DNA from: Halobaculum magnesiiphilum
GTDB lineage: Archaea; Halobacteriota; Halobacteria; Halobacteriales; Haloferacaceae
NCBI RefSeq assembly: GCF_019823105.1
Contig: NZ_CP081958.1
Location: forward strand, 930,001 to 994,000
Direction of reading: 5' to 3'
Length of the DNA stretch: 64,000 bases
Positions within the stretch are counted from its first letter, which is position 1. Every line of letters begins with the position of its first letter. This document shows, one piece after another, positions 1 to 64,000 of this stretch. Made by a program: the position numbers and the translations under genes. The notes beneath the pieces were generated by a model. That model ran no database searches, was not told the DNA's origin, and saw nothing but the letters and a program-made list of their open reading frames with translations.

Positions 1-212
1 AGGAACTTCGCGGTGCCCGTGCTCGGCGTCCGGGCGTCCGGGTTTCGCTCCTCCGCTCGGGGAACCGTGAGGTCGCCGGCGTCCGCGGCGTCGACGCCGG
101 CGGACGAAAGCGCGTCCGAGAGACCTGCGTATCGGATGGCTGACGGACCCATGTCGACGCCCCGGCGGTCCTGGCCGTAGTCTGTCGGCGCGCCGATGAT
201 GCGAACGGTCAT
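1..212 (-). CDS. rocF: Arginase family protein, N-terminal part (gene runs off the window)
   Basis: The ATG lies at 210-212 and 70 codons are visible before the window edge. The N-terminus contains RRGVDMGPSAIRYAGL at about residues 16-31, very close to the start of bacterial RocF-type arginases, which hydrolyse arginine to ornithine and urea with a binuclear Mn centre. The metal-binding His/Asp motifs lie outside the window, so agmatinase or formimidoylglutamase activity cannot be excluded. A TTTGAA box about 28 nt upstream of the ATG could serve as TATA element. Confidence 0.8.
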   Translation of the reverse strand, partial: MTVRIIGAPTDYGQDRRGVDMGPSAIRYAGLSDALSSAGVDAADAGDLTVPRAEERNPDARTPSTGTAKF

Positions 213-293
213 GCTAGCACGGGCGCCCGCGGGGGGCTTCAAACGGCTGGTTCCGCACGGAGGAGCCGAGTCACCGGGATCGACCCCGAGCGA

Positions 294-791
294 TCACTCC
301 TCGTCGGCGTCCGCATCCGATCCGTCCCCGTCGTCGCCGTCGGCATCGGTATCGTCGGAATCGTCGGCGTCGTTACCATCGGCGTCGTCGCCGTCGTCGG
401 CGGAGCCGTACGTGCCGGACGGCGAGTCGAGCGGGAGGACGATCAGCGACTGCTCGTCGTCGTCCGCCCACGACGGGTCGAACTGCGTGGTCACCTCGGG
501 AACCAGGTCGTAGCGTTCGAGGAACGCCTTCGGCGCGATCGTGCCGCCGGAGTCGGTGACCGAGACGGTGTATGCGGCCTCGTCGGCGTCCTTGTCGGCG
601 ACGGGTTCGATCCCCACGCGGTTCTCGTCCTCGTCGTAGTACATCACCGCCCCCTCGCTGTCGCCGAAGTACTCCTCGAGGGCCGGCCGGTTCACGCCGA
701 TGCTCGCCGACTTCCGCAGCGAGATCATCGGCTCCGTCCCCGCCGGTCGCCCTCGTCCCGCGCCCGATTCGTCGAATTTCTCGAATCCCAT
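294..791 (-). CDS. Conserved acidic haloarchaeal protein of unknown function
   Basis: A 165-residue soluble protein. The open frame continues further upstream, but the ATG at 789-791 gives the conserved-looking start MGFEKFDESG. The core (about residues 28-110) has an N-terminal stretch with RKSASIGVNRPALEEYF followed by an acidic beta-rich segment, which vaguely recalls AbrB-like swapped-hairpin proteins of haloarchaea. From about residue 125 on it is almost entirely Asp, Gly and Ala, a disordered acidic tail. I cannot assign a function. It precedes the arginase gene on the same strand, with about 80 bp between them. Confidence 0.6.
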   Translation of the reverse strand: MGFEKFDESGAGRGRPAGTEPMISLRKSASIGVNRPALEEYFGDSEGAVMYYDEDENRVGIEPVADKDADEAAYTVSVTDSGGTIAPKAFLERYDLVPEVTTQFDPSWADDDEQSLIVLPLDSPSGTYGSADDGDDADGNDADDSDDTDADGDDGDGSDADADEE

Positions 792-918
792 AGCCACTTC
801 TTCACAACTGACTCTGTTAGCTTTTGTTGTTACAATTGTGTACGGCGCTCCGGCGATGCCGCGACGACACCGGACGGTGGAATACGGGCCGGCGGCAGGT
901 CGAACGCGACGCCGGCGG

Positions 919-1038
919 TTAGCTCGCCCGCCGAACCGACTCGCCGCAGGTCTTGCAGAAATCCTCCTGCCACGGGACCGTCCGAACGACCGACTGGTGA
1001 CCGCAGGACGGACACTCTCGGAGGGCCAACTCCGGCAT
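919..1038 (-). CDS. CPxCG-type zinc-ribbon microprotein
   Basis: A 39-residue reading frame, MPELALRECPSCGHQSVVR at its start, carrying two CxxC knuckles (CPSCG at residues 9-13 and CKTCG near residue 28). Four cysteines in this spacing form a single zinc ribbon. Haloarchaea encode many such one-domain zinc-finger microproteins, and several studied in Haloferax volcanii affect growth, motility or stress responses. It lies alone between two minus-strand genes. Its partner (nucleic acid or protein) cannot be predicted. The call rests on the cysteine pattern, because statistics are weak at this length. Confidence 0.7.
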   Translation of the reverse strand: MPELALRECPSCGHQSVVRTVPWQEDFCKTCGESVRRAS

Positions 1039-1121
1039 GCGAGGGCGTCCACGCGCTCGGTACTTGGTTAGTTGGAGGGTATCACACCGGAGCCGACGTG
1101 GGTGAGCCGTCGGCGGAGGGA

Positions 1122-2366
1122 TCAGGCGTTCTGGATGATGCCGATGAAGAAGCTCCCGAACACCGCTTGAACCCCCACGACGATCGCGGTGAACGCCAAC
1201 AGGCTGGCGCCGACGGACGGGATCGCCTCATACCCGGTGGCGATCCACTGCAATACCATCCCCGCGGCGAGTCCGGCGCCGACGGTGAACACGACCAACC
1301 CGGCGAACACGCCGGTCTCCAGCGTGAACCGCCCGGTCACGAACTCGGTGATCGCGTCCTTCGGGCGGCGGATCGGGTCGCTCGCCAGCGTCGCGTAGAT
1401 CCCGAAGCTCGCGACCTGGACGCCGGTGATCACGAACAGGCTCCCCGCCATGAGGGTCCGGACCCCGAACGAGCCGCCGCCGGGTTCCAGCCCGGACACG
1501 GCGAGCGCCATCAGCGCCGCGCCGGCGACGGTCAACAGCAGCCCCGGCGCGGAGAACAGGTAGCCGGGCGCGTTCTCGAGCATGAACCGGACGTGTCGCC
1601 ACCCGTCGCGGAAGCTCTCGAGGGTCGCCTCGCCCTCGCGCTCGTGGTAGGTGATGGGCTCTTCTGCGATCTCGAGATCGCGGGCGCCCGCCTCCATGAT
1701 CATCTCGCTCGCGAACTCCATTCCATCCGTCTCACAGTCCATCCGGTCCCACGCCTCCCGGGAGAACACGCGCATCCCCGAGTGGGCGTCCGAGACGCCG
1801 GCCTTGTAGAACGCGTTCAGGAACCGCGTCAGCAACGGGTTCCCGACGTACTGGTGGAGCGACGGCATGGCACCCGGCATGATCTCCCCGTCCAGGCGCG
1901 ACCCCATCGCCATGTCGGCCTCGCCGGTCTCGACCAGGTCGTACAGCTTCGGGAGCTCCTCGAAGTCGTACGTCGTGTCCGCGTCGCCGATGGCGATGTA
2001 GTCGCCGCGACAGCGGGCGAACGCGTACTGGTAGGCGTAGCCGTAGCCGGCCTCGTCCGGGACGACGACGATCGCGCCCATCTCCTCGGCGATCTCCGGC
2101 GTCCGGTCGGTCGAGCTGTCGGAGATCAGGATCTCGGTCGGCTCCTGCAGCTCCTCGACCGCGGTTCGGATCCGCTCGATACACTCGCCGATCCCGTCCT
2201 CCTCGTTCAGCGTCGGCATGACCACGCTGAGCGTCGGCCGAACCTCGCTGTCCTCGCCGACGATCAACTCCTCGGCAGTTCGTTCGTCCGTTCTGTCCGG
2301 TTCGGCGACCGCGTCCGTCGCGGCGCCGGCGACTCCCCCCTGTTGTTCGAGTGATTGTTCAGACAT
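1122..2366 (-). CDS. Membrane-anchored family 2 glycosyltransferase (polyprenyl-phosphate hexosyltransferase type)
   Basis: A 414-residue protein. Residues 46-58 carry the GT2 start motif LSVVMPTLNEEDG, and residues 127-134 (IGDADTTY) hold the DxD metal/nucleotide-sugar site. The GT-A domain ends near residue 265 and is followed by four predicted membrane helices. This layout matches dolichyl- or polyprenyl-phosphate glucose/mannose synthases, which charge lipid carriers for protein N-glycosylation on the cytoplasmic face. It follows a zinc-ribbon microprotein gene by 19 bp on the same strand, so the two are probably cotranscribed. Sugar specificity cannot be read from the sequence. Haloarchaeal AglD/AglJ are related proteins, but orthology is not claimed. 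Confidence 0.85.
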   Translation of the reverse strand: MSEQSLEQQGGVAGAATDAVAEPDRTDERTAEELIVGEDSEVRPTLSVVMPTLNEEDGIGECIERIRTAVEELQEPTEILISDSSTDRTPEIAEEMGAIVVVPDEAGYGYAYQYAFARCRGDYIAIGDADTTYDFEELPKLYDLVETGEADMAMGSRLDGEIMPGAMPSLHQYVGNPLLTRFLNAFYKAGVSDAHSGMRVFSREAWDRMDCETDGMEFASEMIMEAGARDLEIAEEPITYHEREGEATLESFRDGWRHVRFMLENAPGYLFSAPGLLLTVAGAALMALAVSGLEPGGGSFGVRTLMAGSLFVITGVQVASFGIYATLASDPIRRPKDAITEFVTGRFTLETGVFAGLVVFTVGAGLAAGMVLQWIATGYEAIPSVGASLLAFTAIVVGVQAVFGSFFIGIIQNA

Positions 2367-2385
2367 CCTGCGATGGTCTCGACGA

Positions 2386-2535
2386 TTACCCGACGATCGT
2401 TTCGCCGCACTCGACGCAGACGATCACGTCGTCGATCGTTCGTGCGGCCGGCGCGTTACACGCGATACACTTCACCCGCGAACTCCGTGCCGGACGAGGA
2501 TATCGACCCATAAGCAGACGAATAACTTCTTTCAT
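2386..2535 (-). CDS. Zinc-ribbon microprotein, leaderless start
   Basis: A 49-residue protein with CIACN and CVECG knuckles (C-x2-C, 14 residues, C-x2-C) typical of small haloarchaeal zinc ribbons. The start at 2533-2535 (MKEVIRLLMGR) is chosen because a TTTATA box at 2559-2564 is centred 26.5 nt upstream, the spacing of a leaderless haloarchaeal transcript. A second in-frame ATG at 2509-2511 would give 41 residues. It is the first gene of a probable two-gene unit with the glycosyltransferase downstream. Function unknown. Confidence 0.75.
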   Translation of the reverse strand: MKEVIRLLMGRYPRPARSSRVKCIACNAPAARTIDDVIVCVECGETIVG

Positions 2536-2558
2536 CTTGAATATTCGGATCCGCTGAA

Positions 2559-2564
2559 TATAAA
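2559..2564 (-). promoter_or_regulatory. TATA box for the 2386-2535 zinc-ribbon gene
   Basis: TTTATA on the minus strand in an AT-rich pocket. Its centre is 26.5 nt from the A of the ATG at 2535, so transcription should begin at the start codon itself. Confidence 0.7.
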
Positions 2565-2644
2565 CGCCGATGGCAGTACGCCGTTCGGCCGATAGCACGC
2601 CTCGATTCAACCGCCGGGCGACGCCGATGTCGGCGTACCGGGGG

Positions 2645-3718
2645 TCACGTCGGTGCCGTGACGTTCACCCACAGGTGGAGCTCCCGGTAGGCGGTGTCGG
2701 CCCGAAGCGTCTCGGGCGGATCGCCCCTGTACAGGAAATACGTCAATCGTAACCGGTCCCCGGTCATCTCCGGGGCGACGGTGTGTTCGAGCTGCCAGGT
2801 CTCGTTGTCCGCCAACTCGACGCGCCACTCCCGGAGCTGCGAGGAGGCCTCGACCGTCGTGGAGTTGTTCGACACCTCTACGCGTTGGATCGCGGCCACC
2901 ACGGTGTAGTTGACGGACCGGTGTTCGTGGTTCGAGACCCCGACGACCAGCGACTGGGGCTCCCCCTGCGTGAACTCGGTCGGGTAGTCGTCGGCGACGA
3001 GCTCGCCGTCCTCGCCCTCGGTGAGGAGGTAGAACTCGGAGAACGACTCGCCCTGTTTCGGGACCGCGACCGCGTAGCCGACGCTCGAGACGGCGACGAT
3101 CACGCTGATCGCGAGCAGCACGTTCAACGCCGCGTCCGTCCGGGTGTCGGGCTCGAACAGCTCGGCGTGCGCGTCCGAGGCCCACCGCCGGTAGGGGACG
3201 CGGAACCGCTCGTCCTCGGGGAGCGCCCGACGCCGTCGCGCCGCCACGGCGGTCAAGACGAGGGTGACGCCGCCGACGCTCGCGACGATCGGCACCAGCC
3301 GGATCCCGAAGGGCGTGAAGTTCAACACCAACCCGACGAGCGGAACGACGGCGATGCTCGTCCCGAACGACAGCGCGACCCGTTCTATCCCGTCGATCCC
3401 GGACTCGTCGGCCGTCTCGGTGGCCGCGTCGGGCGTTTCGGCTTCCGCGTCCGCGTCGCCGACGACGGGTCCGTCGGGGTCGCGATCGTTCGTCGGTCCG
3501 GATCCGACTTCGGGGAACAGCGCGGCGATGAGCGCGTACCCCGGAACGAACAGCACGAACGGGAGCCCGACGATCACGCGCAGCGGCGTCTCGTCGATCC
3601 CCGGGGTGAACACCGCGACGACCGTGAGCGCGACGGCCACGACGACCGCCGCGAGGTCCGCGGGGAGACGCCGGACCGGCGCCGGGAGGATCTGTCGCCA
3701 CCGCGGGTCGGCGCGCAT
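2645..3718 (-). CDS. DUF1616 family membrane protein
   Basis: A 357-residue protein with about five predicted membrane helices. An early pair (about 20-65) includes LRVIVGLPFVLFVPGYALIAALFP-like sequence that is the hallmark of DUF1616, followed by an acidic cytoplasmic loop (about 75-105), two further helices, and a C-terminal extracellular part of about 130 residues with several N-x-S/T sequons. The ATG at 3716-3718 is preferred over an upstream TTG. Members of this family are common near archaeal glycosylation and surface-protein genes, and here a glycosyltransferase lies just downstream. The molecular role is unknown. Confidence 0.8.
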   Translation of the reverse strand: MRADPRWRQILPAPVRRLPADLAAVVVAVALTVVAVFTPGIDETPLRVIVGLPFVLFVPGYALIAALFPEVGSGPTNDRDPDGPVVGDADAEAETPDAATETADESGIDGIERVALSFGTSIAVVPLVGLVLNFTPFGIRLVPIVASVGGVTLVLTAVAARRRRALPEDERFRVPYRRWASDAHAELFEPDTRTDAALNVLLAISVIVAVSSVGYAVAVPKQGESFSEFYLLTEGEDGELVADDYPTEFTQGEPQSLVVGVSNHEHRSVNYTVVAAIQRVEVSNNSTTVEASSQLREWRVELADNETWQLEHTVAPEMTGDRLRLTYFLYRGDPPETLRADTAYRELHLWVNVTAPT

Positions 3719-3824
3719 GTGACCGTCGAGGCATTCGTCATGCAAAATACGATCGGTGTCGACGACGGCGGGGCGGATTCGGCGATCGCGTTCGTTCCCG
3801 CCCGACGATCGTGTCCGTCCTCGT

Positions 3825-6026
3825 CTAGGGCCGCAGCGCTTGGGCGTGTTCGACGGCGTCCGCCGCCGTCGACCGGGACACGCCGCGGGGGCCGAACGCG
3901 GCCCGCTCGTAGCTGTCGGTCAGGGCGTCGAGGTCGTCGACCCGGCCGTCGAACAGGCCGCGCTCGCGACAGGCCGCCGCGAACTCGCGGTGCGTGAGCG
4001 AGGGGTCGAGGTCGAACCTGGACTCGACGGACGCACGGAGCGCCCCGAAGGCGATCTCGACGGCTGCGGACGGGTTCTCGTCGAGGTGCCGGCCGGCCCG
4101 TTCGACGAGAGACGCCGCGGCGGAGTCCGTGGCGGTCTCCGGGGCGGTCGGAGTCGCCTCCGGCGACCCACCGGTCGAATCCCCGGAGTCGCCGTCACGG
4201 CGGCGAACCACGACGAACGCGGCCGCCGCCGCGGCGATCGCCACCACCGCCGCTCCGATAACGGCGGGAGCCTCGCCGTCCACGATCGCCCCCAGCAGCC
4301 CGCCCGACGCGCCGTCGCCGGTCCCGGCGGCGTCCGGGCCGTCGTCGCCGTCGGCACCGTCGTCCTCGGGCAGCGTGACTGTCGCCGTCGCGCTCGTCCC
4401 GTCCAGGTTCGATCCCGCCCCGTCGAACGTCGCGCGGACGGTCACCGACGCCCCCGGGGGGGCCGAATCGGGGACCGAAACCGTGACCGAGAACTCGCCC
4501 GCGGCGTTCGTGTCCGCGGTGGCGACGACCGTCCCGTCGAGGAGGACGTCGATCGTCCGCCCCGCGACCACGTCGCCCTCGGCGGTGGTCAGCCGACCGG
4601 ACACCTCGGCCGCGTCGCCCGACGGCGTAGCATTGAGTCGAAGCCGCGTGCTCGTCGAGGCGACCCGAACGGTGTCGGACACGGTGTCGCTTGTCACCGC
4701 CCTGTCGGCGAGCGCGACCGTCGCCGACAGCGTCCGGTTCCCGGCGTCCACCCCCGCGGGAAGGGTCGTCCGGAGGGCGTACTCGCCGTCGTCGTTCGTC
4801 CGGACGGTCCCCAGCACCGCATCGCCCACCGTGACTCGGACCGGAACTCCGGAGACTGGAACGCCCTCGGCGTCGACACGCCCGCGAACCGTCACGTCGT
4901 CCCCGAACGCGGTCGTCTCCGGACCGTCCACGTCGACGGACGCGGTCACCTGTCGCACCGCGATCGGCGCCGTGGCGTTGCTCGGGAGGAACACGGACCC
5001 GTCGTCGGGAACGTAGCGGACCGCGAGTCGGTCCCGGTCGAGCGGGACCGTCGTCGGCCGGTACGTCGTGGAGAACGAGCCGTTCTCCCCGGTCCGAACC
5101 TGGACCGTCCGCTCGCCGACCGACAGCGCGATCGACCGGTTCGAGACCGCGCTCCCGTTCTCGGTCGTCAGTCGGCCGGCCAGTTCCAGCGGGTCGAGGA
5201 ACGAGGTCGACTCGCGGTCGGCAGACAGCGACAGCCTCGTCGAGACGAGCGTCGACTCCGTCACCTCGGCGGCGTCGGCGGAGATGTTCGCCGAGATCTC
5301 ACGGACGGTTTGCTCCTCCCGACTCATGTCGGCTCCCGTCGCGTTCTCGATGGCGTCGTACGACGCGGTGAGGTTCTCCCCGGTGCGGTTCACCGCGTCG
5401 GCCGTCCGAGCCAACTCGCGTGCGAGCTCCCGGGCCCGCGTCTCGTTGCCAGCCTCGACCGCCTCCTCGTACTCCGATCTCGTCTCGCGGTACGACTGCG
5501 TCCGGTTCACGTACTCGCGCTGGCGCTCGGCGGCGGACTCGAACGCGTCGCCGCCCGACCCGCCCTCTGTCTCGCCGGCGACGTCGACGAACTTGTCGAG
5601 GTCCTCGTCGTAGTCGTCCCCGAGCACCTCGCGAGCGCGGTCGTACTCGCCCTGGCTCAGGTTGATCACGCTCCCCTCGAGGCGCTCGCCGAGCGACGAC
5701 GCGAGGAACGACCGCACGCGCTCGGTGTCGCCCTGCCCGTCAGCCGCGTCCGGGTCCTCGTGTCTGACGGTGGAGTTGTTCCGTTCGTCGACCGGCGTCC
5801 CCTGTTGGAACAGCCCGTCGGCGGGAGCCGCCGACCGATCGGCGGTCGCGGCGTCGACCGAGGCCCCCGACACCGGCGAGCCCGCGGCCGCGGAACCCTC
5901 GACCGGCGCCCCCGCGACCGCACCGCTGGCGCCGACAACGAGCAACAGGCAGGCGAACACGGCTCGCACTGTCGGGGGCCCGTGCACGCGGGAGACGACG
6001 CTCGCTCGACAGTTATGTGTACCCAT
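3825..6026 (-). CDS. Secreted Ig-repeat membrane protein with C-terminal DUF4129-like domain
   Basis: A 733-residue protein with start at 6024-6026. Residues about 20-40 form a signal peptide (VFACLLLVVGASGAVAGA). A charged helical region of coiled-coil character (about 90-230) is followed by three or more beta-sandwich repeats of the type 'GRLTT..G.v.s.r.i..svg' (about 270-560). A single membrane helix near 590-610 ends in RRR, and the last ~100 cytoplasmic residues (HREFAAACRERGLFDG, then YERAAFGPRG) resemble the DUF4129 domain found beside transglutaminase/MoxR genes. It is divergent from the DUF58 gene and belongs to the MoxR locus by context. Function inferred only: cell-envelope assembly or surveillance. 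Confidence 0.7.
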   Translation of the reverse strand: MGTHNCRASVVSRVHGPPTVRAVFACLLLVVGASGAVAGAPVEGSAAAGSPVSGASVDAATADRSAAPADGLFQQGTPVDERNNSTVRHEDPDAADGQGDTERVRSFLASSLGERLEGSVINLSQGEYDRAREVLGDDYDEDLDKFVDVAGETEGGSGGDAFESAAERQREYVNRTQSYRETRSEYEEAVEAGNETRARELARELARTADAVNRTGENLTASYDAIENATGADMSREEQTVREISANISADAAEVTESTLVSTRLSLSADRESTSFLDPLELAGRLTTENGSAVSNRSIALSVGERTVQVRTGENGSFSTTYRPTTVPLDRDRLAVRYVPDDGSVFLPSNATAPIAVRQVTASVDVDGPETTAFGDDVTVRGRVDAEGVPVSGVPVRVTVGDAVLGTVRTNDDGEYALRTTLPAGVDAGNRTLSATVALADRAVTSDTVSDTVRVASTSTRLRLNATPSGDAAEVSGRLTTAEGDVVAGRTIDVLLDGTVVATADTNAAGEFSVTVSVPDSAPPGASVTVRATFDGAGSNLDGTSATATVTLPEDDGADGDDGPDAAGTGDGASGGLLGAIVDGEAPAVIGAAVVAIAAAAAAFVVVRRRDGDSGDSTGGSPEATPTAPETATDSAAASLVERAGRHLDENPSAAVEIAFGALRASVESRFDLDPSLTHREFAAACRERGLFDGRVDDLDALTDSYERAAFGPRGVSRSTAADAVEHAQALRP

Positions 6027-6112
6027 TCGGCGGGTCGCGATCGCCGCACGCGCCGACGGCGTCCGCGTTCGGAAGGGAACACTCATGTGTCGACCGACGT
6101 GACGAACCGGAT

Positions 6113-7612
6113 ATGCACGCCCGGCGGCGGACGTGGGGGACGGCGATCGCTGGCGCGGCGATCGTCGCCTTGGGCGCGTTCGCCGACCGGCCGCTGCTCG
6201 TGGTCGCCGGGGTCCCGCTCGCCGCGTGGCTCATCGGCCGGCAGGCGAGCGCGGTGCGCGCGTTCCGCGCTGTCGACGATCGCCTGACGGTGTCGGTGTC
6301 GACGGCGCGTGCGGCGGTGGCCGTCGACGAGCCCGTTCGGGTCACCGTCTCGGCGCGGTTCGAGGGGCCCGATCCCGCGCCGGCTCCGGTTTCCGTCACC
6401 GTCCCGCTGCCCGTGGGGGCGACCGGTGCGAGCCGGGCCGAACGGACCCTCGAGATCCCGGCGGGCGAGCGCGAGGCGGCGAGCACGTTCTCGTGTTCGT
6501 TCCGGACCGCCGGACGGTTCGACTTCCCGTCGGCGACGGTGACGGTCCGATCGCTCGACGACCTGTTCGACGAATCGCTCACCCGGGCATCGAAGCCGAC
6601 CGTCCGCGCCGACCCCCGAACCCCGTCCGACCTCCACGTCGGCGCCGGCGGGGAAGCGCTGTCGTACGGCGACCATCCCGGCGGACGAAGCGGCGGCGGG
6701 ATCACCCCGGAGGAGCTGAGAGAGTACCAGCCGGGCGACGCCGCCGATCGCATCGACTGGAAGGCGACCGCGCGTCACGGGCAGATCTACGTCCGCGAGT
6801 TCGAGCCCGAGTCCGACCGTCGGACCGTGGTGATCCTCGATCACCGTGCCCGAACCGATCTCGGGCCCGCGGGGGCGACGCTGTTCGCGTACCTCCGCGA
6901 GGTCGCCCTCGGCTTCGTCGACGGGGCGGAGGCGCTGTCGGACCCCGTGGGCTGTCGAACCGTCGGGGACGACGGGATCACCGGCCGCTTCGACGCGACG
7001 AGCGCGAGCGCCGGCTACGACCGGATCCGGGCACACCTCCGCGAACTGACGCCGACGGAGGGGACCCGAACGGTCGCGAACGACGGAGAATCGGCCGCCA
7101 GCGACGGCGTCGGCGCCGCAGTTCCCACTACTGCGCACGCGGAGACTGCCGGACACGCGCAGGTTCGTCCCGCCGCGGCGGCCGCACGCGCGGATCGGCT
7201 GACCGACGACACGCCGTTCGCCGAGCGGGTTCGACCGTTCCTCGAGGCCCGCGACTCGTACGTCCGCCGGCTCCGGGGCGACGCGCTGTTCGGCGCCGTC
7301 GAGCGCGCCCGCGCTGACGTGGGGAGCACGGCGCTGTCGGTGATCGTGACCGACGACGCCGACCGCGACCGGCTGCTAGAAGCCGTGCGCCTCGCGACCC
7401 GCGGCGGCGCCCACGCGCTCGTGTTCGTCGCGCCGCGGGTCCTCTTCGACGCCGACGACCCGGCGGACCCGGAGACGGCCTACGAGCGGTACCTCGAGTT
7501 CGAACGGTTCAGGCGGACCCTCGACGGGATCACGCGCGTCACCGCCTTCGAGGTCGGCCCGGGCGACCGCCTCGACCGGCTGCTCGCGGCTGGGCGTCGC
7601 CAGCGGCGGTGA
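6113..7612 (+). CDS. DUF58 family protein
   Basis: A 499-residue protein. Two N-terminal membrane helices (about 8-45) precede a beta-rich domain, and the DUF58 core is clear at about residues 180-225 (GGGITPEELREYQPGD, then RIDWKATARHGQIYVREFE). A von Willebrand-A-like part with VVILDHRA and VIVTDDAD strands follows. DUF58 proteins are the usual partners of MoxR AAA ATPases, in which the ATPase is thought to remodel or insert cofactors into vWA-type clients. The ATG at 6113 is chosen because upstream codons overlap the divergent promoter region. It runs in the same direction as the next two genes. Confidence 0.85.
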   Translation: MHARRRTWGTAIAGAAIVALGAFADRPLLVVAGVPLAAWLIGRQASAVRAFRAVDDRLTVSVSTARAAVAVDEPVRVTVSARFEGPDPAPAPVSVTVPLPVGATGASRAERTLEIPAGEREAASTFSCSFRTAGRFDFPSATVTVRSLDDLFDESLTRASKPTVRADPRTPSDLHVGAGGEALSYGDHPGGRSGGGITPEELREYQPGDAADRIDWKATARHGQIYVREFEPESDRRTVVILDHRARTDLGPAGATLFAYLREVALGFVDGAEALSDPVGCRTVGDDGITGRFDATSASAGYDRIRAHLRELTPTEGTRTVANDGESAASDGVGAAVPTTAHAETAGHAQVRPAAAAARADRLTDDTPFAERVRPFLEARDSYVRRLRGDALFGAVERARADVGSTALSVIVTDDADRDRLLEAVRLATRGGAHALVFVAPRVLFDADDPADPETAYERYLEFERFRRTLDGITRVTAFEVGPGDRLDRLLAAGRRQRR

Positions 7613-7684
7613 GCCGCGCTCGACGCGTCGGCCGTGTCGAGCCCCCCGACCCGATGGCGTCGAAGTAGTCCGAAAGCAGTCACT

Positions 7685-7690
7685 TCTTTA
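7685..7690 (+). promoter_or_regulatory. Possible TATA box for the 7713 gene
   Basis: TCTTTA centred 25.5 nt before the ATG at 7713, in the only AT-richer patch of the 100-bp gap after the DUF58 gene. It suggests a separate, leaderless promoter for the 7713-9217 pair. Confidence 0.4.
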
Positions 7691-7712
7691 GCCAGCCGTC
7701 GATACCCCAGGT

Positions 7713-8216
7713 ATGGTAAATTCGGAGGCGACGCCCGACCGTTCGCTGGCGCTGCCTGCACTCGCGGCGGCGACGCTTGCGGCGGCGTTCGGGTTGATCG
7801 CGGGGCCGATCACCGCTCCGGCGGGCCTCGCCGTCGCCGCCGTCGCGGTGGTGGTCGGCCCCGGCACGGCGATCCTCGTCGCACATCTGGCGGCGGTCGT
7901 CGTGTTCGGCGCCGGCGGCGTGGGCACCGCGATCGACCCGGTCACCCTCCTCGCGTTCGAGACCGCGCTCGCGCCGCTGATCGCGATGCCGATCGCCGAC
8001 CGTGCGCGGCTATCCGACGCCGCGGTCGCGTGGCTCGTCGCCGTCGGTCTCGCCGCGGTCGTCGTGATCGCAGCGAGCGGAACCGACGGACTGTGGCCCG
8101 TCGCCGCGACGCTGCTCGCGGCGGCCGCGCTGGGGAGCTACGGGCTCCACCGCTTCGAACTCGTCGCGCTGGGGCTCGTCGCCGACGCCGTCGACGAGCC
8201 GGGGGGAGACCGATGA
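7713..8216 (+). CDS. Small polytopic membrane protein of the MoxR locus
   Basis: A 167-residue, very hydrophobic protein with about five membrane helices between residues 12 and 160 and almost no soluble part. From memory it resembles a haloarchaea-specific family (DUF7519-like) that accompanies DUF58 and MoxR genes. Its stop codon overlaps the next start by four bases (ATGA at 8213-8216), so the two are translationally coupled. No catalytic motif is visible. A scaffold or anchor role in the membrane is plausible but unsupported. Confidence 0.7.
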   Translation: MVNSEATPDRSLALPALAAATLAAAFGLIAGPITAPAGLAVAAVAVVVGPGTAILVAHLAAVVVFGAGGVGTAIDPVTLLAFETALAPLIAMPIADRARLSDAAVAWLVAVGLAAVVVIAASGTDGLWPVAATLLAAAALGSYGLHRFELVALGLVADAVDEPGGDR

Positions 8217-9217
8217 GCGGCGACGCGGACGGGACCGTACCGAAGGAGAACGGGGCGTCCGCCGGAGCGACCGACGACGAACGCGGCGGCGAGCAGGACG
8301 ACGACCGCGACGGGCGGACGCTGCGGGCCCGCGTGGATCTGCTCGAAGCGGAGAACCGGCGGCTCCGTCGCGCGTACGAACGGCAGCGTCGGACCGAACA
8401 CCGGCGTGCTGCGGCCGCGCTCGTCGGCGTCGGCGCGGCGGCGCTCGCCGGGGCGGCGGCGTTTCCGTCGGTCAGGGAGGTGCTCGTCGTCGTCGCCGCG
8501 ATCGGCGTCTTCGGGGGCGTCCTCACCCGGTATCTGACGCCCGAACGGTTCGTCTCGGCGTCCGTCGTCGGGCGCGTGTACGAGGCGTTGGCGGGCAACG
8601 AGGCGTCGCTGGCGGCGGAACTCGGACTCCGCTCCGATCGGGTGTACGTCCCCGTCGACGGGCCCGACACCGCCCGCCTGTTCGTCCCGGAGCGTGACGA
8701 CTACGACCTCCCGGACGCGGAGACGCTCTCGGGGAACACCCTCGTCGTCACCGGGTCGGACGCCGAACGAGGGCTGTCGCTGACGCCGACCGGCGCGCCG
8801 CTGTACCGCGAGTTCGAGCGGTCGGCGACGGGCGAACCGGCGTCGGTCCCCGGCCGTCTCGGCGACGAACTCGCCGAGGCGGTCGTCGAGGCGTTCGAGC
8901 TCGCCTCGTCGGTGACGACGGCCGTCGACCCCGCGGAGGGCCGCGCCTCCTTCGAGGTGGTCGGGGGCGCGCTCGGGGACGGAAGCGACTTCGACGACCC
9001 CGTCGCGTCGACGCTCGCGGTCGGCCTCGCCGTCGGGCTCGGCGTTCCGGTGTCGGCCGAGGTCGCCCCGGGAGAGGGGAGCTACACGGTTACCTGCCGC
9101 TGGGATGTGAACGCTGTCGGCGGTGACGGACGCGATGAGAGCGCGAGCGATGGCGACGCGACCGACGACGGCGCGGGGGACGGCGATCCTGTCGGCTCGG
9201 ATTCGGAACGAAGCTAG
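8213..9217 (+). CDS. Coiled-coil membrane protein of the MoxR locus
   Basis: A 334-residue protein starting inside the ATGA overlap with the preceding gene. Residues 1-35 are acidic and disordered. A short coiled coil (about 40-70, with LRARVDLLEAENRRLRRAYE) is followed by two membrane helices (about 65-110) and a cytoplasmic alpha/beta domain of about 190 residues, then an acidic tail. The coiled coil suggests self-association. No known enzymatic motif is seen, and the family appears to be haloarchaeal. It ends 70 bp from the convergent MoxR gene. Confidence 0.65.
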   Translation: MSGDADGTVPKENGASAGATDDERGGEQDDDRDGRTLRARVDLLEAENRRLRRAYERQRRTEHRRAAAALVGVGAAALAGAAAFPSVREVLVVVAAIGVFGGVLTRYLTPERFVSASVVGRVYEALAGNEASLAAELGLRSDRVYVPVDGPDTARLFVPERDDYDLPDAETLSGNTLVVTGSDAERGLSLTPTGAPLYREFERSATGEPASVPGRLGDELAEAVVEAFELASSVTTAVDPAEGRASFEVVGGALGDGSDFDDPVASTLAVGLAVGLGVPVSAEVAPGEGSYTVTCRWDVNAVGGDGRDESASDGDATDDGAGDGDPVGSDSERS

Positions 9218-9288
9218 TGGAGACGGACCGCGTCACGGAACTCGGAGCCGGAGTCACGACGGTGACGAGCTGGGCCGCCGGGCGCCGA

Positions 9289-10272
9289 CTACTCGGTCGC
9301 TTGGGCGCTCGGCGCCGTCCCCGTGGGCGGCTCGACCGCCCCGAGGATCCGGTCGACCACGTCCTCGACGGACTCCTCGCCGATCTCGGCCTCCGTCGAC
9401 AACAGCAGCCTGTGGACCAGGATCGGTTCGGCGAGCGCCTTCACGTCGTCGGGGATCACGTAGTCGCGGCCGTGGATCGCCGCCCGCGCCTTCCCGCCGT
9501 TGAGGAACGCGAGCGTCGCGCGCGGCGAGGCGCCGTACTCGATGTCCGCGTCCTCGCGGGTCCGCGCGACGATGTCGAGGACGTACTCGCGAACGCCGTC
9601 GGAGACGTGGATTCCCGTGACCGCCTCGCGGGCGGCACGCAGTTGCTCGTCGTCGACGACGCGCTCGACGTGTTCGGGCCCCAGATCGGGGTCCTCGTCG
9701 AACCGGTCGAACAGCTCCCGCTCGTCGTCCCGGTCGGGGAGGTCGACGCGAAGCTTGAACTGGAAGCGGTCCCGCTGGGCCTCCGGAAGCTCGAACACGC
9801 CCTCCATTTCGATCGGGTTCTGCGTCGCGATGACGATGAACGGGTCCGGCAGCGAGAGCGTCTGTCCCTCGATCGTGACGCTGCGCTCCTGCATCGCCTC
9901 CAGCAGCGCCGACTGGGTCTTGGGCGTCGCGCGGTTGATCTCGTCGGCGACGACGAGGTTTGCGAACACGGGTCCCTTGTTCAGCTCGAAGGTGCCGGTG
10001 TTCTCGCGGTAGACGTGCGATCCCGTGATGTCGGCCGGAAGCAGATCCGGCGTCATCTGGAGTCTGGTGAACTCCAGCCCGGTCGATCTCGCGACGAGGT
10101 TGGCGATCGTCGTCTTCGCGACGCCGGGTACCCCTTCGAGCAGCACGTGTCCCCGCGTCAGCAACGAGATCGTGATCCCCTCGATCACGTCCTCGTTGCC
10201 GATAAGCACGCGACCGGCCTCCTCGCGGATCGCCTCGTACACCGCGGCCGGAGCGTCGGCGGCATCACTCAT
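9289..10272 (-). CDS. MoxR family AAA+ ATPase
   Basis: A 327-residue protein of standard MoxR length. Walker A is GVPGVAKTT at residues 47-55, Walker B is LVVADE at 106-111, and TQNP near 155 is sensor 1. The C-terminal lid domain follows. MoxR ATPases act as chaperones that mature or activate vWA/DUF58-containing partners, and such a partner is encoded at 6113-7612. The start overlaps the end of the upstream DUF4350 gene by eight bases, indicating an operon with the DUF4350 and small membrane genes. High confidence for family; the client complex is inferred from context. Confidence 0.95.
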   Translation of the reverse strand: MSDAADAPAAVYEAIREEAGRVLIGNEDVIEGITISLLTRGHVLLEGVPGVAKTTIANLVARSTGLEFTRLQMTPDLLPADITGSHVYRENTGTFELNKGPVFANLVVADEINRATPKTQSALLEAMQERSVTIEGQTLSLPDPFIVIATQNPIEMEGVFELPEAQRDRFQFKLRVDLPDRDDERELFDRFDEDPDLGPEHVERVVDDEQLRAAREAVTGIHVSDGVREYVLDIVARTREDADIEYGASPRATLAFLNGGKARAAIHGRDYVIPDDVKALAEPILVHRLLLSTEAEIGEESVEDVVDRILGAVEPPTGTAPSAQATE

Positions 10273-11419
10273 CCTCGGAATCCTCGGTGTCGCGGGGTAA
10301 AACCGCTGTCATTACGCGCCCGATCCGGGCGGCGTCCCAATCGGGGTGCAGCGTCGCGAGCGACGCCGCGTACGTCCCCTCGTCGACGGACGACTCGGGA
10401 TCGGCAGGCTCCGTGGCTTCCGGTTCGTTCCGGTTCCAGTCGTCCCCTCGACGCCCGATCCACGGCAGCGTAGCCAACGAACGTCCGGCCCACGGACGCC
10501 GGGTCCAGAGACCGACGCCCGCGAGCAGTCCGGCGCCGACGAGCGCCGTCGCGAGCGACGACTTTCGCAGCGCGAGCGCGAGGGCGGCAAGCGGCGGCTG
10601 GCCCGCCGTGTGAGAGTAATCGAGCAGGACGCGGTCGTGTGCCCCGAACACCGCCGCTGCGAACCGTCGGTTGTTCGGTCGTTCCAGCATGGCGTTGATG
10701 AACGCGCTCGGGTCGGAGACGACGACAACCCGCCCGTCGCCGACGGGCTCGACCGCCGCGACGGGGCGCGCGCGCAGTCGCTCGTCGTCGTCGAGTTCGG
10801 CGTCGCCGTCGCCGTCGAGGTACGAGAACCGCGAGGAGTTCGCGAGCACCGTCGCGTTCGTCCCCGCGACGGTCGAGGCGTTCGCCGACGACGCGGGCAC
10901 GACCGTCGTGCCGTAGTTGAGCGTCAGTCGGTCGACGCCGGCCGTCAGCGGGTGCTCTGCGACGGTCGGGGCGACCGGCAGCGCGGGCGACCGGTAGTAC
11001 TCGCGCTCGTCCCGGAGCGTCCGGCCGTCGACCCGGAGCGACGACCCCGTTCCGGCCAGCATCGCGTTCCCGTGGTCGCCGAAGTCCTCGGCGACGACCA
11101 GCGTGCCGCCGCGCTCGACGAACCGCCGCAGGCGGTCGCGCTCGGCCGCGGTGTAGGGGCGGTCCGGCGAGAGGACGACCGCGACGGTGCCGTCGGGGTC
11201 GACGCCCTCGTACTCCGAGGCGTTCGTGAGCACCGTCACCTCGGCGCCGGCGTCCTCGCCCACCGCTCGGAGCTGTGAGGCGCCGTCCCACGCGGGGTTG
11301 TACGACCCGAACGCGGCCGCGGAGGTCCCGCCGGCGAACGCCACGGCGACGACGAGGACGGCGACGAGCCCCGCCAGAAGCGCGCGGGGGTAGTCCACCG
11401 CGATCGGCCCCACGCGCAC
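10265..11419 (-). CDS. DUF4350 domain membrane protein
   Basis: A 384-residue protein with a GTG start at 11417-11419, one base from the stop of the upstream gene. One N-terminal helix (about 12-35) leads into an extracellular glutamine-amidotransferase-like fold (about 45-250) with PDRPYTAAERDRLRRFVERG and the 'GGTLVVAEDFGDHGNA' region typical of DUF4350. A second helix lies near 285, and a cytoplasmic tail has a short helical domain. DUF4350 proteins occur in MoxR/DUF58 operons in actinobacteria and haloarchaea. The domain usually lacks the catalytic triad, so a binding role is more likely than hydrolysis. Confidence 0.8.
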   Translation of the reverse strand: MRVGPIAVDYPRALLAGLVAVLVVAVAFAGGTSAAAFGSYNPAWDGASQLRAVGEDAGAEVTVLTNASEYEGVDPDGTVAVVLSPDRPYTAAERDRLRRFVERGGTLVVAEDFGDHGNAMLAGTGSSLRVDGRTLRDEREYYRSPALPVAPTVAEHPLTAGVDRLTLNYGTTVVPASSANASTVAGTNATVLANSSRFSYLDGDGDAELDDDERLRARPVAAVEPVGDGRVVVVSDPSAFINAMLERPNNRRFAAAVFGAHDRVLLDYSHTAGQPPLAALALALRKSSLATALVGAGLLAGVGLWTRRPWAGRSLATLPWIGRRGDDWNRNEPEATEPADPESSVDEGTYAASLATLHPDWDAARIGRVMTAVLPRDTEDSEDE

Positions 11420-11420
11420 G

Positions 11421-11696
11421 TCAGATCACCCCCGGCGGCAGGATCGCGAGGATCCGACGGATCACCACGTACCCGAACACTGCGAGGCCGAGCGCGATGA
11501 TCCACACGAGTCGCCGACGCCAATCGGGGGTGACGGCGAACGGAGCCGTCAGCTCGGTGACGACGAGGAACCCGATCAGCGACACGACGAACGCGAGCTC
11601 GAGGCTGAGCGACTCCAGCAGGACGAGCACCAGTGTGGCCCCCAGCATCCACGCCATCTGTGCGCGAAGGAACCGTGCGCGCCGGCGTGTCGTCAT
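11421..11696 (-). CDS. Small three-helix membrane protein
   Basis: A 91-residue protein with a basic N-terminus (MTTRRRARFLRAQ) and three predicted membrane helices (about 13-30, 32-50, 65-85). It is separated by one base from the DUF4350 gene, so it is cotranscribed with it and moxR. No motif is recognisable. Function unknown, and the operon position is the only clue. Confidence 0.65.
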   Translation of the reverse strand: MTTRRRARFLRAQMAWMLGATLVLVLLESLSLELAFVVSLIGFLVVTELTAPFAVTPDWRRRLVWIIALGLAVFGYVVIRRILAILPPGVI

Positions 11697-11762
11697 CTGT
11701 ACACGAACCGTCTGCCCCGGCGCTTACTAACGTGTCGGTGCCGTGGCACCGACGACGGCCGA

Positions 11763-12587
11763 TCAGGCCGCCGGGACCGGCGTCTCGACCCCGTCGATCG
11801 GCGGGAGGAGGTAGCCCGCGATCGCCGTGAGACTGAACCCGAGGAAGTGCGCGTAGAAGTTCACCACAGAGCCGTCGCCGCCGGTCGAGGGCGGGAACGC
11901 GAGGAGCGGGAACGCGAGGACGAGCGCCCCGCCCAGCACGCCAAGCTCCGCGTACCCCGGTCGCGACACCCAGTCGTGCCACAGCGACTCGGTGCGCCGG
12001 AGGTTCGTGTACAGGCGACCGGCATACGCGGCGGTGACGACTCCGGCGGCCACCGCCACGACCCACGTTCCGGGCGCGCGCCATACCAGCACGAGCCCGA
12101 TGAGCGAGAGGTCGGCGAAGTACGGCAGCGAGTCCCACCCCCGCGCCAGATCGACGCGCAGCGCCCGGCGCACGTACCCCGACAGCGTGAGCGAGAGCAC
12201 ACCGAAGAACCCTGCGAGGACCCCGGAGAAGCCGAACCCCACGCGCGGGCGGACCAACGCGACGTTGAGTCCCGACAACGCGAACGGGACGGCGACCAGC
12301 GTCGCGACGAACAGCACCCTGAACTGCGGGAGCGACCGTTGGATTCTCGCGAGTTGATACGCCACCCCCACGACCAGCAGGTACGCGATCAGGTTCGCGA
12401 TCAGGTGTTCGGCCCCGAGGTGAACGTAGTGGGCGGTGAAGGCGGTCACGAGGGTCGGGTCCGTATACGTGAGCGCGAACGACCGTTTCACCGGCTCGGG
12501 AAGCGGATACACCGCCAGCATCGCCACCGCCGGAAGCGCCAACAGCGCGATGTCCGCCCGCGTTTCGGCTGCCCCGCTTCCGTCCAT
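11763..12587 (-). CDS. Rhomboid-like intramembrane protease candidate
   Basis: A 274-residue protein with about seven membrane helices. HYVHLGAEHLIAN at residues 53-65 resembles the rhomboid loop/TM2 His-Asn motif, GFSG at 119-122 contains the catalytic serine position (Ser121), and His247 in NFYAHFLGF fits the catalytic histidine of the sixth helix. The Ser-His dyad is therefore present, and the protein could cleave membrane-spanning substrates. It is first in line before the small membrane, DUF4350 and MoxR genes (66-bp gap), so membership of the same unit is possible but not certain. Confidence 0.75.
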   Translation of the reverse strand: MDGSGAAETRADIALLALPAVAMLAVYPLPEPVKRSFALTYTDPTLVTAFTAHYVHLGAEHLIANLIAYLLVVGVAYQLARIQRSLPQFRVLFVATLVAVPFALSGLNVALVRPRVGFGFSGVLAGFFGVLSLTLSGYVRRALRVDLARGWDSLPYFADLSLIGLVLVWRAPGTWVVAVAAGVVTAAYAGRLYTNLRRTESLWHDWVSRPGYAELGVLGGALVLAFPLLAFPPSTGGDGSVVNFYAHFLGFSLTAIAGYLLPPIDGVETPVPAA

Positions 12588-12737
12588 ACCGCCGGAACGC
12601 CGATGCGACTGAAAAGGGACACTGTCATTTTATCAAATATGAGTTCGAGAGAAGATAGTGTCGAGAACTCGGCGGAGCCTCCCGGCTGTCCCGGCAAGCC
12701 TCCAGAAAACGCGACCGACCCGCTTGCGAGGAGCGCG

Positions 12738-15700
12738 TTACTCCTCGTCGTCGAGCGGGTTCGATCCGGAACCGGTCCGCGCGCGGTAGACGGCGAACCC
12801 GGCGATGACGACGAACAGCGCGAGCAGTCCCAGCGAGAGCCACAGCGGGATGCCGGCCGGCTCGTCGATCGGCGTGCCCGGCGTCGGGCCGTCGTCGGAC
12901 GGCGGGGTCGCGGTGTCCTGCTGGGCCTCCTGAACGGTCACCGAGGCGACGGGCTCGTCGTTGACGGCCACGTCGTACGTCCCCGGCTCGTCGAAGCCGA
13001 CGGTGAACTCGATCGACTCCGTTTCCCCGGCGTCGACGGTCACCTCGCGCGTGTCGATCACCTGCCCGTCCACCGAGAGGTTCGCGGTGAACGTCCCGCT
13101 GGCGTTCCCGTCGTTGCCGATAGTCGCGGTGACCGTGGTCTCCTCGCCGGCGGTCAGCTCTCGTGACTCGATGCTGGTCTCGTCGATGGTAAAGCGCGGT
13201 TGCTCCCCTGCGTCCGCGCTCCGGACGCCGATCGCGTACGCGGAGAAGCCCGGCGAGCGTGCGCGGTAGGTCCCGTTGCCGAGCGCCTCCGTCGGGAGGG
13301 CGTTCCACCTGCCCTGCGTCTCGTTGTAGCGAAGCAGGGTGACCTGGTCCTCGGAGACTCCCTCGGGGAGGTCGGAGTCGGCGACGCTGAACGTGTAGTT
13401 CACCCCGTCGAACTGGGGTGTCGTCTCCCGGTCGGGCGTCGCGGTGAAGTAGCTGATCGCGGTCGCCCCGTCGGTCGTCTCGTTCACGGGCGGCACGTCG
13501 GTCGGCGGTTCGGCCTGCGGGGGCGTGACGTTCACGCGGAACGAGGAGGTGTTCCCCCCGACCCGCATCTCGAGCCCGGTCAACCCGGTCCCGTTCGAGG
13601 CGGTCCGGTTCCCGAGCTCGACGCCGACGACGTCGCCCTCGCGGACACGGTCGACGATGACAGTCGCCCCGGTGTCGGTGTCCGTCACGTCGGATCCCGG
13701 CACGTCGTCGGGCGGCCCCTCACCCTCTCCCGGATCGGGGTCCGGGTCCGGATCCGGGTCCGGATCCGGGTCCGGATCCGGCGACGGACGACGCCGGACG
13801 TTCAGCGTCTTGGCGTCCAAGTTGTCCACGGCGATGGAGCGTGTCCCGGCGGAACGGAACCTGCGGGTGAACACTACGGTCCTCGTCTCTCCCGCGTCGA
13901 GTTCGATGTGCTTCGTCTCGACGACCACGCCGTCGACGTTCAGCTCGAGGGTCTCACCCTCCGCCAGGTCGCCGGGGTTGGTGACCGTCGCCCGGACCGT
14001 CACCGACTGGCCGACGAATATCGAGTTCCGGGAGAGGCTGAAGCGCTCGGTGAACGCCTCGTCGTCGATCTCGAGCCGCTTCGCCGGGAGCCTGTCGACG
14101 GAGATCTCCCGGACGCCCTCGGTGTCGAACGAGAGCGGACGGTCGAACTCGACCGTTCTCGTCTCGCCCGCCGCGAGTTCGATGTGCTTCGTCTGCACGT
14201 TCTCTCCGTCGACGTACAGTTCCAGCGTCTCGCCTTGAGCCGCGCCGGGGTTCTTGACGGTCGCCGTGACCGTGACGTTCTCGTTCGTCCCGGTCTTGTT
14301 CGGTGAAAGCGTGAAGTCGGTGACGTACGCCTCCTCGATCTCTTCTTTCACGTCGACCGTGACGGAATCCTCGAGGAACTCGGTCGTCTCCGTTTCGGCC
14401 TTCGACGCGGTCACGGTGTACGCTCCGACCGATCCGAAGGTGAAGACGGCTGTACCGTCCGAATCCGTCGAGACCGTACGGACGCCCTCCGGTCCGTCCA
14501 CGGTGAGCGTGGCGTTCGTCGGGTCGTCGGTGTCGTCGCGGGTGACGGTGAACTCGACGGGCTTGCCCTGTTGGACGGTCGTGTCGTTCGCGTCGATCGA
14601 CAACTGGACGCCCTCCTTGAGGCTCACCGATCCCCGCTTGGCGACCGTCCGGCCGTCCGACTCGGAGGTGGCCGTGTACAGGTACGTGTAGTCCTGGCTG
14701 GGCCACGACTGGAGCGTCCCGACGTCGAGCGTCGTCTCGGGGCCGTCGCTGACGGCGGTCGCGGACGCGTTGATCGTCGTGTCGTCCGTCAGCGTGAACG
14801 TGACGCGGTCGCTCTCGTTCCGGATCGCCGCGAACAGCGCCTCGGTGCTGTTGATCTCCGTGCCGTTCGCGAGTTCGATCCCGGCGATCGAGGGAACCGT
14901 GACGCCGTCGATGCCGGGGCGGGTCCGGACGACGCCCTGCGCGTCCTCGATGCTCGATTCCACCTCGACGGTGCCGTCCGCCGAGTCGACGACGAGTTCG
15001 ATGCTCTGCTTCGACAGTTCGTCTTCGTCGATGACGAGCGCGGTATGGACGACGTCGTCGCCCGCGAACGAACTCGTCGTGTTCGCGTCGAAGGTGACGT
15101 TGCCGCCGGTGCCGCCGGCCGTCACGTCGACGGTCGCGTCGGCGTCACCCTCGCGCACCGCGAGGAAGTCCGCGCCGACGACCGTCACGTTCCCCTCGAC
15201 CGAGAGTTCGCCGGCCGGGTCGTCCGCATCCGGTCCGACGACGCCGGGGTCGGCGTTGTTCTCCTTGGCGACCGCGAACAGCGCGTACTGCCCGGACTCG
15301 TCTGGCGTGAACCGGACGGTCTCGAAGCCACCGAACGACGAGTTCTCCCCGACGATCCGACCGTTCACGTCCGCGCTGCCGTTGATCAACGCGGCGATGT
15401 CGTCGACAGAGTCCACGTCCTGATCGTCGGGTCCGAGCCTGACGGCGACGTACTGGATGTCCTGTCCGTCGAGGTCGCCGCCGCCGGCGAACGACTCATC
15501 GAGCTTGGCAGTGATCGTCTTCCCCTCCTCGTACACGCTGATCTGTTCCCTGTTGGAGGGAGTCAAACCGTCCCCAGCAGAGACGGATATCGTCGGGATA
15601 TCGAGGTACGTCTCCACGTCGCTGCCGTCGGCGTACTCCTCCTCGTCGACGTTGAGCGCCAGCGGCGAGCGTGCCCACACGGAGACGTTGCCGCCGGAGC

Positions 15701-15920
15701 CGTACACCTCGTCGGACGAGGCGTTGATGTCGGCGACACCGCCGTCCGACGGCGGGCCGAGGTTTCGTGTCGGCACGTCGACCGAGGGTGACGACCCGGT
15801 TTCCGCGCCGGGGGCGCCGCCGGGCAGCGCTCCCGAAACCGGCGCGACGACGGGTGAAAGCACCAGCGCGACGGTTACAAGGACGATTCCGACCCGACGC
15901 GAGAGCCCCGACTGATTCAT
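12738..15920 (-). CDS. Large secreted glycoprotein with CARDB repeats and PGF-pre-PGF domain
   Basis: A 1060-residue surface protein. The signal peptide is at about 8-32. The N-terminal half holds beta-rich domains with a surface-glycoprotein look (many N-x-S/T sequons). Two adjacent CARDB-type repeats (about 530-720, marked by GETLELYVDGE and GETLELNVDG with AGETRTV) are followed by a (DP)n linker, a PGF-pre-PGF-like domain (about 840-930, with ATPDRETTPQFDG and RSPGFSAYAIGV), another CARDB-like domain, and a C-terminal membrane helix with a short charged tail. There is no PGF-CTERM signal, so it is anchored by its own helix. A TATA box sits 29.5 nt upstream. Likely roles are surface structure or adhesion. 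Confidence 0.8.
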   Translation of the reverse strand: MNQSGLSRRVGIVLVTVALVLSPVVAPVSGALPGGAPGAETGSSPSVDVPTRNLGPPSDGGVADINASSDEVYGSGGNVSVWARSPLALNVDEEEYADGSDVETYLDIPTISVSAGDGLTPSNREQISVYEEGKTITAKLDESFAGGGDLDGQDIQYVAVRLGPDDQDVDSVDDIAALINGSADVNGRIVGENSSFGGFETVRFTPDESGQYALFAVAKENNADPGVVGPDADDPAGELSVEGNVTVVGADFLAVREGDADATVDVTAGGTGGNVTFDANTTSSFAGDDVVHTALVIDEDELSKQSIELVVDSADGTVEVESSIEDAQGVVRTRPGIDGVTVPSIAGIELANGTEINSTEALFAAIRNESDRVTFTLTDDTTINASATAVSDGPETTLDVGTLQSWPSQDYTYLYTATSESDGRTVAKRGSVSLKEGVQLSIDANDTTVQQGKPVEFTVTRDDTDDPTNATLTVDGPEGVRTVSTDSDGTAVFTFGSVGAYTVTASKAETETTEFLEDSVTVDVKEEIEEAYVTDFTLSPNKTGTNENVTVTATVKNPGAAQGETLELYVDGENVQTKHIELAAGETRTVEFDRPLSFDTEGVREISVDRLPAKRLEIDDEAFTERFSLSRNSIFVGQSVTVRATVTNPGDLAEGETLELNVDGVVVETKHIELDAGETRTVVFTRRFRSAGTRSIAVDNLDAKTLNVRRRPSPDPDPDPDPDPDPDPDPGEGEGPPDDVPGSDVTDTDTGATVIVDRVREGDVVGVELGNRTASNGTGLTGLEMRVGGNTSSFRVNVTPPQAEPPTDVPPVNETTDGATAISYFTATPDRETTPQFDGVNYTFSVADSDLPEGVSEDQVTLLRYNETQGRWNALPTEALGNGTYRARSPGFSAYAIGVRSADAGEQPRFTIDETSIESRELTAGEETTVTATIGNDGNASGTFTANLSVDGQVIDTREVTVDAGETESIEFTVGFDEPGTYDVAVNDEPVASVTVQEAQQDTATPPSDDGPTPGTPIDEPAGIPLWLSLGLLALFVVIAGFAVYRARTGSGSNPLDDEE
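13741..13788. repeat. 12-bp tandem repeat coding a DP linker
   Basis: Three exact copies of tccgggtccgga and one degenerate copy, continued to the left by related sequence. On the minus strand they encode the Asp-Pro repeat linker of the 12738-15920 glycoprotein. Such a tract can change length by slippage without a frameshift. Confidence 0.85.
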
Positions 15921-15946
15921 TTGTTTGGTAACTTCACCCTTCTCTC

Positions 15947-15952
15947 ATAAAA
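15947..15952 (-). promoter_or_regulatory. TATA box of the secreted glycoprotein gene
   Basis: TTTTAT on the minus strand, centred 29.5 nt from the ATG at 15920, inside a clearly AT-rich stretch. It predicts a leader of only about three bases. Confidence 0.65.
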
Positions 15953-16082
15953 ACTTTGGATAGGCTGATACGTTCGTTCGAAAAACGATCGGTCGAGATC
16001 GCGATTCTCAGGTCCTGTATTCGGCGGTATGTCGTTCCTATTTCTCGGCCCCGACGCCGGTGTCGGATTCCCGAACGGTCGC

Positions 16083-19000
16083 TCACGAGTCGCGGCTCGT
16101 CAGCCCGGCCGGCGGCGCCCGGAGGATCGGCACCGCCGCGAGACAAACGCTGCACGCCGCGAGGACGATGCTGCCGAGGACCGCGATCAGGATCGCCGGG
16201 CTCGCGATCTCGGGGTCGATCCGGATGCCGAACGCCACGAGTACGTCGAGCGCGCGCAACACGGCCACGAGGAGGGACGCGATCGCCGTCGCGCCCACCG
16301 CGGCCGGCGTCGCGACGAGCGCGGCGTCGCGAACCAACACCCGGATCAGCCGGGTCGGCGTCATCCCGGTCGCGCGGTAGACGCCGATCGTCCGCCGCCG
16401 CGCCTGCACCGCCCGCGCGAACGTCGCGACGGTTCCGCTCGCCGTGCTCACGCCCGCGAGGAGGACCATCCCGGCGAACAACACCTGCACGTTGCCGAAC
16501 ACCTGCCTGATCACGGTCCCGATCCCCGTCCCGCCGGCGTACGCGCCGGCACCCTCCGGCAGCGACGCTCCCCCGCTCGGGGACCCGGAAACGGTGTATC
16601 GATCGGTCGCGGCGAGGTCGCCGTCGACGAGCAGCCGGAAGGTGTACGTCCCCGGCTCGGCCCCGCCGTCGAACCCGACCTCCTCGGCGCCGACACGGAT
16701 CCGCGAGACGTTGCCGGGGCGCAACTCGACCTGCCGCCGTTCGGCGCCGCCGGGGGTGAGAAGCGTCAGGTTCCGTTCCATGGTGGTCCCCCACGGGTTC
16801 GCGACGTACACCGACACGTTCGGGCGGGTCGTCGGACTCCCGGAGGACGGCTCCACGGTCACGCGCGCGCCGATCTCCCGTTCGGCCGAGGGTGTGACGG
16901 TGATCGTCGTCGTCACCGGCTCCTGATCGGGCGCGGTCACGCGGATCGGGTACTCCCCCGGCTCCTCCGGGAGCGGCACCGTCGCGACCCCCTCCTGAGA
17001 GACCGGTATCGGCGTTCCGTCGAACGTCACGCGGGCACCCTCGACCGGCGTTCCGTTCTCGGTCGTCGCCGGAACCAGCAGGGTCGCCCTGGGGGGAGCA
17101 GCGTCCGGGAACTCCGGCGGGAGCGTGAGCGCCGTCTCACTGGTCACCCGGACCGTCCGCTCGAACGGCCCGGCGACGACTGAATACGTCCCCGTCCGGG
17201 TTCGTCGCTCCGAGAGCGTCACGGTCGTCGTCTCGCCCGCGTCGAGCTCGACCCGCCGGGAGCGCGTCTCGTTGCCGACGCGGACCTCCAGCCGTCTCGA
17301 CCCCGCCTCCTCGCCCACGTTTCGAAGCTCCACCGCGATCCGCGCGGACTCGCCCACGTCGACCGAATCCGGCGCGCTCAGTCGGGTCACGATCAGCTGC
17401 GGGCCGGGATCGGTCGCGTTTCCGAGCCCGTCGGCGCCGAGGCCCTCGGTCCTGATCACGTGGACCTGATCGCCGCCGCCGACCGCGCCGGGCGCGATCG
17501 TCTCGCGCGGGACGATCAACTGGTCGTCGATCGCGCCCGAGGCCGCGTAGACGCCGACGATCTCGACGCGGTCCACCAGCGGGGAGACGCTCCCCCCGAT
17601 CGTGATCTCGTCCCCGTGATCGACCCCGAGCGTGCGCGCCAGGCCGGCGCCGATGACGGCCTCCCCCGGACCGTCCGGCGGTCGGCCCCGCGTTATCTCC
17701 GCCCCGGTGACGCGGGCGAAGGCCGTGAAGTTGGCCCCCCGGAGCAGGTACGGTTGCCCGTGGTGCGCCTGCGCGGCGATGATCTCGGGGCTCGCGGCGA
17801 CACCCTGTTCGCGGAGCGCGTCCGCGTACCCGGCGTCGATCCGACTGTTCAGCGGGTGGAGCGCGCCCGACTCCGAGACGGTGCCGGTGGACTGGGACGT
17901 TATCGGCGCGAGCGCGCCGACCAGCCCGGAGACGACGACGACGATCACGACGAAGACCGTCAGCGTCGCCGTCGTCGGCACGGCCGTCCGCCAGTCGAGG
18001 ATGGTCGGCGACGGTACGGCCGCCGCACCGGACGCGACCGCCGCCCGGATTCTCGACGACGCTCGGGCGAGGCGGGTGCGGATCCCGTCAGGATCGCCCG
18101 AGGAGTCGCCCCCGTCGACGCGGGGGTCGCGGGTCGGCTCCCGGACGGCCCCCGTGGATCCGGGCGGGGTGCGGATCGCCGACACGGCCGTCACAACGCC
18201 GGCGAGCGCGCCCGCGAGCGCCAGGAGCGCGCCGATCGCGAGCACCGCGGCGGCCCGTTCTGGAGTCACGCCGGTCGGCAGCGAGACGGGGACCCCGAGC
18301 GCGCGCGCACCGAACACGAGCACCCGGGGAGCGAGAGTCCCGAGGACCGCGCCGGCGACCACGCCGGTCGCGGCGATCGCCGTCGCCCGTCCGGCGATGA
18401 GCGCCCCGAGCCGGACCGGATCGATCCCCGTGGACCTGAGCACCCGGATCGTTCGCCGCCGGTCGACGAGGGTCATCTGGGTGACGTTGTACACGACCAC
18501 GACTACCACGACCGCGCCCGCGACGCCCGCGAGCGAGAGGATCGCGAGCACGTCCTCGATCCCGAGCAGCAGGAACGGCAGCGCGCCGACGAGGGCGACG
18601 CCCCCGCCGTAGCCGTTCGCGTCGCCGTTCGGGTCGAACACGAACCGGCCGTCGGTTCCCAGTTCGTCCGCGAGCGACGGGTCCGCGGCGTACCACCGCG
18701 CCGGGAGCACCGTCTCGTTCTCGGGCGGGGCGACGCGCCGTTCGACGGTCGCGTCGGCCCCGACGAACCGGACGGTGTGGGTGTACGCGACCGGGCCGAC
18801 GGCCGTCGACTCCCGCGGCTGGGGGATCCGCGCGTCCTTCCAGGCGACGGAGGCGCCGGGGACGACCGCCGGCGTCGACGACCCGACCCCGACGACCCGC
18901 GTCTCGACGCCGTCGACGGTCGCGGTGGCGACGGTGACCGCGATCCGGTCGTCCGCGGCGGCGGAGCCGCCCGTCGCCGATCCCTCGTACGAGACGGTCG

Positions 19001-19157
19001 CGGACGTCGCCAGGTCCCCGTCGAGCGTCGCGGTGTAGGCACCCGCCGACAACAGCAGCAGCGCCGTCCCGACGAGGAAGGCGGTCGTGACCGTCACGAC
19101 CGCGGCGCTGAGCCAGTCCCGCCGCGACCACCGACGGAGCAGCCCGGCGTCGCGCAT
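16083..19157 (-). CDS. ABC transporter permease (MacB/FtsX type) with extracellular CARDB-like insert
   Basis: A 1024-residue protein. A first helix (about 14-38) and extracellular domain precede an FtsX core of four helices (about 205-330), with RRRTIRVLRSTGIDPVRLG in the cytoplasmic loop. A second half repeats the plan: one helix near 390, a long extracellular region (about 410-860), then three FtsX helices (about 870-1010) with RRRTIGVYRATGMTPTRL. The extracellular region contains a CARDB-like domain (SVDVGESARIAVELRNVGEE..., LDAGETTTVTL) and further beta-sandwich domains. MacB-type transporters are mechanotransmitters that extract or move lipoproteins and peptides rather than channels. 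The ATPase gene lies 130 bp upstream on the same strand. Confidence 0.85.
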   Translation of the reverse strand: MRDAGLLRRWSRRDWLSAAVVTVTTAFLVGTALLLLSAGAYTATLDGDLATSATVSYEGSATGGSAAADDRIAVTVATATVDGVETRVVGVGSSTPAVVPGASVAWKDARIPQPRESTAVGPVAYTHTVRFVGADATVERRVAPPENETVLPARWYAADPSLADELGTDGRFVFDPNGDANGYGGGVALVGALPFLLLGIEDVLAILSLAGVAGAVVVVVVVYNVTQMTLVDRRRTIRVLRSTGIDPVRLGALIAGRATAIAATGVVAGAVLGTLAPRVLVFGARALGVPVSLPTGVTPERAAAVLAIGALLALAGALAGVVTAVSAIRTPPGSTGAVREPTRDPRVDGGDSSGDPDGIRTRLARASSRIRAAVASGAAAVPSPTILDWRTAVPTTATLTVFVVIVVVVSGLVGALAPITSQSTGTVSESGALHPLNSRIDAGYADALREQGVAASPEIIAAQAHHGQPYLLRGANFTAFARVTGAEITRGRPPDGPGEAVIGAGLARTLGVDHGDEITIGGSVSPLVDRVEIVGVYAASGAIDDQLIVPRETIAPGAVGGGDQVHVIRTEGLGADGLGNATDPGPQLIVTRLSAPDSVDVGESARIAVELRNVGEEAGSRRLEVRVGNETRSRRVELDAGETTTVTLSERRTRTGTYSVVAGPFERTVRVTSETALTLPPEFPDAAPPRATLLVPATTENGTPVEGARVTFDGTPIPVSQEGVATVPLPEEPGEYPIRVTAPDQEPVTTTITVTPSAEREIGARVTVEPSSGSPTTRPNVSVYVANPWGTTMERNLTLLTPGGAERRQVELRPGNVSRIRVGAEEVGFDGGAEPGTYTFRLLVDGDLAATDRYTVSGSPSGGASLPEGAGAYAGGTGIGTVIRQVFGNVQVLFAGMVLLAGVSTASGTVATFARAVQARRRTIGVYRATGMTPTRLIRVLVRDAALVATPAAVGATAIASLLVAVLRALDVLVAFGIRIDPEIASPAILIAVLGSIVLAACSVCLAAVPILRAPPAGLTSRDS

Positions 19158-19287
19158 CAGGAGTCACTCGCTCGGCGGCGGGCGATCCGTCCCGTCGGCA
19201 CACCGGCTCCGTGCGGGTCGGGCGCGGTCGGGTCGCCGGAGGTCGGTTCCCGGGGTTTCGGTTCGCCGGGACGTGAACGATCCCGCG

Positions 19288-19947
19288 TCACACCGGTGTG
19301 AGTTCCCCGTCAGCGAGGCGGAGGCAGTCGTCGAAGCGGTCCGTCAGGCGGGGGTCGTGGCTGATCACGACGAGGGCGGTGTCCGCGTCGGCCCGAACCG
19401 TCAACAGCAGATCGAGCACGCGCTCGGCCGTGTCGGGGTCGAGCTGGCCGGTCGGCTCGTCGGCGAGCACGACGGCAGGGCGGTTCGCGAGCGCCCGGGC
19501 GATGGCGACGCGCTGTTTCTCGCCGCCGCTGAGCGTCGCCGGGTACTGTCCGGCGAGGTCGGTGATCTGCAGCGCCTCGAAGAGTCGATCGAGCCACGCC
19601 TCGTCGCGCTCGCCCCGGTGGTCCTGCGGGACCGCGGCGTTCTCCCTGGCGGTGAGATCCGGAACGAGCTGGAAGTCCTGAAACACGAACCCGATCGTGT
19701 CCCGTCGGATCCGGGCGCGTGCGCGCTCGCCGAGCGAGGCGGTTGCCTCGCCGTTCACGTACAGCGTCCCGCCCGTCGGCGGCTCCAGGAGCCCGAGCAC
19801 GTTGAACAGCGTCGTCTTACCCGCGCCGCTCGGCCCCCGAACCAACAGCCGCGCGTCGCTCGGAACCGAGATCGAGACCGAGTCGAGAACGCGATCGCCG
19901 CCGCGGTCGACGGTCAGGTCGTCGCCGCGGAGTACCGCGTCTGTCAT
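19288..19947 (-). CDS. ABC transporter ATPase (LolD/MacB family)
   Basis: A 219-residue protein, the normal size for LolD/MacB nucleotide-binding subunits. Walker A is GPSGAGKTT (38-46), the Q-loop is in FVFQDFQLVPDLT, the signature LSGGEKQR is at 139-146, Walker B is VVLADE (159-164), and the H-loop is ISHD. The ATG at 19945-19947 is chosen because the upstream extension has no homology-like features. It pairs with the large FtsX-type permease downstream. The unit is divergent from the Thr-rich surface protein at 20144. Confidence 0.93.
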   Translation of the reverse strand: MTDAVLRGDDLTVDRGGDRVLDSVSISVPSDARLLVRGPSGAGKTTLFNVLGLLEPPTGGTLYVNGEATASLGERARARIRRDTIGFVFQDFQLVPDLTARENAAVPQDHRGERDEAWLDRLFEALQITDLAGQYPATLSGGEKQRVAIARALANRPAVVLADEPTGQLDPDTAERVLDLLLTVRADADTALVVISHDPRLTDRFDDCLRLADGELTPV

Positions 19948-20143
19948 TACCCCTCTCTGTACGGTCGACCATTGTAACGATACCGCCCGGGGACGCCCCG
20001 GCCCGCCAGCCGAGTCCGGCCGGGCCCGGGCGCGAGCGACGGCGGCTCCGCACGCGACCGGAGACGTTTTTGTTGACACGTCCGCACGGGGTACACGTGC
20101 GCCCGCGAACGTCCCCCGTCAGCCGCCGCAGTCGAGGCCGACC

Positions 20144-21298
20144 ATGAGCAGCCGCACGAGCGACGCCGCGGTCGACCGGCGGCGGCTCCTGGCGCTGATC
20201 GCGGCCCTCGCTGTCGTCTCGACGGGGGCGGCGGCCGCGTTCGCGGCCGCCCAGACCGGGTACGCGGTCGAGATCGACGGCGCCGTCGACGTACCCCACA
20301 CTACCTACGAGGCTGAGGGCGAGATGGTCGAGGTGACCGAGGTCGGGCGAGCGGAACTGGGGGGGACGCTGGAATTCGCTGTCGACGCGCCCTCGGGCGA
20401 GTATTACACCGTCCGGGTCGTGAACGGCGAGCAGGATGCCGTCGATGTCCGATCCGGCTTCGGAAGCGAGACGTTCGACATCTCGCTTGACAACTACCAG
20501 GTCGGCACCTACGTCGTCGTCGTCACCAACGAATCCGGCGACGAGCGAGAGGTGTACGCGGCCGAGCCGTTCGTTGTCCAGGGATACGATGTCACGCAGA
20601 ACGTACCCGACTCCGTCGACTCCGACGGGACCTTCACCGTGGACGTGACGATCTCACCCCGCGATGACCCGCCAGCGTTCGAATCTGTGAACGTCGCCGT
20701 CGGCGACGACTCGACGCGGATTGTCGCCGAGGCGGACCGGGTGAACGAGACGACCTACCGCGCGACCGTCGACGCCGGCCAGTTCGAGGACGGGGAGTAC
20801 ACCGTCGTCTCGGGCGTTCGCGGCGACCTCGCGTTCGACGACACCGCGCGGGAGTACTACGGGATCAGCGATAGCACGACGGTGCGCGTCGGGAGCGATT
20901 CCGGGACGGCAACCGCGACGGCGACCGACTCGGGCGGCTCGGGCGGCGACTCGGGAACCGGATCGACGACGGGCACGGCGACGACCGAGGCCCCGACATC
21001 GAACGCGACGGCGACCGCGTCCGACACGACCGCCACGGCGACCACGGACACGCCCGGATCGGAGACGACGACCCCCGGACCGACGGTCGGGCCGACGACG
21101 ACGGCACCGCCGGCGACGACAAGCCCGACCGACGGCGACACCGCGACGCCCAGTTCCGACGACGAATCCGGTGGCGACGGTGACGACTCGGGTGACTCGG
21201 GCGGATCGACCGAGACGACCGGCGCGCTGGTCCACCCGCTCGGTCTGGCGCTCCTCGTGGCGGTCGGACTGGTGGCGCTTCGTCGCCGCGAGCCGTAG
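20144..21298 (+). CDS. Secreted surface protein with Thr-rich stalk and C-terminal membrane anchor
   Basis: A 384-residue protein. Signal sequence at about 12-38 (LLALIAALAVVSTGAAAAFA). Two beta-sandwich domains (about 45-250) are followed by a ~100-residue Thr/Ala/Ser/Gly-rich stalk (about 255-355), a likely O-glycosylation region. A C-terminal helix with RRREP follows. This tail resembles archaeosortase-type signals in outline (helix plus basic cluster) but lacks the PGF tripeptide, so simple membrane anchoring is preferred. It is divergent from the ABC ATPase gene, which suggests a common function at the cell surface. No enzymatic motif. Confidence 0.75.
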   Translation: MSSRTSDAAVDRRRLLALIAALAVVSTGAAAAFAAAQTGYAVEIDGAVDVPHTTYEAEGEMVEVTEVGRAELGGTLEFAVDAPSGEYYTVRVVNGEQDAVDVRSGFGSETFDISLDNYQVGTYVVVVTNESGDEREVYAAEPFVVQGYDVTQNVPDSVDSDGTFTVDVTISPRDDPPAFESVNVAVGDDSTRIVAEADRVNETTYRATVDAGQFEDGEYTVVSGVRGDLAFDDTAREYYGISDSTTVRVGSDSGTATATATDSGGSGGDSGTGSTTGTATTEAPTSNATATASDTTATATTDTPGSETTTPGPTVGPTTTAPPATTSPTDGDTATPSSDDESGGDGDDSGDSGGSTETTGALVHPLGLALLVAVGLVALRRREP

Positions 21299-21350
21299 CA
21301 CCCCGGAACCGATCTCGATCTTTCGTCCGGACGCGGAACCGTCCGATCCG

Positions 21351-22592
21351 TCAGTTCGACCCGTTCAGATCCGCCAGACAGCGCCACGCGTACATCGTCC
21401 GGAGCACGTCCGAAGCGGCGCCGGGCGCGAACACGAGGTCGTCGGTCGAGCGCACGTGCTCCAGCACGTTCTGCGAGGAGTGTTCCGGCGCGGCCGCGAC
21501 CCCCGAGTCGTGTTCCTCGGCCCACTCCATCACTCGGAGGTCGGACTTCGAGTCGCCCATGACGCAGACGAACGGGTCGTCGACGCCGAGCACGTCCAGG
21601 GACGCCTCGACGCCGGCGGCCTTGTGCAGCTCCGCGGCGGCGAGTTCGGCGGCGTCCGCGCGGTAGAGCGCGATCTCGAGGCGGTCGAACAGCGTCGCCG
21701 CGGCGTCGGGCACGTCGCCGTCGGCGGCGGCGCCCGCCCGGTCGATCGCGCCGGCGATCTCTGGGTCGGCGGCGGCGTAGTACGCCCGCGCGGCGGCGGC
21801 GCCGTCGTCGATGTCGAGCCGCTCGCCCGCGGCCCCGCCGACCAGATCGAGCAGGTGGACCATCGCCTCGTCGATGACGGCCTCGGCGTCGTCGCTGCCG
21901 GTCTCGTAGTTGGGCTTGAGGGTGACGTTGAACTCGTTGCCCTGGAGGTGACAGCCGCGCCGGACGCGCTCGGGCGCCTCGCGGAGCACGCCGTCGCGCA
22001 CGTCGTCGACGACGCCGCGCACGTCCTCCGCGAGGTCGTCGTACAGGAGCCGCTTGGTGTCGGCGCCGCTGCCGGGCGTGAACACGCCCGCGCCCGCCTC
22101 GTAGACGACGGACACGTCGCCCGAGTGGACCAGCTCGTTGCCGAGCCCCTGGATCAGGAACCCCTTCACGTTCTCGAGGGTCTGGCCCGTGCAGATCACT
22201 AGCGGGGTGCCGCGCTCGGCGAACTCGGTGAGCAGGTGGAGCGTCTCGCGGGGGATCTCGTTGTCCGTGTCGCCCGCGGAGCGCAGCGTCTCGTCCACGT
22301 CGAGCACGAGCGCGTTGGGCGCGCGGCCGTACTTCCCGTGGAGGTCGAGCGCGGTGAACGCCGACTCGCGGTCGGCCATCGCGGCGACCTCCGCGAGGGC
22401 GTCGCCCTCGTCGCCGAAGGCGCGCTCGATGCGCTCGCGGCGGTCGGCGAGGTCGGCGTTCGCCTCGTCCCAGTTGTCGAGCGCGACCCGGGAGTCGAGC
22501 GGGGGAAACAGGTCGACGAACTCGCGATACGCGCGCAGCGTCTCCGTGTCGAACTCCGCGTACAGCTCGTAGAGACGATCGTAGAGGGTCAT
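21351..22592 (-). CDS. HAD superfamily hydrolase
   Basis: A 413-residue protein. The HAD motifs are in order: LVLDVDET at 95-102 (nucleophile Asp98 and Asp100), VICTGQT for motif II, and GDSKSDLRVM at 346-355 for the metal-binding motif IV. The insert between motif I and IV is large, as in Cof/phosphomannomutase-type C2-cap enzymes. An N-terminal helical extension of about 90 residues is unusual. A phosphatase acting on a small phosphorylated compound is likely, but the substrate is unknown. The gene stands alone between convergent and divergent neighbours. Confidence 0.8.
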   Translation of the reverse strand: MTLYDRLYELYAEFDTETLRAYREFVDLFPPLDSRVALDNWDEANADLADRRERIERAFGDEGDALAEVAAMADRESAFTALDLHGKYGRAPNALVLDVDETLRSAGDTDNEIPRETLHLLTEFAERGTPLVICTGQTLENVKGFLIQGLGNELVHSGDVSVVYEAGAGVFTPGSGADTKRLLYDDLAEDVRGVVDDVRDGVLREAPERVRRGCHLQGNEFNVTLKPNYETGSDDAEAVIDEAMVHLLDLVGGAAGERLDIDDGAAAARAYYAAADPEIAGAIDRAGAAADGDVPDAAATLFDRLEIALYRADAAELAAAELHKAAGVEASLDVLGVDDPFVCVMGDSKSDLRVMEWAEEHDSGVAAAPEHSSQNVLEHVRSTDDLVFAPGAASDVLRTMYAWRCLADLNGSN

Positions 22593-22763
22593 GGGCGGAC
22601 TACGGGAGGGCCACCCAAAGAATCACTCGGATCGCAAGTACTGATGCGGCAGGGGCGCGGTCGGCGGTTCCGCCGGGTGGGCTCGATGCCGACGGAGCGT
22701 CTCGTTGGCGGGGTATCTCGGTCCCGCCGGGGGGTCTATGGTCCGGCGGTCCCTCGCGCCGGT

Positions 22764-22889
22764 ATGACCGATCGGACACAGCGGACGGAGACCGGCGGAC
22801 TGGTGGTCGTTCTCGCGGGCGTCGCGGGGTTCGTCTTCCTCCTGACGATCGTCGTCATCTGGGCGCTCGCGTACGGGCCGCTGTCGTAG
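22764..22889 (+). CDS. Single-helix membrane microprotein
   Basis: A 41-residue frame: a polar N-terminus of about 12 residues, then one membrane helix (about 13-37) ending in YGPLS. The start ATG at 22764 is the only sensible one. It sits between a minus-strand HAD gene and a minus-strand TIM-barrel-like gene, 8 bp from the latter's stop. No family is recognised, and the coding call rests on the clean hydrophobic segment and compact frame. Confidence 0.5.
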   Translation: MTDRTQRTETGGLVVVLAGVAGFVFLLTIVVIWALAYGPLS

Positions 22890-22897
22890 CGCGCCCG

Positions 22898-23803
22898 CTA
22901 CTCCGAGCCGGAGCCAGAGCCGGTGTCGGAGTCCGACCCGGATTCGGAACCGGACTCGGTCTCCTCGCCCCCGTAGCTTCGCCCCTCCCGCGCGTCGGCC
23001 TTCATCCGGCGCAGCGCCGCCACGGCCTGACTCGCGTCGTAGCCGAAGAACACGTCCTCGCCGTACTCGGCGGCGACCTCCGCGGCGTGGTTCAGGTCGT
23101 CGATGTCGACGTTCACGGCGTACAGCTCGACGGAGAACGTCACGTCCAGATCCGCCAGCCGACTCTCGAACCCCTTCGCGATCGTCTCCAGCCAGTAGGT
23201 CGTCCCGTAGTTCGTGTCGTACAGCGGGACGACGAACTCGTCGACGTGGGGGGAAAGCGCCTCCAGATCGAGTCCCGCGCGGTCGTACAGGTGGCCCGGA
23301 TACGGATCGGGGTACAGGGTGAGGTAGACACGGCCGGGGATCCGCTCGGTCGCCTCGGCGACGAAGTCGGTGATCACCTCGGCGCGCCAGTCGGCCCACT
23401 CGTCGTGACGGCTCTCATCGAACAGTCGTTCACACCGGTCACACCGACAGTACCCTTCGCGCGGGAACCCGACGTCGTCGAGTCGCACGTCGCCGTTGAC
23501 GGCCGCACAGTCCTCGACGATCTCCAGCAGGCCGCGGCGGTACTCCTCGTGGGTGGGGCAGATGTACGCCCAGTCGAAGTACGTCCGGTCGCGCGTCGCC
23601 GGCCGGCCCTCGGCGTCGACCGGGACGAGGTCGGGGGTCGCCTCCGCGGCGGCGTTGTCCCCGAAGCACGACACCATGTTCACGGCCGTCTCCAGGGGCT
23701 CGGCCGAGCGGCCGGTCACGTCCTTCACCTCGTAGAAGGCCAGATCGAAGTCGGGCCACTCCGTCTCCTCGGCGTTGCGGGTGACGACGCCGTACTGGGT
23801 CAT
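22898..23803 (-). CDS. Conserved protein resembling a (beta/alpha)8 glycoside-hydrolase-like fold
   Basis: A 301-residue soluble protein starting at 23801-23803. The alternation of strands and helices, with LDDVGFPREGYC, GRVYLTLYPDPYPGHLYD, DEFVVPLYDTNYGTTYW and VFFGYDAS, resembles putative-glycosidase TIM barrels. A CRCDRCERLF segment near residue 120 adds a CxxC (with a third Cys) that could bind a metal. The last 30 residues are Ser/Glu/Gly/Asp-rich. Conserved acidic residues at strand ends (DD in RLDDVGFP, E in VELYAVN) would be the candidate catalytic pair. Substrate unknown. Confidence 0.55.
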   Translation of the reverse strand: MTQYGVVTRNAEETEWPDFDLAFYEVKDVTGRSAEPLETAVNMVSCFGDNAAAEATPDLVPVDAEGRPATRDRTYFDWAYICPTHEEYRRGLLEIVEDCAAVNGDVRLDDVGFPREGYCRCDRCERLFDESRHDEWADWRAEVITDFVAEATERIPGRVYLTLYPDPYPGHLYDRAGLDLEALSPHVDEFVVPLYDTNYGTTYWLETIAKGFESRLADLDVTFSVELYAVNVDIDDLNHAAEVAAEYGEDVFFGYDASQAVAALRRMKADAREGRSYGGEETESGSESGSDSDTGSGSGSE

Positions 23804-23912
23804 ACCGGTGCTTGGCCGCTCGTGAGGGTACGTGTTTCGAAAGAAGGGACGACTGGCGGGTCGAAACGCCGTGGGACCGGCGGCCGGCGGCCGGCAGCGG
23901 CCGCCCGCGTGC

Positions 23913-24023
23913 TCAGTCCTCGGTCTCGACTTCGACCTCGACCGGCTCGGTGTTGGAGCTGAAGAGGACGTACAGGAGCACGACGACACCGAACAACACG
24001 ACGAGTTTGGACTTTCCGGACAT
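23913..24023 (-). CDS. Single-helix membrane microprotein (MSGKSK...)
   Basis: A 36-residue protein: MSGKSK, one membrane helix (about 7-24), then an acidic tail of Glu and Val residues. It fills the space between two minus-strand genes, with its ATG at 24021-24023. The positive N-terminus and acidic C-terminus predict an outside acidic tail. No function is known to me. Confidence 0.55.
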   Translation of the reverse strand: MSGKSKLVVLFGVVVLLYVLFSSNTEPVEVEVETED

Positions 24024-24098
24024 ACGTGACAGTTCAGGCGGCGGGCACTAATCGTTTCCGCCCTGGGACGCGTCCGTCGCCGGGATCGATATCGATCG

Positions 24099-25067
24099 TC
24101 AGGTGTCGGTGGCGTCGCGGTCGGCGTCCTCGATCTCGTCGGTCTCGGCGTCCTCGCCCGCATCGTCACCGTCGCCGCCGTCGCCGCCGTCGCCGCCGTC
24201 GCCGCCGTCGCCGCCGTCGCCGCCCTCGTCGTTGTCGCTGTCGGCTCCCTCGTCGGCGAACACGTGCACCTCAGCCCCGCAGTCGACGCACGCGAGCACG
24301 TCCCGGGTGGGCGTGTCCTCGATCCCCATCGTCCCGCCGCAGCAGCCGTCGGCGACGGTGCGTTCCTCGAGGTCGCCCCCGCAGGCGGGACATTCGGGCG
24401 TGAACAGCCGCAGCGGCGTCGTCGCCGGCGCGCGCAGCGACTCCGGCACGTCGAGGCGTTCCATCGCGCGCACGGCGGCCACGTCGCCGGTGGCGTTCGT
24501 CGGCCGAAGCCAGACTAGGCCCTCCTCGCCCTCGACGGAGACGCCGTCGTACTTGCGCTCGCCCTCGGCCTCGAAGGGGACGACCTCGGCGGTCGCCTCG
24601 ACGAGGTCGTCGGGGCTCGCCTCACGCAGCGTCTCCAACTCCTCGCGCCAGGCGGCCTCGAACGCCTCGGTCAGGTACAGCGCGTCGTCGTCGCCCTCGC
24701 CCTCCTCGATCACGCCGTGGCTGAACATCGCGCCAAGCAGCTCCCCCGGGTCGGTGTCGGCGACGAGGTCGTCGGACTCGCGACGGCGCTCGGGGTCGCC
24801 GCCGTCGGGGGCGACGTGGCGGAACCGGTCTTCGAGGCCCAACGACCGGACGAGGTCGGGGGCGAACGCGGGCGTTCCGGGGACGACGTAGCCGCGCAGG
24901 TACACGAGCGCCGCGCCGACCGCGAGCACGGGGACGGCGAGCGACCGCCGCCGGATCCCGGCGAGTGCGGCCGCGGCGACGACGACGGCGACGTTGACCG
25001 CGGTGCACGGGCCACACCGGTTCTCGCCGGTGTACTCCGGTCGGCGGAGCGTGTCGATCGGGTTCAT
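24099..25067 (-). CDS. Membrane protein with cytoplasmic zinc ribbon and acidic repeat tail
   Basis: A 322-residue protein. The N-terminus has a CGPC pair (about 18-21) just before two membrane helices (about 25-65). A helical acidic domain follows, then a zinc ribbon formed by CPACG and CVDCG with an intervening CCGG (about 225-265). The last 55 residues are GGD repeats and Asp/Glu, encoded by the 9-bp repeat tract at 24171-24224. It begins 86 bp beyond the end of thiC on the same strand. The start at 25065-25067 gives MNPIDTLRRPEYTGEN. Function unknown. Confidence 0.6.
   Translation of the reverse strand: MNPIDTLRRPEYTGENRCGPCTAVNVAVVVAAAALAGIRRRSLAVPVLAVGAALVYLRGYVVPGTPAFAPDLVRSLGLEDRFRHVAPDGGDPERRRESDDLVADTDPGELLGAMFSHGVIEEGEGDDDALYLTEAFEAAWREELETLREASPDDLVEATAEVVPFEAEGERKYDGVSVEGEEGLVWLRPTNATGDVAAVRAMERLDVPESLRAPATTPLRLFTPECPACGGDLEERTVADGCCGGTMGIEDTPTRDVLACVDCGAEVHVFADEGADSDNDEGGDGGDGGDGGDGGDGGDGDDAGEDAETDEIEDADRDATDT
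24171..24224. repeat. 9-bp tandem repeat coding GGD units
   Basis: Six perfect copies of gtcgccgcc, read on the minus strand as Gly-Gly-Asp, in the C-terminal tail of the 24099-25067 gene. Copy number may vary between strains without loss of frame. Confidence 0.9.
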
Positions 25068-25153
25068 GGACCACAGTGACGGCCCGAACGGGATAGGGGT
25101 TTCCGATGCGTCATCGCGGCGGTTCGCGGTCCCTGACTCTGTCGAGGGTCCGG

Positions 25154-26626
25154 TCAGTCGTCGGCCTCGGTCGGCTCGTCTCCCGGCCCCGTCGACCGCT
25201 CGGCGTCGTCGGAGTCCACGCCGTCGGGCGGCCATGCGGGCGTGCGGCTCGTGTCGTGGGTGCCCGCGGGCGGGAGGTTCGTCGCGGCGGCCGGCGAGGC
25301 GTCCAGGTCGACCTCGTGGCCGGTCCGCTCCATCTCGCCGTCGCGGTCGCGGGCGTCCTGGTCGATCCGCATCGAGCAGAACTCCGCGCCGCACATCGAG
25401 CAGAAGCGGGCTTCCTTGTAGTTGTCCCCGGGGAGCGTCTGGTCGTGGAAGGAGCGGGCGCGCTCGGGGTCCAGCGCGAGATCGAACTGCCGGCGCCAGT
25501 CGAACTCGTATCGGGCCGCCGAGAGCGCGTCGTCCCAGTCGCGCGCGCCGGGCAGGCCGTTCGCCACGTCCGCGGCGTGGGCGGCGATGCGGTAGGCGGC
25601 CAGTCCGTCGCGCACGTCGTCGGCGTCGGGGAGGCCGAGGTGCTCCTTGGGCGTCACGTAACACAGCATCGCGGCGCCCGCGCGGGCCGCCTCGGTCGCG
25701 CCGATGGCCGAGGTGATGTGGTCGTACCCCGGCGCGATGTCGGTGACGAGCGGCCCGAGCACGTAGAAGGGGGCGCCGTCGCACACCTCGCGCTGGCGCT
25801 CGACGTTCGCCGCCACCTGGTCCAGCGGGACGTGCCCCGGGCCCTCGACCATGACCTGCACGCCGGCCCCCTGCGCTCGCTCCGTCAGCTCCCCGAGCGT
25901 CTCCAGTTCGGCGAACTGCGCGGCGTCGGAGGCGTCCGCGACGCTTCCGGGTCGGAGCCCGTCGCCCAGGGAGACCGTCACGTCGTGCTCGCCGAGGACC
26001 GCGCATATCTCGTCGAAGGCGACGTACAGCGGGTTCTGCTCGCCGTGGGTCTCCATCCACTCCGCGAGGATCGACCCGCCCCGGGAGACGATCCCCGTGA
26101 TCCGGCCGTCGGTGAGGGGGAGGTGTTCCATCAGCACGCCCGCGTGGATCGTCATGTAGTCGACGCCCTGCTCGGCCTGCTCCCGGATCACCTCCAGCAG
26201 GAGGTCCGTCGTGAGGGCCTCCGGCGACCCCGCCCGTTTCACCGCCCCGTAGATCGGGACCGTCCCGACGGGAACCGGGGAGTGGGCGACGATCGACTCC
26301 CGGATCTCCGCGAGCGGGCCGCCCGTCGACAGGTCCATCACCGTGTCCGCGCCGTGGTGGACGGCCGTGTGGAGCTTCTCCAGTTCCGCCTCCGGACCGC
26401 TGGCGTCCTCGCTCGCACCGATGTTGGCGTTCACCTTCGTCGCGAAGTCGGCGCCGATCACCATCGGGTCCAGCGCGTCGTGCGCGTGGTTCGCGGGGAT
26501 CACCGCCTCGCCGTCGGCGACCGCCGCGCGAACCGTCTCCGGGTCCCGGCTTTCGCGTTCGGCGACCCGCTCCATCGCGGGCGTCGTCTCGCCCGCCCGT
26601 GCCCGTTCGAGTTGCGTCCGTGGCAT
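25154..26626 (-). CDS. thiC: Phosphomethylpyrimidine synthase ThiC
   Basis: A 490-residue protein. ThiC is a radical-SAM enzyme that converts aminoimidazole ribotide to hydroxymethylpyrimidine phosphate for thiamine. The barrel motifs [26 protein letters not shown] and the C-terminal CSMCGAEFC (Cys409, Cys412, Cys417) that binds the 4Fe-4S cluster are intact. The acidic tail after residue 430 is a haloarchaeal addition. The ATG at 26624-26626 follows a TATA box at about 29 nt, leaving no room for a TPP riboswitch. In Haloferax thiC is controlled by the ThiR repressor, so protein-based control is likely here. Confidence 0.97.
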
Positions 26627-26652
26627 ACGACTACCTAGTAATACAACCAACT

Positions 26653-26658
26653 AATATA
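26653..26658 (-). promoter_or_regulatory. TATA box of thiC
   Basis: TATATT on the minus strand centred 29.5 nt from the thiC ATG. The whole 110-bp spacer up to pyrI is AT-richer than its flanks near this point, and the predicted leader is about three bases. Confidence 0.6.
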
Positions 26659-26736
26659 CCTGACGACGGGCCGCAGTCACTGGCTCGAATCGGATCGAGA
26701 CACGAGATCGGCGGGTGTCGCCGGCGGCCGTCGGCG

Positions 26737-27204
26737 TCAGTGAACGGCGAGGTGGTCGCCGATGTCCTCGCGGACGATCTCGCCGCAGAACTCACAGCGG
26801 ACGCCGTCGTCGACGACCTCGAAGGCAGACTCGACGGGCTCGTCGGCGTTCGTGATGCAGTTGTGGTTCGGGCAGGTGAGCAGCCCGACGACGCGCTCGG
26901 GGCGCTCGACGCGCTTCTTCTCGACGACCTCGAACTCGCGGACGATGTTGACGGTCGCCTCCGGGGCCAACAGCGAGAGCACGTCGACCTCGCCCTGGCT
27001 CAGCTCCCGGTCCTCCACCTTCACCACGTCCTTCGTCCCGAGCTTGTCCGAGGGGACGTTCATCCCGATCGACACGCCCATCCCCTCGTCGCCGCCGATG
27101 CCGAGGATCGCGAGGACGTTCAGCGCCTGCCCGCCGGTGATGTGATCGATGACAGTCCCGTCTCGGATCTTCGAGACGCGCAGCTCGCGCTCGGGGTCGC
27201 TCAT
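26737..27204 (-). CDS. pyrI: Aspartate carbamoyltransferase regulatory subunit
   Basis: A 155-residue protein of normal PyrI length. The N-terminal allosteric domain ([16 protein letters not shown]) binds nucleotide effectors, and the zinc site is complete with Cys111, Cys116, Cys137 and Cys140. It holds the PyrB trimers together in the c6r6 holoenzyme of pyrimidine biosynthesis. Its ATG overlaps the pyrB stop by four bases (27201-27204), so the two subunits are translationally coupled. Confidence 0.97.
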
Positions 27205-28127
27205 CGGTCGTCACCCCCGTCCTCGCGGAGGAGCTCGTCCAGCAGCGCCATCCGGACCGGGACGCCGTTGTGCGCCTGTGCGAAGTAGGCGGCGTGGTCA
27301 GTCGCGTCCACGTCGGGTGCGATCTCGTCGACCCGCGGCAGCGGGTGCATCACGGTGAGGTCGTCGCGGGCGCGCTCCAGCGTCTCCGCGTCGATCTGGT
27401 ACTCGCCGGCGACCTGCTGGTACTCGTTCTCGTCGGGGAACCGTTCGCGCTGGATCCGGGTGACGTACAGCACGTCGAGTTCGCCGAGCACCTCGTCGAG
27501 GTCGGTGTGCTCCCTGAGCCTGGCGCCGGCGTCGTGGAGGTCGAACTGGACCCCGCGCGGCAGCCGCAGCGACTCGGGGCTGATGAAGTGCATTCGCGCG
27601 TCGAAGTTCGTGAGCGCCGACGCCAGCGAGTGGACCGTCCGCCCGTACTTCAGGTCGCCCATGATCCCGACGGTCAGGTCGTCGAGCCCCGCCCGCTCGC
27701 GGATCGTGTACAGGTCCAGCAATGTCTGGCTCGGGTGTTGGCCGGCGCCGTCGCCGGCGTTGACGACGGGCACGTCGACGAACTGCGAGGCGAGCTTCGC
27801 GGCGCCCTCGCTGGGGTGGCGCAGGACGATCCCGTCGGCGTACCCCTCGATGACGCGGACGGTGTCCGCCAACGACTCCCCCTTCTTCACCGACGACGAC
27901 TCGACGGAGCCCATGTCGACGGTGTCGCCGCCGATCCGCTTCATGGCGGTGTCGAACGACATCTTCGTGCGCGTGCTCGGCTCGAAGAAGCACAGCGCGA
28001 GCAGCCGGTCGGCGTGGCGGTCGCCGACGAGCCCGGGGTCGTCGGCGAAGTCGGCCGCGCGGTCCAGGACGGCCTCGATGTCCTCCCGGGTGAGCTGGCC
28101 CGCCGAGAGGAGGTGGTCGTGTCGCAT
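27201..28127 (-). CDS. pyrB: Aspartate carbamoyltransferase catalytic subunit
   Basis: A 308-residue protein. It condenses carbamoyl phosphate and aspartate to carbamoyl aspartate, the first committed pyrimidine step. PSTRTK at 50-55 binds carbamoyl phosphate, HPSQTLLDL and the HPLPRVDEI loop complete the active site. The ATG at 28125-28127 is preferred to the GTG one codon upstream. It is the first gene of the pyrB-pyrI operon. Confidence 0.97.
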
Positions 28128-28289
28128 CACCGAATACGCCGTCGCCGCGTCCCTTCAATCGCTCGGCTCGGGGATCGAGCCGCAGTCGTGCGGTTTTGCA
28201 CGGAGGTGCACCCCCGCGCTGCGACGGTTTCGAGATTCGTAACGACCCGCGGGGAGCGGTCGCGACCGCCGGTCAGTTCCGCCGCATCG

Positions 28290-28496
28290 TCACCGTTTGA
28301 GTTGGAACGACACGTGCAGAACGGTCTTGTACTGGTCGATCTGTCCGTCCTCGACGGTCGCCGTCTGCGAGGCGATCTTGATCCCGCTGATCTCCTCCAG
28401 CGTCTGGTCCGCGTCGTTCAGGGCGCTCTGTGCGGCGTGCTCCCACGATTCGTCCGAGTTGCCGACCAGCTCGATCACCTTGGCAGTGTTTGACAT
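28290..28496 (-). CDS. Dodecin
   Basis: A 68-residue protein of standard dodecin length with KVIELVGNSDESWEHAAQ at the start. Dodecins form hollow dodecamers that bind flavins, and the halobacterial protein stores riboflavin/lumichrome in stacked pairs and quenches photoreactive flavin. The Trp of ESWEHA is the residue that sandwiches the flavin. Single gene with a TTATT-type box about 32 nt upstream. Confidence 0.95.
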   Translation of the reverse strand: MSNTAKVIELVGNSDESWEHAAQSALNDADQTLEEISGIKIASQTATVEDGQIDQYKTVLHVSFQLKR

Positions 28497-28625
28497 ATGC
28501 GGTCGTGATCGTCGTCACAGTCGACAATAAGTCGTCTCACGGTTCCAGCCGGACGACTATCGCCGCCGGGATCGCGTCCCGACGGAGAGCCACGACGACG
28601 CCGGGATCGGTTCCCCGCGCGCCCG

Positions 28626-29276
28626 TCAACACACCGGCTTCACGTCGATCCCCATCCCGGTCAGCGCGTCGGCGTAGTCGTCGTAGGCGATCTGCACGAC
28701 GTACTCGGCGACCATCCGCGCGCGCTCCCAGTCGTCGCCGTCCTCGTCGTCCGCACAGCGGTCCTCCAACAGCGCCAGTCCGCGTTCCAGCTCCTCCTCG
28801 GTCTCGGCGCGCAGGTCGCGAAACAGGTCCGCACGCGGTTCATCGCCCTCGTTGACGAAGAACGAGACGATCTGGAGGTGCGAGCGGTCGCTGACGAGCC
28901 CGCGGCCGACGGTGCCGGCGGCGACGCGCTCGATCGGGTCCTCGCGGGCGCGGAGGTACTCGTGCATCGTCCCGCCGTCGACGGGGTCGTGCTCGACGCC
29001 CATCTCCGAAAGCGAGTCGAGCACGCGCTCGCGGTGGTCGCGCTCGCGCTCGGCGAGCCACGCGAACAGCTCCGCGGCGGCCTCGTCGTCGGCGTCGTCG
29101 GCCCACGCGGCGAAGGTGGTGTGGGCGGCGTGCTCGGAGTCGGCGGCGGCGCACAACACCGCCTCGGGCTCCAGGGTCGCGTCGGTGAGCGCGATGAGGA
29201 GCTTGTTCGAGCCGAGCCGCTCCAGCTCGGTCGACCTCGCCGACTCGACGGTCTCGCGGAATCGCTCGCCGTCCAT
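28626..29276 (-). CDS. Ferritin-like (rubrerythrin-type) protein
   Basis: A 216-residue, all-helical protein. Helices carry E...EH patterns (ALTDATLEPEAVLCAAADSEHAAH, then AERERDHRERVL) suggestive of a four-helix di-iron bundle. The ligand set is not fully conserved to my eye, so a non-metal variant is possible. No rubredoxin domain is attached. Candidate role: peroxide or iron handling. Divergent from the ASCH gene at 29337. Confidence 0.55.
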   Translation of the reverse strand: MDGERFRETVESARSTELERLGSNKLLIALTDATLEPEAVLCAAADSEHAAHTTFAAWADDADDEAAAELFAWLAERERDHRERVLDSLSEMGVEHDPVDGGTMHEYLRAREDPIERVAAGTVGRGLVSDRSHLQIVSFFVNEGDEPRADLFRDLRAETEEELERGLALLEDRCADDEDGDDWERARMVAEYVVQIAYDDYADALTGMGIDVKPVC

Positions 29277-29336
29277 GGCCGATCGGTCGCCGAGGGCGGC
29301 GTTAACGTTTCCCCCGCACGACACGACCGATCCGGT

Positions 29337-29651
29337 ATGGCACACATCGACGCCTCGGAGATCCTGCCGAACGAGCACGTTCAGCGGATGGCCGCCGAGG
29401 GGAGGGTCACGCAGCTCCACCGCGGACACGCCTACGCCGACGAGGGGGACACCTTCGAGATCGACGGCACGACGTTCGAGGTGACGGCGATCGAGCGCCG
29501 CACGCTCGGCGACCTCACCGACGAGGACGCGCGCGCCGAGGGCTCGGAGGACCTGGAGGCGTACAGGGCGCGACTGAACCGCGTCCACGACGAGTTTGAG
29601 TGGGACGACGACAGCGAGGTCGTGAAACACGCCTTCGAGCGGCGGGAGTGA
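29337..29651 (+). CDS. ASCH domain protein
   Basis: A 104-residue protein with a PUA-like barrel: TQLHRGHAYADEGDTFEIDG, then a helical insertion with LTDEDARAEGSEDLEAYRARL that is characteristic of the ASCH family. ASCH proteins are thought to bind or process RNA or modified nucleosides; some cleave N4-acetylcytidine. The start ATG at 29337 follows a GTTAAC box about 32 nt upstream. It is followed by the rhodanese-metallohydrolase gene 19 bp downstream. Confidence 0.8.
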   Translation: MAHIDASEILPNEHVQRMAAEGRVTQLHRGHAYADEGDTFEIDGTTFEVTAIERRTLGDLTDEDARAEGSEDLEAYRARLNRVHDEFEWDDDSEVVKHAFERRE

Positions 29652-29670
29652 GGGGGGAGGAAGCCGACTG

Positions 29671-30930
29671 ATGACCGACCGTTCGGATCCCACCGCTCGC
29701 GACGCAGCCGACGCGGGATCGCTCGGCGGCGACCCGGGCGGCGAACTCGGGCCGGCGGCGCTCGCGCGCCTGCTTCGCGACGGCGAGCCGGTGTCCGTGC
29801 TGGACGTGCGCGACCGCCCCGAGTTCGAGGCGTGGCACGTCGACGGCCGCTCGGTGACCGCCAGGCACGTCCCGCACGTGAAGTTCGTCGCCGCGGCCGC
29901 GACGGGCGACGCGAGCGACCCGCTCCCCGACGACCTCCCCGAGCCGATCCTCGTCGTCTGCGGCCGGGGGAAGGCGAGCGCCGAGGTCGCGGGCGACCTC
30001 GCCGACGCCGGCGTCGACGCGGTGAACCTCGCCGGCGGCATGGACGCGTGGGCCGAGACGTACCTCGCGGAGCCGCTCGTCAGGCGCGGCGCCCTGACCG
30101 TGATCCAGTACCAGCGCCCCTCCTCGGGCTGTCTCGCGTACCTGATCGTCGCCGGCGGCGGCGAGGACCGCGAGGGCGACGACGACGGCGACGACCGCGA
30201 GGCGCTCGTCGTCGACCCGCTGCGCGCGTTCGCCGACCGGTACGTCGAGGACGCCGCCGAGATGGGTGCGACGCTCCGGTACGCCGTCGACACGCATGTC
30301 CACGCGGATCACGTCAGCGGCGTCCGCGCGGTCCGAGAGGCGACCGGCGGCGACGCCGAGGTCGTGCTCCCGGACCGCGCGACCGATCGCGGCCTCGCGT
30401 TCGACCCGACGCTGTTGGCCGACGGCGACGCGCTTCGGGTGGGCGACGCGGAGGTGTCGGCGATCCACGCCCCGGGACACACGAGCGAGTTGACCTGCCT
30501 GCGGCTCCACCGCGACGACCCCGACGCCGCCGACGTGCTGTTCACCGGCGACGCGCTGTTCCTGAACGGCGTCGGTCGGCCGGATCTGGAGGAGGGCGAC
30601 GACGGCGCGCGCGACCTCGCCGAACGGGCGTACGACACGCTGCACGACCGACTGCTCGCGCTCCCCGAGGACACCCTCGTCGCGCCGGGGCACTTCGCCG
30701 ACCCCGCCGACGCCCGCGGCGACGCCTACGCCGCGCCGCTGTCGGCGCTGCGCGACCTCGACGTGCTCGGGCTCGACCGCGCGGCGTTCGTCGACCGCGT
30801 CGCCTCGTCGCTGCCGCCGCGCCCGGCCAACTTCGAGCGGATCGTCGCGACGAACCTCGGGGTCGAGTCGATGGACGACGAGGCGGCGTTCGAGGCCGAG
30901 TTGGGCCCGAACAACTGCGCGGTCGGGTAG
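29671..30930 (+). CDS. Rhodanese - metallo-beta-lactamase fusion (ETHE1-like)
   Basis: A 419-residue two-domain protein. The N-terminal rhodanese domain (about 25-135) keeps the active-site cysteine (Cys97 in VVCGRGKA). The C-terminal metallo-beta-lactamase domain (about 140-350) has THVHADH at 208-214 and FTGDALF, typical of ETHE1 persulfide dioxygenase/glyoxalase II-like enzymes. The fused pair would transfer and oxidise sulfane sulfur. The domain order (rhodanese first) differs from the human ETHE1 arrangement with separate enzymes. Nineteen bases after the ASCH gene. Confidence 0.85.
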   Translation: MTDRSDPTARDAADAGSLGGDPGGELGPAALARLLRDGEPVSVLDVRDRPEFEAWHVDGRSVTARHVPHVKFVAAAATGDASDPLPDDLPEPILVVCGRGKASAEVAGDLADAGVDAVNLAGGMDAWAETYLAEPLVRRGALTVIQYQRPSSGCLAYLIVAGGGEDREGDDDGDDREALVVDPLRAFADRYVEDAAEMGATLRYAVDTHVHADHVSGVRAVREATGGDAEVVLPDRATDRGLAFDPTLLADGDALRVGDAEVSAIHAPGHTSELTCLRLHRDDPDAADVLFTGDALFLNGVGRPDLEEGDDGARDLAERAYDTLHDRLLALPEDTLVAPGHFADPADARGDAYAAPLSALRDLDVLGLDRAAFVDRVASSLPPRPANFERIVATNLGVESMDDEAAFEAELGPNNCAVG

Positions 30931-30985
30931 TCACTGGATCGCACGCCGGCCGAGCACTTTTCCGCGCCGGCGTCGCCGTCCCCGC

Positions 30986-31789
30986 ATGAGCGAACGCGAG
31001 GTCGTCGAGCGCACCGAGGCGCCGCGTTCGACCGACGGGCTGCGGGCGGACCTGCGCGACCTGGGTGTGACGCCCGGCGAAACCGCGCTCGTCCACTCGT
31101 CGCTGTCGGCGATCGGGTGGGTCGCCGGCGGCGTGCCGACGGTCGTCGACGCGCTGCTGGGTGCGGTGACGGAGGACGGGACGATCGCGGTGCCGACGCA
31201 CTCGACCCAGTTGTCCGACCCGACCGACTGGGAGAACCCGCCCGTTCCCGACGACTGGATCGAGACGATCCGCGCGGAGGGGGCACCGTACCGGCCCGAA
31301 CTGACCCCGACGCGGGGGATGGGCGCGATCCCGGAATGCCTGCGCGACTACCCCGGCGCACGCCGCAGCCGCCATCCGACCACGTCCTTCGCCGCGTGGG
31401 GAGCCGACGCCGAGGCGGTGACGGCGGATCACGCGTACGACTCGCCGATGGGGGAGGACTCGCCGCTGGCGCGGCTGTACGAGCGCGACGCGCTGATCGT
31501 CCGGGTCGGCGTCGACGCGAACACGTCCCTCCATCTCGCGGAGTACCGCGCCGACTACGGCGGGGACCCCGAGACGAACGGCGGGCCGGTGCTCGTCGAC
31601 GGCGAGCGCGAGTGGGTCGAGTTCACCGAGCCCGAGTCGCGCGACGACTTCCGGGAGATCGAGGCGGCGTTCGAGGCCGAGCACGGGTCGGAGGTGTGGC
31701 GGGGCCGCGTCGGCGACGCGGAGGCGACGGTCTGTCGGATGCGGCCGCTCGTCGACTTCGCGGCCGAGTGGATGGAAGCGAATCGCTGA
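30986..31789 (+). CDS. AAC(3)-family N-acetyltransferase
   Basis: A 267-residue protein matching the aminoglycoside 3-N-acetyltransferase fold: TALVHSSLSAIGWV, VPTHSTQ (catalytic His region), RHPTTSFAAWG and SPLARLYERDALIVRVGV. Haloarchaea are not naturally targets of aminoglycosides, so the physiological substrate is probably another amine or sugar nucleotide; FrbF-like and YokD-like relatives act on other substrates. The start ATG is 55 bp after the preceding gene, in the same direction. Confidence 0.85.
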   Translation: MSEREVVERTEAPRSTDGLRADLRDLGVTPGETALVHSSLSAIGWVAGGVPTVVDALLGAVTEDGTIAVPTHSTQLSDPTDWENPPVPDDWIETIRAEGAPYRPELTPTRGMGAIPECLRDYPGARRSRHPTTSFAAWGADAEAVTADHAYDSPMGEDSPLARLYERDALIVRVGVDANTSLHLAEYRADYGGDPETNGGPVLVDGEREWVEFTEPESRDDFREIEAAFEAEHGSEVWRGRVGDAEATVCRMRPLVDFAAEWMEANR

Positions 31790-31792
31790 GGG

Positions 31793-32881
31793 TCACGTCC
31801 CCCGGACGCCGTTGCGGTCCCGGCGAGCGTGCCGTCGCGATCGGAACCGGAGCTCGACGCGGACCCCCCGGGGGTCGCGGTTCTCGATGGTCAGCCGGCC
31901 GTCCGAGAGCTCCACGACCCAGTAGATGACCCACAGCCCCAGTCCGCTGACGTGCTTGAGCGGGAACTCCTGCAGCTTCGCGAGCGCGTCGAGCTCCTCG
32001 CTCGGGATGTGTGACCCGTCGTCGACCACCGTCACGGTCGTCCACTTCCCCTCCTCGGCGACGGTGAGGGTGATGGCGACCGCGTCGTCGTTGTGCCGGA
32101 CGGCGTTGTCCAGCGCCTCGCGGATCGCCGTCCCGGCCGACGGGTGGACGACGGCGGCGGCGTGTTCCGGGATCGACGCGCGAAGATCGATCTCGGGGTG
32201 CTCCTCGTGAAAGCGGCGCACCTCCTCGCGCGCGACGGCCGCCAGGTCCGTCTCGACGGACTCGTCGACGTTCCACAGGTCCGCGAGCGTCTGCGCCTTC
32301 TCGGAGAGCTCGTGGACCCGGTCGACGTGGTCGATCAGCGTCCGAAGGTCCGACTCGACATCGGCCTGGTCCGCCGACTCCGCGGCCGAGTCGGCGACCC
32401 CCCGAATGATGCTCACCTCGTTGCGGATGTTGTGTCGGAGGACCCGCTGGAGGACGGTGAGCCGTCCCGTCAACTGCTCTTGAGCCGCCCGTTCGGCGCG
32501 AACCCGTTCGACGTAGTAGCCGACGAGCCCGCCCGAACTCGTCCCCAGGCTCCAGCCGATCGAGAGGACCAACCATCCCTCCGTGACGGGCTCGCCGCTG
32601 GCGTGGCGGGAGACGGCGTACACCGCGGACAGCCCGCCGACGACGACGCCGGCACCGAGGCTCGTCGCGACGATTCGGGCCACGCGCTCGTTCGGGAGCT
32701 GCTCGCGACGGACGCGAACGGCGACGAACGCGAGTACCCCGGCGAACACCAGGAGGATCGACGCCTCCGCGAGTTCGATCCAGAACGGGTCCTCGTCGAT
32801 CAGAACGTGGCCGATCGCGAGACCGAGGATCGCCGTCGCCAGCGCAGGTGGGAACAGCCGGACGCCTCGATCCCGTATCAC
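31793..32881 (-). CDS. Membrane sensor histidine kinase
   Basis: A 362-residue protein. Four N-terminal membrane helices (about 12-125) form the sensor; there is no PAS domain. The phosphoacceptor box is RVLRHNIRNE with His150, in the form usual for haloarchaeal kinases. The N-box (IREALDNAVRHND), DDGSHIP and GLGLW boxes form the ATPase domain. No response regulator gene is adjacent, so the partner is elsewhere. Convergent with the acetyltransferase gene, three bases apart. Confidence 0.9.
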   Translation of the reverse strand: MIRDRGVRLFPPALATAILGLAIGHVLIDEDPFWIELAEASILLVFAGVLAFVAVRVRREQLPNERVARIVATSLGAGVVVGGLSAVYAVSRHASGEPVTEGWLVLSIGWSLGTSSGGLVGYYVERVRAERAAQEQLTGRLTVLQRVLRHNIRNEVSIIRGVADSAAESADQADVESDLRTLIDHVDRVHELSEKAQTLADLWNVDESVETDLAAVAREEVRRFHEEHPEIDLRASIPEHAAAVVHPSAGTAIREALDNAVRHNDDAVAITLTVAEEGKWTTVTVVDDGSHIPSEELDALAKLQEFPLKHVSGLGLWVIYWVVELSDGRLTIENRDPRGVRVELRFRSRRHARRDRNGVRGT

Positions 32882-32926
32882 TGCCTGCGGGTTCCGACCG
32901 GGGCGATGAAACTGTTGTGGCGGACC

Positions 32927-33262
32927 TCAGTCGTCGTCAGCGGCGGCGCCGGCGGTCGCGGCGGCGTCGTCCTCGATGCTCGGCGGGTACTTGCCGCGGT
33001 CGAGCTTCAGGTCCGACTGCGCGCGCGCCATGCAGGTGAGCGCGTAGTCCTCGGCCTCCTCCTCGGTGAGCGCGCGGGCGACGGCCGCCTGCTGGGCCAC
33101 CTCCCCCTCGACGATCTCGGCGGTGCACGCCAGACACATCCCGACCCGGCAGGAGTACTCCTGCGCGATGCCCTCCTCGATGCAGGCGTTCAGGATCGTC
33201 TGCTTGTCGGACACCTCGATGGTCTCGCCGGTGCCGACGAACTCCACGGTGTACTCGGCCAT
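32927..33262 (-). CDS. Plant-type [2Fe-2S] ferredoxin
   Basis: A 111-residue protein. Cluster ligands are Cys38, Cys43, Cys46 and Cys77 (SCRVGMCLAC ... LTC), the standard C-x4-C-x2-C...C pattern. It lacks the acidic insertion domain of the main halobacterial ferredoxin near the N-terminus, so it is probably a secondary ferredoxin. A C-terminal Asp/Ala tail replaces it. Stands alone. Confidence 0.95.
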   Translation of the reverse strand: MAEYTVEFVGTGETIEVSDKQTILNACIEEGIAQEYSCRVGMCLACTAEIVEGEVAQQAAVARALTEEEAEDYALTCMARAQSDLKLDRGKYPPSIEDDAAATAGAAADDD

Positions 33263-33400
33263 GCCACCAGTGTTCTCGGGTTCTCCCTTCTACGTTTCGC
33301 TCCGCGGTCCCGGGGAGGCCGGGTTCGGCGTCCTCCGGTCCGACCGGTCCCGGTGGCCCCCACAGCCGCGGAGATTACGGTGGCCCCGACGGTCGCCCCC

Positions 33401-34213
33401 TTACCGCCCCTCGAACTCCGGCTGTCGCTTCTCGGCGAACGCGTCCAGCCCCTCGGTGTGGTCGTGCGTGTCGAAGACGGCCGCCTGCGCGCCGGCCTCG
33501 TGTTCGATCGCCTCCCCCAGCGTCGCGAACTCCGAGCGCAGCAGGCGCTTCGACGTTCGCAGCGCGACCGTCGGCCCCGAGGCGATCCGGTCGACCAGCA
33601 TCGAGACGCGCGCCTCGAACTCGTCGTCGCCGACGGCGTGGTTCACGACGCCGAGCTCCTCGGCGCGCTCGGCGCCCAACAGCTCGCCGGTGTAGACGAG
33701 CTCCTTCGCGACGTTCTCGCCGACGAGGCGCGGCAGGAGATAGGAGGTGCCCGAGTCGACCGCGAGGCCGACCTCGCGGAAGCCGAAGCCGATCTGGGCG
33801 TCCTCGTGGAGGGCGGTCACGTCGCAGGCGATGGCGAGGTTCGCGCCCGCGCCGAACGCGGCGCCGTCGATCTTCGCCACGGTCGGGAACTCGCACTCGT
33901 ACACCCGCTTCACGCACCGGCCGATCTCCTGGATCACGTGTCGTACCGCGTGGTCGACCGCCTCATCCGACTCCTGGCGGTCGAGCATCGAGTCGATGTC
34001 GCCGCCGGCGCAAAAGGCCGGGCCCTCGCCCTCGAACACGACACAGCGGGTGTCCCCGCCCTCCAGGTCGTCGATCGCCGCCTCGATCCCGTCGGTCATC
34101 GCGACCGACAGCGCGTTTCGTCGGTCCGGGTCGTTCAGAACGACGCGAGCGACCCCGTCGTCGTCGCGTTCGAGTCGGACGGTGCCGTCGGAGAACTCGG
34201 TTACGGACGCCAT
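33401..34213 (-). CDS. Enoyl-CoA hydratase/isomerase family protein
   Basis: A 270-residue crotonase-fold protein with start at 34211-34213. RRNALSVAMTDG and FCAGGDIDSML form the acyl-CoA/oxyanion-hole region, and IDGAAFGAGANLAIACDV holds the second oxyanion-hole glycine. The glutamate expected in the GFREVGLAVDSG segment is partly retained. It hydrates 2-enoyl-CoA in beta-oxidation-type pathways or acts on a related substrate. No partner genes adjacent. Confidence 0.9.
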   Translation of the reverse strand: MASVTEFSDGTVRLERDDDGVARVVLNDPDRRNALSVAMTDGIEAAIDDLEGGDTRCVVFEGEGPAFCAGGDIDSMLDRQESDEAVDHAVRHVIQEIGRCVKRVYECEFPTVAKIDGAAFGAGANLAIACDVTALHEDAQIGFGFREVGLAVDSGTSYLLPRLVGENVAKELVYTGELLGAERAEELGVVNHAVGDDEFEARVSMLVDRIASGPTVALRTSKRLLRSEFATLGEAIEHEAGAQAAVFDTHDHTEGLDAFAEKRQPEFEGR

Positions 34214-34410
34214 ATCGGTGCGATGTCGCCCCGGGTAATGGCCGTTTCCCCGCAGAACCCGGTGCCCGCCGCTTGGTTCCGCGGGTCCGACGCTCGCCAC
34301 GACGGCGCGGATCGCTGTGGTCACTCGCCTATCGGTCGTCGGTGAATATGTCATAGATACCCTTCAGAAGGCGATCGATTACTAACCGCAAACCGGCCGG
34401 AGGCCGATCC

Positions 34411-36000
34411 GTGAACGGCGAACCGGTCGATCTCGAACCCGGATCCTGCCCGCGGTGCGGCGTGGACAGTTGCCTCACGCGCGGGGCGTTCGAGCACCCA
34501 CAGTGTGGATCCGTGTTCTTCGGGGATCGGCGTCGAGCCCCGTCGGAGTGTTCTCGCTGCGGTCCCGGAACCGCCGCCGAGGTGGTCCGCGTCGGGTCGA
34601 TAACCGAGTGCGTCGGCTGCGGCTACCGGGTCGACACGCCGCTGGCGAGCGACGGTCGAGGTGGGGAGCACGGCCCTGGCGGCGACGAGCCCGGCGGCGG
34701 CGTCGACCGCGCCGTTACGCGGCCCTCGCTTCGGTCGCTCGTGTCCGATGGCGGCCGCGGAAGCGCGACCGTCTGGCGGCGGACGGCCGCGGTCGCCCTC
34801 GCGCTCGTCGTCGTGGCGGCGACGGTGACGACCGCCCTCGCCGTGGGTATCGGCGGCGACCTTCGGATCGGAGCCGGCGGGGCCGCCGGTCCCGCGGCCG
34901 GCGCGTCACTCGACGGACCCGCGACGGCGCCCGACGGAACCCCGGGGGCGACGGCGCCCGGCGTGACCTCGACCGTGCCCGACGGACCCGCGACGGCGAC
35001 GCCCGACCCGGAGTGGCGCGAGTACCGGACGATCGTGGTGTTCCGAAACGACGACCCCCAACCCGGGTACCGACCGGAGGCGATGCGCGCGCTCGATCGC
35101 GTGTTCGTCGAGGAGGACGTTCCCGTCACGAACGCCGTGATCCCGGCGGTGGGGTCCGCGGAGGTCGACCCGGACGGCCGGTTCTGTCGGTACCTCCGCG
35201 AGCGCGCGAGCGAGCATCCGGACCTGTTCGAGTTCGCGACCCACGGCTACACCCACGAGCGGGCGAGCCACTTCCACGGCGGCAGCGAGTTCGGGGACCG
35301 GCCGGCCGCGGAGCAGCGTCGGCGGATAGACCGCGGAACGGCCGCGCTGACGGCCTGCGTCGGCGAGCGCCCGCGGACGTTCGTGGCGCCGATGAACACC
35401 TACGACCGAACGACGACGCGGGCGCTGGCGGACGCGAACTACACGGTCGTCTCCGGGAGCACGTGGTTCACGCGTGCGTACTACGACCGCGAGGGGGCGT
35501 TCCGGGCCGGCGGGCTCACTCACGTCCCGAGTACCGAGGCGTTCATCGCCGAGTGGTCGGCGACCGGCGCGGCGAACGAATCCGGCCGCGAGACGGAGGC
35601 GCGGCTCCGGGCCTCCTTCGACGCGACACACCGGTCCGACAACGCGTCGGTGTACGTCCAGATGCTCCACTATCAGCACTTCACGACGAGCGAGCGGCGA
35701 GCGACGCTCCGTGGGTTCATCGACCACGTTCAGTCGACCCCTGGCGTTCGGTTCATGACGCTCGGCGACCTCGGGGCCGGCCTCGAATCGGGGGCGGTCG
35801 TCCGGACGGACGACGGCTGGCGCGTGAACGACGCCGCCGTCCCCAACGCACCCGAGCGCGGTGACGGGTCGAGCGATCGCGGGTGGGTACCCGAAGGGGG
35901 AACCGACTCCGGGGTCGGACCCTCCGAGGAGCTCGTCGGACCGGCCGCGGCGACCGCGGTTCGGGTGCCGCGCGCCGTCGCTCGCGGAGGCGACTCGTGA
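34411..36000 (+). CDS. Polysaccharide deacetylase-like membrane protein with N-terminal zinc ribbons
   Basis: A 529-residue protein with a GTG start. Residues 11-72 contain CPRC, CSRC and CVGC knuckles (Cys13/16, Cys47/50, Cys67/70), cytoplasmic zinc ribbons. A membrane helix lies at about 125-147, then a Pro/Ala/Thr-rich linker, and an extracellular NodB-like domain from about 205 (FRNDDPQPGYRPE; THGYTHERASHFHGG; APMNTYDRTT). The DD and H-x3-H metal ligands fit a polysaccharide deacetylase, although the family DUF2334 is an alternative. The stop overlaps the glycosyltransferase start (GTGA), so the two are translationally coupled. Confidence 0.8.
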   Translation: MNGEPVDLEPGSCPRCGVDSCLTRGAFEHPQCGSVFFGDRRRAPSECSRCGPGTAAEVVRVGSITECVGCGYRVDTPLASDGRGGEHGPGGDEPGGGVDRAVTRPSLRSLVSDGGRGSATVWRRTAAVALALVVVAATVTTALAVGIGGDLRIGAGGAAGPAAGASLDGPATAPDGTPGATAPGVTSTVPDGPATATPDPEWREYRTIVVFRNDDPQPGYRPEAMRALDRVFVEEDVPVTNAVIPAVGSAEVDPDGRFCRYLRERASEHPDLFEFATHGYTHERASHFHGGSEFGDRPAAEQRRRIDRGTAALTACVGERPRTFVAPMNTYDRTTTRALADANYTVVSGSTWFTRAYYDREGAFRAGGLTHVPSTEAFIAEWSATGAANESGRETEARLRASFDATHRSDNASVYVQMLHYQHFTTSERRATLRGFIDHVQSTPGVRFMTLGDLGAGLESGAVVRTDDGWRVNDAAVPNAPERGDGSSDRGWVPEGGTDSGVGPSEELVGPAAATAVRVPRAVARGGDS

Positions 36001-37511
36001 CCCGAGCGGGCCGCCGATGGCTCCGCCGCGTTCGGAGCGTCGACGGGTTGACCGTCGTTCTGTACCTGCTCGGTGGGGTGCCCTTCGTCGGCGTCTGTCT
36101 GCTCGCGTCGCGGCGAACGATCGCGCTCGCCGCGGTCGGCCTCAGCATCTGCGGCGCGTACCTCGTGTGGTCGCTGTACGTCGTGTTCCGCCGCCCGGAA
36201 CTCGGTCGGCGGTTCGGGGTCGGCGGGCTCGCGTTCATGTTGTGCGTCTGTCTCACGGTCGCGGCCGTCCGTCTCGCCATCCGACCGATCGACGCGGTGT
36301 ACTTCTGTGCGTTCGTGCTCGTCGCGTTCTACTACTGGGTCGTCGGCGCGGCGGCGATCGGGAACGCCGCGGGGGATCTGCCCCCGGTCGAGGACGGGGA
36401 GCTTCCGACGGTGAGCGTCCTCGTGCCGGCGTACAACGAGGCGGGATACATCGCGCGGACGGTCCGGTCGGTGTTGGCCGCCGACTTCGATCCGGCCCGT
36501 CTCGAAGTCGTCGTGGTCGACGACGGCAGCACGGACGCGACGCGGTCGCAGGCGGCGTCGATCGACGACGACCGCGTCCGCGTCGTCACCCGCGCCAACG
36601 GCGGCAAACACGCCGCGTTGAACTACGGACTGTTGTTCGCGTCCAACGACGTGATCGTCACCGTCGACGCCGACACCACCCTGGAGTCGGACGCCCTCCG
36701 CAGGATCGTCGCCCCGCTCGTGGACGACCCGGACGCCGCCGCAGTCGCCGGGACGATCCGCGTGTCGAACCGCGATGGGCTGCTCGGGGGCGCGCAGGCG
36801 CTGGAGTACCTCGTCGGGATCCAGCTCAAACGGCGGCTGTTCGACGCCATCGGCGCCGTTACCATCGTCCCGGGCTGTTTCGGCGCGTTCAGGCGGAGCG
36901 CCCTGGAGTCCGTCGGCGGGTACGACCCCGACACGATGACGGAGGACTTCGACGTGACGATGCAACTGCTGCGGGCGGGACACCGGATCCGGGGGAGCAA
37001 CGGGATCGCCTGGACGGAGGCGCCGGGCACCTGGCGCGATCTGTCGAAACAGCGACTCCGATGGTACCGGGGGAACCTCCTCACGCTGGTGAAACACCGG
37101 GGCGTACTCGGCGAGCCGGAGTCCGGGCTCGTCCACCGGCTCGTGTTCCCGCTGTGGGTCGTGGAGATCACGGTGCTCCCGGCGGCTGGGCTCGTCGTCT
37201 TCGCGGGGATCGTGTGGGCGCTCGTCGCGGGGGCGTGGCGGCCACTCGCCACGATCGTCGGCTTCCTCGGGCTGGTCGTGGCAACCGTCGCGCTCGCGGT
37301 CCGCATCGGCGACGGCGACGAACGGCTGATCCCGCTGTCGCCGTTGCTTGCGGTCGGGTACAAGACCGTGCTGGACGTGCTGTTGGTCCGGTCGCTGTTC
37401 GACGTGCTCGCCGGGCGCTACGTGGGGTGGACGAGCCCGGATCGGATCGACCAACAGTCGGTGCCGGAGGACCCGACCCCCCTCGGAGAACAACCCCGGG
37501 AGGCCGACTGA
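35997..37511 (+). CDS. Processive family 2 glycosyltransferase (PgaC/NodC-like)
   Basis: A 504-residue protein with a GTG start in the four-base overlap. Three or four N-terminal helices (about 15-110) precede the GT-A domain: TVSVLVPAYNEAG, VVVDDGSTDATR, TVDADTTLE (DxD), TEDFDVT and QRLRW (QxxRW), the last two marking processive synthases. Three C-terminal helices follow. Relatives make beta-linked N-acetylglucosamine polymers, chitooligosaccharides or hyaluronan. With the coupled deacetylase it forms a PgaB/PgaC- or NodB/NodC-like pair, probably for an exopolysaccharide. Confidence 0.9.
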   Translation: MTRAGRRWLRRVRSVDGLTVVLYLLGGVPFVGVCLLASRRTIALAAVGLSICGAYLVWSLYVVFRRPELGRRFGVGGLAFMLCVCLTVAAVRLAIRPIDAVYFCAFVLVAFYYWVVGAAAIGNAAGDLPPVEDGELPTVSVLVPAYNEAGYIARTVRSVLAADFDPARLEVVVVDDGSTDATRSQAASIDDDRVRVVTRANGGKHAALNYGLLFASNDVIVTVDADTTLESDALRRIVAPLVDDPDAAAVAGTIRVSNRDGLLGGAQALEYLVGIQLKRRLFDAIGAVTIVPGCFGAFRRSALESVGGYDPDTMTEDFDVTMQLLRAGHRIRGSNGIAWTEAPGTWRDLSKQRLRWYRGNLLTLVKHRGVLGEPESGLVHRLVFPLWVVEITVLPAAGLVVFAGIVWALVAGAWRPLATIVGFLGLVVATVALAVRIGDGDERLIPLSPLLAVGYKTVLDVLLVRSLFDVLAGRYVGWTSPDRIDQQSVPEDPTPLGEQPREAD

Positions 37512-37558
37512 TCGTCCGGCTCCGAAGGGTGAATAGGAGGTGCGGAGGGAGCGGAGGC

Positions 37559-39115
37559 TTACTCCCCGCGAAGCTCGAACTTCTGGACCTTCCCGGTCGT
37601 CGTCCGCGGGAGTTCCTCCACGAACTCGACCTCGCGGGGGTGTTTGTACTCCGCGAGGTTGTCGAGACAGAACTGCTTGATCTCCTCGGGCGTCACGTCC
37701 GAGTCCGGGACCGTGACGACGAACGCCTTCACCGTCTCGCCCCGGCGGTCGTCCGGGATGCCGACGACCGCGGCGTCGGCGACCGCCTCGTGCTCGAAGA
37801 GGAGTTCCTCGACCTCGCGCGGATACACGTTGTACCCGGCGGTGTTGATCATGTGCTTCTCGCGGTCGACGATGTAGAAGAAGCCGTCGGCGTCGTGATA
37901 GCCGATATCGCCGGTGTGGAACCACCGCTTCCCGTCGCGCTCGGTGAACACCTCCTCGTTCGCCTCCGGGCGGTTGTGATACCCCTGCATCACGTTCGGC
38001 CCGTGGATCACGACCTCGCCGGTGATGTCGTCCAGGTCGACCTCGTCCTCGTCCACCGGGCCCTCCTCGACGGGCGCGACCTCCTCGAAGTCGTGGTCGA
38101 CGATCATCGACTCGACGCCGGGGAGCGTCTTCCCGATGGAGCCGACGCGCCGGCCGGCCTCGGGGCGGTTGAAGTGGGTGACGGGGCTGGTCTCGGTGAG
38201 GCCGTACCCCTCGTAGATGTTCACGTCGTACAGCTCCTCGAAGCGCCGGAGCACCTCGACGGGGATGCCCGACCCGCCGACGCCGCACAGTCGGAGCGAC
38301 GAGAGGTGTCGCTCCTCGGCGTTCGGCTGGTTGATGATGTCGTTGTACATCGCCGGGACGCCCTGGAACACCGTGAGTTCCTCCTCCTCGACGAGGTCGA
38401 GCGCCTCCTGTGCGTCCCACGAGGGCAGGGGGTAGTACGCCGCCCCCTCGAACAGCGAGGCGTTCATCACGACCGTCATGCCGTAGATGTGGAACAGCGG
38501 GAGCACCCCGATCTGTTTGTCGTCGGGTTGGACCCCGCCCGGGAGGAGGTCGGCCGACACCTGTGCGTTCGACGCGAGGTTGTGGTGGGTGAGGAGGACG
38601 CCCTTCGGCGTTCCGGTCGTCCCCGAGGTGTACGGCTGGCAGGCGATCTCGTCGTCGCCGCGGGCGACGGTGTCGAACTCGGGCGCGCCGCAGAACTCCT
38701 CGAAGGAGGCGGTTCCCTCGACCGAATCGCCGACGGTGACGACCGTGTGTACGTCGGTGTCGTCGCGTACCTCCTCGACGAACCCCGCCAAGTCCGGGAT
38801 CGTCACGACCACCTCCGCGCCGGAGTCCGTGAGCATGTGCTCGATCTCGCGGGCCTTGTACTGGGGGTTCATCGGGACGACGACGCCACCCGCACGCAGC
38901 GTCCCGTGGAAGCCGACGACGAACTGCGGGAGGTTCGGGAGGTAGATGCCGACGCGGCCGTCCTCCTCGACGCCCGCCTCGGCGAGACCGGACGCGAACG
39001 CGGCCGTCTGTCCCCAGAACTCGCGATAGCTGATGTCGGTCCCGCGGAAGGAGACGGCCGTCTCGTCCGGGTACTCCTCGACGGTCGACGCGACGTGCGT
39101 GACGAGGTTTGTCAT
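37559..39115 (-). CDS. Acyl-CoA synthetase (AMP-forming)
   Basis: A 518-residue protein. YTSGTTGTPKG is the P-loop motif, YEGYGLTETSPVTHFN the A5 motif, WFHTGDIGYHD the A7/A8 region, and TTGKVQKFELR contains the C-terminal lysine. The whole resembles long-chain fatty-acid-CoA ligases. It lies just before the menC-menA genes, so an o-succinylbenzoate-CoA ligase (MenE) role is conceivable, but its sequence looks like a fatty-acyl ligase. A CTTTAG box about 30 nt upstream of the ATG could be its TATA element. Confidence 0.9.
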   Translation of the reverse strand: MTNLVTHVASTVEEYPDETAVSFRGTDISYREFWGQTAAFASGLAEAGVEEDGRVGIYLPNLPQFVVGFHGTLRAGGVVVPMNPQYKAREIEHMLTDSGAEVVVTIPDLAGFVEEVRDDTDVHTVVTVGDSVEGTASFEEFCGAPEFDTVARGDDEIACQPYTSGTTGTPKGVLLTHHNLASNAQVSADLLPGGVQPDDKQIGVLPLFHIYGMTVVMNASLFEGAAYYPLPSWDAQEALDLVEEEELTVFQGVPAMYNDIINQPNAEERHLSSLRLCGVGGSGIPVEVLRRFEELYDVNIYEGYGLTETSPVTHFNRPEAGRRVGSIGKTLPGVESMIVDHDFEEVAPVEEGPVDEDEVDLDDITGEVVIHGPNVMQGYHNRPEANEEVFTERDGKRWFHTGDIGYHDADGFFYIVDREKHMINTAGYNVYPREVEELLFEHEAVADAAVVGIPDDRRGETVKAFVVTVPDSDVTPEEIKQFCLDNLAEYKHPREVEFVEELPRTTTGKVQKFELRGE

Positions 39116-39142
39116 GCCATCGAGTCGGAAGGACGGTCCCGG

Positions 39143-39148
39143 CTAAAG
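39143..39148 (-). promoter_or_regulatory. Possible TATA box of the acyl-CoA synthetase gene
   Basis: CTTTAG on the minus strand, centred 30.5 nt from the ATG at 39115. Confidence 0.4.
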
Positions 39149-39253
39149 TCTTTCCCGGTCGTTCACGAAGGTCGGCGCCCGCGTGGGGTCCGCGGGACCC
39201 CATCGCGTCCGCGAGTCGGTGGAGCCATTGTCGTGGGGGACCGACGGGCGGGC

Positions 39254-39757
39254 ATGAGCGATCCGACGACGGCCGGACGCGACCGCGCTCGTCCGGCGGC
39301 GACGCGCAGGCGGCTCATCACGGCGGTCGCGGCCGCAGCGACAGCTGGGCTCGCGGGCTGTACCGCCGGCGGCGACGGGGGCGACGGCGGATCCGGAAAC
39401 GGCGGCTCCGAGCGGTTCGACGGCTACCTCTCCAACGCGGAGGGGTTCGACGGCTCGGTCGCCGACCGGACGGGCGAGGACGAGGTGACCGTCGCGGTCG
39501 GCGCCGGCGACCGCGGCTACGCGTTCGACCCCGCCGCCGTCCGCGTTTCCCCCGGCACGACGGTGGTCTGGGAGTGGACGGGGGCGGGGAGCCGACACAA
39601 CGTCGTCGACGAGGACGGCGCCTTCGAGAGCGAGTACTACGCCACCGAGGGGAAGACGTTCTCCCGGGAGTTCACCGAACCGGGCGTCACGAAGTACTAC
39701 TGCAGCCCCCATCGGAACCTCGGGATGAAGGGCGTGATCGAGGTCGTCGAGGACTGA
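39254..39757 (+). CDS. Halocyanin (blue copper lipoprotein)
   Basis: A 167-residue protein. A twin-arginine signal (RRR at 18-20) leads to the lipobox LAGC with Cys36, so it is Tat-exported and lipid-anchored. The type-1 copper ligands are His115, Cys150, His153 and Met158 (RHN; YYCSPHRNLGMKG). Halocyanins shuttle electrons at the outer membrane face, probably between the quinol-oxidising complex and a terminal oxidase. It sits opposite the menaquinone genes, which supply the membrane quinone. Confidence 0.95.
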   Translation: MSDPTTAGRDRARPAATRRRLITAVAAAATAGLAGCTAGGDGGDGGSGNGGSERFDGYLSNAEGFDGSVADRTGEDEVTVAVGAGDRGYAFDPAAVRVSPGTTVVWEWTGAGSRHNVVDEDGAFESEYYATEGKTFSREFTEPGVTKYYCSPHRNLGMKGVIEVVED

Positions 39758-39823
39758 ATCAGGCGCACGCGCGGCGCCGTCCCCGGTGGACGGTGCCGTA
39801 CCAGTACCCGGACCCGCACCCGG

Positions 39824-40897
39824 TCACTCCGCTACGTCGTCGAGCGCGTCGCCAGCGAGCCCCGGCCCGGTCGGCACCGCGATCCGACCGTTCTCGACGG
39901 GAACCGGATCCACAGCAACGAGGTCCTCCGCAAGCAGATCGGCCGTCGCGAGCCCGTGTGCGCGCTGGCCGCCCCCGGGGAGCGCGGCCGCGACGTGGAC
40001 CGCCGCGGTCCGCGCGACGGCCGCGTCGATGGTGGTCGTGACGACGGCGTCGAGGCCGGCGTGGGCGGCAGCGCGACCGGCAGCGAGCGCCCGCGAGGGG
40101 CCACCCAGGGCCATCGGCTTCAGCACGACCGCGTCGGCGGCGCCCGCGGCGATCACCTCGCGAACGCCGTACCGCGCCAGCGACTCGTCGAGGGCGACGG
40201 GCGCGCCGACGCCGCGGAGCGCGGCGTGGCCCGCGAGGTCGCCCGCGGGCAACGGCTGTTCGACGTACTCGACGAGGCCGTCGAGCGCCGCGAGCGCGCG
40301 TCGTGCCGTCGGCCGGTCCCAAGCGCCGTTGGCGTCGACGCGGAGCGTGACGGCGTCGCCGTCTGCCCTCGATGCGTTGCGGGCGTCGTCGACCGCGCGG
40401 ACCCGCTCGACGTCTTCCGCCACTGGCCTCACGCCGACCTTCAGTTTCACCGTACAGTATCCGGATTCGACCGCCGCCTCCGCGGCGGCGACGGTGTCGG
40501 CCGCGTTCCCGTCGCCGACGGTCGCGTTCACGGGCACCGACGACGCGGCCGGACCGGTCGCGTCGCCGGCTCCGTCGCCGTCGCGGGCGAGCGTCGCGGC
40601 GACCGACCGTCCCGACCGGCGGGCGAACGCGTCGCGATACGCCAGCGTGACGGCGTGGCGGGCGGCGGGCGTCTCCGGTCCCGGAGGCGTCCCCTCGTCG
40701 CGGGCGCGTTCGAGCGCCGCCCGACACTCGGGAAGGGACTCGGTCCGCCCCGGCAGCGGCGTCGCCTCGCCGACGCCGGTCGTCCCGGCGAGGTCGACGT
40801 GGACGAGCAATCCCTCCCGCGTCTCGATGTCGCCGGCGGCCGTCGACAGCGGCGTCGCGAGGTCGAGCGCGAACGCCCGGAGCGCGACGACGGTCAC
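39824..40897 (-). CDS. menC: o-Succinylbenzoate synthase MenC
   Basis: A 357-residue enolase-superfamily protein with GTG start at 40895-40897. The catalytic residues are in TVKLKVG (two lysines), RVDANGAWD, EQPLP and LDES metal ligands, and VLKPMALGG with the second catalytic lysine. It dehydrates SHCHC to o-succinylbenzoate in menaquinone synthesis. Its start overlaps the menA stop by four bases. Confidence 0.93.
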   Translation of the reverse strand: MTVVALRAFALDLATPLSTAAGDIETREGLLVHVDLAGTTGVGEATPLPGRTESLPECRAALERARDEGTPPGPETPAARHAVTLAYRDAFARRSGRSVAATLARDGDGAGDATGPAASSVPVNATVGDGNAADTVAAAEAAVESGYCTVKLKVGVRPVAEDVERVRAVDDARNASRADGDAVTLRVDANGAWDRPTARRALAALDGLVEYVEQPLPAGDLAGHAALRGVGAPVALDESLARYGVREVIAAGAADAVVLKPMALGGPSRALAAGRAAAHAGLDAVVTTTIDAAVARTAAVHVAAALPGGGQRAHGLATADLLAEDLVAVDPVPVENGRIAVPTGPGLAGDALDDVAE

Positions 40898-41841
40898 AGC
40901 GCCAGCCCGACGGCGAACAGCGCCGCGAACGCGGCGAGCAGTTTCCCGGTGCGCTCCAGCGCTGGGTTGAGCGCGTCGCCCGCGGTCTCCGTGAGGACGG
41001 TCCGTGTGAGGGGGACGGCGAGCGGGAGCGTCGCCAGCGGCAGCAACACCGTGAGATCGCCCGTCGAGCGCCAGAACACCGGCGGGATCGTGTAGGCCAT
41101 CCCGAGCAGGAGGACGAACTGCGCCCGCGAGAAGCCGTAGCCGAACCGGACCGTGAGGGTGTTCTTGCCCGTCTCGGCGTCCTCCTCGCGGTCCCTGAGG
41201 TTGTTGACGACGAGGATGTTCGTCGAGATGGCGGCGATCGGGAGCGCCGCGACGACCGCGGCGACCGGGACCAACTCGGCGCGCGGGACGAGCGTGAGGA
41301 AGTCGATCCCCAGCGCGGCGGCCGCCTGCACGTAGTAGGTGCCAGTGACAGCGACGAGACCGAAGAAGACGAACACGAACACGTCGCCGAGGCCGTGGTA
41401 CGCCAGGGGGTACGGCCCGCCGGTGTAGGCGACGCCCATCGCGACCGAGACGAGCCCGACGACCATGATCGGCAGGCCGGCGACCGCGACGAGGTACGCG
41501 CCCACGAGAATGGCCGCGAGGAAGGCGAGCCACATCGCGCGCTTCACCTCGGCGGGGTCGATGAGTCCCCCCGCCGTCACCCGAGTGAATCCCTCGCGAT
41601 CGGCCGTGTCCGCGCCCTTCTCGGCGTCGTAGTAGTCGTTCGCGAAGTTCGTCCCGATCTGGATCAGCGCCGCGCCCACGAACGCGACCAGCGCCGGCAG
41701 GGGCGCGAACACGCCGTCGCGGACGGCGAGACCCGTGCCGACGAGGACGGGCGCCAGCGCCGCCGGCAGCGTCTGCGGGCGCGCGGCGATCACCCACGCC
41801 CGCCGCCTGGAGATGTCCGCCTGGCTCGTCTCCGTACTCAT
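40894..41841 (-). CDS. menA: 1,4-Dihydroxy-2-naphthoate polyprenyltransferase MenA
   Basis: A 315-residue UbiA-family membrane protein with about nine helices. The two aspartate-rich motifs are NFANDYYDAEKGAD and NLRDREEDAETGKNT. It attaches the polyprenyl tail to dihydroxynaphthoate to give demethylmenaquinone. The ATG at 41839-41841 is chosen; an in-frame ATG nine codons upstream (41866-41868) is an alternative. It is upstream of, and coupled to, menC. Confidence 0.95.
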   Translation of the reverse strand: MSTETSQADISRRRAWVIAARPQTLPAALAPVLVGTGLAVRDGVFAPLPALVAFVGAALIQIGTNFANDYYDAEKGADTADREGFTRVTAGGLIDPAEVKRAMWLAFLAAILVGAYLVAVAGLPIMVVGLVSVAMGVAYTGGPYPLAYHGLGDVFVFVFFGLVAVTGTYYVQAAAALGIDFLTLVPRAELVPVAAVVAALPIAAISTNILVVNNLRDREEDAETGKNTLTVRFGYGFSRAQFVLLLGMAYTIPPVFWRSTGDLTVLLPLATLPLAVPLTRTVLTETAGDALNPALERTGKLLAAFAALFAVGLAL

Positions 41842-41964
41842 TGTCGGAGACTGGAACGGACGGGGCATGAAGGGTGGGCTTCGCGGGCGGCGGCACGGCC
41901 GACGACGGCGCGGCCGGCGGGCAGGTACTCCGGGACGCGGAGACCACTGCGGCGACGGGGAGAG

Positions 41965-41970
41965 CTATAC
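41965..41970 (+). promoter_or_regulatory. TATA-like box for the 41993 gene
   Basis: CTATAC centred 25.5 nt before the ATG at 41993, predicting a leaderless transcript. Confidence 0.5.
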
Positions 41971-41992
41971 GTCGTCCGGATGAGGGGGTCGT

Positions 41993-42538
41993 ATGGCACG
42001 CGTTCCGTCCGTCGATCCTGAGGAGTTGCCCGAACAGTACCGCGATCTCGTCGTCTCGAAGCTGCAGGGCAAGCCCGTGAACGTCTACGCCGCTCTCGGC
42101 AACAACCCCGAGGTGCTTGCGGGCACCCGCGCGTTCCTCTCGTCGCTGTGGGAGTCCAGCGGCCTCCCGGACCGCGAGCGCGAGCTGGTGATCCTGCTGG
42201 CGTCCGCCGAGAACGGCTGTCGCTACGAGTGGCACCAGCACGTCCGCATCGGCGGCGACGCGGGCGTCACCCGCGAGGAGATGGCCGCCATCGCCGACGG
42301 CGACTTCGAGGCCTTCGACGACGAGGAGGCGCTCCTCCTTCGGTACGCCCACGCCGCCCTCGGCCGGGAGGTCGACGACGCGCTCCACGAGGAGTTCGTC
42401 GCCGCCCGCGACGAGTCGACCGCCGTCGGCGTCGCGTCGCTGGCGAACGGCTACTCGTCGCTGGCGGGCGTTATCGACGCACTCGGCGTCGAGTTGGAGG
42501 AGGGAGAGGTGTTCGCGGGGTGGGACCCGCGGGAGTAG
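41993..42538 (+). CDS. Carboxymuconolactone decarboxylase (AhpD-like) family protein
   Basis: A 181-residue all-helical protein. RERELVILLASAENGCRYEWHQHVRIGGDAGV is split here as the family's helix-turn-helix pattern (ENGCRYEWHQH). The CxxC pair of AhpD peroxiredoxin reductases is missing (only one Cys), so thiol-disulfide reductase activity is unlikely; the CMD-type His remains. Candidate functions: lactone decarboxylase-like or stress-associated. It is divergent from menA and convergent with menB. Confidence 0.8.
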   Translation: MARVPSVDPEELPEQYRDLVVSKLQGKPVNVYAALGNNPEVLAGTRAFLSSLWESSGLPDRERELVILLASAENGCRYEWHQHVRIGGDAGVTREEMAAIADGDFEAFDDEEALLLRYAHAALGREVDDALHEEFVAARDESTAVGVASLANGYSSLAGVIDALGVELEEGEVFAGWDPRE

Positions 42539-42638
42539 CCGGCGCGGTCGCGGTGGCGGTGCGGAAGCCACCAGCGATTGTACCGCGAGCGAGGGCGAAG
42601 CCCGAGCGAGCGGCCTTTTGATCATCGACGGGTTTTGA

Positions 42639-42675
42639 CGGGGGTCGAGCGCGCCGAAGGCGCGCGAGGCCCCCG
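42639..42675. repeat. Strong palindrome between convergent genes
   Basis: A 37-nt near-perfect inverted repeat: cggggg...cccccg outside and gcgcgcc-gaa-ggcgcgc inside, flanked by ttttga on the left and tgaaaa on the right. It lies between the 41993-42538 gene and the menB 3' end. It may end transcription from both sides, although the T-runs precede rather than follow the hairpin on each strand. A similar GAGCGAGGGCGAAGCCC motif stands 50 bp to the left. Confidence 0.6.
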
Positions 42676-42689
42676 TGAAAAGTGGTCGG

Positions 42690-43667
42690 TTAGTAGTGCC
42701 AGGGGTGGTCCGAGAAATCGGGGCTCCGCCCCTCCAGGAACGCGTCACGTCCCTCCTGCGCCTCCGGCGTCATGTACGCCAGCCGGGTCGCCTCCCCGGC
42801 GAACACCTGCTGGCCGACCATCCCGTCGTCGGTCATGTTGAACGCGTACTTCAGCATCCGCATCGCCGTCGGCGACTTGCTCGTCATCTCGTCGGCCCAC
42901 TCCAGGGCCACGTCCTCCAGGTCTTCGTGGGGGGTCGCCTCGTTCGCCATCCCCATGTCGACGGCCTCCTCGGCCGAGTAGGTCTTCCCGCGGAAGAACA
43001 CCTCGCGGGCCTTCTTCTGGCCGACCTGCTTGGCGAGGTAGGCGGAGCCGAAGCCGCCGTCGAAGCTCGCCACGTCCGGGTCGGTCTGGAGGAACTTCGC
43101 GTGCTCGTCGCTGGCGAGCGTGAGGTCGCAGATCACGTGCAGTGAGTGGCCGCCGCCGACAGCCCAGCCCGGAACCACGGCGACGACCGGCTTGGGCATA
43201 AAGCGAATGAGACGCTGGACTTCGAGGATGTGCAGGCGGCCGGCCTTCGCCTCCCGAACCAGCTCGTCGTCGGACTCGTCGGCCTCGTCGTCGTCGCGGT
43301 ACTCGTAGCCCGACTCGCCACGGACCGACTGGTCGCCGCCCGCGCAGAACGCCCAGCCGCCGTCCTTCGGGGAGGGCCCGTTCCCCGTCAGCAGGACGCA
43401 GCCGATGTCCGCCCGCTTGCGGGCGTCGTCGAGCGCGGCGTACAGCTCGTCGACGGTGCCGGGGCGGAACGCGTTGCGCTTCTCCGGGCGGTCGAACGCG
43501 ATGCGGACCGTGGGGGAGTCGACCGCGCGGTGGTAGGTGATGTCGTCGAACGCCTCGCTGCCGTCGACCGGCTCCCACCGCTCGGGGTCGAAGATCTCCG
43601 AGACGGCGTCGCTGCCGGCGTCGCCGCCGCCGTCCGTCGCGTGGTCCGCGTCGTCGCTGTCGCTCAT
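42690..43667 (-). CDS. menB: 1,4-Dihydroxy-2-naphthoyl-CoA synthase MenB
   Basis: A 325-residue crotonase-family protein with start at 43665-43667. Marks of MenB are EKRNAFRPGTVDEL, FCAGGDQSVRG, GWAVGGGHSLHVICDLTLAS, and the C-terminal PDFSDHPWHY that closes the neighbouring active site. It cyclises o-succinylbenzoyl-CoA in menaquinone synthesis. An acidic N-terminal extension of about 45 residues is haloarchaeal in style. A CTTTTT box lies 28.5 nt upstream. Confidence 0.95.
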   Translation of the reverse strand: MSDSDDADHATDGGGDAGSDAVSEIFDPERWEPVDGSEAFDDITYHRAVDSPTVRIAFDRPEKRNAFRPGTVDELYAALDDARKRADIGCVLLTGNGPSPKDGGWAFCAGGDQSVRGESGYEYRDDDEADESDDELVREAKAGRLHILEVQRLIRFMPKPVVAVVPGWAVGGGHSLHVICDLTLASDEHAKFLQTDPDVASFDGGFGSAYLAKQVGQKKAREVFFRGKTYSAEEAVDMGMANEATPHEDLEDVALEWADEMTSKSPTAMRMLKYAFNMTDDGMVGQQVFAGEATRLAYMTPEAQEGRDAFLEGRSPDFSDHPWHY

Positions 43668-43692
43668 GCTCGAACGAGCGGCGGGAGTCCGC

Positions 43693-43698
43693 AAAAAG
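43693..43698 (-). promoter_or_regulatory. Possible TATA box of menB
   Basis: CTTTTT on the minus strand centred 28.5 nt from the menB ATG. Confidence 0.45.
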
Positions 43699-43735
43699 GT
43701 GCGCGTGTCGGGGTCGATCGCCGACGACGCCGCGG

Positions 43736-44287
43736 TCACCGGCTCCGCCGGTTCCGTTCCCGGTCCGCCCGAAGCGTGTTCCAGTCCTGCGGGCGAGCGC
43801 GCGGTCCGCCGCCGGTGAGGCGCACGACCGCGGCCGCGACGACGGGGAAGCCGAGTCCGAGCGCGAGGCCGAGCGTCCCCGCGACAGTCAGCGAGACCGC
43901 GGATTCTCCCCAGCCGGGGGCCACACCGGCGGTCGACAGCGCCGCGATCGCGACGATGGCGAGGTTGTAGTAACCGACGCGGGCGAGCAGCGGCCGACGG
44001 CTGCCGTCGGGCCACGGGGGGATCCCGCGGCGACCGTCGCCGCCCGAGAGGCGGTTCCCGCGGACGACCGCGAGGCCGACGACGAGCGCGACGTAGCCCG
44101 CGAGCATCGCGGTCGAGTCCCGCGGCGGGACCGACAGCGCGGCCCACAGCAGCGACGGGACCGCGATCAGCGCGTGCTCGCCCAGGCCGTCGAAGACGTC
44201 CTCCAGGAACCGACCCGTCCGGTCGGTACGCTCGCGCGGCCGGAGCTTGCGCCGCTCTGTCGACTCGTCGGTCCCGCGCGAGTCCAT
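43736..44287 (-). CDS. Four-helix membrane protein of unknown function
   Basis: A 183-residue protein with start at 44285-44287. A charged N-terminus (about 1-30) is followed by four membrane helices (about 37-70, 62-82, 100-125, 130-155), and the C-terminus is basic. It lies about 70 bp upstream of menB on the same strand and could be cotranscribed, but no link to menaquinone is known. No catalytic motif is seen. Confidence 0.6.
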   Translation of the reverse strand: MDSRGTDESTERRKLRPRERTDRTGRFLEDVFDGLGEHALIAVPSLLWAALSVPPRDSTAMLAGYVALVVGLAVVRGNRLSGGDGRRGIPPWPDGSRRPLLARVGYYNLAIVAIAALSTAGVAPGWGESAVSLTVAGTLGLALGLGFPVVAAAVVRLTGGGPRARPQDWNTLRADRERNRRSR

Positions 44288-44364
44288 ACCCCACCATCGG
44301 CGCCCTCGCATCAAAAACCGTCGCCCCACAAGACCCATGCATCGCCGCCGCAGTCGGCCGGACG

Positions 44365-45708
44365 ATGCCCTCCAGACGCGACGCGCTCGGTCTCTGCGGC
44401 GGCGCGCTCCTCGGGCTCGCCGGCTGTATCGGCCCCGAGGGCGGACGCACGGGGACCGCAGGGACAGGCGACCGAACGGACGGATCGGACGACTCAGACG
44501 CGGATCCGACGACCGGAGATACGAACACCGACTCCCCCGACCCCGGAACCGGCATCGAGGTCGAGGGCGGGTCGCTCGCGTGGGAGCGGGCCTTCGGCGA
44601 CGACCTCGTCTCCGAGCCGGCGTTCGTCGACGGCACCGTCGCGGTCGCCGTCGGCACCGACGTGGTCGGGATCGACGCGGCCACCGGCGAGACCGCGTGG
44701 ACGTTCGAGACGGCCGTCACGCTCGACGGCGACTACGAGTACGGCCGACCGACAGCCGACCTCCGCGTGCGCGACGGCACGCTGTACGTGCTCGTCGGGA
44801 TCAGCGTCGGCACCGGCGCCCACGACCACGTGATGCACGCGCTGACGGCCGACGGCGACGAACGGTGGCGCTTCGGCACCGGCGTCTCCGGCTTTCACTC
44901 GTTCGTCGGCTTCGGCGACGGCGCCGTCGTCGTGGCGACGAACGACGACGCGATCAGCGCCGAACGGGACCACGCCGTCTTCGCGATCGAGACGGCCACC
45001 GGCGACGAGCGGTGGAGGGACGAGAGCGGCGACGCGATGGGCGGCGCCGTCGGCGACGGCGTCGCGCTCGTGGAGGCGGACCGCGCCGTCGACTGTTTCG
45101 ACCTCGAAACGGGCGAACGGCGCTTCCGCTACGAGGCGCCCGAGGACGCGCGTGCGACCGCGACGGCCGTCGGCAACGGGCGCGCCTTCGTCGTCCTCGA
45201 CCGCTACGATCCCGGGGCGGATCAGGCGACGATGGTGGTGGTGTCGACGGCCGACGGGAGCGCGCAGTGGGATCTCGCCGGGGAGGTCGTGACCTCGGTG
45301 CGCTACCGCGACGACTGTTACGTCGGCGGTGAGCGCGTCGCCCGGCTCGGCCCCGACGGAACCGAGCGTTGGTCGTACGACGGCGGCGGCCCCGTCTATC
45401 ACGCGCCGTTCGACGCGGACGCCCTCTACACCGCCTCCGAGTCGCAGGTCGTTTCGCTCGCGCGGGACTCGGGAACCGAACGGTGGGACGCCGAGGCGAC
45501 CGACCTCGCGATCCCCCGCGTCCGCGCCGGCGACGCGCTCGTCTCCATGGACGGCGACGCTCGGGCAGTGTTCGCCCACGACGCCGGCGACGGGGAAGAG
45601 CTGTGGCGCGCGACGGTTCCCGGCGGCTACCCGCCGACCCCGACGGCCGGCCCCGACGGCGCGTACGTCGCGACCACCGCGGGCGGCGTCGGAAAGATCG
45701 GCTTCTGA
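44365..45708 (+). CDS. Lipoprotein with PQQ-like beta-propeller
   Basis: A 447-residue protein. A Tat-type signal (RR at 4-5) ends in the lipobox LAGC with Cys21. A Ser/Thr/Asp linker is followed by about seven or eight propeller blades with W-motifs (for example DVVGIDAATGETAWTFE and AVFAIETATGDERW). PQQ-like repeats without the enzyme core usually serve as a scaffold or sensor, as in BamB-like proteins. The protein is predicted outside the membrane. Its neighbours are menaquinone genes, but a connection to electron transfer is speculative. Confidence 0.85.
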   Translation: MPSRRDALGLCGGALLGLAGCIGPEGGRTGTAGTGDRTDGSDDSDADPTTGDTNTDSPDPGTGIEVEGGSLAWERAFGDDLVSEPAFVDGTVAVAVGTDVVGIDAATGETAWTFETAVTLDGDYEYGRPTADLRVRDGTLYVLVGISVGTGAHDHVMHALTADGDERWRFGTGVSGFHSFVGFGDGAVVVATNDDAISAERDHAVFAIETATGDERWRDESGDAMGGAVGDGVALVEADRAVDCFDLETGERRFRYEAPEDARATATAVGNGRAFVVLDRYDPGADQATMVVVSTADGSAQWDLAGEVVTSVRYRDDCYVGGERVARLGPDGTERWSYDGGGPVYHAPFDADALYTASESQVVSLARDSGTERWDAEATDLAIPRVRAGDALVSMDGDARAVFAHDAGDGEELWRATVPGGYPPTPTAGPDGAYVATTAGGVGKIGF

Positions 45709-45741
45709 GGAACGAACGCGGACACGGGGTGGCCCGTCGAC

Positions 45742-47565
45742 TCAGTCCAGGTCGGCGACGCGCTCGGCCACTTCGTCGGCGATTTCCTCGCGCACGCGAT
45801 GGCTCGACTCGGCATCGCTCACGACCTCGATCACGTCCGTCCCCGCGCTCGCGACGCTCTCGCGGTACAGGTCACGGAACCCCTCGCGGTCGTGGCCCTC
45901 GACGCGCGCGAACGACAGGTCGTACAGGTCCCCGGTCGGCTCGAAGTCGAGGTCGTGGGGCGTCTTGAACTGGCCCGTGAACGGCGGGTCGAAGTCCTCG
46001 ATGGGGAGCATGTGGAAGATGCCGCCGCCGTCGTTGTTGATCAGGACCACCGTCGCGTCCACGTCACACCGCTCCAGCGCGAGCAGGCCGTTCATGTCGT
46101 GGTAGTACGCCAGGTCCCCCGTCACGAGCGTCAGGTCGTCGGTCGTCGCCGACCCGGCGCCAAGCGCCGTCGAGACGACCCCGTCGATGCCGGAGGCGCC
46201 GCGGTTGCCGAGCATCGTCAGCCCCTTGGCCGCGGGGGCGGCGAAGCGGTCGGCGTCGCGGACGGGCATCGAGTTCGAGACGAACACGGTCGACGGCTCC
46301 GGGGCGATCTCGGCCACGTCGGCGAGCACGCGCCCCTCGAAGAAGCGACCCTCGCCGGCGGCGGCGTCGCCGGCGACGGACTCGACGGCGTCCCAGTGGG
46401 CGGCCTCGGCGGCCTCCCAGCGCTCGCGCCACGCCGTCGAGTCGGAGTCGGAGCCGGAAGCACCCCCGGCCCCGCCGGCTCCCACCTGCCGCGAGAGCGC
46501 GCCACAAAGCCGCGAGGGGTCGGCGACGACGAGGTCCGTCGCCGTGAACTCGGCCTCGCGCCAGGCGCCGGCGGGGTCGACGAGCAGTTGCCGGGCGTCG
46601 GTCCCCGCGAGGTACTTGCGCAGCGGTTTCGAGGTCGGCGAGGCGCCGAACCGGAGCACGACCTCCGGCTCGGGCCAGTAGTTGGCCGCGCCGTTCGCGA
46701 GGAACCCGTCGTAGCCGCCGAGGACCGGGGCGACCCGGACGGACGAGCCGAACCGAAGCCCCGAGACCGGGTCCGCGAGCACGGGGAAGCCGGTCGCGTG
46801 CGCCAGCGCGGTGACGGCCTGCGGGTCCGGGCCGGGCGGGTCCGCGGGGCCGGCGACGATCAGGCCGCGCTCGGCGTCGAGGGCGCGCGCGAGGCGCTGA
46901 AGGTCGCGGTCGTCGGGCATCGGGTGGCCGGCGGTCGTCGAGACGAACGCGCGGTCGCCGTCGCGACCCGCGGCGGCGAGCGCCGGGAGGTCTGCCGGTA
47001 CGTCGTCCTCGACCTCGACGGGCTCCAGCGGCTTGCGGAACGGGACGTTCAGGTGGACCGGGCCGGCGGGGGTTCCCTCCGCAGTCGAGACGGCGCGCGC
47101 GAGGTCGGTGCGCAGCGATCGGAGCTTGCGGTCGTCGGCCTCGGGCTCCGGGAGGTCCTTGTACCAGCGGACGGCGTCGCCGTACAGCTTCTCCTGGTCG
47201 ACGGTCTGGTTCGCGCCGGAGTCGCGCAGCTCCGGGGGTCGGTCCGCGGTCAGGAGGAGCATCGGCACCCGAGAGTTCGCGGCCTCCATCACGGCGGGGT
47301 GGAAGTTCGCGGCGGCGGTGCCGGAGGTGCACACCAGCGGCGTCGCCTCGCCGGTTCGGCGGGCGCGGCCGAGCGCGAAGAACGCGGAGGCGCGCTCGTC
47401 GAGGTGGGAGAATACGTGGATGTCGGGGTGGTCGGCGAACGCGACGGTGAGGGGGGTCGAGCGCGATCCGGGGGTGATGCAGACTGCGTCGACGCCGGCG
47501 GCGGCGAGTTCGTCGGCGACGGCGCGGCCCCACAGCGCGTTCCGGTTCGGGGCGTGTCCGGTCAT
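45742..47565 (-). CDS. menD: SEPHCHC synthase MenD
   Basis: A 607-residue thiamine-diphosphate enzyme. PGSRSTPL, SHLDERASAFFALGRAR (catalytic Glu), VCTSGTAAANFHPAVMEA, TADRPPELRDSGANQTVDQ and GNRGASGIDGVVSTALG (with the ThDP motif GDLAYYHDMNGLLALE...NNDGGGIF) are all intact. It joins isochorismate and 2-oxoglutarate in menaquinone synthesis. An insert at about 385-400 is Gly/Ala/Ser-rich. menF, which often precedes menD, is not next to it here. Confidence 0.96.
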   Translation of the reverse strand: MTGHAPNRNALWGRAVADELAAAGVDAVCITPGSRSTPLTVAFADHPDIHVFSHLDERASAFFALGRARRTGEATPLVCTSGTAAANFHPAVMEAANSRVPMLLLTADRPPELRDSGANQTVDQEKLYGDAVRWYKDLPEPEADDRKLRSLRTDLARAVSTAEGTPAGPVHLNVPFRKPLEPVEVEDDVPADLPALAAAGRDGDRAFVSTTAGHPMPDDRDLQRLARALDAERGLIVAGPADPPGPDPQAVTALAHATGFPVLADPVSGLRFGSSVRVAPVLGGYDGFLANGAANYWPEPEVVLRFGASPTSKPLRKYLAGTDARQLLVDPAGAWREAEFTATDLVVADPSRLCGALSRQVGAGGAGGASGSDSDSTAWRERWEAAEAAHWDAVESVAGDAAAGEGRFFEGRVLADVAEIAPEPSTVFVSNSMPVRDADRFAAPAAKGLTMLGNRGASGIDGVVSTALGAGSATTDDLTLVTGDLAYYHDMNGLLALERCDVDATVVLINNDGGGIFHMLPIEDFDPPFTGQFKTPHDLDFEPTGDLYDLSFARVEGHDREGFRDLYRESVASAGTDVIEVVSDAESSHRVREEIADEVAERVADLD

Positions 47566-47717
47566 GTGCCGGCGTTCGGCCGGGGCGCGGATAAACGGGC
47601 CGTGTCCGGATCGAGGCGCCGTCGGCGACCGTCGCGGGGCCAACGGCGTCACCCGCGTAGCTAGCCGACAGTAACCCGGGAACCAGACACTTGTCCGGAA
47701 CTCGCGTGTCTCCGTCC

Positions 47718-48002
47718 ATGCGACTCTCGGAGACCCGCGAGGCGTTCGCCGACCGGCTGACGTTCCCGATAGACCGCGAGACCGTGATCGAGCGCGTCGG
47801 CGACGTGACGCTCGACGCGCCGAACGGCGAGAACACGACCGTCGCGGCCGTGCTCGACCGGTCGGACCCGACGACCTACGAGTCGGTCGAGGAACTGCAC
47901 GACACGCTCGTCGGCCTCGTCGACGACGCGTTCATCGGACGCAAGTACTACGACGACCGCGGCGACCAGACGGGGATCCCCACCGACCAGGAGTCGTTCT
48001 GA
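47718..48002 (+). CDS. Small conserved haloarchaeal protein (DUF5789-like)
   Basis: A 94-residue protein starting MRLSETREAFADRLTFP, with FIGRKYYDDRGDQ near the end. From memory this matches a small haloarchaea-specific family often listed as DUF5789. It has an alpha/beta pattern and no cysteine. Divergent from menD. Function unknown. Confidence 0.7.
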   Translation: MRLSETREAFADRLTFPIDRETVIERVGDVTLDAPNGENTTVAAVLDRSDPTTYESVEELHDTLVGLVDDAFIGRKYYDDRGDQTGIPTDQESF

Positions 48003-48027
48003 CCGGCCGCCCGCCGGAGGCGGGTTC

Positions 48028-48450
48028 TCAGGCGACGAGCCGGCCGTGTTCGACCTTCATGCATCGGTCCTGCGTCGTCAGCAGGCCGGCGTCCTCGGCG
48101 CGCGCGAGCGCATCGTCGTCGGTGATCCCGAGCTGGAGCCACACTCCCTCGACATCGCCGCGGTCCTCGCGACGCGTGAGCACGTCGTCGACGATGCCCG
48201 CGACCTCGTCGCTCGGGCGGAACACGTCGACCAGCGCGATCTCCTCCTCCACGTCCGCCAGCGAGTCGTACGCCTCGCGGCCGAGGATCTCGTCGGCGTA
48301 GGGGTTCACCGGGATCACCTCGTAGCCGTGCTCCTGCAGGTACTTCGGGATGTCGTGGGCGGCCTTGCCGGGCGTGCTCGAACAGCCGACGACCGCGACG
48401 GGATCCATCGAGAGCAGTTCGCGCAGGCCGTCGTCGTCGGTGACTGGCAT
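48028..48450 (-). CDS. CoA-binding protein (YccU-like)
   Basis: A 140-residue Rossmann-fold protein. VAVVGCSSTPGKAAHDIPKYLQEHGYEVIPVNP is the CoA-binding beta-alpha-beta unit, shown here in parts: VVGCSSTPGKAAHDI, then EVIPVNPYADEILG. DVFRPSDEV and the GVWLQLGI strand complete the domain. The family binds CoA or related nucleotides and may act in acyl-CoA regulation. Convergent with the 47718 gene, 25 bp apart. Confidence 0.9.
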   Translation of the reverse strand: MPVTDDDGLRELLSMDPVAVVGCSSTPGKAAHDIPKYLQEHGYEVIPVNPYADEILGREAYDSLADVEEEIALVDVFRPSDEVAGIVDDVLTRREDRGDVEGVWLQLGITDDDALARAEDAGLLTTQDRCMKVEHGRLVA

Positions 48451-48999
48451 ACCCGTAGATGCGTCGTGTCGGGGCAAAAGGGTTCGTGCGTCGGCCGAAC
48501 TCAGGTGTCGGCGCGCGTCGGCGCGGCTCCGTCCGCGCCGGGAGCGCGCGAGGGGCGAGGTGCGAGCCGGGGTTCTCGTGAGCGGAGTCGTTCGAAAGGC
48601 GCTACGCGCCTTTCGTGATGACGAGAGAGCTTCGCTCTCTCGAACCACGAACGAGAGCACGGAAGACGAGCGAGGCGAGTCTTCCGGAGGCGAGCACCGA
48701 GTCGGCTGGGGAGGCTCACGTGAACGGAGTGAACGTGAGTTCGTCGGAGCTTGCTCCGGCGTAAGTGTGGCTGCGTCGCGGTCGCGGCGGGTGGGACTGA
48801 AAGGGGCCGCGTCGCTCGCGGATCGAGGCGACAGAAGCACGTGAGGGAGCGAAGCGACCGAGCGTGCGCAGCGAGCCGCAGACCGCGAGCGACGCGGGGG
48901 CTTTCGAGGACGGTGTCGACTGGCCCCGACGAGGAGCTAGCTGCTATCGAGTCAGTTAGAAGAGAACGGACTGACCACGAACTCGGAAGGACCCGACTA
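48451..48999. other. Gene-free spacer carrying an array of hairpins
   Basis: A 549-bp spacer without a supportable gene. Several perfect inverted repeats lie head to tail between 48593 and 48758, and the sequence on both sides is full of GAGCG/GCGAAGCGA-like segments, the style of haloarchaeal intergenic palindromes. It could hold a structured RNA or a cluster of palindromic repeats. The ATPase gene at 49000 ends at its right edge, so it is a spacer beyond that gene's 3' end and the CoA-binding gene's promoter side. Confidence 0.6.
48593..48758. repeat. Five consecutive hairpins
   Basis: Perfect stems: cgaaaggcgc/gcgcctttcg (48593-48615), cgagagagc/gctctctcg (48622-48642), ggaagac/gtcttcc (48661-48685), ctcacgt/acgtgag (48715-48739) and cggagc/gctccg (48745-48758). 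Their close packing is well beyond chance. Confidence 0.8.
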
Positions 49000-49608
49000 C
49001 TACGCGTTCGCCAGCCGAACCGACGGCTCGCCGTCCTCGCTCGTCTCGATGATGCCGTCGAACAACTGCTTCAGCGTGTTCATCGTCTGGTCGTCGTGGG
49101 CCGTCGAGTCGATGCAGTACAGCCCGAGCCCGTCGACGCTCTGGACCCGGCCGGTGAACACGTGGAGGAAGCGGAACACGGTCTGCAGGTCCGAGTACAT
49201 GAGCAGGGTCGACAGCGAGTGAACCATTACGCGGTTCTTCCGGATGCCACGGTCCTTGTAGAACGCCTCCAGGAACGACGAGAGCTTGATCCCGATGCCG
49301 GTCATGTCGACCGGCGAGGAGGTGTACTTGATGCGGTCGCTGTCGCGCACGTCGTTGACGCCCTGCTGACGGGTGACGGTGTCGACGACGGCGACCGGGC
49401 GGCCCTCGTACTGCTCGCGCTTGGCGAACTGCTTGAGCAGGCGGTCGGCCGAGTCCTTGGTCGTCACCATGATCGCCCCCTCGTCGTTGCGCGTTCCCTC
49501 CGCGAGCACGTCGAGCGCGAGGTCGCGCTTCCCGCTCAGGGGCGGCCCGGTGAGAAGCACGTTCGACCCGGGCTCGATTTCGGTCCCGAGGGCCTCGACC
49601 TCATACAT
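49000..49608 (-). CDS. RecA/KaiC-like ATPase domain protein
   Basis: A 202-residue single-domain protein. GPPLSGKRDLALDVL at about residues 21-35 is a Walker A variant (GxxxxGKR in place of GKT/S). A Walker B-like strand is in NRVMVHSLSTLLMYSD. This matches small archaeal RecA-superfamily proteins related to KaiC/HTR-like ATPases, often signalling partners. The Arg after the P-loop lysine may weaken or alter nucleotide binding. A TATA-like pocket lies about 110 bp upstream (49717-49724), suggesting a leadered transcript. Confidence 0.75.
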   Translation of the reverse strand: MYEVEALGTEIEPGSNVLLTGPPLSGKRDLALDVLAEGTRNDEGAIMVTTKDSADRLLKQFAKREQYEGRPVAVVDTVTRQQGVNDVRDSDRIKYTSSPVDMTGIGIKLSSFLEAFYKDRGIRKNRVMVHSLSTLLMYSDLQTVFRFLHVFTGRVQSVDGLGLYCIDSTAHDDQTMNTLKQLFDGIIETSEDGEPSVRLANA

Positions 49609-49761
49609 AGGGTGCCCCCGCGGACCGATCGGCGCAGACGGCGCGCTCTCGCGGGCTCGTCGTTCGCTCCGTCTCGCCGGGAGTCATCCAACTACCTCTT
49701 GGTTGCTGTGAGCCGGTATTATTCTTTATGATTGGTTGGACGACGTGACGGGCCTCCACGG

Positions 49762-50607
49762 CTATCCCACCACCGTCGCGACCCGGCCCGCGACGAACGC
49801 CGCCGCCGCCAGGAACGTGCCGCGTTTGATCCACCGCTGTGCCGTCCCGGGGTCCCGGAACCCCCACGCGGTCGCCCCCAGCATCGCCGCGTCCGCCGGA
49901 AGGACGACCGCCACATACGCGAGGCCGAAGGTCCCGTCGACGTACGGGACCGCGCTCGCCAGCGTCGCCGCCGCCATCGCGACCGTCGCGAGCGCCAGTG
50001 CCGGACGCTCCCCGGCGACGATGGGGAGCGTCCGCAGCCCCTCCTCGCGGTCGCCGGCCACGTCCTCCACGTCCTTCACGACCTCGCGGGCGAACGTCGC
50101 CGTCGCGGCCAGCCCGAACAGCGTCGGCGTCGGCGCCGCGATCGGTCCGACCGCCGCGGCGCCGAAGAGGAACGTCGAGCCGGTGAGGTACGCGACGACG
50201 AGGTTCCCCACCGCCGGCAACCCCTTGAACAGCTGCGTGTACGCCAGCAGCGCCAGGAGGTTCACCACCGCGATCGCCAGCGCCAGGGTCGGCAGCGACA
50301 GCGCCGCGACGGTCGCGATCAGGAACAGGGCGGCCGCGAACGTGGCGGCCGGACGCGCGGAGACGCGGCCGCTCGGGATCGGACGGTCGGGGCGATTTAC
50401 GGCGTCGATGTCGCGGTCGAAGTAGTCGTTGACCGCGTTGCCCGCGCCGGTCGCCGCCGCGGTCGCGACCACGGCGAGCGTGACGGCCCACGGGCTGTCG
50501 AGCCCGCCGGCGACGAACGAGCCGACGAACGTGAGCGCGCCCGCCGCGACCGCGTTGCCGACGCGGGCGAGCTCGAGGTAGCCGCCGATCGTCCGTGTCG
50601 CGTTCAT
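49762..50607 (-). CDS. UbiA-family prenyltransferase, probable digeranylgeranylglyceryl phosphate synthase
   Basis: A 281-residue protein with about eight membrane helices. The two Asp-rich motifs are NDYFDRDIDAVNRPDRPIPSG and REVVKDVEDVAGD. Both match archaeal geranylgeranylglycerol-phosphate geranylgeranyltransferases, which attach the second isoprenoid chain in membrane lipid synthesis. It is distinct from MenA (other motifs). Stands alone between a RecA-like gene and the tRNA-Arg gene. Confidence 0.9.
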   Translation of the reverse strand: MNATRTIGGYLELARVGNAVAAGALTFVGSFVAGGLDSPWAVTLAVVATAAATGAGNAVNDYFDRDIDAVNRPDRPIPSGRVSARPAATFAAALFLIATVAALSLPTLALAIAVVNLLALLAYTQLFKGLPAVGNLVVAYLTGSTFLFGAAAVGPIAAPTPTLFGLAATATFAREVVKDVEDVAGDREEGLRTLPIVAGERPALALATVAMAAATLASAVPYVDGTFGLAYVAVVLPADAAMLGATAWGFRDPGTAQRWIKRGTFLAAAAFVAGRVATVVG

Positions 50608-50955
50608 CGTTCGCGGTCACCGGGCGGTCGGGGATAAAGGACGCGGGACGGCGTCGCCGCTGTCCGTGGTCCGAATACGTGAGCGGCAGAGTGTGAGTGA
50701 GAGAGTGTTCGGGCGGTGGAGCCCGAACGTTCCGGTGCCACTATTCCGGCGGTGATCTGCGACCGCGCGGAGAGCCCGACACCGGAACCCAACCCAACAT
50801 GGAACCGACGCCCGACCGACTGCCCGCCTCCGCCCCGACCGTTGGTGGCCGTCGTCGCCGATCGGTCACTAACGAGTGTTGTATATATATCTTCGCCTCG
50901 GATCGGCGGTCAAAAGCGCGGGAGTTAAACGGGACTGTCGGATACCAACGTGCGA
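50608..50955. other. Spacer before the tRNA gene
   Basis: A 348-bp spacer. It contains the promoter side of the prenyltransferase gene, a perfect hairpin gttcgggc/gcccgaac at 50707-50728, and AT-rich boxes at 50882-50890 and 50925-50929 that could drive the tRNA. No gene is seen. Confidence 0.6.
50882..50929 (+). promoter_or_regulatory. Candidate promoter of tRNA-Arg
   Basis: Two boxes are visible: TATATATAT at 50882-50890 and TTAAA at 50925-50929. The second is centred 29 nt before the mature 5' end at 50956 and would start transcription almost at the tRNA; the first would give a leader of about 45 nt. Confidence 0.5.
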
Positions 50956-51030
50956 GGGCGCTTAGCTCAGTCTGGACAGAGTGCTTGGCTTCGGACCAAG
51001 TTGCCGCGGGTTCAAATCCTGCAGCGCCCA
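50956..51030 (+). tRNA. tRNA-Arg (anticodon TCG)
   Basis: A full cloverleaf of 75 nt without encoded CCA. Acceptor arm GGGCGCT/AGCGCCC, D-stem GCTC/GAGT, anticodon stem CTTGG/CCAAG around loop CTTCGGA (anticodon TCG, reading CGA), T-arm GCGGG-TTCAAAT-CCTGC. No intron. Its 3' end is repeated downstream and marks the left edge of a possible genomic island. Confidence 0.97.
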
Positions 51031-51031
51031 T
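51017..51031. repeat. tRNA 3'-end repeat, copy 1 (putative att core)
   Basis: tcctgcagcgcccat, the last 14 bases of tRNA-Arg plus one. The same 15 bases recur at 51141-51155, and a near-perfect copy stands at 57705-57721. tRNA 3' ends are the usual attachment sites of archaeal integrases. Confidence 0.7.
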
Positions 51032-51074
51032 CGTTCTGCGACGAACGAAGTGAGGAGCGAACGATCTCGCGGGA

Positions 51075-51086
51075 AGGATTTGAACC
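51075..51086. repeat. Inverted copy of the tRNA T-arm
   Basis: aggatttgaacc is the exact reverse complement of the T-arm stretch at 51009-51020. It sits between the two direct copies of the tRNA end and is surrounded by a cgccgag/ctcggcg hairpin (51100-51130). It looks like a scar of earlier recombination at the tRNA. Confidence 0.55.
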
Positions 51087-51140
51087 AGACGAGTCGCAGC
51101 GCCGAGCGGAGCGAGGCGACCGTCTCGGCGTGGTTCACGG

Positions 51141-51158
51141 TCCTGCAGCGCCCATAGA
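51141..51158. repeat. tRNA 3'-end repeat, copy 2
   Basis: Positions 51141-51155 repeat copy 1 exactly (15 of 15), and 51142-51158 (cctgcagcgcccataga) match 57705-57721 in 16 of 17 positions. GC content drops immediately to the right. Confidence 0.7.
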
Positions 51159-51267
51159 GTTCACCGTTCGTAATAGACGGTTCACGAGTAGATCGTGGCC
51201 ACGTTTCTCCGCGGGGCGAGGTTCTGATGACACGGGTTCCTGCGACGCATCAGAAGTCTATTAGCAG

Positions 51268-51459
51268 TCACGGCTCGTTGTCATTGACTCTTCCCCGCCT
51301 TTCGTTCTCCGAACGAATGGTTTCGAACGCTCGGATGGCCCAGTGGACGGTTACACCGATACCGACGACGACGAGTAGATGAAGGATCACCCGAAACAGG
51401 TACTCCCCAAGGGTCACCCCCTGACCAGTGTGCAGTACGACGCCCGATATCGAACTCAT
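51268..51459 (-). CDS. Small membrane protein at the end of the OsmC operon
   Basis: A 63-residue protein with one long membrane helix (about 22-42) and a basic cytoplasmic end. It starts 28 bp after the stop of the four-helix protein gene, in the same direction. No family recognised. Its small size lowers certainty, but the operon position and hydrophobic segment support coding. Confidence 0.5.
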   Translation of the reverse strand: MSSISGVVLHTGQGVTLGEYLFRVILHLLVVVGIGVTVHWAIRAFETIRSENERRGRVNDNEP

Positions 51460-51487
51460 ACATGAAGGCAGGGCTCGGTGAGATCAG

Positions 51488-51985
51488 CTACGTAGTCTGA
51501 ACTCCTCGGTACGACAATACGACCCCGACGATGAAGACGATCGTCGCCAGGTAGATCGGTCCGAGATGCGTCACCCAATCGTGAGCGAACGCATCTCCCG
51601 TCCAATGCATCGGTAACGCGAGCGCCAAGCCGACGACGGCACTGATGATCGCCGTTGCCCACGCCCACGTGAGCCCCTGGCGTACGCCGTACCACGAGAG
51701 GCCCGCGACGGCGATACCCGTTGAGATGATGAACGCAGCGGTGGCGACGTGGAGGTGACTAATGTAGTACGCCACCGTCGGATCGAGATCGGCGGCCGTC
51801 ATCCCGGCCAGTGTACTGACTCCGAGTTCGAATCCGCTCCCCACGAAATTCAACACGAGAAATACGATCCCGTAGCCGACGAACGCGATCCCGGGGAGGG
51901 CCATCAGTGCCGCTCCGTTTCGGACCTGTGACTCGAACTGGACCTGTTCTCCCTGTTCGTCCGTGACTGATTGTTCTGTCGCCAT
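51488..51985 (-). CDS. Four-helix membrane protein of the OsmC operon
   Basis: A 165-residue protein with start at 51983-51985, five bases from the stop of the methyltransferase. Four membrane helices (about 28-52, 70-92, 95-120, 132-158) follow a short polar N-terminus. Histidines in SHLHVATAA and LPMHWTGDAFAHDWVTHLG could bind heme or metal, but no known family is recalled. Codon use is less GC-biased than in surrounding chromosomal genes. Confidence 0.65.
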   Translation of the reverse strand: MATEQSVTDEQGEQVQFESQVRNGAALMALPGIAFVGYGIVFLVLNFVGSGFELGVSTLAGMTAADLDPTVAYYISHLHVATAAFIISTGIAVAGLSWYGVRQGLTWAWATAIISAVVGLALALPMHWTGDAFAHDWVTHLGPIYLATIVFIVGVVLSYRGVQTT

Positions 51986-51990
51986 GAGGT

Positions 51991-52758
51991 TCACTTTATT
52001 GCCCCGACCGTGACGCTCTTGACACCGTACTTCCCGCACGCGTTGGCCGCCCGATCAGAGAGGAATTCGTACTGTGTGTTCTCTCGGGTCTCCGTCACTG
52101 AGAAGCCAGCAGCTTCGATGAGCCTCGTGTAGCTGCCGATCTGTTCGGCACCACCGATACAGGCGGCCCACAGGTCCGCGTCGGACTTGATGCTCTCGGG
52201 CATCCGTTGTTCACTGACGATGTCGGAGAGAGCCAGCTGTCCGCCCGGTTTGAGCACCCGGTTCGCCTCCTCGAAGACCGTTCTCTTCTCGGCGGAAAGG
52301 TTGAGTACGCCGTTCGAGATCACCGCGTCGAACGAGGCGTCCTCGAACGGGAGCTCCTCGATATACCCTTCGCGGAAGGTGACGTTGTGGAAGCCGTTGT
52401 CCGTTGCGAGGTCGTTGGCCTTCTCGACTTGCTCCGTAGTCATATCGATGCCCGTCACTGCACCGGTCTCAGTTACGTGTAGCCCGGCGACGAAGGCGTC
52501 CATCCCCGAGCCACTGCCGAGGTCAAGCACGTCCGCACCTGATTCAAGCTCTGCCACGTCGAAGTAGTAGCCAACGCCCGCGAACGAGTCGATGGCCACG
52601 TCCGGGACGTAGTCGAGATCGTCGGGGTCGTACCCGAGGCGGACGGCGAGATCGCGGCCCGTCTCGAAGTGGAACTCGGCGTCGGAGGACTCCGCGACCT
52701 CCTGATACATCGACTTGACCTCGCGTTCGAGTTTGTCCGTGTCGAGTGCTTCGCTCAT
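51991..52758 (-). CDS. SAM-dependent methyltransferase, ArsM-like
   Basis: A 255-residue class I methyltransferase. VLDLGSGSGMDAF at 77-89 is motif I, and AVISNGVLNLSAEK and EANRVLKPGGQLALSD are the downstream motifs typical of the UbiE/ArsM group. Two cysteines (in AACIGGAEQ and ANACGKYG) sit where ArsM has arsenic ligands, but the first ArsM cysteine is absent and the usual SNCVINL reads SNGVLNL. A methyl acceptor other than arsenite is therefore possible. It is 12 bp downstream of the OsmC gene. Confidence 0.8.
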   Translation of the reverse strand: MSEALDTDKLEREVKSMYQEVAESSDAEFHFETGRDLAVRLGYDPDDLDYVPDVAIDSFAGVGYYFDVAELESGADVLDLGSGSGMDAFVAGLHVTETGAVTGIDMTTEQVEKANDLATDNGFHNVTFREGYIEELPFEDASFDAVISNGVLNLSAEKRTVFEEANRVLKPGGQLALSDIVSEQRMPESIKSDADLWAACIGGAEQIGSYTRLIEAAGFSVTETRENTQYEFLSDRAANACGKYGVKSVTVGAIK

Positions 52759-52770
52759 CGGTGGTCTCCG

Positions 52771-53376
52771 TTAGTCGTCGCCCGCCACCTCGGCGGGAGT
52801 TGCGACGGTCATCTCGACGTTCTGGGCAAGCGAGACGAGCGTGTAGACGGGTGCCCGCCGTGCCCACTCGTCGATCTGGTCCTGATCGAGGTCCGCGCCG
52901 TCTATCTCGACTTCGGCGGTGAGGTTCTCGAAGGCAGAGTCGGCCTCTTTGAGTTCCGTGAGGCTGAACAGAACCGCCGGATCGAAATCGGTCCGGACGC
53001 GCGTCTGGAGGTGGTCGATGTCCACATCGCTGGCGGCGGCGTTGATCGTGATGCCGACGTTGATACAGGCGGCCAGCGCCGACAGCGCCGCTTCAATCGG
53101 CTCCATCCGGTCGGTCGCGCCGATCCACCCACTAGCGTGCAACACTTCCTTCCAGCCGCCGTAGGGAATCGTGTATTCTCGCGTTTCACGGGCTATTGTC
53201 TCGCCTCCGAGCTCGTAGCTATCGATCTTTGCCAAGCTATGGGCAGCCGTCCCTTCGTAGGTTGCTGACGCCCCGAGGCCAAGCTGGACAGCTTCGGGCA
53301 CCTCAGCTGCGTGTTCGGTGAACCCTTCGAGTGTTTCGAGGTCGATGCCGTGCGATGTTCGCTGGTCGTCGGTCAT
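52771..53376 (-). CDS. OsmC family protein, second active-site cysteine missing
   Basis: A 201-residue protein with the OsmC/Ohr fold. The central helix ALSALAACINVGITINA holds Cys104, the nucleophilic cysteine of organic hydroperoxide reductases. The second cysteine, expected in a CPV motif, is alanine here (Ala175 in RRAPVYTL). Without the resolving partner, peroxidase turnover would need an external thiol, or the protein binds rather than reduces its ligand. First gene of a four-gene operon; an inverted repeat lies over its promoter. Confidence 0.85.
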   Translation of the reverse strand: MTDDQRTSHGIDLETLEGFTEHAAEVPEAVQLGLGASATYEGTAAHSLAKIDSYELGGETIARETREYTIPYGGWKEVLHASGWIGATDRMEPIEAALSALAACINVGITINAAASDVDIDHLQTRVRTDFDPAVLFSLTELKEADSAFENLTAEVEIDGADLDQDQIDEWARRAPVYTLVSLAQNVEMTVATPAEVAGDD

Positions 53377-53599
53377 TTGTCTCCGCTCCCTGCCAGAGAC
53401 ACTACGATAGGGAAGATACTGTAGTTAATTTGTGATAGTTCGCCAGGAACTACAGGTCTGGCAGTCACTGGAAAAGTATCACCTCCTGCGATCCGAGGTC
53501 GGTTTGGATCGAACCTCCCCGGCTCGACTCCGAGATGAACTCCTCAGAACAAGCCGAGATTCCAATACGGTATGAACCGATCACATCAGTCGTCTTCGT
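53377..53599. other. Promoter region of the OsmC operon
   Basis: A 223-bp spacer between the OsmC gene and the regulator gene. It holds a perfect inverted repeat ctgtagtt...aactacag (53419-53426 and 53448-53455, 21-bp spacer) around an AATT-rich core that could be the TATA box. This is a good operator candidate for a dimeric repressor. Confidence 0.55.
53419..53455. promoter_or_regulatory. Inverted-repeat operator candidate
   Basis: 8-bp perfect arms, ctgtagtt and aactacag, with a 21-bp AT-rich spacer, 43-79 nt upstream of the OsmC start. The winged-helix gene next door is the obvious candidate to bind it. Confidence 0.5.
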
Positions 53600-54412
53600 T
53601 TACAGGGGTTCGACTGGCTGACCCTCCGACACGTACGTTTCGCACACCGACTGTGCCCACTCGCGGACAGCCGCTACGTCGGTGTCGATCAATACGTGGA
53701 CCGTCCCACTGTCCTGTTCGTAACAGCTGATGGTGACACGCTCATCGAGAAGACCGGTTCCACATGGGGGGAGGGCATCGTGCTCCAGAACGGTGAAATT
53801 GTCCTGTTGCATCATGTCTGCGCTGTGCTCCGGGTACGTCGAAAGAAAGTACGTATGGCTCTCTGGTCTAGCCACCAAAACTACGTCGACTCCCTCGTCA
53901 ACCAGTTGAACGAGAACCTCAAAGCACGGTTCCATCAAGGCAATCTCAGGACGAATTAAGCGAAGTTCGTTCGTCTCCGTGAGAAGCGACTCGAATCGGT
54001 CGATCGGGCGGTACGGTGAATCGGGTTCGGCGACAGTGATCGTCATCGCTTCCCACGTCTCGATGGACAATTCGCTGACCTCGTCGGGAAGCCAGTGCCA
54101 GATATCACGCAATTTCCGCTCTATTTCGACCTGTTCGATCAGGTCTTCCATTCCTGAAGCGATCACCTCCCCGAGCCGTGTCGCTGTATATTGGTAGCCG
54201 TCTTTGCGGATCCAGATCCGGGCTTCGAACTCGTCCAACGTCCGCCGCATTGTGGAGGACGAAACACCGCCCAGCTCACAGAGTTCAGAGCGACTCCGAG
54301 GACGCTCCGTCAGCGCGATTAGTGTCGGGACCCGGTGTTCGGACCGCGCGAGATACGCGATGTCACCGATCGGTGACACCGCATTTTGGTGTGGTATGCT
54401 ATCGTGGCCCAT
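53600..54412 (-). CDS. Winged-helix transcriptional regulator (haloarchaeal type), paralogue 1
   Basis: A 270-residue protein. Residues about 15-80 are a winged helix (IGDIAYLARSEHRVPTLIAL; SSTMRRTLDEFEARIWIRK). A ~150-residue C-terminal domain (about 120-265) with several cysteines follows, probably for ligand or redox sensing. It is homologous to the regulator at 56743-57603 over the whole length. It lies upstream of, and in the same direction as, the OsmC operon, with a 223-bp spacer holding the inverted repeat. Confidence 0.8.
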   Translation of the reverse strand: MGHDSIPHQNAVSPIGDIAYLARSEHRVPTLIALTERPRSRSELCELGGVSSSTMRRTLDEFEARIWIRKDGYQYTATRLGEVIASGMEDLIEQVEIERKLRDIWHWLPDEVSELSIETWEAMTITVAEPDSPYRPIDRFESLLTETNELRLIRPEIALMEPCFEVLVQLVDEGVDVVLVARPESHTYFLSTYPEHSADMMQQDNFTVLEHDALPPCGTGLLDERVTISCYEQDSGTVHVLIDTDVAAVREWAQSVCETYVSEGQPVEPL

Positions 54413-54942
54413 GAATCGAGTACGGATACGAGCCTGAAAACGATTTACCCCACCGACACGACGATCGATAACAGAGTAGCCGAGTCACTTGCTGTGGTTG
54501 CCGAGGCGGGCAATTCGTGTGACGCTGCGCGATGTCTCTCTCATCCGATCACAGGACAGTATGTCGAGTGCCTAATTCTGATCACGAAAACGCTCGAATT
54601 CGGCCGCCTCACGTCTGAAAGGTCGATTCGTTTGACCGTCGAACCGGAGCCTGCGGCGCTCATATTTTCGAGAGGTGTACTCGCCCGACTGCGGCGAGGT
54701 TGTCCTTGACACGGGCAGTTTCTCCGTGATCATCTCAGCGTACCATCGTTCAACTCCGCTCGGCACGTTGTAGAGGAGCGGACTTCTATCGCCTTCTATT
54801 CACTCGTGGCGTGTTCACACGATGAACAGCGAAGCTACCGTGAACGAAGTAAGCCCCATACTATCATCGTGAGTCGAACCGATGAACGAGACGCCCCACG
54901 ACTATGCCGTCCCCAACCACTCCCAACGAAGGCGGATCAGTG
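54413..54942. other. Spacer with repeat copy A
   Basis: A 530-bp spacer between the regulator and the cupin gene, lower in GC than the chromosome. It contains repeat A (54634-54716). Short open frames cross it but have no recognisable features, so I do not call them genes. The promoters of both divergent genes must lie here. Confidence 0.6.
54634..54716. repeat. 84-bp dispersed repeat, copy A
   Basis: Shares with 57689-57772 an opening of 28 bases that differ in only four places (gac.gtcgaaccggagcctgc.gcg..cat), and further matches such as tcgcccgac and cggcga before acgggc. Copies A and B are in the same orientation and bracket the right half of the island. Origin unknown: an old transposable element end, or an att-related sequence. 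Confidence 0.6.
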
Positions 54943-55320
54943 ATGACCTACACACGGATCTCTGCCGACGCGGATGGAGAGTCGCATTTCAGCGACGAGC
55001 AGGTTGCGCTCGACAAGGCTGATATCGCTCCACCGGCTCCCCCGGTGAATATGTCTTCGCCCACACCCGCCGAGAACGTCTCATTCGTGACGTTGCCCGC
55101 TGGGTGGCCCGAGGATGTGGACGACCCACACGTCGCCCCGGCCCGTAATTACTGGATCGTACTGGCCGGAGAGATGGAAGTCAGCGCCAGCGACGGAGAG
55201 AGACGGCAGTTCCCGCCGGGAAGCGTCCTTCTGGCGGAGGATACGAGCGGCAGCGGGCATACGACGACCGTCGTCGGCGATGATCCGGTGGAACTGGCCG
55301 TCGTCGAGACGGCGGACTGA
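54943..55320 (+). CDS. Cupin domain protein
   Basis: A 125-residue protein using the ATG at 54943 (an in-frame ATG at 54904 would add 13 residues). Cupin strands include RNYWIVLAGEMEVSASDGERRQFPPGSVLLAEDTSGSGHTT, cited here only in parts: NYWIVLAGEMEVSA, and PPGSVLLAED. The usual metal-binding HxH is not evident, so a structural or ligand-binding cupin is more likely than an enzyme. It is followed 66 bp later by a second cupin gene in the same direction. Confidence 0.75.
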   Translation: MTYTRISADADGESHFSDEQVALDKADIAPPAPPVNMSSPTPAENVSFVTLPAGWPEDVDDPHVAPARNYWIVLAGEMEVSASDGERRQFPPGSVLLAEDTSGSGHTTTVVGDDPVELAVVETAD

Positions 55321-55386
55321 GCGTCGGTGAACCGCTTGGAGAATACTGCTGCTCAACAGCTCATACCTTCACAACGAGCAGATGTC

Positions 55387-55947
55387 ATGCACCTACCAAC
55401 CGAGATCAGTAATCCGGGGACGGGCGAACGAATCGTCTTCGACGAAGATGCCTCAAACGATGAGAGACTGGTGTGGAACGAGTGGCGGCCGGCAGACAGA
55501 GAACCACCGCCAGCGCACTACCACCCCGCTACGGAGGAGCGGTTCGTCGTTCACGAGGGACACCTCGTCGTGCAGATCAACGGAATCGACAACCGCATCG
55601 ACGCTGGTGAGGAAATCGTCGTCCCTGCGGGGGAACCCCACGTCTCGTACACGGAGGCAGAATCCACGTACTTCCGACGCGAAGTTGCTCCACCCGGACG
55701 GTGGCGGGAGGCACTGACCGCGCGGTTCGGCGCCGCGCACGCCCACGGCGACCACTCGGGCTTCAGCAACCTGCTTCAGACGGTCCTGCTGCTTCGGGAG
55801 TATCCGGAGGTGGTCGTTCCTGCACGGCCGCCACGCTCCGTCCAGCGTGTCCTGTTTCCGGTTCTCGCCGCGGTCGCCCGGGTGACGGGCCGGACGGCTC
55901 ACTGCCCGTATCCACAGGAGAATGTGCCCCGGGAGGAAGTACACTGA
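55387..55947 (+). CDS. Cupin domain protein with metal-binding motif
   Basis: A 186-residue protein from the ATG at 55387 (a GTG at 55327 would add 20 residues). The cupin metal motif is present: His44, His46 and Glu51 (PAHYHPATEERF) with His85 in the second motif (GEPHVSY). The C-terminal ~75 residues are helical and hydrophobic (VQRVLFPVLAAVARV) and could touch the membrane. The metal centre is compatible with an isomerase or dioxygenase. It follows the first cupin gene, with which it may form an operon. Confidence 0.8.
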   Translation: MHLPTEISNPGTGERIVFDEDASNDERLVWNEWRPADREPPPAHYHPATEERFVVHEGHLVVQINGIDNRIDAGEEIVVPAGEPHVSYTEAESTYFRREVAPPGRWREALTARFGAAHAHGDHSGFSNLLQTVLLLREYPEVVVPARPPRSVQRVLFPVLAAVARVTGRTAHCPYPQENVPREEVH

Positions 55948-56035
55948 ACAGTACTGTCGTGTACCGGACCCTGGAAACACCACCACGTGGACGTTCCAGT
56001 AAGACACGAGCGAGAAGGTGAGAGACACGCGTGCG

Positions 56036-56467
56036 CTATGCAATCGGCTCGTCGATTACGTCGAGTTGCTGAAGTGCGGCGAGGAAGTTCCAGGTGGCCC
56101 ACGTTTCCGCGATCTTCCCGTCCCTGATGCGGTGCATGGCGGTACCGGGAATTTCCATTCTCTCGTCTGTCGGATCGACACCCCGGAAGACGCCCTCGTG
56201 CGTGCCCGTCATCGTCCCTTCGAACGCCACCAGGTCGTCCTCGGCAATGAGTTCGCCAATGAGGACTTCGCTGTCGGGGAACGCCTCGTGAAGTCGCTGT
56301 AGTGCCGTAATGAACGGCTCCGGACCCTGTTCGGCGACGTCAGCATCCGGGTCGTGTCGCGTATAATCGGCGGTGAACAGCGCTCTCACCTGGTCGTAGT
56401 TCTGGGCGTTCGCCTCGCTGATGAACCGCCGAACGAGTTCTTTGTTCTCTTGAACTGTTGTTGCCAT
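56036..56467 (-). CDS. SnoaL-like (ester cyclase) protein
   Basis: A 143-residue alpha+beta barrel protein. NKELVRRFISEANAQN and DYTRHDPDA at the start, GTMTGTHEGVFRGVDPTDERM in the middle (cited only as FEGTMTGTHEG), and RIRDGKIAETWATWNF near the end are typical of the SnoaL polyketide-cyclase family. Small members act as cyclases or dehydratases or are simply binding proteins. Divergent from the second regulator, with which it shares a 275-bp spacer. Confidence 0.85.
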   Translation of the reverse strand: MATTVQENKELVRRFISEANAQNYDQVRALFTADYTRHDPDADVAEQGPEPFITALQRLHEAFPDSEVLIGELIAEDDLVAFEGTMTGTHEGVFRGVDPTDERMEIPGTAMHRIRDGKIAETWATWNFLAALQQLDVIDEPIA

Positions 56468-56535
56468 AGGTTCTCCGCGGAGTCACGGACTCCACATCTC
56501 TCTCGGCGGAGGAGGCTATTCGCAATATCCCCTGA

Positions 56536-56551
56536 ACACTGCTCACAGTGT
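56536..56551. promoter_or_regulatory. Short inverted repeat, operator candidate
   Basis: acactg/cagtgt with a 4-bp spacer, 69-84 nt upstream of the SnoaL gene start and about 190 bp upstream of the regulator. Confidence 0.35.
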
Positions 56552-56712
56552 GAACGAAGCATTCGAGACGAGAATGGGCCTATCCAGTGAACTGTTCCGG
56601 GACGACTCCGATCTGTTGGGGCATTCCGAAAGTGCCGTACACTTCCCCGGTTTTAGCTATCGGGCCGGTTCCCCCGATCGATCGACATCCCCGCGAGGTG
56701 GTCACCCTATGC

Positions 56713-56718
56713 TATTTA
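56713..56718 (+). promoter_or_regulatory. TATA box of regulator 2
   Basis: TATTTA centred 27.5 nt before the ATG at 56743. This decides the start: the transcript would be leaderless, and upstream in-frame starts would lie before the promoter. Confidence 0.65.
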
Positions 56719-56742
56719 GTGTGGTATGTGTTATCAATATAC

Positions 56743-57603
56743 ATGAACTCGGCACTCGATGACGTCGCGTTTCTTGCGTTGTCCGAGAACCGAATCGACC
56801 TCCTCACGGTGCTGAGCGACGAGCGAACGCACACGCGTGACGAGTTGATGGATGCCACCGATGCTTCGCGCCCGACGCTGGCCCGGATTCTCGACGACTT
56901 CGAAGCGCGTGTCTGGATCACCCAGCACGGACAGAGCGCACGGATCACGTCACTCGGTACGTGGGTTCACGACGAGTTCACCGACTTACTGGAGATGATG
57001 GACACCGCACGACAACTGCGTACCGTCGAACAGTGGCTCTCGACGGACACGCTGGCATTCGAGCTGAGTTGTCTCACCGATGCAACAGTCACGCTGCCAA
57101 GCCGGAACAATCCGCTCGCGCCGATGCTCCGCGCGAGTGAGCTTGAGCGCACTGCTCGGCAGTCACGGGTCCTTACACATGCGCTCCCGCTCCCGTGTCT
57201 GAACGCACACTGGGAGGCGATCACGACCGGTACCCATCAGTTCGAGGCAGTGGTCACGCCGAACGTCGTCGAAACGATGACCGAGCCGGCACACCGTTCA
57301 CAGTTCACGGATATTCTCACAGATGACCAAGCAACGGTGTTCGTCGCCGAGGAACCCATTGCAGATGTTGTCGGGATTAACGATGGCGTCGTGTACTTTG
57401 GAATCGATGACGACAAGGGCGCTCCGCTCGCTCTGATCGAAACCGACGACGAGACGGTTCGTAATTGGGCTGAGGAGAGGTTCGAGTCGTATCGGGAGAC
57501 CTCCTCACTCCTGACACAGGACAGATTTGTACAGAGACAGGAGACGACGCACGATCCGGAGCGGATACAGGAGCGTATGTGTGCTGAAACATCTGATACA
57601 TGA
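56743..57603 (+). CDS. Winged-helix transcriptional regulator, paralogue 2
   Basis: A 286-residue protein with leaderless start at 56743. It shares the layout of the regulator at 53600-54412: winged helix at about 1-75 (DVAFLALSENRIDLLTVLSD; RPTLARILDDFEARVWI) and a C-terminal domain with VETDDETVRNWAEERFESYR-like end, cited as IETDDETVRNWAEERF, matching DTDVAAVREWAQSVCETY in paralogue 1. The ligand is unknown. It is the last gene before repeat B, divergent from the SnoaL gene. Confidence 0.8.
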   Translation: MNSALDDVAFLALSENRIDLLTVLSDERTHTRDELMDATDASRPTLARILDDFEARVWITQHGQSARITSLGTWVHDEFTDLLEMMDTARQLRTVEQWLSTDTLAFELSCLTDATVTLPSRNNPLAPMLRASELERTARQSRVLTHALPLPCLNAHWEAITTGTHQFEAVVTPNVVETMTEPAHRSQFTDILTDDQATVFVAEEPIADVVGINDGVVYFGIDDDKGAPLALIETDDETVRNWAEERFESYRETSSLLTQDRFVQRQETTHDPERIQERMCAETSDT

Positions 57604-57688
57604 TTGTCCTACCTCACAAGAGACAGAGCAGAGATATCGCATCGAAGGCGCAGATATCTGTATTGAGCGGTAGATGCAACTGGTGTGA

Positions 57689-57772
57689 GACGGTCGAACC
57701 GGAGCCTGCAGCGGCCATAGATTTGCGGTACAATAATCGCCCGACGGTGCGGCGATTCTCGCTCGAACGGGC
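57689..57772. repeat. 84-bp dispersed repeat, copy B
   Basis: Partner of the repeat at 54634-54716, in the same orientation. It contains cctgcagcggccataga, 16 of 17 bases identical to the second tRNA-end copy at 51142-51158. Confidence 0.6.
57705..57721. repeat. Near-copy of the tRNA 3' end (putative right att site)
   Basis: cctgcagcggccataga against cctgcagcgcccataga at 51142-51158: one mismatch. The distance of 6.56 kb encloses the whole low-GC gene set. Confidence 0.5.
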
Positions 57773-58001
57773 CTGATTTTGCGTTCGTTTCGACGCCCGC
57801 TTGGGTGAGTGGATCTCTCAGGTGTTCGCGTACAGCCAAACTCGTCCCGTTCCGGAAGATCGATCGCCGATCGACACAACACCCTCCCGATCTGTCGGGA
57901 CGATCGTGTTCACATCGCCAGATTCGTGTCGCGCTCGTTCACGAAGCGGGACTCATCCAGTGACTCAGGGCGGGTCGTCGCCGGGGTGCTGCGTGGGATC
58001 G

Positions 58002-58916
58002 CTACTCGACGACCTCGACGTCGAACTTCCCGTGCCAGCGATAGCGCCGGCCGCCCCAGACGAACGTCCGGCGGACGAGCCCGTAGAACAGGAGGGGGAC
58101 GAACACGAACAGCGACGGGTAGGCCAGCACGGCCGTCCACCGGCGAACGCCAAGGACCTCGTTGACGGCGAGGTGCACCAGCGTCAGAATCACCGCCGCA
58201 GGCAACGGAGCCGACACCGCACCCACGAGGACGAGCAGCGAAAAGACGCATATCCCGGCGACGGTCCCGGGGAAGTGCCACCGGAGGATCTGCGTCCACC
58301 GGACCGGGCGTTCGATCGCCTCGCGAATGGTCCCCCCGATGGGGACGATGCGCGTTCGGCCGACCGTCGTCACCTGGAGGTACTCCATGAGGAGCCCATC
58401 GTCACTGACGGTCCGCCGAAGGTCGTCGAGAAACGCGGCCTCGTCGATGTCGGTTCGCTCGAACACGACCGCGCCGCCCCAGATCTGGTTGCCGAGGTAC
58501 AGTCCCAGCGAGCCTGCCGATGCGTACAGCGGTTCGAGGAGCACCGAGAGAGGGTCTCGACCGACGAAGTACGGCACCTCCGACACCGGCCCGTGTGTCT
58601 CGTAGTCCGCGGTGAAGGTCGCCAGCCAGTCCGGGGGATGGTGGAAGTCGTCGTCCGTCCAGACGAGTCGGTCGTGGCGCGCGGCCCCCATCCCGGCAGC
58701 GATGGCGTTGGCCTTTCCCGAGCACTGCTCCGGTTCACCGGCCGCGACGAGGCGGACGCCCTCGGGGTGGTCCTTCCGTTCGGCGACGGGGTCGCCCTCG
58801 TCGTCGTGGACGATCAACAGCTCGTCGCCGGCCCCGAGTTGGGCGGCCAGCTCCGCGCACGCGTCGGTCCACCGCGTCGTCGGCAGGAGGACGCTCGTCG
58901 GCGGCCGGTCGGACAT
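58002..58916 (-). CDS. Family 2/21-like glycosyltransferase with C-terminal membrane helices
   Basis: A 304-residue protein. The nucleotide-sugar region has CSGKANAIAAGM and LVWTDDDFHHPPDWL (DxD), the acceptor region SDDGLLMEYLQ, and RWTQILRWHF is the (Q/R)xxRW motif. Two or three helices close the protein (about 225-290). This arrangement recalls ceramide glucosyltransferase-like GT21 enzymes. The N-terminus begins directly in the fold with SVLLPTTRW. Stands alone just right of the island, with chromosomal GC content. Confidence 0.85.
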   Translation of the reverse strand: MSDRPPTSVLLPTTRWTDACAELAAQLGAGDELLIVHDDEGDPVAERKDHPEGVRLVAAGEPEQCSGKANAIAAGMGAARHDRLVWTDDDFHHPPDWLATFTADYETHGPVSEVPYFVGRDPLSVLLEPLYASAGSLGLYLGNQIWGGAVVFERTDIDEAAFLDDLRRTVSDDGLLMEYLQVTTVGRTRIVPIGGTIREAIERPVRWTQILRWHFPGTVAGICVFSLLVLVGAVSAPLPAAVILTLVHLAVNEVLGVRRWTAVLAYPSLFVFVPLLFYGLVRRTFVWGGRRYRWHGKFDVEVVE

Positions 58917-59105
58917 GGTAGTGACCTCTGATGACAGGGAGATAAATGGACGGATCCCCCCGACCCAGTACGTCCGGGACGAACCGCTGCCGTATTCAGC
59001 ACGCCCGTAGCGGCCGGAGGAAATCGAACGGGGGAATGAGCCGACCCGCTCCCGAGGTTCCCGAGAGCCGAATCTTCATGTCCCCGCCGTCGAAAGCCGG
59101 ATTCG

Positions 59106-60365
59106 ATGGCAAGCGCGGCGCGCTCGCTGACGGAACCGCAGGTCCTCGCGCACACGAAGCGCCGCCTCTTCCCCGACGACGCCGACGACGGGTACGCCGT
59201 CGTCGACACGCAGTTCGCCGCCGACCGGTGGCTCGCCGACGGAGCGATCGATTCGAGCGTCACGGAACTGCTCGCGCCGTTCAACCACGTCCGCGTCGGC
59301 TCGGGGTACCCGGACCTGGTCGGCGTTCGCGTCCTCGATCCGGATCTCCTGGCCGTCGACCGGCTGGGGGAGGAGCCGCCGCTCGTCGCCGTCGAGGCGA
59401 AGGGGTACGACGACCGCGGCGGCGTCGACGTGGAGCGCGGCGTCGTCCAGGCGTACGACCGACTCGACGAGGCCAACGCCGTGTACGTCGCGGCGCCCGT
59501 CGCCTCGATCGGCGGGTCGGTCCGGACGCTCGCTCGCGAACTCAACGTCGGCGTCCTCGCCGTCGACGCCGACGGCGCGGTCGACGCCGTCGAGGTGCCG
59601 CGCGTCGTCGGCAACCGGACGACGAGCGAGACGACCGCGATCCGGTTTCAGGCGAGCGCGCAGGGCGTCGCCGACAAGTCGTTCGGCCTCAACCACCCGA
59701 AGAACTACCTCGCGTATCCGCTGGCGCTGTACCACCCCGACGAGACGGAGCGCGTGCTCTCCGAGCACGTCGTTCGCGCCGTCGACGCCGCTCGCACCGG
59801 CGCCGCGTTTCTGAACCTCGTCGAGGAGCGACCCGACGGGGTGCGGCTGACGCCGCTGGGGAAGGAAGTCGTTCGGTTCGCGCTCGCGGAGTACGGCTCC
59901 GTCGAGTCCGCGTTGGCCGAGTTCGACGAGTGGAAGCGGTCACGGAGGCGGTTTTCCGACATCGCGCCAAAGTGGGGGCTGCTCACCCGCAGGGTGGTCT
60001 ACGCGTATCCGGCGACGCAACTGCTCGTCGAGGAGCTCCAGCGCCTCCACGAGGACGGCGTCCCAGAGCCGACGCTGCCGCAGGTCGTCGAGTACCTCCA
60101 CGAGCTGCACCCCTCGTTCACGGTCGAGCTGTTCGTCCGCGGCGACGACGACGTTCGGGGCCGCGTGTTGGACGCGGACGGCGAACTCCAGCGCGCGGCG
60201 CTGACCGACGGAGACGTGTATCACGCGCCCACGGTGTTCCAACTCAAGGCCATGCTGTATCACGCGGGAATTCTGACGACCCGCGGAACCGAGCCCTCGA
60301 ACCTGGATCCGACGGCCGACACGTGGGCGCTCCGGGAGCAAGTGAGCCCTACCGGGGGGCGATAG
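59106..60365 (+). CDS. PD-(D/E)xK-like protein with possible winged-helix region
   Basis: A 419-residue soluble protein. GSGYPDLVGV (Pro69-Asp70) and VAVEAKG (Glu97, Lys99) form a PD...ExK pattern, followed by GVVQAYDRL with a Gln, as in the restriction-endonuclease fold. A segment near 235-260 (AFLNLVEERPDGVRLTPLGKEVV) looks like a winged helix. The remaining part is helical. Many haloarchaea seem to have a similar gene, so a conserved DNA-processing role is possible, but nuclease activity is only inferred from the motif. Confidence 0.65.
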   Translation: MASAARSLTEPQVLAHTKRRLFPDDADDGYAVVDTQFAADRWLADGAIDSSVTELLAPFNHVRVGSGYPDLVGVRVLDPDLLAVDRLGEEPPLVAVEAKGYDDRGGVDVERGVVQAYDRLDEANAVYVAAPVASIGGSVRTLARELNVGVLAVDADGAVDAVEVPRVVGNRTTSETTAIRFQASAQGVADKSFGLNHPKNYLAYPLALYHPDETERVLSEHVVRAVDAARTGAAFLNLVEERPDGVRLTPLGKEVVRFALAEYGSVESALAEFDEWKRSRRRFSDIAPKWGLLTRRVVYAYPATQLLVEELQRLHEDGVPEPTLPQVVEYLHELHPSFTVELFVRGDDDVRGRVLDADGELQRAALTDGDVYHAPTVFQLKAMLYHAGILTTRGTEPSNLDPTADTWALREQVSPTGGR

Positions 60366-60626
60366 CTGCTGATCCGGGCGTGGGGTCGCGTTCGTGGACG
60401 ACGAGTTCGCCTCCGAGCGACGAGTCGGCGAAGGACACCCTACCGCCGCAAGGGTGAGCCTGTCGTCGGAGTTCGCGCGCCTGATCGGAGTCGATATCGA
60501 GTCGTCCGGCTGACAGTACTGCAGCCCGTGCCCGACCGTACCGGATCCTTCCCGATTCATAACAAAGCAGCGGCGACGCGTTACGGGTCACGCGTGGCGG
60601 GCCGTCCGTCACCGGAGACACCAGAC

Positions 60627-61043
60627 ATGGCGACAACATCGACGGCGGACTCGTACGACGACACCGTGACGGAGATCGAGGAGACGCTCGGGATAGTTCC
60701 GGGCTTCTTCGGCGACATGCACCGTGACGACCTGGTCAACGAGTGGCCGACCTTCAAGCGGATGGCGCTGGGTGAGACGACGATCCCGGCCAAGTATAAG
60801 GAATTGATCAACCTCGCGGTCGCGGCGAACCTGAAGTGTCCGTATTGCATCCACTTCCACCGCGAGGCGGCGAAACTACACGGCGCGACCGACGAGGAGC
60901 TGACGGAGCTGTCGTTCCTGGCCGGCTACACGCCGCGGTACAGCAGCATGCTTCACGCCCAGGAGTACGACCTCGATCAGTTCGAGGAGGAAGTCGAGCA
61001 GATCGGCGCCCACCTCCAGTCGCAGATGGCGGCCGACGACTGA
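60627..61043 (+). CDS. AhpD-like protein with CxxC
   Basis: A 138-residue carboxymuconolactone-decarboxylase-family protein. Cys71 and Cys74 with His78 (CPYCIHFH) form the AhpD-type redox centre, so alkylhydroperoxidase or thiol reductase activity is likely. IPAKYKELINLAVAANLK precedes it. The ATG at 60627 removes a long unrelated extension. In contrast to the 41993 gene, the active site is complete. Confidence 0.9.
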   Translation: MATTSTADSYDDTVTEIEETLGIVPGFFGDMHRDDLVNEWPTFKRMALGETTIPAKYKELINLAVAANLKCPYCIHFHREAAKLHGATDEELTELSFLAGYTPRYSSMLHAQEYDLDQFEEEVEQIGAHLQSQMAADD

Positions 61044-61097
61044 TCGCCGAGTACAATTTTCGTCGATTCGCCGAGCGCGATTCCCCCGATCCCCCGC

Positions 61098-61313
61098 TTA
61101 CTCCTCGTCCAGCAGTCCCATGTCCTCGACGACCAGATCGGCGATCCGGTCGGCGAGCGCGGGGTCGACGACGGCGACGTCCTCCCCGTCGTGGCGCGTC
61201 TCGTTGTGTCGCTCCAGTTGGTCGGCGAGGTCCGACAGCGGGACGCGCGTCCGGGTGTCGCACTCCTCGCAGACGATGGGTACTGTGGGGTCGTCGTCCC
61301 CGTCGGTGGACAT
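61098..61313 (-). CDS. C2H2-type zinc-finger microprotein
   Basis: A 71-residue protein with CEEC at about 16-19 and H-x4-H (RHNETRH) 17 residues later, a plausible zinc finger. The helical C-terminus is acidic. The ATG at 61311-61313 gives MSTDGDDDPTVPIVCEEC. Convergent with the AhpD-like gene. Function unknown. Confidence 0.65.
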   Translation of the reverse strand: MSTDGDDDPTVPIVCEECDTRTRVPLSDLADQLERHNETRHDGEDVAVVDPALADRIADLVVEDMGLLDEE

Positions 61314-61417
61314 ACACGGCGCTCGCGCGGGCATCGTCATGAACGGGTCGGTTCGGTCGTCCGCGACGGGCGACATCGCCGCGGGCGGAACTTCGGACCA
61401 CGCGGCCGCCGCGTCGG

Positions 61418-62653
61418 TTACTCCAGCCGCGTGGGATCGACCTCGTCCCCGAGCGCGGCGAGACGGTCGGCGGTCGAGATCCCGGACAGCAGCACCGTGA
61501 CCCGGAACTCCTCGGCGGTCGGGTCGGGGTAGTCGCCCCAGCGGATCTCGGGCACGCCCGTCTCCTCCTCGATGAGACCGCGCGCGCGTTCGAGCCCGCG
61601 GCGACTGAGCCACGCCGGCGGCGCGTGGAAGACGACGGCCGCGCGCGACGCGCTGGTGAGATCACACGGGAGGCTGAGCTGATGTGAGATCGCCTTCCGG
61701 GCGGCGTTGGTGGCGACCGACACCGCCTCCCCCTCGTCGACGGCGGGCCCGTCAGCGCCCCCGATGCGGTCGATCAGGCCGCCGACGAACCCCTCCCGGC
61801 GGCCGTTCTCCACCTCGGCCCCCGCGGAACCGAGCGCCGTGACGCCGCCGGCGCCGAGGGTGTTCGTCAGTTCGCTGGCGTCGAGCACGCGCTCGGGCGT
61901 CGGGTCGGCGGCCTCGCCGGCGGCCAGAAGCGGGGCGAGCCGCCCCGCGACGGCGTCGTCCAGCCGCGGCCACGCCGCCGCGTAGGAGGCGCCGCTGGCG
62001 CGCCACACGTCGAGATCGGCGAGCAGGAGATCGTCGCTCGCGGCCGAGAGCGCGCGAACCGCCCCCGCGGCGTTGGACGAGAGCGGGCGGGCGGGTCGCT
62101 CCGAACGGTCCTCAGCGTCGCCGTTGCCGGTGGCGGCGCCGTCACCGTTGGCGTCGCCGGAACCGGAACCTCGCGATCGCTTCGGTCCGTCCGTCGTCGC
62201 GTCGGTGGCGGCGCCGTCGCCGCCGGACTCGGCGACGCCCGGGAGCACCCCGAGCGCGTACACCGGCGTGCCCGTCACCTGCCCGAGCAGGTCGACGACC
62301 GCCGGGGCGACGCCGGCGGCGGTGCCGCCGCCGAGCGCGGCGCACACGAGCGCGGCGTCCGTTCGCCCGACCGGGAGCGAGTCGACCGCCGCCTGGAGCT
62401 CCGGGCGCTCCTCGCGGGCGATCTCCGACGCGAGGTTCGCGTCGCCGGCGGTGCCCTCGCCCTCGGTGTGGACCGCGCCGATCAGATGGCGGTCGTCCTC
62501 GTCGACGCGTTCAAGCGCCGCGAGATCGCCGGCGTCGGTGTCGATCGCGACCGCGTCGGCGACGTAGTCCACGGCACGTCCCCCCTCGTCCGCCAGCAGC
62601 GCGTCCGCCAGCGCGGTGCCGCCGCCGCCGACGCCGACGATTCCGATCTGCAT
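61418..62653 (-). CDS. Divergent tubulin/FtsZ-superfamily protein
   Basis: A 411-residue protein. T1 is GVGGGGTA (6-13), T2 is AIDTDAGDL, and T4 is [10 protein letters not shown] (108-117), an altered form of the GGGTGSG signature. After T5 (ALGVLPG) comes a Gly/Asp/Ser-rich insert (about 145-185). The T7 loop NxDxxD needed for GTP hydrolysis by the neighbouring subunit is not found. It is neither a canonical FtsZ1/FtsZ2 nor an obvious CetZ, so a regulatory or non-hydrolysing member is likely. Start at 62651-62653. Confidence 0.75.
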
Positions 62654-62813
62654 ATCGAGTGAACGCGGCCCCCGCGAGTACATAATCGTGATGGAGCCAG
62701 CGGGCCGCGATAGTGCTCGGAGAGGATCGGCGCGACCCGAACGGCTCGACCCGAACGGCCCGACCCCGGGGAACGGGGAAAAGCGGTTTGTCGCGCGCCG
62801 CCGTGGTCGCCGT

Positions 62814-63350
62814 ATGGTCGAACTCGTGTCCGTCGCCGCCGTCGCCGACAACGGCGTCATCGGCGACGACGGCGAACTCCCGTGGCCCTCGATCCCCGAA
62901 GACAAACGGCAGTATCGCGACCGGACCGCGGACCATCCGGTGATCCTCGGCCGGACGACGTTCGAGTCGATGCTCGACGACCTCCCGGGGTCCGCGCAGA
63001 TCGTCCTCTCGCGCAGCGTCGACTCCGTCGAGGTCGACTCGGCCCGCGTCGCCGCCGACGTGGACGAGGCGGTCGCGATCGCCGAGTCGCTCGACGCCGA
63101 CACCGCCTACGTGATCGGCGGGGGCGCGATCTACGAGCTGTTCCAGCCGCACGTCGACCGGATGGCCCTCAGCCGCGTCCACGGCGAGTACGAGGGCGAC
63201 ACCACCTACCCCGACTGGGACGAGGCCGACTGGGAGCTCATCGAGTCGACCGAGTACGACCGCTTCACGCTGGAGGAGTGGGTCCGGGTCGACGGCGAGG
63301 ACGACGCCGAGGACGCGGACGACCCGGACGACTTGACCGGAGCGTCGTAA
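62814..63350 (+). CDS. folA: Dihydrofolate reductase
   Basis: A 178-residue protein. [23 protein letters not shown], cited in parts as [27 protein letters not shown] and [12 protein letters not shown] are the substrate and NADPH motifs. An acidic tail after residue 160 is a halophilic addition. No thymidylate synthase gene is adjacent, unlike in several haloarchaea. Divergent from the tubulin-like gene and followed by a membrane protein two bases later. Confidence 0.95.
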
Positions 63351-63352
63351 CC

Positions 63353-63880
63353 GTGCTGCGGCGAACCCGCGAGACCGCGCCCGCCGGGCTCGTCCCCCTG
63401 GCGTGGGGGTTCACGATCGCCGCCCACCTCGGGCTCGTCGCTGACCGGCCGGTCCTGATCGCGCATCTCGTGATGGACGTGCTGCTCGTCGCCTTCGTCG
63501 CCCTGTCGTGGTCCGACATGGCCGCGGGCGTCCTCCGGGCGTGGCGACTGGTGATCCTCGTCGGGATCCCCGTCACGCTCGCGGGCACGGTCGGCCTCCT
63601 CGTCGCCGGCGACCCCGCGTCGTCCCCGCTGGTCGCGACCTCGCTCGTCGGCTGGACGCTCCTCCCCGTACCCGCGCTGTGGTACACCGGTCGCGAGTCC
63701 CGAGGGGTCGCGCAAACGGTGAACTACACGGCCGCGGGGCTGGCGGCTGCGGGCGCGCTCGTCCACCTCGGCGGCCTCGTCGCCGGCGCTGTCCCCGACT
63801 CGAGGATCCGGATCGCGGGCCTCGCGCTCGTCGGCGTCGGGCAGACGGTCGGCATCGTCGACGCGGCGGTGCGGTACTGA
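63353..63880 (+). CDS. Membrane protein, five to six helices
   Basis: A 175-residue hydrophobic protein with a GTG start two bases after the dihydrofolate reductase stop, so the two are cotranscribed. About six helices span residues 12-172 and no soluble domain is visible. No family is recognised. A link to folate cannot be inferred from position alone. Confidence 0.65.
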   Translation: MLRRTRETAPAGLVPLAWGFTIAAHLGLVADRPVLIAHLVMDVLLVAFVALSWSDMAAGVLRAWRLVILVGIPVTLAGTVGLLVAGDPASSPLVATSLVGWTLLPVPALWYTGRESRGVAQTVNYTAAGLAAAGALVHLGGLVAGAVPDSRIRIAGLALVGVGQTVGIVDAAVRY

Positions 63881-63932
63881 TTCCGCCCACGGTCGGGGGG
63901 CGTCCGCCCGGTCCCCGAACGAGGCTCCGTCG

Positions 63933-64000
63933 CTACCGTCCCTCCCACTCGGGCTCGCGATCGTCGAGGAACGCGTCGATGCCCTCGTCCTTGTCCCGCG
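63933..64000 (-). CDS. Enoyl-CoA hydratase family protein, C-terminal end
   Basis: Only the last 22 codons are inside the window. They read DKDEGIDAFLDDREPEWEGR before the stop at 63933-63935, which is the C-terminal signature of crotonase-family proteins and resembles the end of the 33401-34213 gene. The rest lies beyond the window. Confidence 0.75.
   Translation of the reverse strand, partial: RDKDEGIDAFLDDREPEWEGR

Follow-up and report, generated by a model that had tools for sequence, protein, structure and literature searches.

The window studied here, a stretch of 64,000 nucleotides of the Halobaculum magnesiiphilum genome (contig NZ_CP081958.1, positions 930,001–994,000 of the forward strand), contains a two-gene cassette by which a surface sugar chain is probably built and its acetyl groups are trimmed outside the cell. 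The explanation that we prefer, with somewhat more confidence than doubt, is a translationally coupled and putatively mobile cassette in which a zinc ribbon docks on a GT2 synthase and a deacetylase is kept at the synthase exit. The GT2 would polymerize a beta-linked chain and export it from the cytoplasm, and a CE4-type deacetylase, held outside by one helix, would strip acetyl groups off the emerging chain. The N-terminal double zinc ribbon of the deacetylase would remain in the cytoplasm and dock on the GT2, and the fusion would keep the deacetylase at the GT2 exit.

Organization of the Cassette

The first gene (34411..36000, + strand) starts with GTG and encodes a protein of 529 aa, in which a zinc ribbon, a helix and a deacetylase were recognized using the frame listing, Pfam and alignment. 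According to the alignments and the structure model, the TackOD1-type double zinc ribbon, which is predicted to be cytoplasmic, occupies residues 1–80 (34411..34650, +). A single membrane helix was found in the structure model at residues 119–144 (34765..34842, +), and the CE4-fold deacetylase domain, supported by Pfam, the model and the alignment, corresponds to residues 202–475 (35014..35835, +). A weak TATA-like box (34379..34385, +) was read by eye approximately 29 bp 5' of the start codon. Note that the ARAGORN tool called a tRNA-Glu antisense within the deacetylase coding sequence (35767–35857, − strand), and this call is probably false.

The second gene (35997..37511, +) encodes a processive-type GT2 synthase of 504 aa, counted from GTG 35997, and was delimited using motifs, models and the junction between the two genes. 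In the ORF list, its start is given as 35883 (frame 35883–37511, +). The deacetylase gene ends with ...TCGTGA, and its stop codon overlaps the likely GT2 start GTG 35997 by 4 nt (GTGA). Of 27 related deacetylase–GT2 junctions, 24 share this 4-nt overlap, with a start codon read there; two others overlap by 1 nt (L055 and L063), and in one (L042) the GT2 start follows the final base of the stop codon by 5 nt. Thus, the arginine-rich N-terminus implied by the start at 35883 is probably not translated, and the real GT2 start is probably GTG 35997.

The first-pass annotation of this DNA had described a processive GT2 with DxD, EDFD and QRLRW motifs overlapping a NodB-like gene, with three CxxC pairs ahead of the membrane helix. 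Both frames are present at this place, and the pairs are C13/C16, C47/C50 and C67/C70. The domains, the overlap and the conservation agree with its proposal of a coupled synthase–deacetylase pair that includes a genuine zinc ribbon–helix–deacetylase protein.

Deacetylase Domain

Matches to DUF2334 (PF10096; 1.8e-20, 73.8 bits against a cut-off of 26) and to Polysacc_deac_1 (2.7e-7, 31 bits against a cut-off of 23.1) were found in the first protein. Its structure model was built from 24 sequences and had a mean pLDDT of 68.9; within the deacetylase domain the values were mostly 70–98, with weak stretches near residues 281–300 and 381–390, and the model confidence was low for linker residues 146–188. 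Comparison of the model with 3rxz revealed the NodB-homology fold (Z 23.3, rmsd 2.6 Å, 233 residues aligned). When the PDB was searched by sequence using the deacetylase alignment, three weak zinc-finger matches were the only result.

Related deacetylases were searched for in 391 genomes of the class, 54 of which contained a match at E ≤ 0.001. Strong matches (E ≤ 1e-45) were found at 35 loci in 34 genomes, and the addition of G049 from another search gave 36 loci. The first-pass annotation had named absent metal ligands as an objection to a deacetylase, and this was checked across the homologues. Residues D214, D215, H278, H282 and H420, that is, the Asp-Asp, the HxxxH and the late His that we take, by definition, to be the CE4/NodB-like motif residues, are kept at all 36 loci; with the five residues intact throughout, a dead deacetylase is unsupported. 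The sequence and the model thus point to a CE4-fold deacetylase with an intact predicted metal site. Two unfused relatives (L068 and L073) have N-terminal twin-arginine and lipobox-like signals, as judged by eye, and with such export-type signals the deacetylase domain would lie outside the cell. The distant deacetylases L072 and L073 have neither the ribbon nor this GT2 nearby. A scan of genome contigs with a single protein revealed no relatives, and the scan with the alignment revealed 21 loci, 19 of which were haloarchaeal by title.

Conservation and Classification of the Zinc Ribbon

The ribbon is present in frame at 24 of the 36 deacetylase loci, the window included, where a few residues separate it from a preceding ATG or GTG; at L058, the script picked an ATG further 5', and we placed the ribbon start by hand. 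A mis-called start, which the first-pass annotation had considered, is ruled out by these 24 loci, each with a conserved ribbon just behind a start codon. In the alignment of the 24 fused proteins, ten ribbon positions are kept in all (C13, C16, E28, H29, C32, G33, C47, C50, C67 and C70), namely seven cysteines, a Glu-His and a Gly. The same ten positions are invariant in an alignment of 21 ribbons, 7 of which come from separate genes. The model of residues 11–80 had pLDDT values of approximately 72–86. The ribbon is predicted to bind zinc, and two sites may be formed by C13/C16/C67/C70 and H29/C32/C47/C50.

The Pfam TackOD1 model (PF18551) matched 20 of the 24 fused proteins at E ≤ 5 (best 2.3e-9), at approximately positions 83–162 of its 188. 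For the window protein itself, there was no PF18551 match at E ≤ 5, and the cut-off of 32 bits was not reached. The fused homologues in G075 and G393 exceed this cut-off, as do the separate ribbons in L057, L069, L076, L077 and L078; for the separate ribbons of L005 and L068, no PF18551 match was found at E ≤ 1. A model made from only the 7 separate ribbon genes recovered 14 of 14 fused test ribbons and detected the window ribbon at 1.7e-8 (E-values computed for 1000 sequences). These sequence comparisons identify the ribbon as a short domain of the TackOD1 type, and the homology to TackOD1 is family-wide. In its description, attributed to Galperin and colleagues, TackOD1 serves archaeal response regulators as their output domain, occurs also in type IV pilus loci and has an obscure function (PMC5847659).

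Larger TackOD1 proteins were rejected as further GT2 partners: no GT2 of this kind was found at E ≤ 1e-6 in any of 18 loci (L080–L090 and L119–L125), and one more locus, L091, has only 27–28% GT2 matches located several kb away. Many of the haloarchaeal TackOD1 proteins at these 18 loci are approximately 330 aa in length. The L057 protein, which is related to the larger TackOD1 proteins, has a weak Mrr-like C-terminal match.

Association of the Ribbon with the GT2

The GT2 gene is located directly 3' of the fused ribbon–deacetylase gene in 24 of 24 cases. In addition, a separate ribbon gene (T) adjoins the GT2 gene (G) in 11 loci, with or without the deacetylase gene (D). The order is T-D-G in L057 and L069, D-T-G in L005 and T-G-D in L068, and seven loci are T-G with no deacetylase nearby (L076, L077, L078, L114, L116, L117 and L118). 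Three of the latter, L116, L117 and L118, were found by a ribbon-only search, and their genomes have no deacetylase match. The genomes of L076, L077, L078 and L114 contain a ribbon-less deacetylase elsewhere (L012, L049, L047 and L045), and G393, the genome of L078, also holds a fused copy. In L076, the ribbon stop codon and the GT2 ATG overlap by 4 nt, and in L077 and L078 they have one base in common. Judging by these arrangements, the partner of the ribbon is more likely the GT2 than the deacetylase; gene neighborhood is no proof of ribbon–GT2 contact. One separate ribbon, L079 (G105), breaks the ribbon–GT2 pattern; it appears to be a truncated copy of the N-terminus of the fused ribbon–deacetylase gene of its own genome, and there are no GT2 or deacetylase matches nearby.

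The first-pass annotation had proposed that the fusion would let a cytoplasmic signal reach an outer enzyme. In this view, the ribbon would sense a metal, a redox state or a ligand and switch the deacetylase via the helix. The ribbon, helix and deacetylase do form one polypeptide at 24 of 36 loci, and TackOD1 is known, from the same description, as a response regulator output domain in archaea (PMC5847659). However, signaling via the helix is less likely because the separate ribbon sits with the GT2, at seven loci without a deacetylase nearby. Moreover, 12 of the 36 family deacetylases lack a fused ribbon, and a single helix followed by the low-confidence linker (residues 146–188) would be a poor conduit. 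We consider such signaling quite unlikely.

A census of the GT2 in the 391 genomes gave 51 matches at E ≤ 1e-70, of which 24 had a fused ribbon, 10 had a separate ribbon and 17 had no recognizable one; thus, such a GT2 can do without the ribbon. The ribbon-less group comprises two GT2–deacetylase pairs (L043 and L044) and 15 other loci, in which neither a deacetylase of this family (1e-5) nor a ribbon (E ≤ 0.5) was found; a GH26-like protein is present in one of the 15. The 17 ribbon-less matches would be consistent with a ribbon that is only a structural cap or a membrane-insertion aid and has no link to the GT2, the neighborhood being merely operon organization, and in haloarchaea zinc ribbons commonly serve as small structural modules. 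Still, across several rearrangements the separate ribbon genes have kept their place beside the GT2, and in L076, L077 and L078 they overlap its start; in addition, E28, H29 and G33 are invariant beyond the paired cysteines. We consider a purely structural role unlikely and prefer docking of the ribbon on the GT2.

At four of the 15 loci with neither ribbon nor such a deacetylase (L147, L150, L151 and L152), the end of a ribbon-less GT2 gene is overlapped by the gene of a different exported-looking protein. Two of these proteins were scanned and both match Polysacc_deac_1, so the GT2–CE4 pairing seems to recur.

A wider generalization is possible, though we hold it with more doubt than confidence: short TackOD1-type ribbons may act in the cytoplasm as partners dedicated to the polysaccharide synthases of archaea, comparable in position to the bacterial PilZ or PgaD modules, and this would be the first function for TackOD1. 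The module would then have been fused to the deacetylase in one haloarchaeal clade, and a receiver–TackOD1–GT2 frame hints at phosphorelay control. This single frame of 472 aa was found in G633 from another archaeal class (L153:2014-3429, G633:C86) and contains a receiver (1.7e-18), TackOD1 (9.4e-30), a hydrophobic stretch and the beginning of a GT2 (1.7e-9), which is cut short and covers the first ~40 positions only. The G633 assembly is incomplete (81% complete, 230 contigs), and a misassembly is possible. The full receiver–TackOD1–GT2 frame was sought in 119 relatives of G633, but no match covers it whole, and the other matches are mostly to the receiver part. Since the GT2 is truncated and no full copy was found among these relatives, we regard the putative fusion as a lead only.

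GT2 Synthase and the Predicted Polymer

The GT2 matched Glycos_transf_2 in Pfam (3e-34), and all 20 homologues in the alignment have the DxD, EDFD and QRLRW motifs unchanged. Among solved structures, the best matches of its model (pLDDT 84) were an archaeal mannosyltransferase (Z 31.7) and hyaluronan synthase (Z 31.5, rmsd 2.5, 368 residues aligned), which were tied; BcsA was also matched, both in the E. coli complex (Z 29.7) and in 4p00 (Z 28.6, rmsd 5.0, 412 residues aligned). Taken together, the sequence and the model show the catalytic motifs and membrane architecture of a processive BcsA/HAS-like GT2, and polymer synthesis is predicted. The top curated NCBIfam family was PgaC/IcaA (TIGR03937), but membership in it was rejected, as the score of 176.5 bits is far under the cut-off of 422.3. 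Membership in NodC (TIGR04242) was likewise rejected (83.2 bits against a cut-off of 550).

Bacterial PgaBC and NodBC pairs make deacetylated amino-sugar polymers. The polymer of the cassette need not be of this type, because in other species the ribbon and GT2 genes often have the gene of a GH26-like hydrolase as a neighbor. An exported-looking GH26-like protein was found in 15 loci (L005, L042, L043, L044, L055, L056, L060, L068, L076, L077, L078, L114, L116, L117 and L118), among them all seven T-G loci, and its gene is often transcribed divergently from the ribbon, GT2 and deacetylase genes. In a Pfam search across 38 genomes, 15 of 20 GH26 matches adjoin these genes. GH26 enzymes mostly act on beta-mannans. 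Both an amino-sugar chain and an acetylated mannan-type chain are possible products.

These hydrolases, together with the mannosyltransferase tied for the best structural match, would fit a GT2 whose product is a short glycolipid, a mannan-type chain or a glycan linked to protein, from which the CE4 enzyme removes O-acetyl groups. On the other hand, NCBIfam ranks PgaC/IcaA first among the curated families, albeit under its cut-off, and no Pfam GH26 match was found in the window genome. We consider this variant quite unlikely and retain the polymerizing GT2 with its deacetylase at the exit as the preferred explanation.

Evolution and Insertion Site

Phylogenetic analysis revealed that the fused form corresponds to one GT2 clade (24 rows, support 100/99), which was recovered in all 200 bootstrap trees of the 37-row analysis. 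The clade holds in the 52-row GT2 tree, in which the two T-D-G loci are no longer both beside it: L069 stays (93/84) and L057 joins one ribbon-less GT2 (99/98).

In the window, the two genes are the only content of an insertion of 3,303 bp (34254..37556), which is flanked by the genes of an enoyl-CoA hydratase and an AMP-ligase. The closest genome of the same genus (AMP-ligase 97% identical) aligns up to 34253 and resumes at 37557, with ~74 bp between these points. The hydratase adjoins the ligase in 9 of 10 same-genus genomes, and in the other one, G010, no hydratase was seen there. The deacetylase was found in none of these ten genomes; in one of them, G003, a GT2 homologue without the ribbon lies at another place. 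Gain of the cassette by transfer is the simplest reading, the alternative being its loss in the other genomes, and the cassette appears to be mobile and to move as a unit. In addition, an HxlR-receiver regulator and a receiver-kinase protein (L067:5292-6362 and L051:4678-5892) recur near the fused pair, at 12 and 17 loci, respectively.

Comparison with Known Systems

The matrix polymers of haloarchaea and the enzymes acting on them are little characterized. A search of the open-licence literature revealed no paper linking a short TackOD1 ribbon with a deacetylase or a GT2. In the accessible part of a paper on Natrialba magadii, Nmag_2045 and Nmag_2046 appear as separate entries, one a polysaccharide deacetylase and the other a glycosyltransferase, and that part mentions neither their pairing nor a ribbon (PMC3403918). 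These adjacently numbered genes are probably the L065 homologue of the window pair. A haloarchaeal exopolysaccharide that is already known, that of Haloarcula hispanica, is the product of other glycosyltransferases encoded in a cluster, and the word deacetylase is absent from the accessible text of the corresponding paper (PMC5467301). The association of a short TackOD1 with a GT2 across several gene orders offers a testable role for this domain, which may control a polysaccharide synthase of archaea from the cytoplasm or dock on it, and places it in a small cassette that appears mobile as a unit.

The ribbon resembles TackOD1 (PF18551) in the core of that domain, as the 20 matching fused proteins indicate. 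It differs in covering only ~80 of the 188 positions and in its setting, either as part of a membrane deacetylase protein or in a gene of its own beside a GT2. PgaC/PgaB and IcaA/IcaB consist of a membrane GT2, the poly-beta-1,6-GlcNAc synthase, and an extracytoplasmic CE4-type deacetylase. The window pair is likewise a GT2 with a CE4-type deacetylase, but its deacetylase is of the DUF2334 type and has an N-terminal zinc ribbon, and its host is an archaeon. NodB and NodC are a coupled CE4 deacetylase and GT2, and the NodC model does match the window GT2, below its cut-off; we know of no membrane-anchored ribbon in NodB. By analogy, the pair may work like PgaBC or NodBC, with a GT2 that belongs, by the cut-offs, to neither PgaC nor NodC.

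Follow-up and report, generated by a model that had tools for sequence, protein, structure and literature searches.

The DNA behind the tRNA-Arg(TCG) gene of Halobaculum magnesiiphilum is a decayed tandem array, built by at least three separate insertions and reaching to ~61.1 kb of the window, by which we mean the whole stretch of 64,000 nt that was analysed. Its order, from the tRNA on, is a 124-nt mini segment, segment A, which has lost its left end (LE), segment B, segment C, which has lost its right end (RE), and older variable DNA up to ~61.1 kb. The segments are very probably integrase-less cassettes, each inserted site-specifically at the 3' end of the tRNA gene, and the recurrence of the same ends behind tRNA-Arg in about one third of the sampled haloarchaea suggests an integron-like way of collecting genes.

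The array behind tRNA-Arg(TCG)

ARAGORN finds the tRNA gene where the initial annotation had located it (Table 1), and the repeats of its 3' end reported there are present too: the core CTGCAGCGCCCAT occurs exactly at 51019 and 51143 and with one mismatch at 57706; a further copy at 54651, with two mismatches, had been missed. With up to two mismatches, CTGCAGCGCCCAT has five matches in the window versus 0.93 expected, and five is reached by one of 100 shuffles; the bare core is thus just modestly above chance. The longer arms around it, unlike the bare core, are far beyond chance, as scored with RE and LE profiles from which all sequences of the genus were excluded. ARAGORN also predicts a 91-nt tRNA-Glu(TTC) at 35767-35857, long for a glutamate tRNA, which may contain an intron or be a misprediction.

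The stretch is also, as had been noticed, poor in GC (59% from 51.0 to 57.7 kb versus 71%), the value for 51032-57718 being 0.593 and that of equally long 6.7-kb windows on its left 0.713 on average (SD 0.010). The codon check agrees: GC3 is low in all eight genes tested within the low-GC stretch (0.67-0.80 versus 0.92), and genes beyond 58.0 kb are native-like in composition. The low GC stops near 57.9 kb; the variable region runs further, to ~61.1 kb.

Uniformly low GC between 51.0 and 57.7 kb, together with core copies at both outer boundaries, would fit one integrative element inserted once at 51.03-57.72 kb, its inner cores being chance matches or internal repeats. Such a single insertion is very improbable. 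Of the right ends in the window, the inner one at 54594-54664 scores best (E=7e-22), and elsewhere it delimits independent units; the four core copies imply at least three segments, which leaves a single element unsupported. Moreover, a left end begins at the 57.7-kb repeat, which is thus not the end of the region, since a further element starts there; as the glycosyltransferase gene that follows is itself accessory, the right boundary is shifted from the 57.72 kb proposed initially to ~61.1 kb. What stands of the island suggested by the initial annotation is accessory DNA of foreign composition anchored at a tRNA 3' end, but not one 6.6-kb element. Likewise, the repeats at 54651 and 57706, of which the latter had been taken for an attachment site, are remnants of such sites, whereas the copy at 51143 has neither RE nor LE arms. 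This bare copy speaks against our reading of the region as an array of inserted cassettes, as do the lack of any complete cassette and of a right end for segment C, the native-like codon usage of the segment C glycosyltransferase, and the low identity (51%) of the nearest relative, in this genome, of the recombinase linked to the same ends.

Table 1. Features of the window; E values are from profiles built with the genus left out
Feature	Position	Strand	Evidence and remarks
Left flank gene, UbiA-type prenyltransferase	49762-50607	-	Named by eye; syntenic beside the tRNA in 11/11 genus genomes, 83-98% protein identity
tRNA-Arg(TCG), attachment gene	50956-51030	+	ARAGORN; also in 11/11 genus genomes
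Attachment core CTGCAGCGCCCAT, copy 1	51019-51031	+	tRNA 3' end
Core-to-core mini segment, 124 nt	51032-51155	+	Exact core copy at its end (51143-51155)
Segment A	51156-54663	+	GC 0.589; no left end recognised
A: membrane protein	51488-52039	-	Pfam/NCBIfam search
A: ArsM-like methyltransferase	51991-52758	-	Pfam/NCBIfam
A: OsmC	52771-53376	-	Pfam/NCBIfam
A: HVO_A0261/FilR1-type regulator	53600-54412	-	Pfam/NCBIfam
RE1, canonical right end of segment A	54594-54664	+	Core CTGCGGCGCTCAT, 2 mismatches; E=6.8e-22
Segment B	54664-57718	+	GC 0.595
B: weak left end	54653-54718	+	7.6 bits only
B: cupins	54904-55320, 55327-55947	+	Pfam
B: SnoaL	56036-56467	-	Pfam
B: HVO_A0261/FilR1-type regulator	56716-57603	+	Pfam
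RE2, shortened right end of segment B	57689-57718	+	Core CTGCAGCGGCCAT, 1 mismatch; E=2.9e-6
LE (~168 nt), canonical left end of segment C	57708-57876	+	E=4.8e-31, full model length
Glycosyltransferase, probable cargo of segment C	58002-58916	-	Pfam; 2/11 genus genomes; native-like GC3
Rest of variable zone	59106-61091	+	Patchy across the genus
Protein without assigned name, variable zone	59106-60365	+	
Carboxymuconolactone decarboxylase family	60627-61043	+	Pfam
Right flank start	61092-62659	-	Small protein 61098-61322; tubulin/FtsZ-like 61418-62659 (names by eye)

Within the mini segment, the tRNA T arm recurs in inverted orientation. Core-to-core segments of ~80-125 nt directly behind tRNA-Arg are seen in several genera (L041, L263 and L236-L255, besides that of the window), and some of them contain the inverted T arm (GGATTTGAACC). 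Two genes of segment A have counterparts within the arrays of G276 (L095) and Natrinema sp. SYSU A 869 (L129), which are 66-67% identical for the methyltransferase and 47-56% for the regulator. The window holds no complete cassette: A lacks its LE, B has a short RE and a barely recognisable LE, and C lacks its RE, no core within three mismatches being found between 57.85 and 61.2 kb. As, in addition, no close relative of the linked recombinase described below was found in the genome (51% identity at best), the window copy is probably immobile now. No convincing recombinase relic was detected within the window (best E 0.04). Two more weak right-end matches are present in the same genome (G000:C3:421269-421330, L219; G000:C1:2090891-2090937, L220), neither of which has a tRNA within the surrounding 9 kb.

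The tRNA and the left flank are kept at the same chromosomal place in all 11 genus genomes, and the right flank beyond ~61,092 is recognised in most of them, synteny returning at 61090-61100 in G002, G003, G005, G007 and G010. In keeping with an acquired region, the gene order in between is not common to close relatives: only the near-identical G006 (~97%) resembles the window between the tRNA and ~61,092, the other genomes having different content there. Where the decarboxylase gene is present, it lies 9.6 kb from the tRNA in G000 and G006, 15 kb in G001, 34 kb in G004 and 52 kb in G005. No empty site was found at this locus among the 11 genomes; in G010, one 946-nt toxin-antitoxin cassette with both ends is followed by 245 nt and then by the conserved flank. 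A different element of ~13.8 kb, with other arms, lies at the same tRNA-Arg(TCG) in G001 (L048), G008 (L057) and G002 (L049); the tRNA is followed there by TTCCTTCGCCGCCCGTT..., and the right side reads GGTCGGAATCGGCGAAG-core in G001 and G008.

Cassette ends in other haloarchaea

The core copies at 54.65 and 57.71 kb end a longer stretch which, used as a probe, recurs in other haloarchaea. By alignment, this RE is 72 nt long and consists of CCGAATTCGGCCGCCTCACGCCTGAAAGGTCGATTCGTTCGAYAGTCGAACCGGAGC (~58 nt) followed by the core, behind which the LE, likewise conserved and ~165 nt long, is often found. With filters that lose weak matches, the RE profile detects 133 of 392 genomes and 43 of 95 genera of the order, and the LE profile 97 of 392 genomes and 42 of 95 genera. 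In a phylum-wide sample, all 14 positive genomes belong to the order. The same ends were found neither in IMG/VR, searched with an exact pattern, nor in phage records.

Elsewhere, these ends bracket cassettes of 0.9-10 kb, often toxin-antitoxin ones, arranged head to tail behind tRNA-Arg. In the first locus set, 42 LE...RE units were delimited, from 879 nt to ~9 kb, and one unit of ~10 kb is present in Natrinema sp. SYSU A 869. Many units measure 0.88-1.1 kb, the window segments 3.5 and 3.1 kb. Among those of ~1 kb, frequent contents are a Fic protein, a DUF5615/DUF433 pair, or a PIN toxin accompanied by a small, antitoxin-like protein for which there was no Pfam match; larger ones contain transporters, methyltransferases, hydrolases and regulators, partly assigned by eye. 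The Halapricum-type G161 has, behind the tRNA, a row of LE and RE across ~38 kb with seven RE, and G047, G226 and G309 have arrays of ~1-kb units.

At the junctions, a tRNA core is flanked by an arm on each side. Among 66 LE anchored at a core, an anchoring that is partly imposed by the model, 38 are preceded by an RE, 12 directly by tRNA-Arg and 16 by another core copy (943 kb of loci); RE and tRNA-Arg share the strand in all 31 pairs. The sequence of the core changes together with that of the host tRNA (CTGCAGCGCCCA, CTCCAGCGCCCA, CCTCAGCGCCCG), and is CCCGTCGCGCCCG at tRNA-Arg(CCG). At the latter gene, native sequence X directly follows the core in G318 and G409. In G099, of the same genus, a cassette of ~850 nt lies between tRNA-Arg(CCG) and X, which returns at the second core with 85% identity to G318 over 102 nt. 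Cassettes from different families are 83-84% identical in DNA, the matches ending at the cassette end, and Fic and VapBC cassettes, 93% identical in the congeners G161 and G294, follow the tRNA in one order in one genome and in the reverse order in the other. As read from these sequences, the pair of filled and empty sites, which comes from tRNA-Arg(CCG) in another genus and not from the locus of the window, and the reversed order support insertion and shuffling.

Two other natures of the ends were considered and rejected. One was that a conserved protein begins in RE (ATGGGCGCTGCAGG... translates as MGAAGSGSTIERID); a copy in G045 contradicts this, since it contains a stop and its GTTCGA/TCGAAC dyad carries a paired change instead. 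The other was that the ends belong to a known RNA, but Rfam matched only the tRNAs in four array loci.

A linked tyrosine recombinase and the proposed mechanism

No recombinase was recognised in the cassettes examined, and a regular-expression hunt for integrases in the arrays gave no match; a Pfam search of the arrays later found one, in G004. It belongs to an element of 18.6 kb, which also carries type I restriction genes; the LE of this element lies behind the tRNA, and its tyrosine recombinase gene starts just inside the RE. The absence of an integrase gene, reported in the initial annotation, is thus true for the window, but elsewhere there are relatives with the same right end that do carry one. 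Relatives of the G004 recombinase are present in 343 of 392 genomes of the order, and the closest start, mostly, ~48-50 nt from an RE (G280, G201, G396, G039, G184, G030). The linked recombinase matches Phage_integrase of Pfam and is far below the cut-off of the NCBIfam XerC, XerD and XerA/integron-integrase models. In the genome of the window, no recombinase was found beside a tRNA-Arg core; the nearest relative of the linked recombinase there, 51% identical, lies without a tRNA at C1:706168, with a degenerate CCCTGCAGCTCAT nearby. A second type of arm was observed (L184-L186, L188, L215, L110), in which the recombinase gene is followed by GTCACGCCGCGTGACCAAGG, adjoining the same core, and then by LE; the place of the dyad is kept and its sequence changed, which suggests that arm types are matched to recombinase clades.

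Broken recombinase genes beside RE in G344, G396 and G004 make gene loss with conservation of the ends visible. These decayed pieces, and the incompleteness of the window segments, are what a pile-up of once autonomous plasmids or proviruses would leave, the units then being relics and not mobilised in trans. We consider this unlikely, since many units of 0.9-1.0 kb contain a single toxin-antitoxin module between two intact arms, whose retention is unexpected for relics, and the same compact units occur across families in differing order. It is very doubtful, too, that homologous recombination, acting on the LE/RE repeats and on the tRNA flanks, spread the arrays with no site-specific recombinase involved: the long, similar arms permit it and arrays of the Halapricum type share sequence into neighbouring arms, but the junctions coincide exactly with the core, whose sequence follows that of the local tRNA, and there is a tyrosine recombinase gene next to the same right end.

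Site-specific recombination is instead argued from the identity of the core with the local tRNA-Arg 3' end, the arrangement of LE and RE, the filled and empty pair and the reversed order. A complete cassette consists of the core and LE (~165 nt), one to few cargo genes, and RE (~58 nt and core), and in its circular form RE-core-LE would constitute attP. The tyrosine recombinase would come from larger elements that have the same right end; it would bind the arms of LE and RE and exchange strands within the 12-13-nt core common with the tRNA. Cassettes might thereby be added, removed or reordered with the tRNA undamaged. The recombinase of the larger elements is likely the mobiliser of the cassettes in trans; we infer the formation of circles, and likewise the route of cassettes between cells.

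Relation to known systems and significance

Additive islands anchored at tRNA genes are known in bacteria (Alteromonas, PMC4119200; Methylophilaceae fGI-2, PMC10872708; PMC6060240). Like them, the present arrays have a conserved tRNA at one place, a variable number of cassettes and direct repeats of the tRNA 3' end, and at the locus studied here the place and its neighbours are constant, cassettes are present or absent, and there are four core copies. In contrast to these islands, they are found in an archaeal order, have a defined LE and RE per cassette and share this RE with a linked recombinase.

Dependents without an integrase are known for integrons as CALINs (PMC11389934). Common to both systems are head-to-tail cassettes of one to few genes, many of them toxin-antitoxin, a shuffled order and arrays that lack an integrase. 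The haloarchaeal arrays differ by their tRNA anchor, by a tRNA 3' core with arms of ~165 nt and ~58 nt, apparently in place of attI/attC, by a recombinase that is not an integron integrase, and by cassettes whose genes, often several, lie on either strand. Integrons are also on record from archaea (PMC9668308), and a term search of that article gave no mention of halobacteria, haloarchaea or tRNA.

Tycheposons are reported as bacterial elements of 4-200 kb (PMC10872708), which resemble ours in their tRNA anchoring and cargo and, where the larger elements are concerned, in their tyrosine recombinase; ours, unlike them, are haloarchaeal, mostly of 0.9-10 kb, and do not fit this size range. tRNA anchoring and a recombinase within the element go together in larger elements such as G004 and G396, not in the cassettes nor in the window. 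Haloarchaeal integrases that target tRNA genes, of the SNJ2-type and pR1SE1 groups, also belong to tyrosine recombinase elements at tRNA genes, for which tandem integration and integrated elements without an integrase have been noted (PMC8371274); a term search of that review found no description of a cassette or satellite family. Additive tRNA-anchored islands and integrase-less dependents are thus known; as far as the open-licence literature was searched, a defined, order-wide cassette family of haloarchaea is new.

For the window itself, one possible island is replaced by ordered insertions with known ends. A working integron-like system of haloarchaea, in which a family of tyrosine recombinases acting in trans would capture, exchange and reorder small cassettes behind tRNA-Arg genes, with toxin-antitoxin modules often stabilising this pool and the core adapted to the tRNA sequence of each host, is a broader proposal, for which we hold belief and doubt to be evenly balanced. 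If true, it would represent a defined and searchable cassette-collecting system in about one third of haloarchaeal genomes and would account for part of their variable gene content and of the spread of toxin-antitoxin genes. It would also offer a testable set of recombinase, arms and core for archaeal genetics, and constitute a parallel to bacterial integrons, built from unrelated parts.
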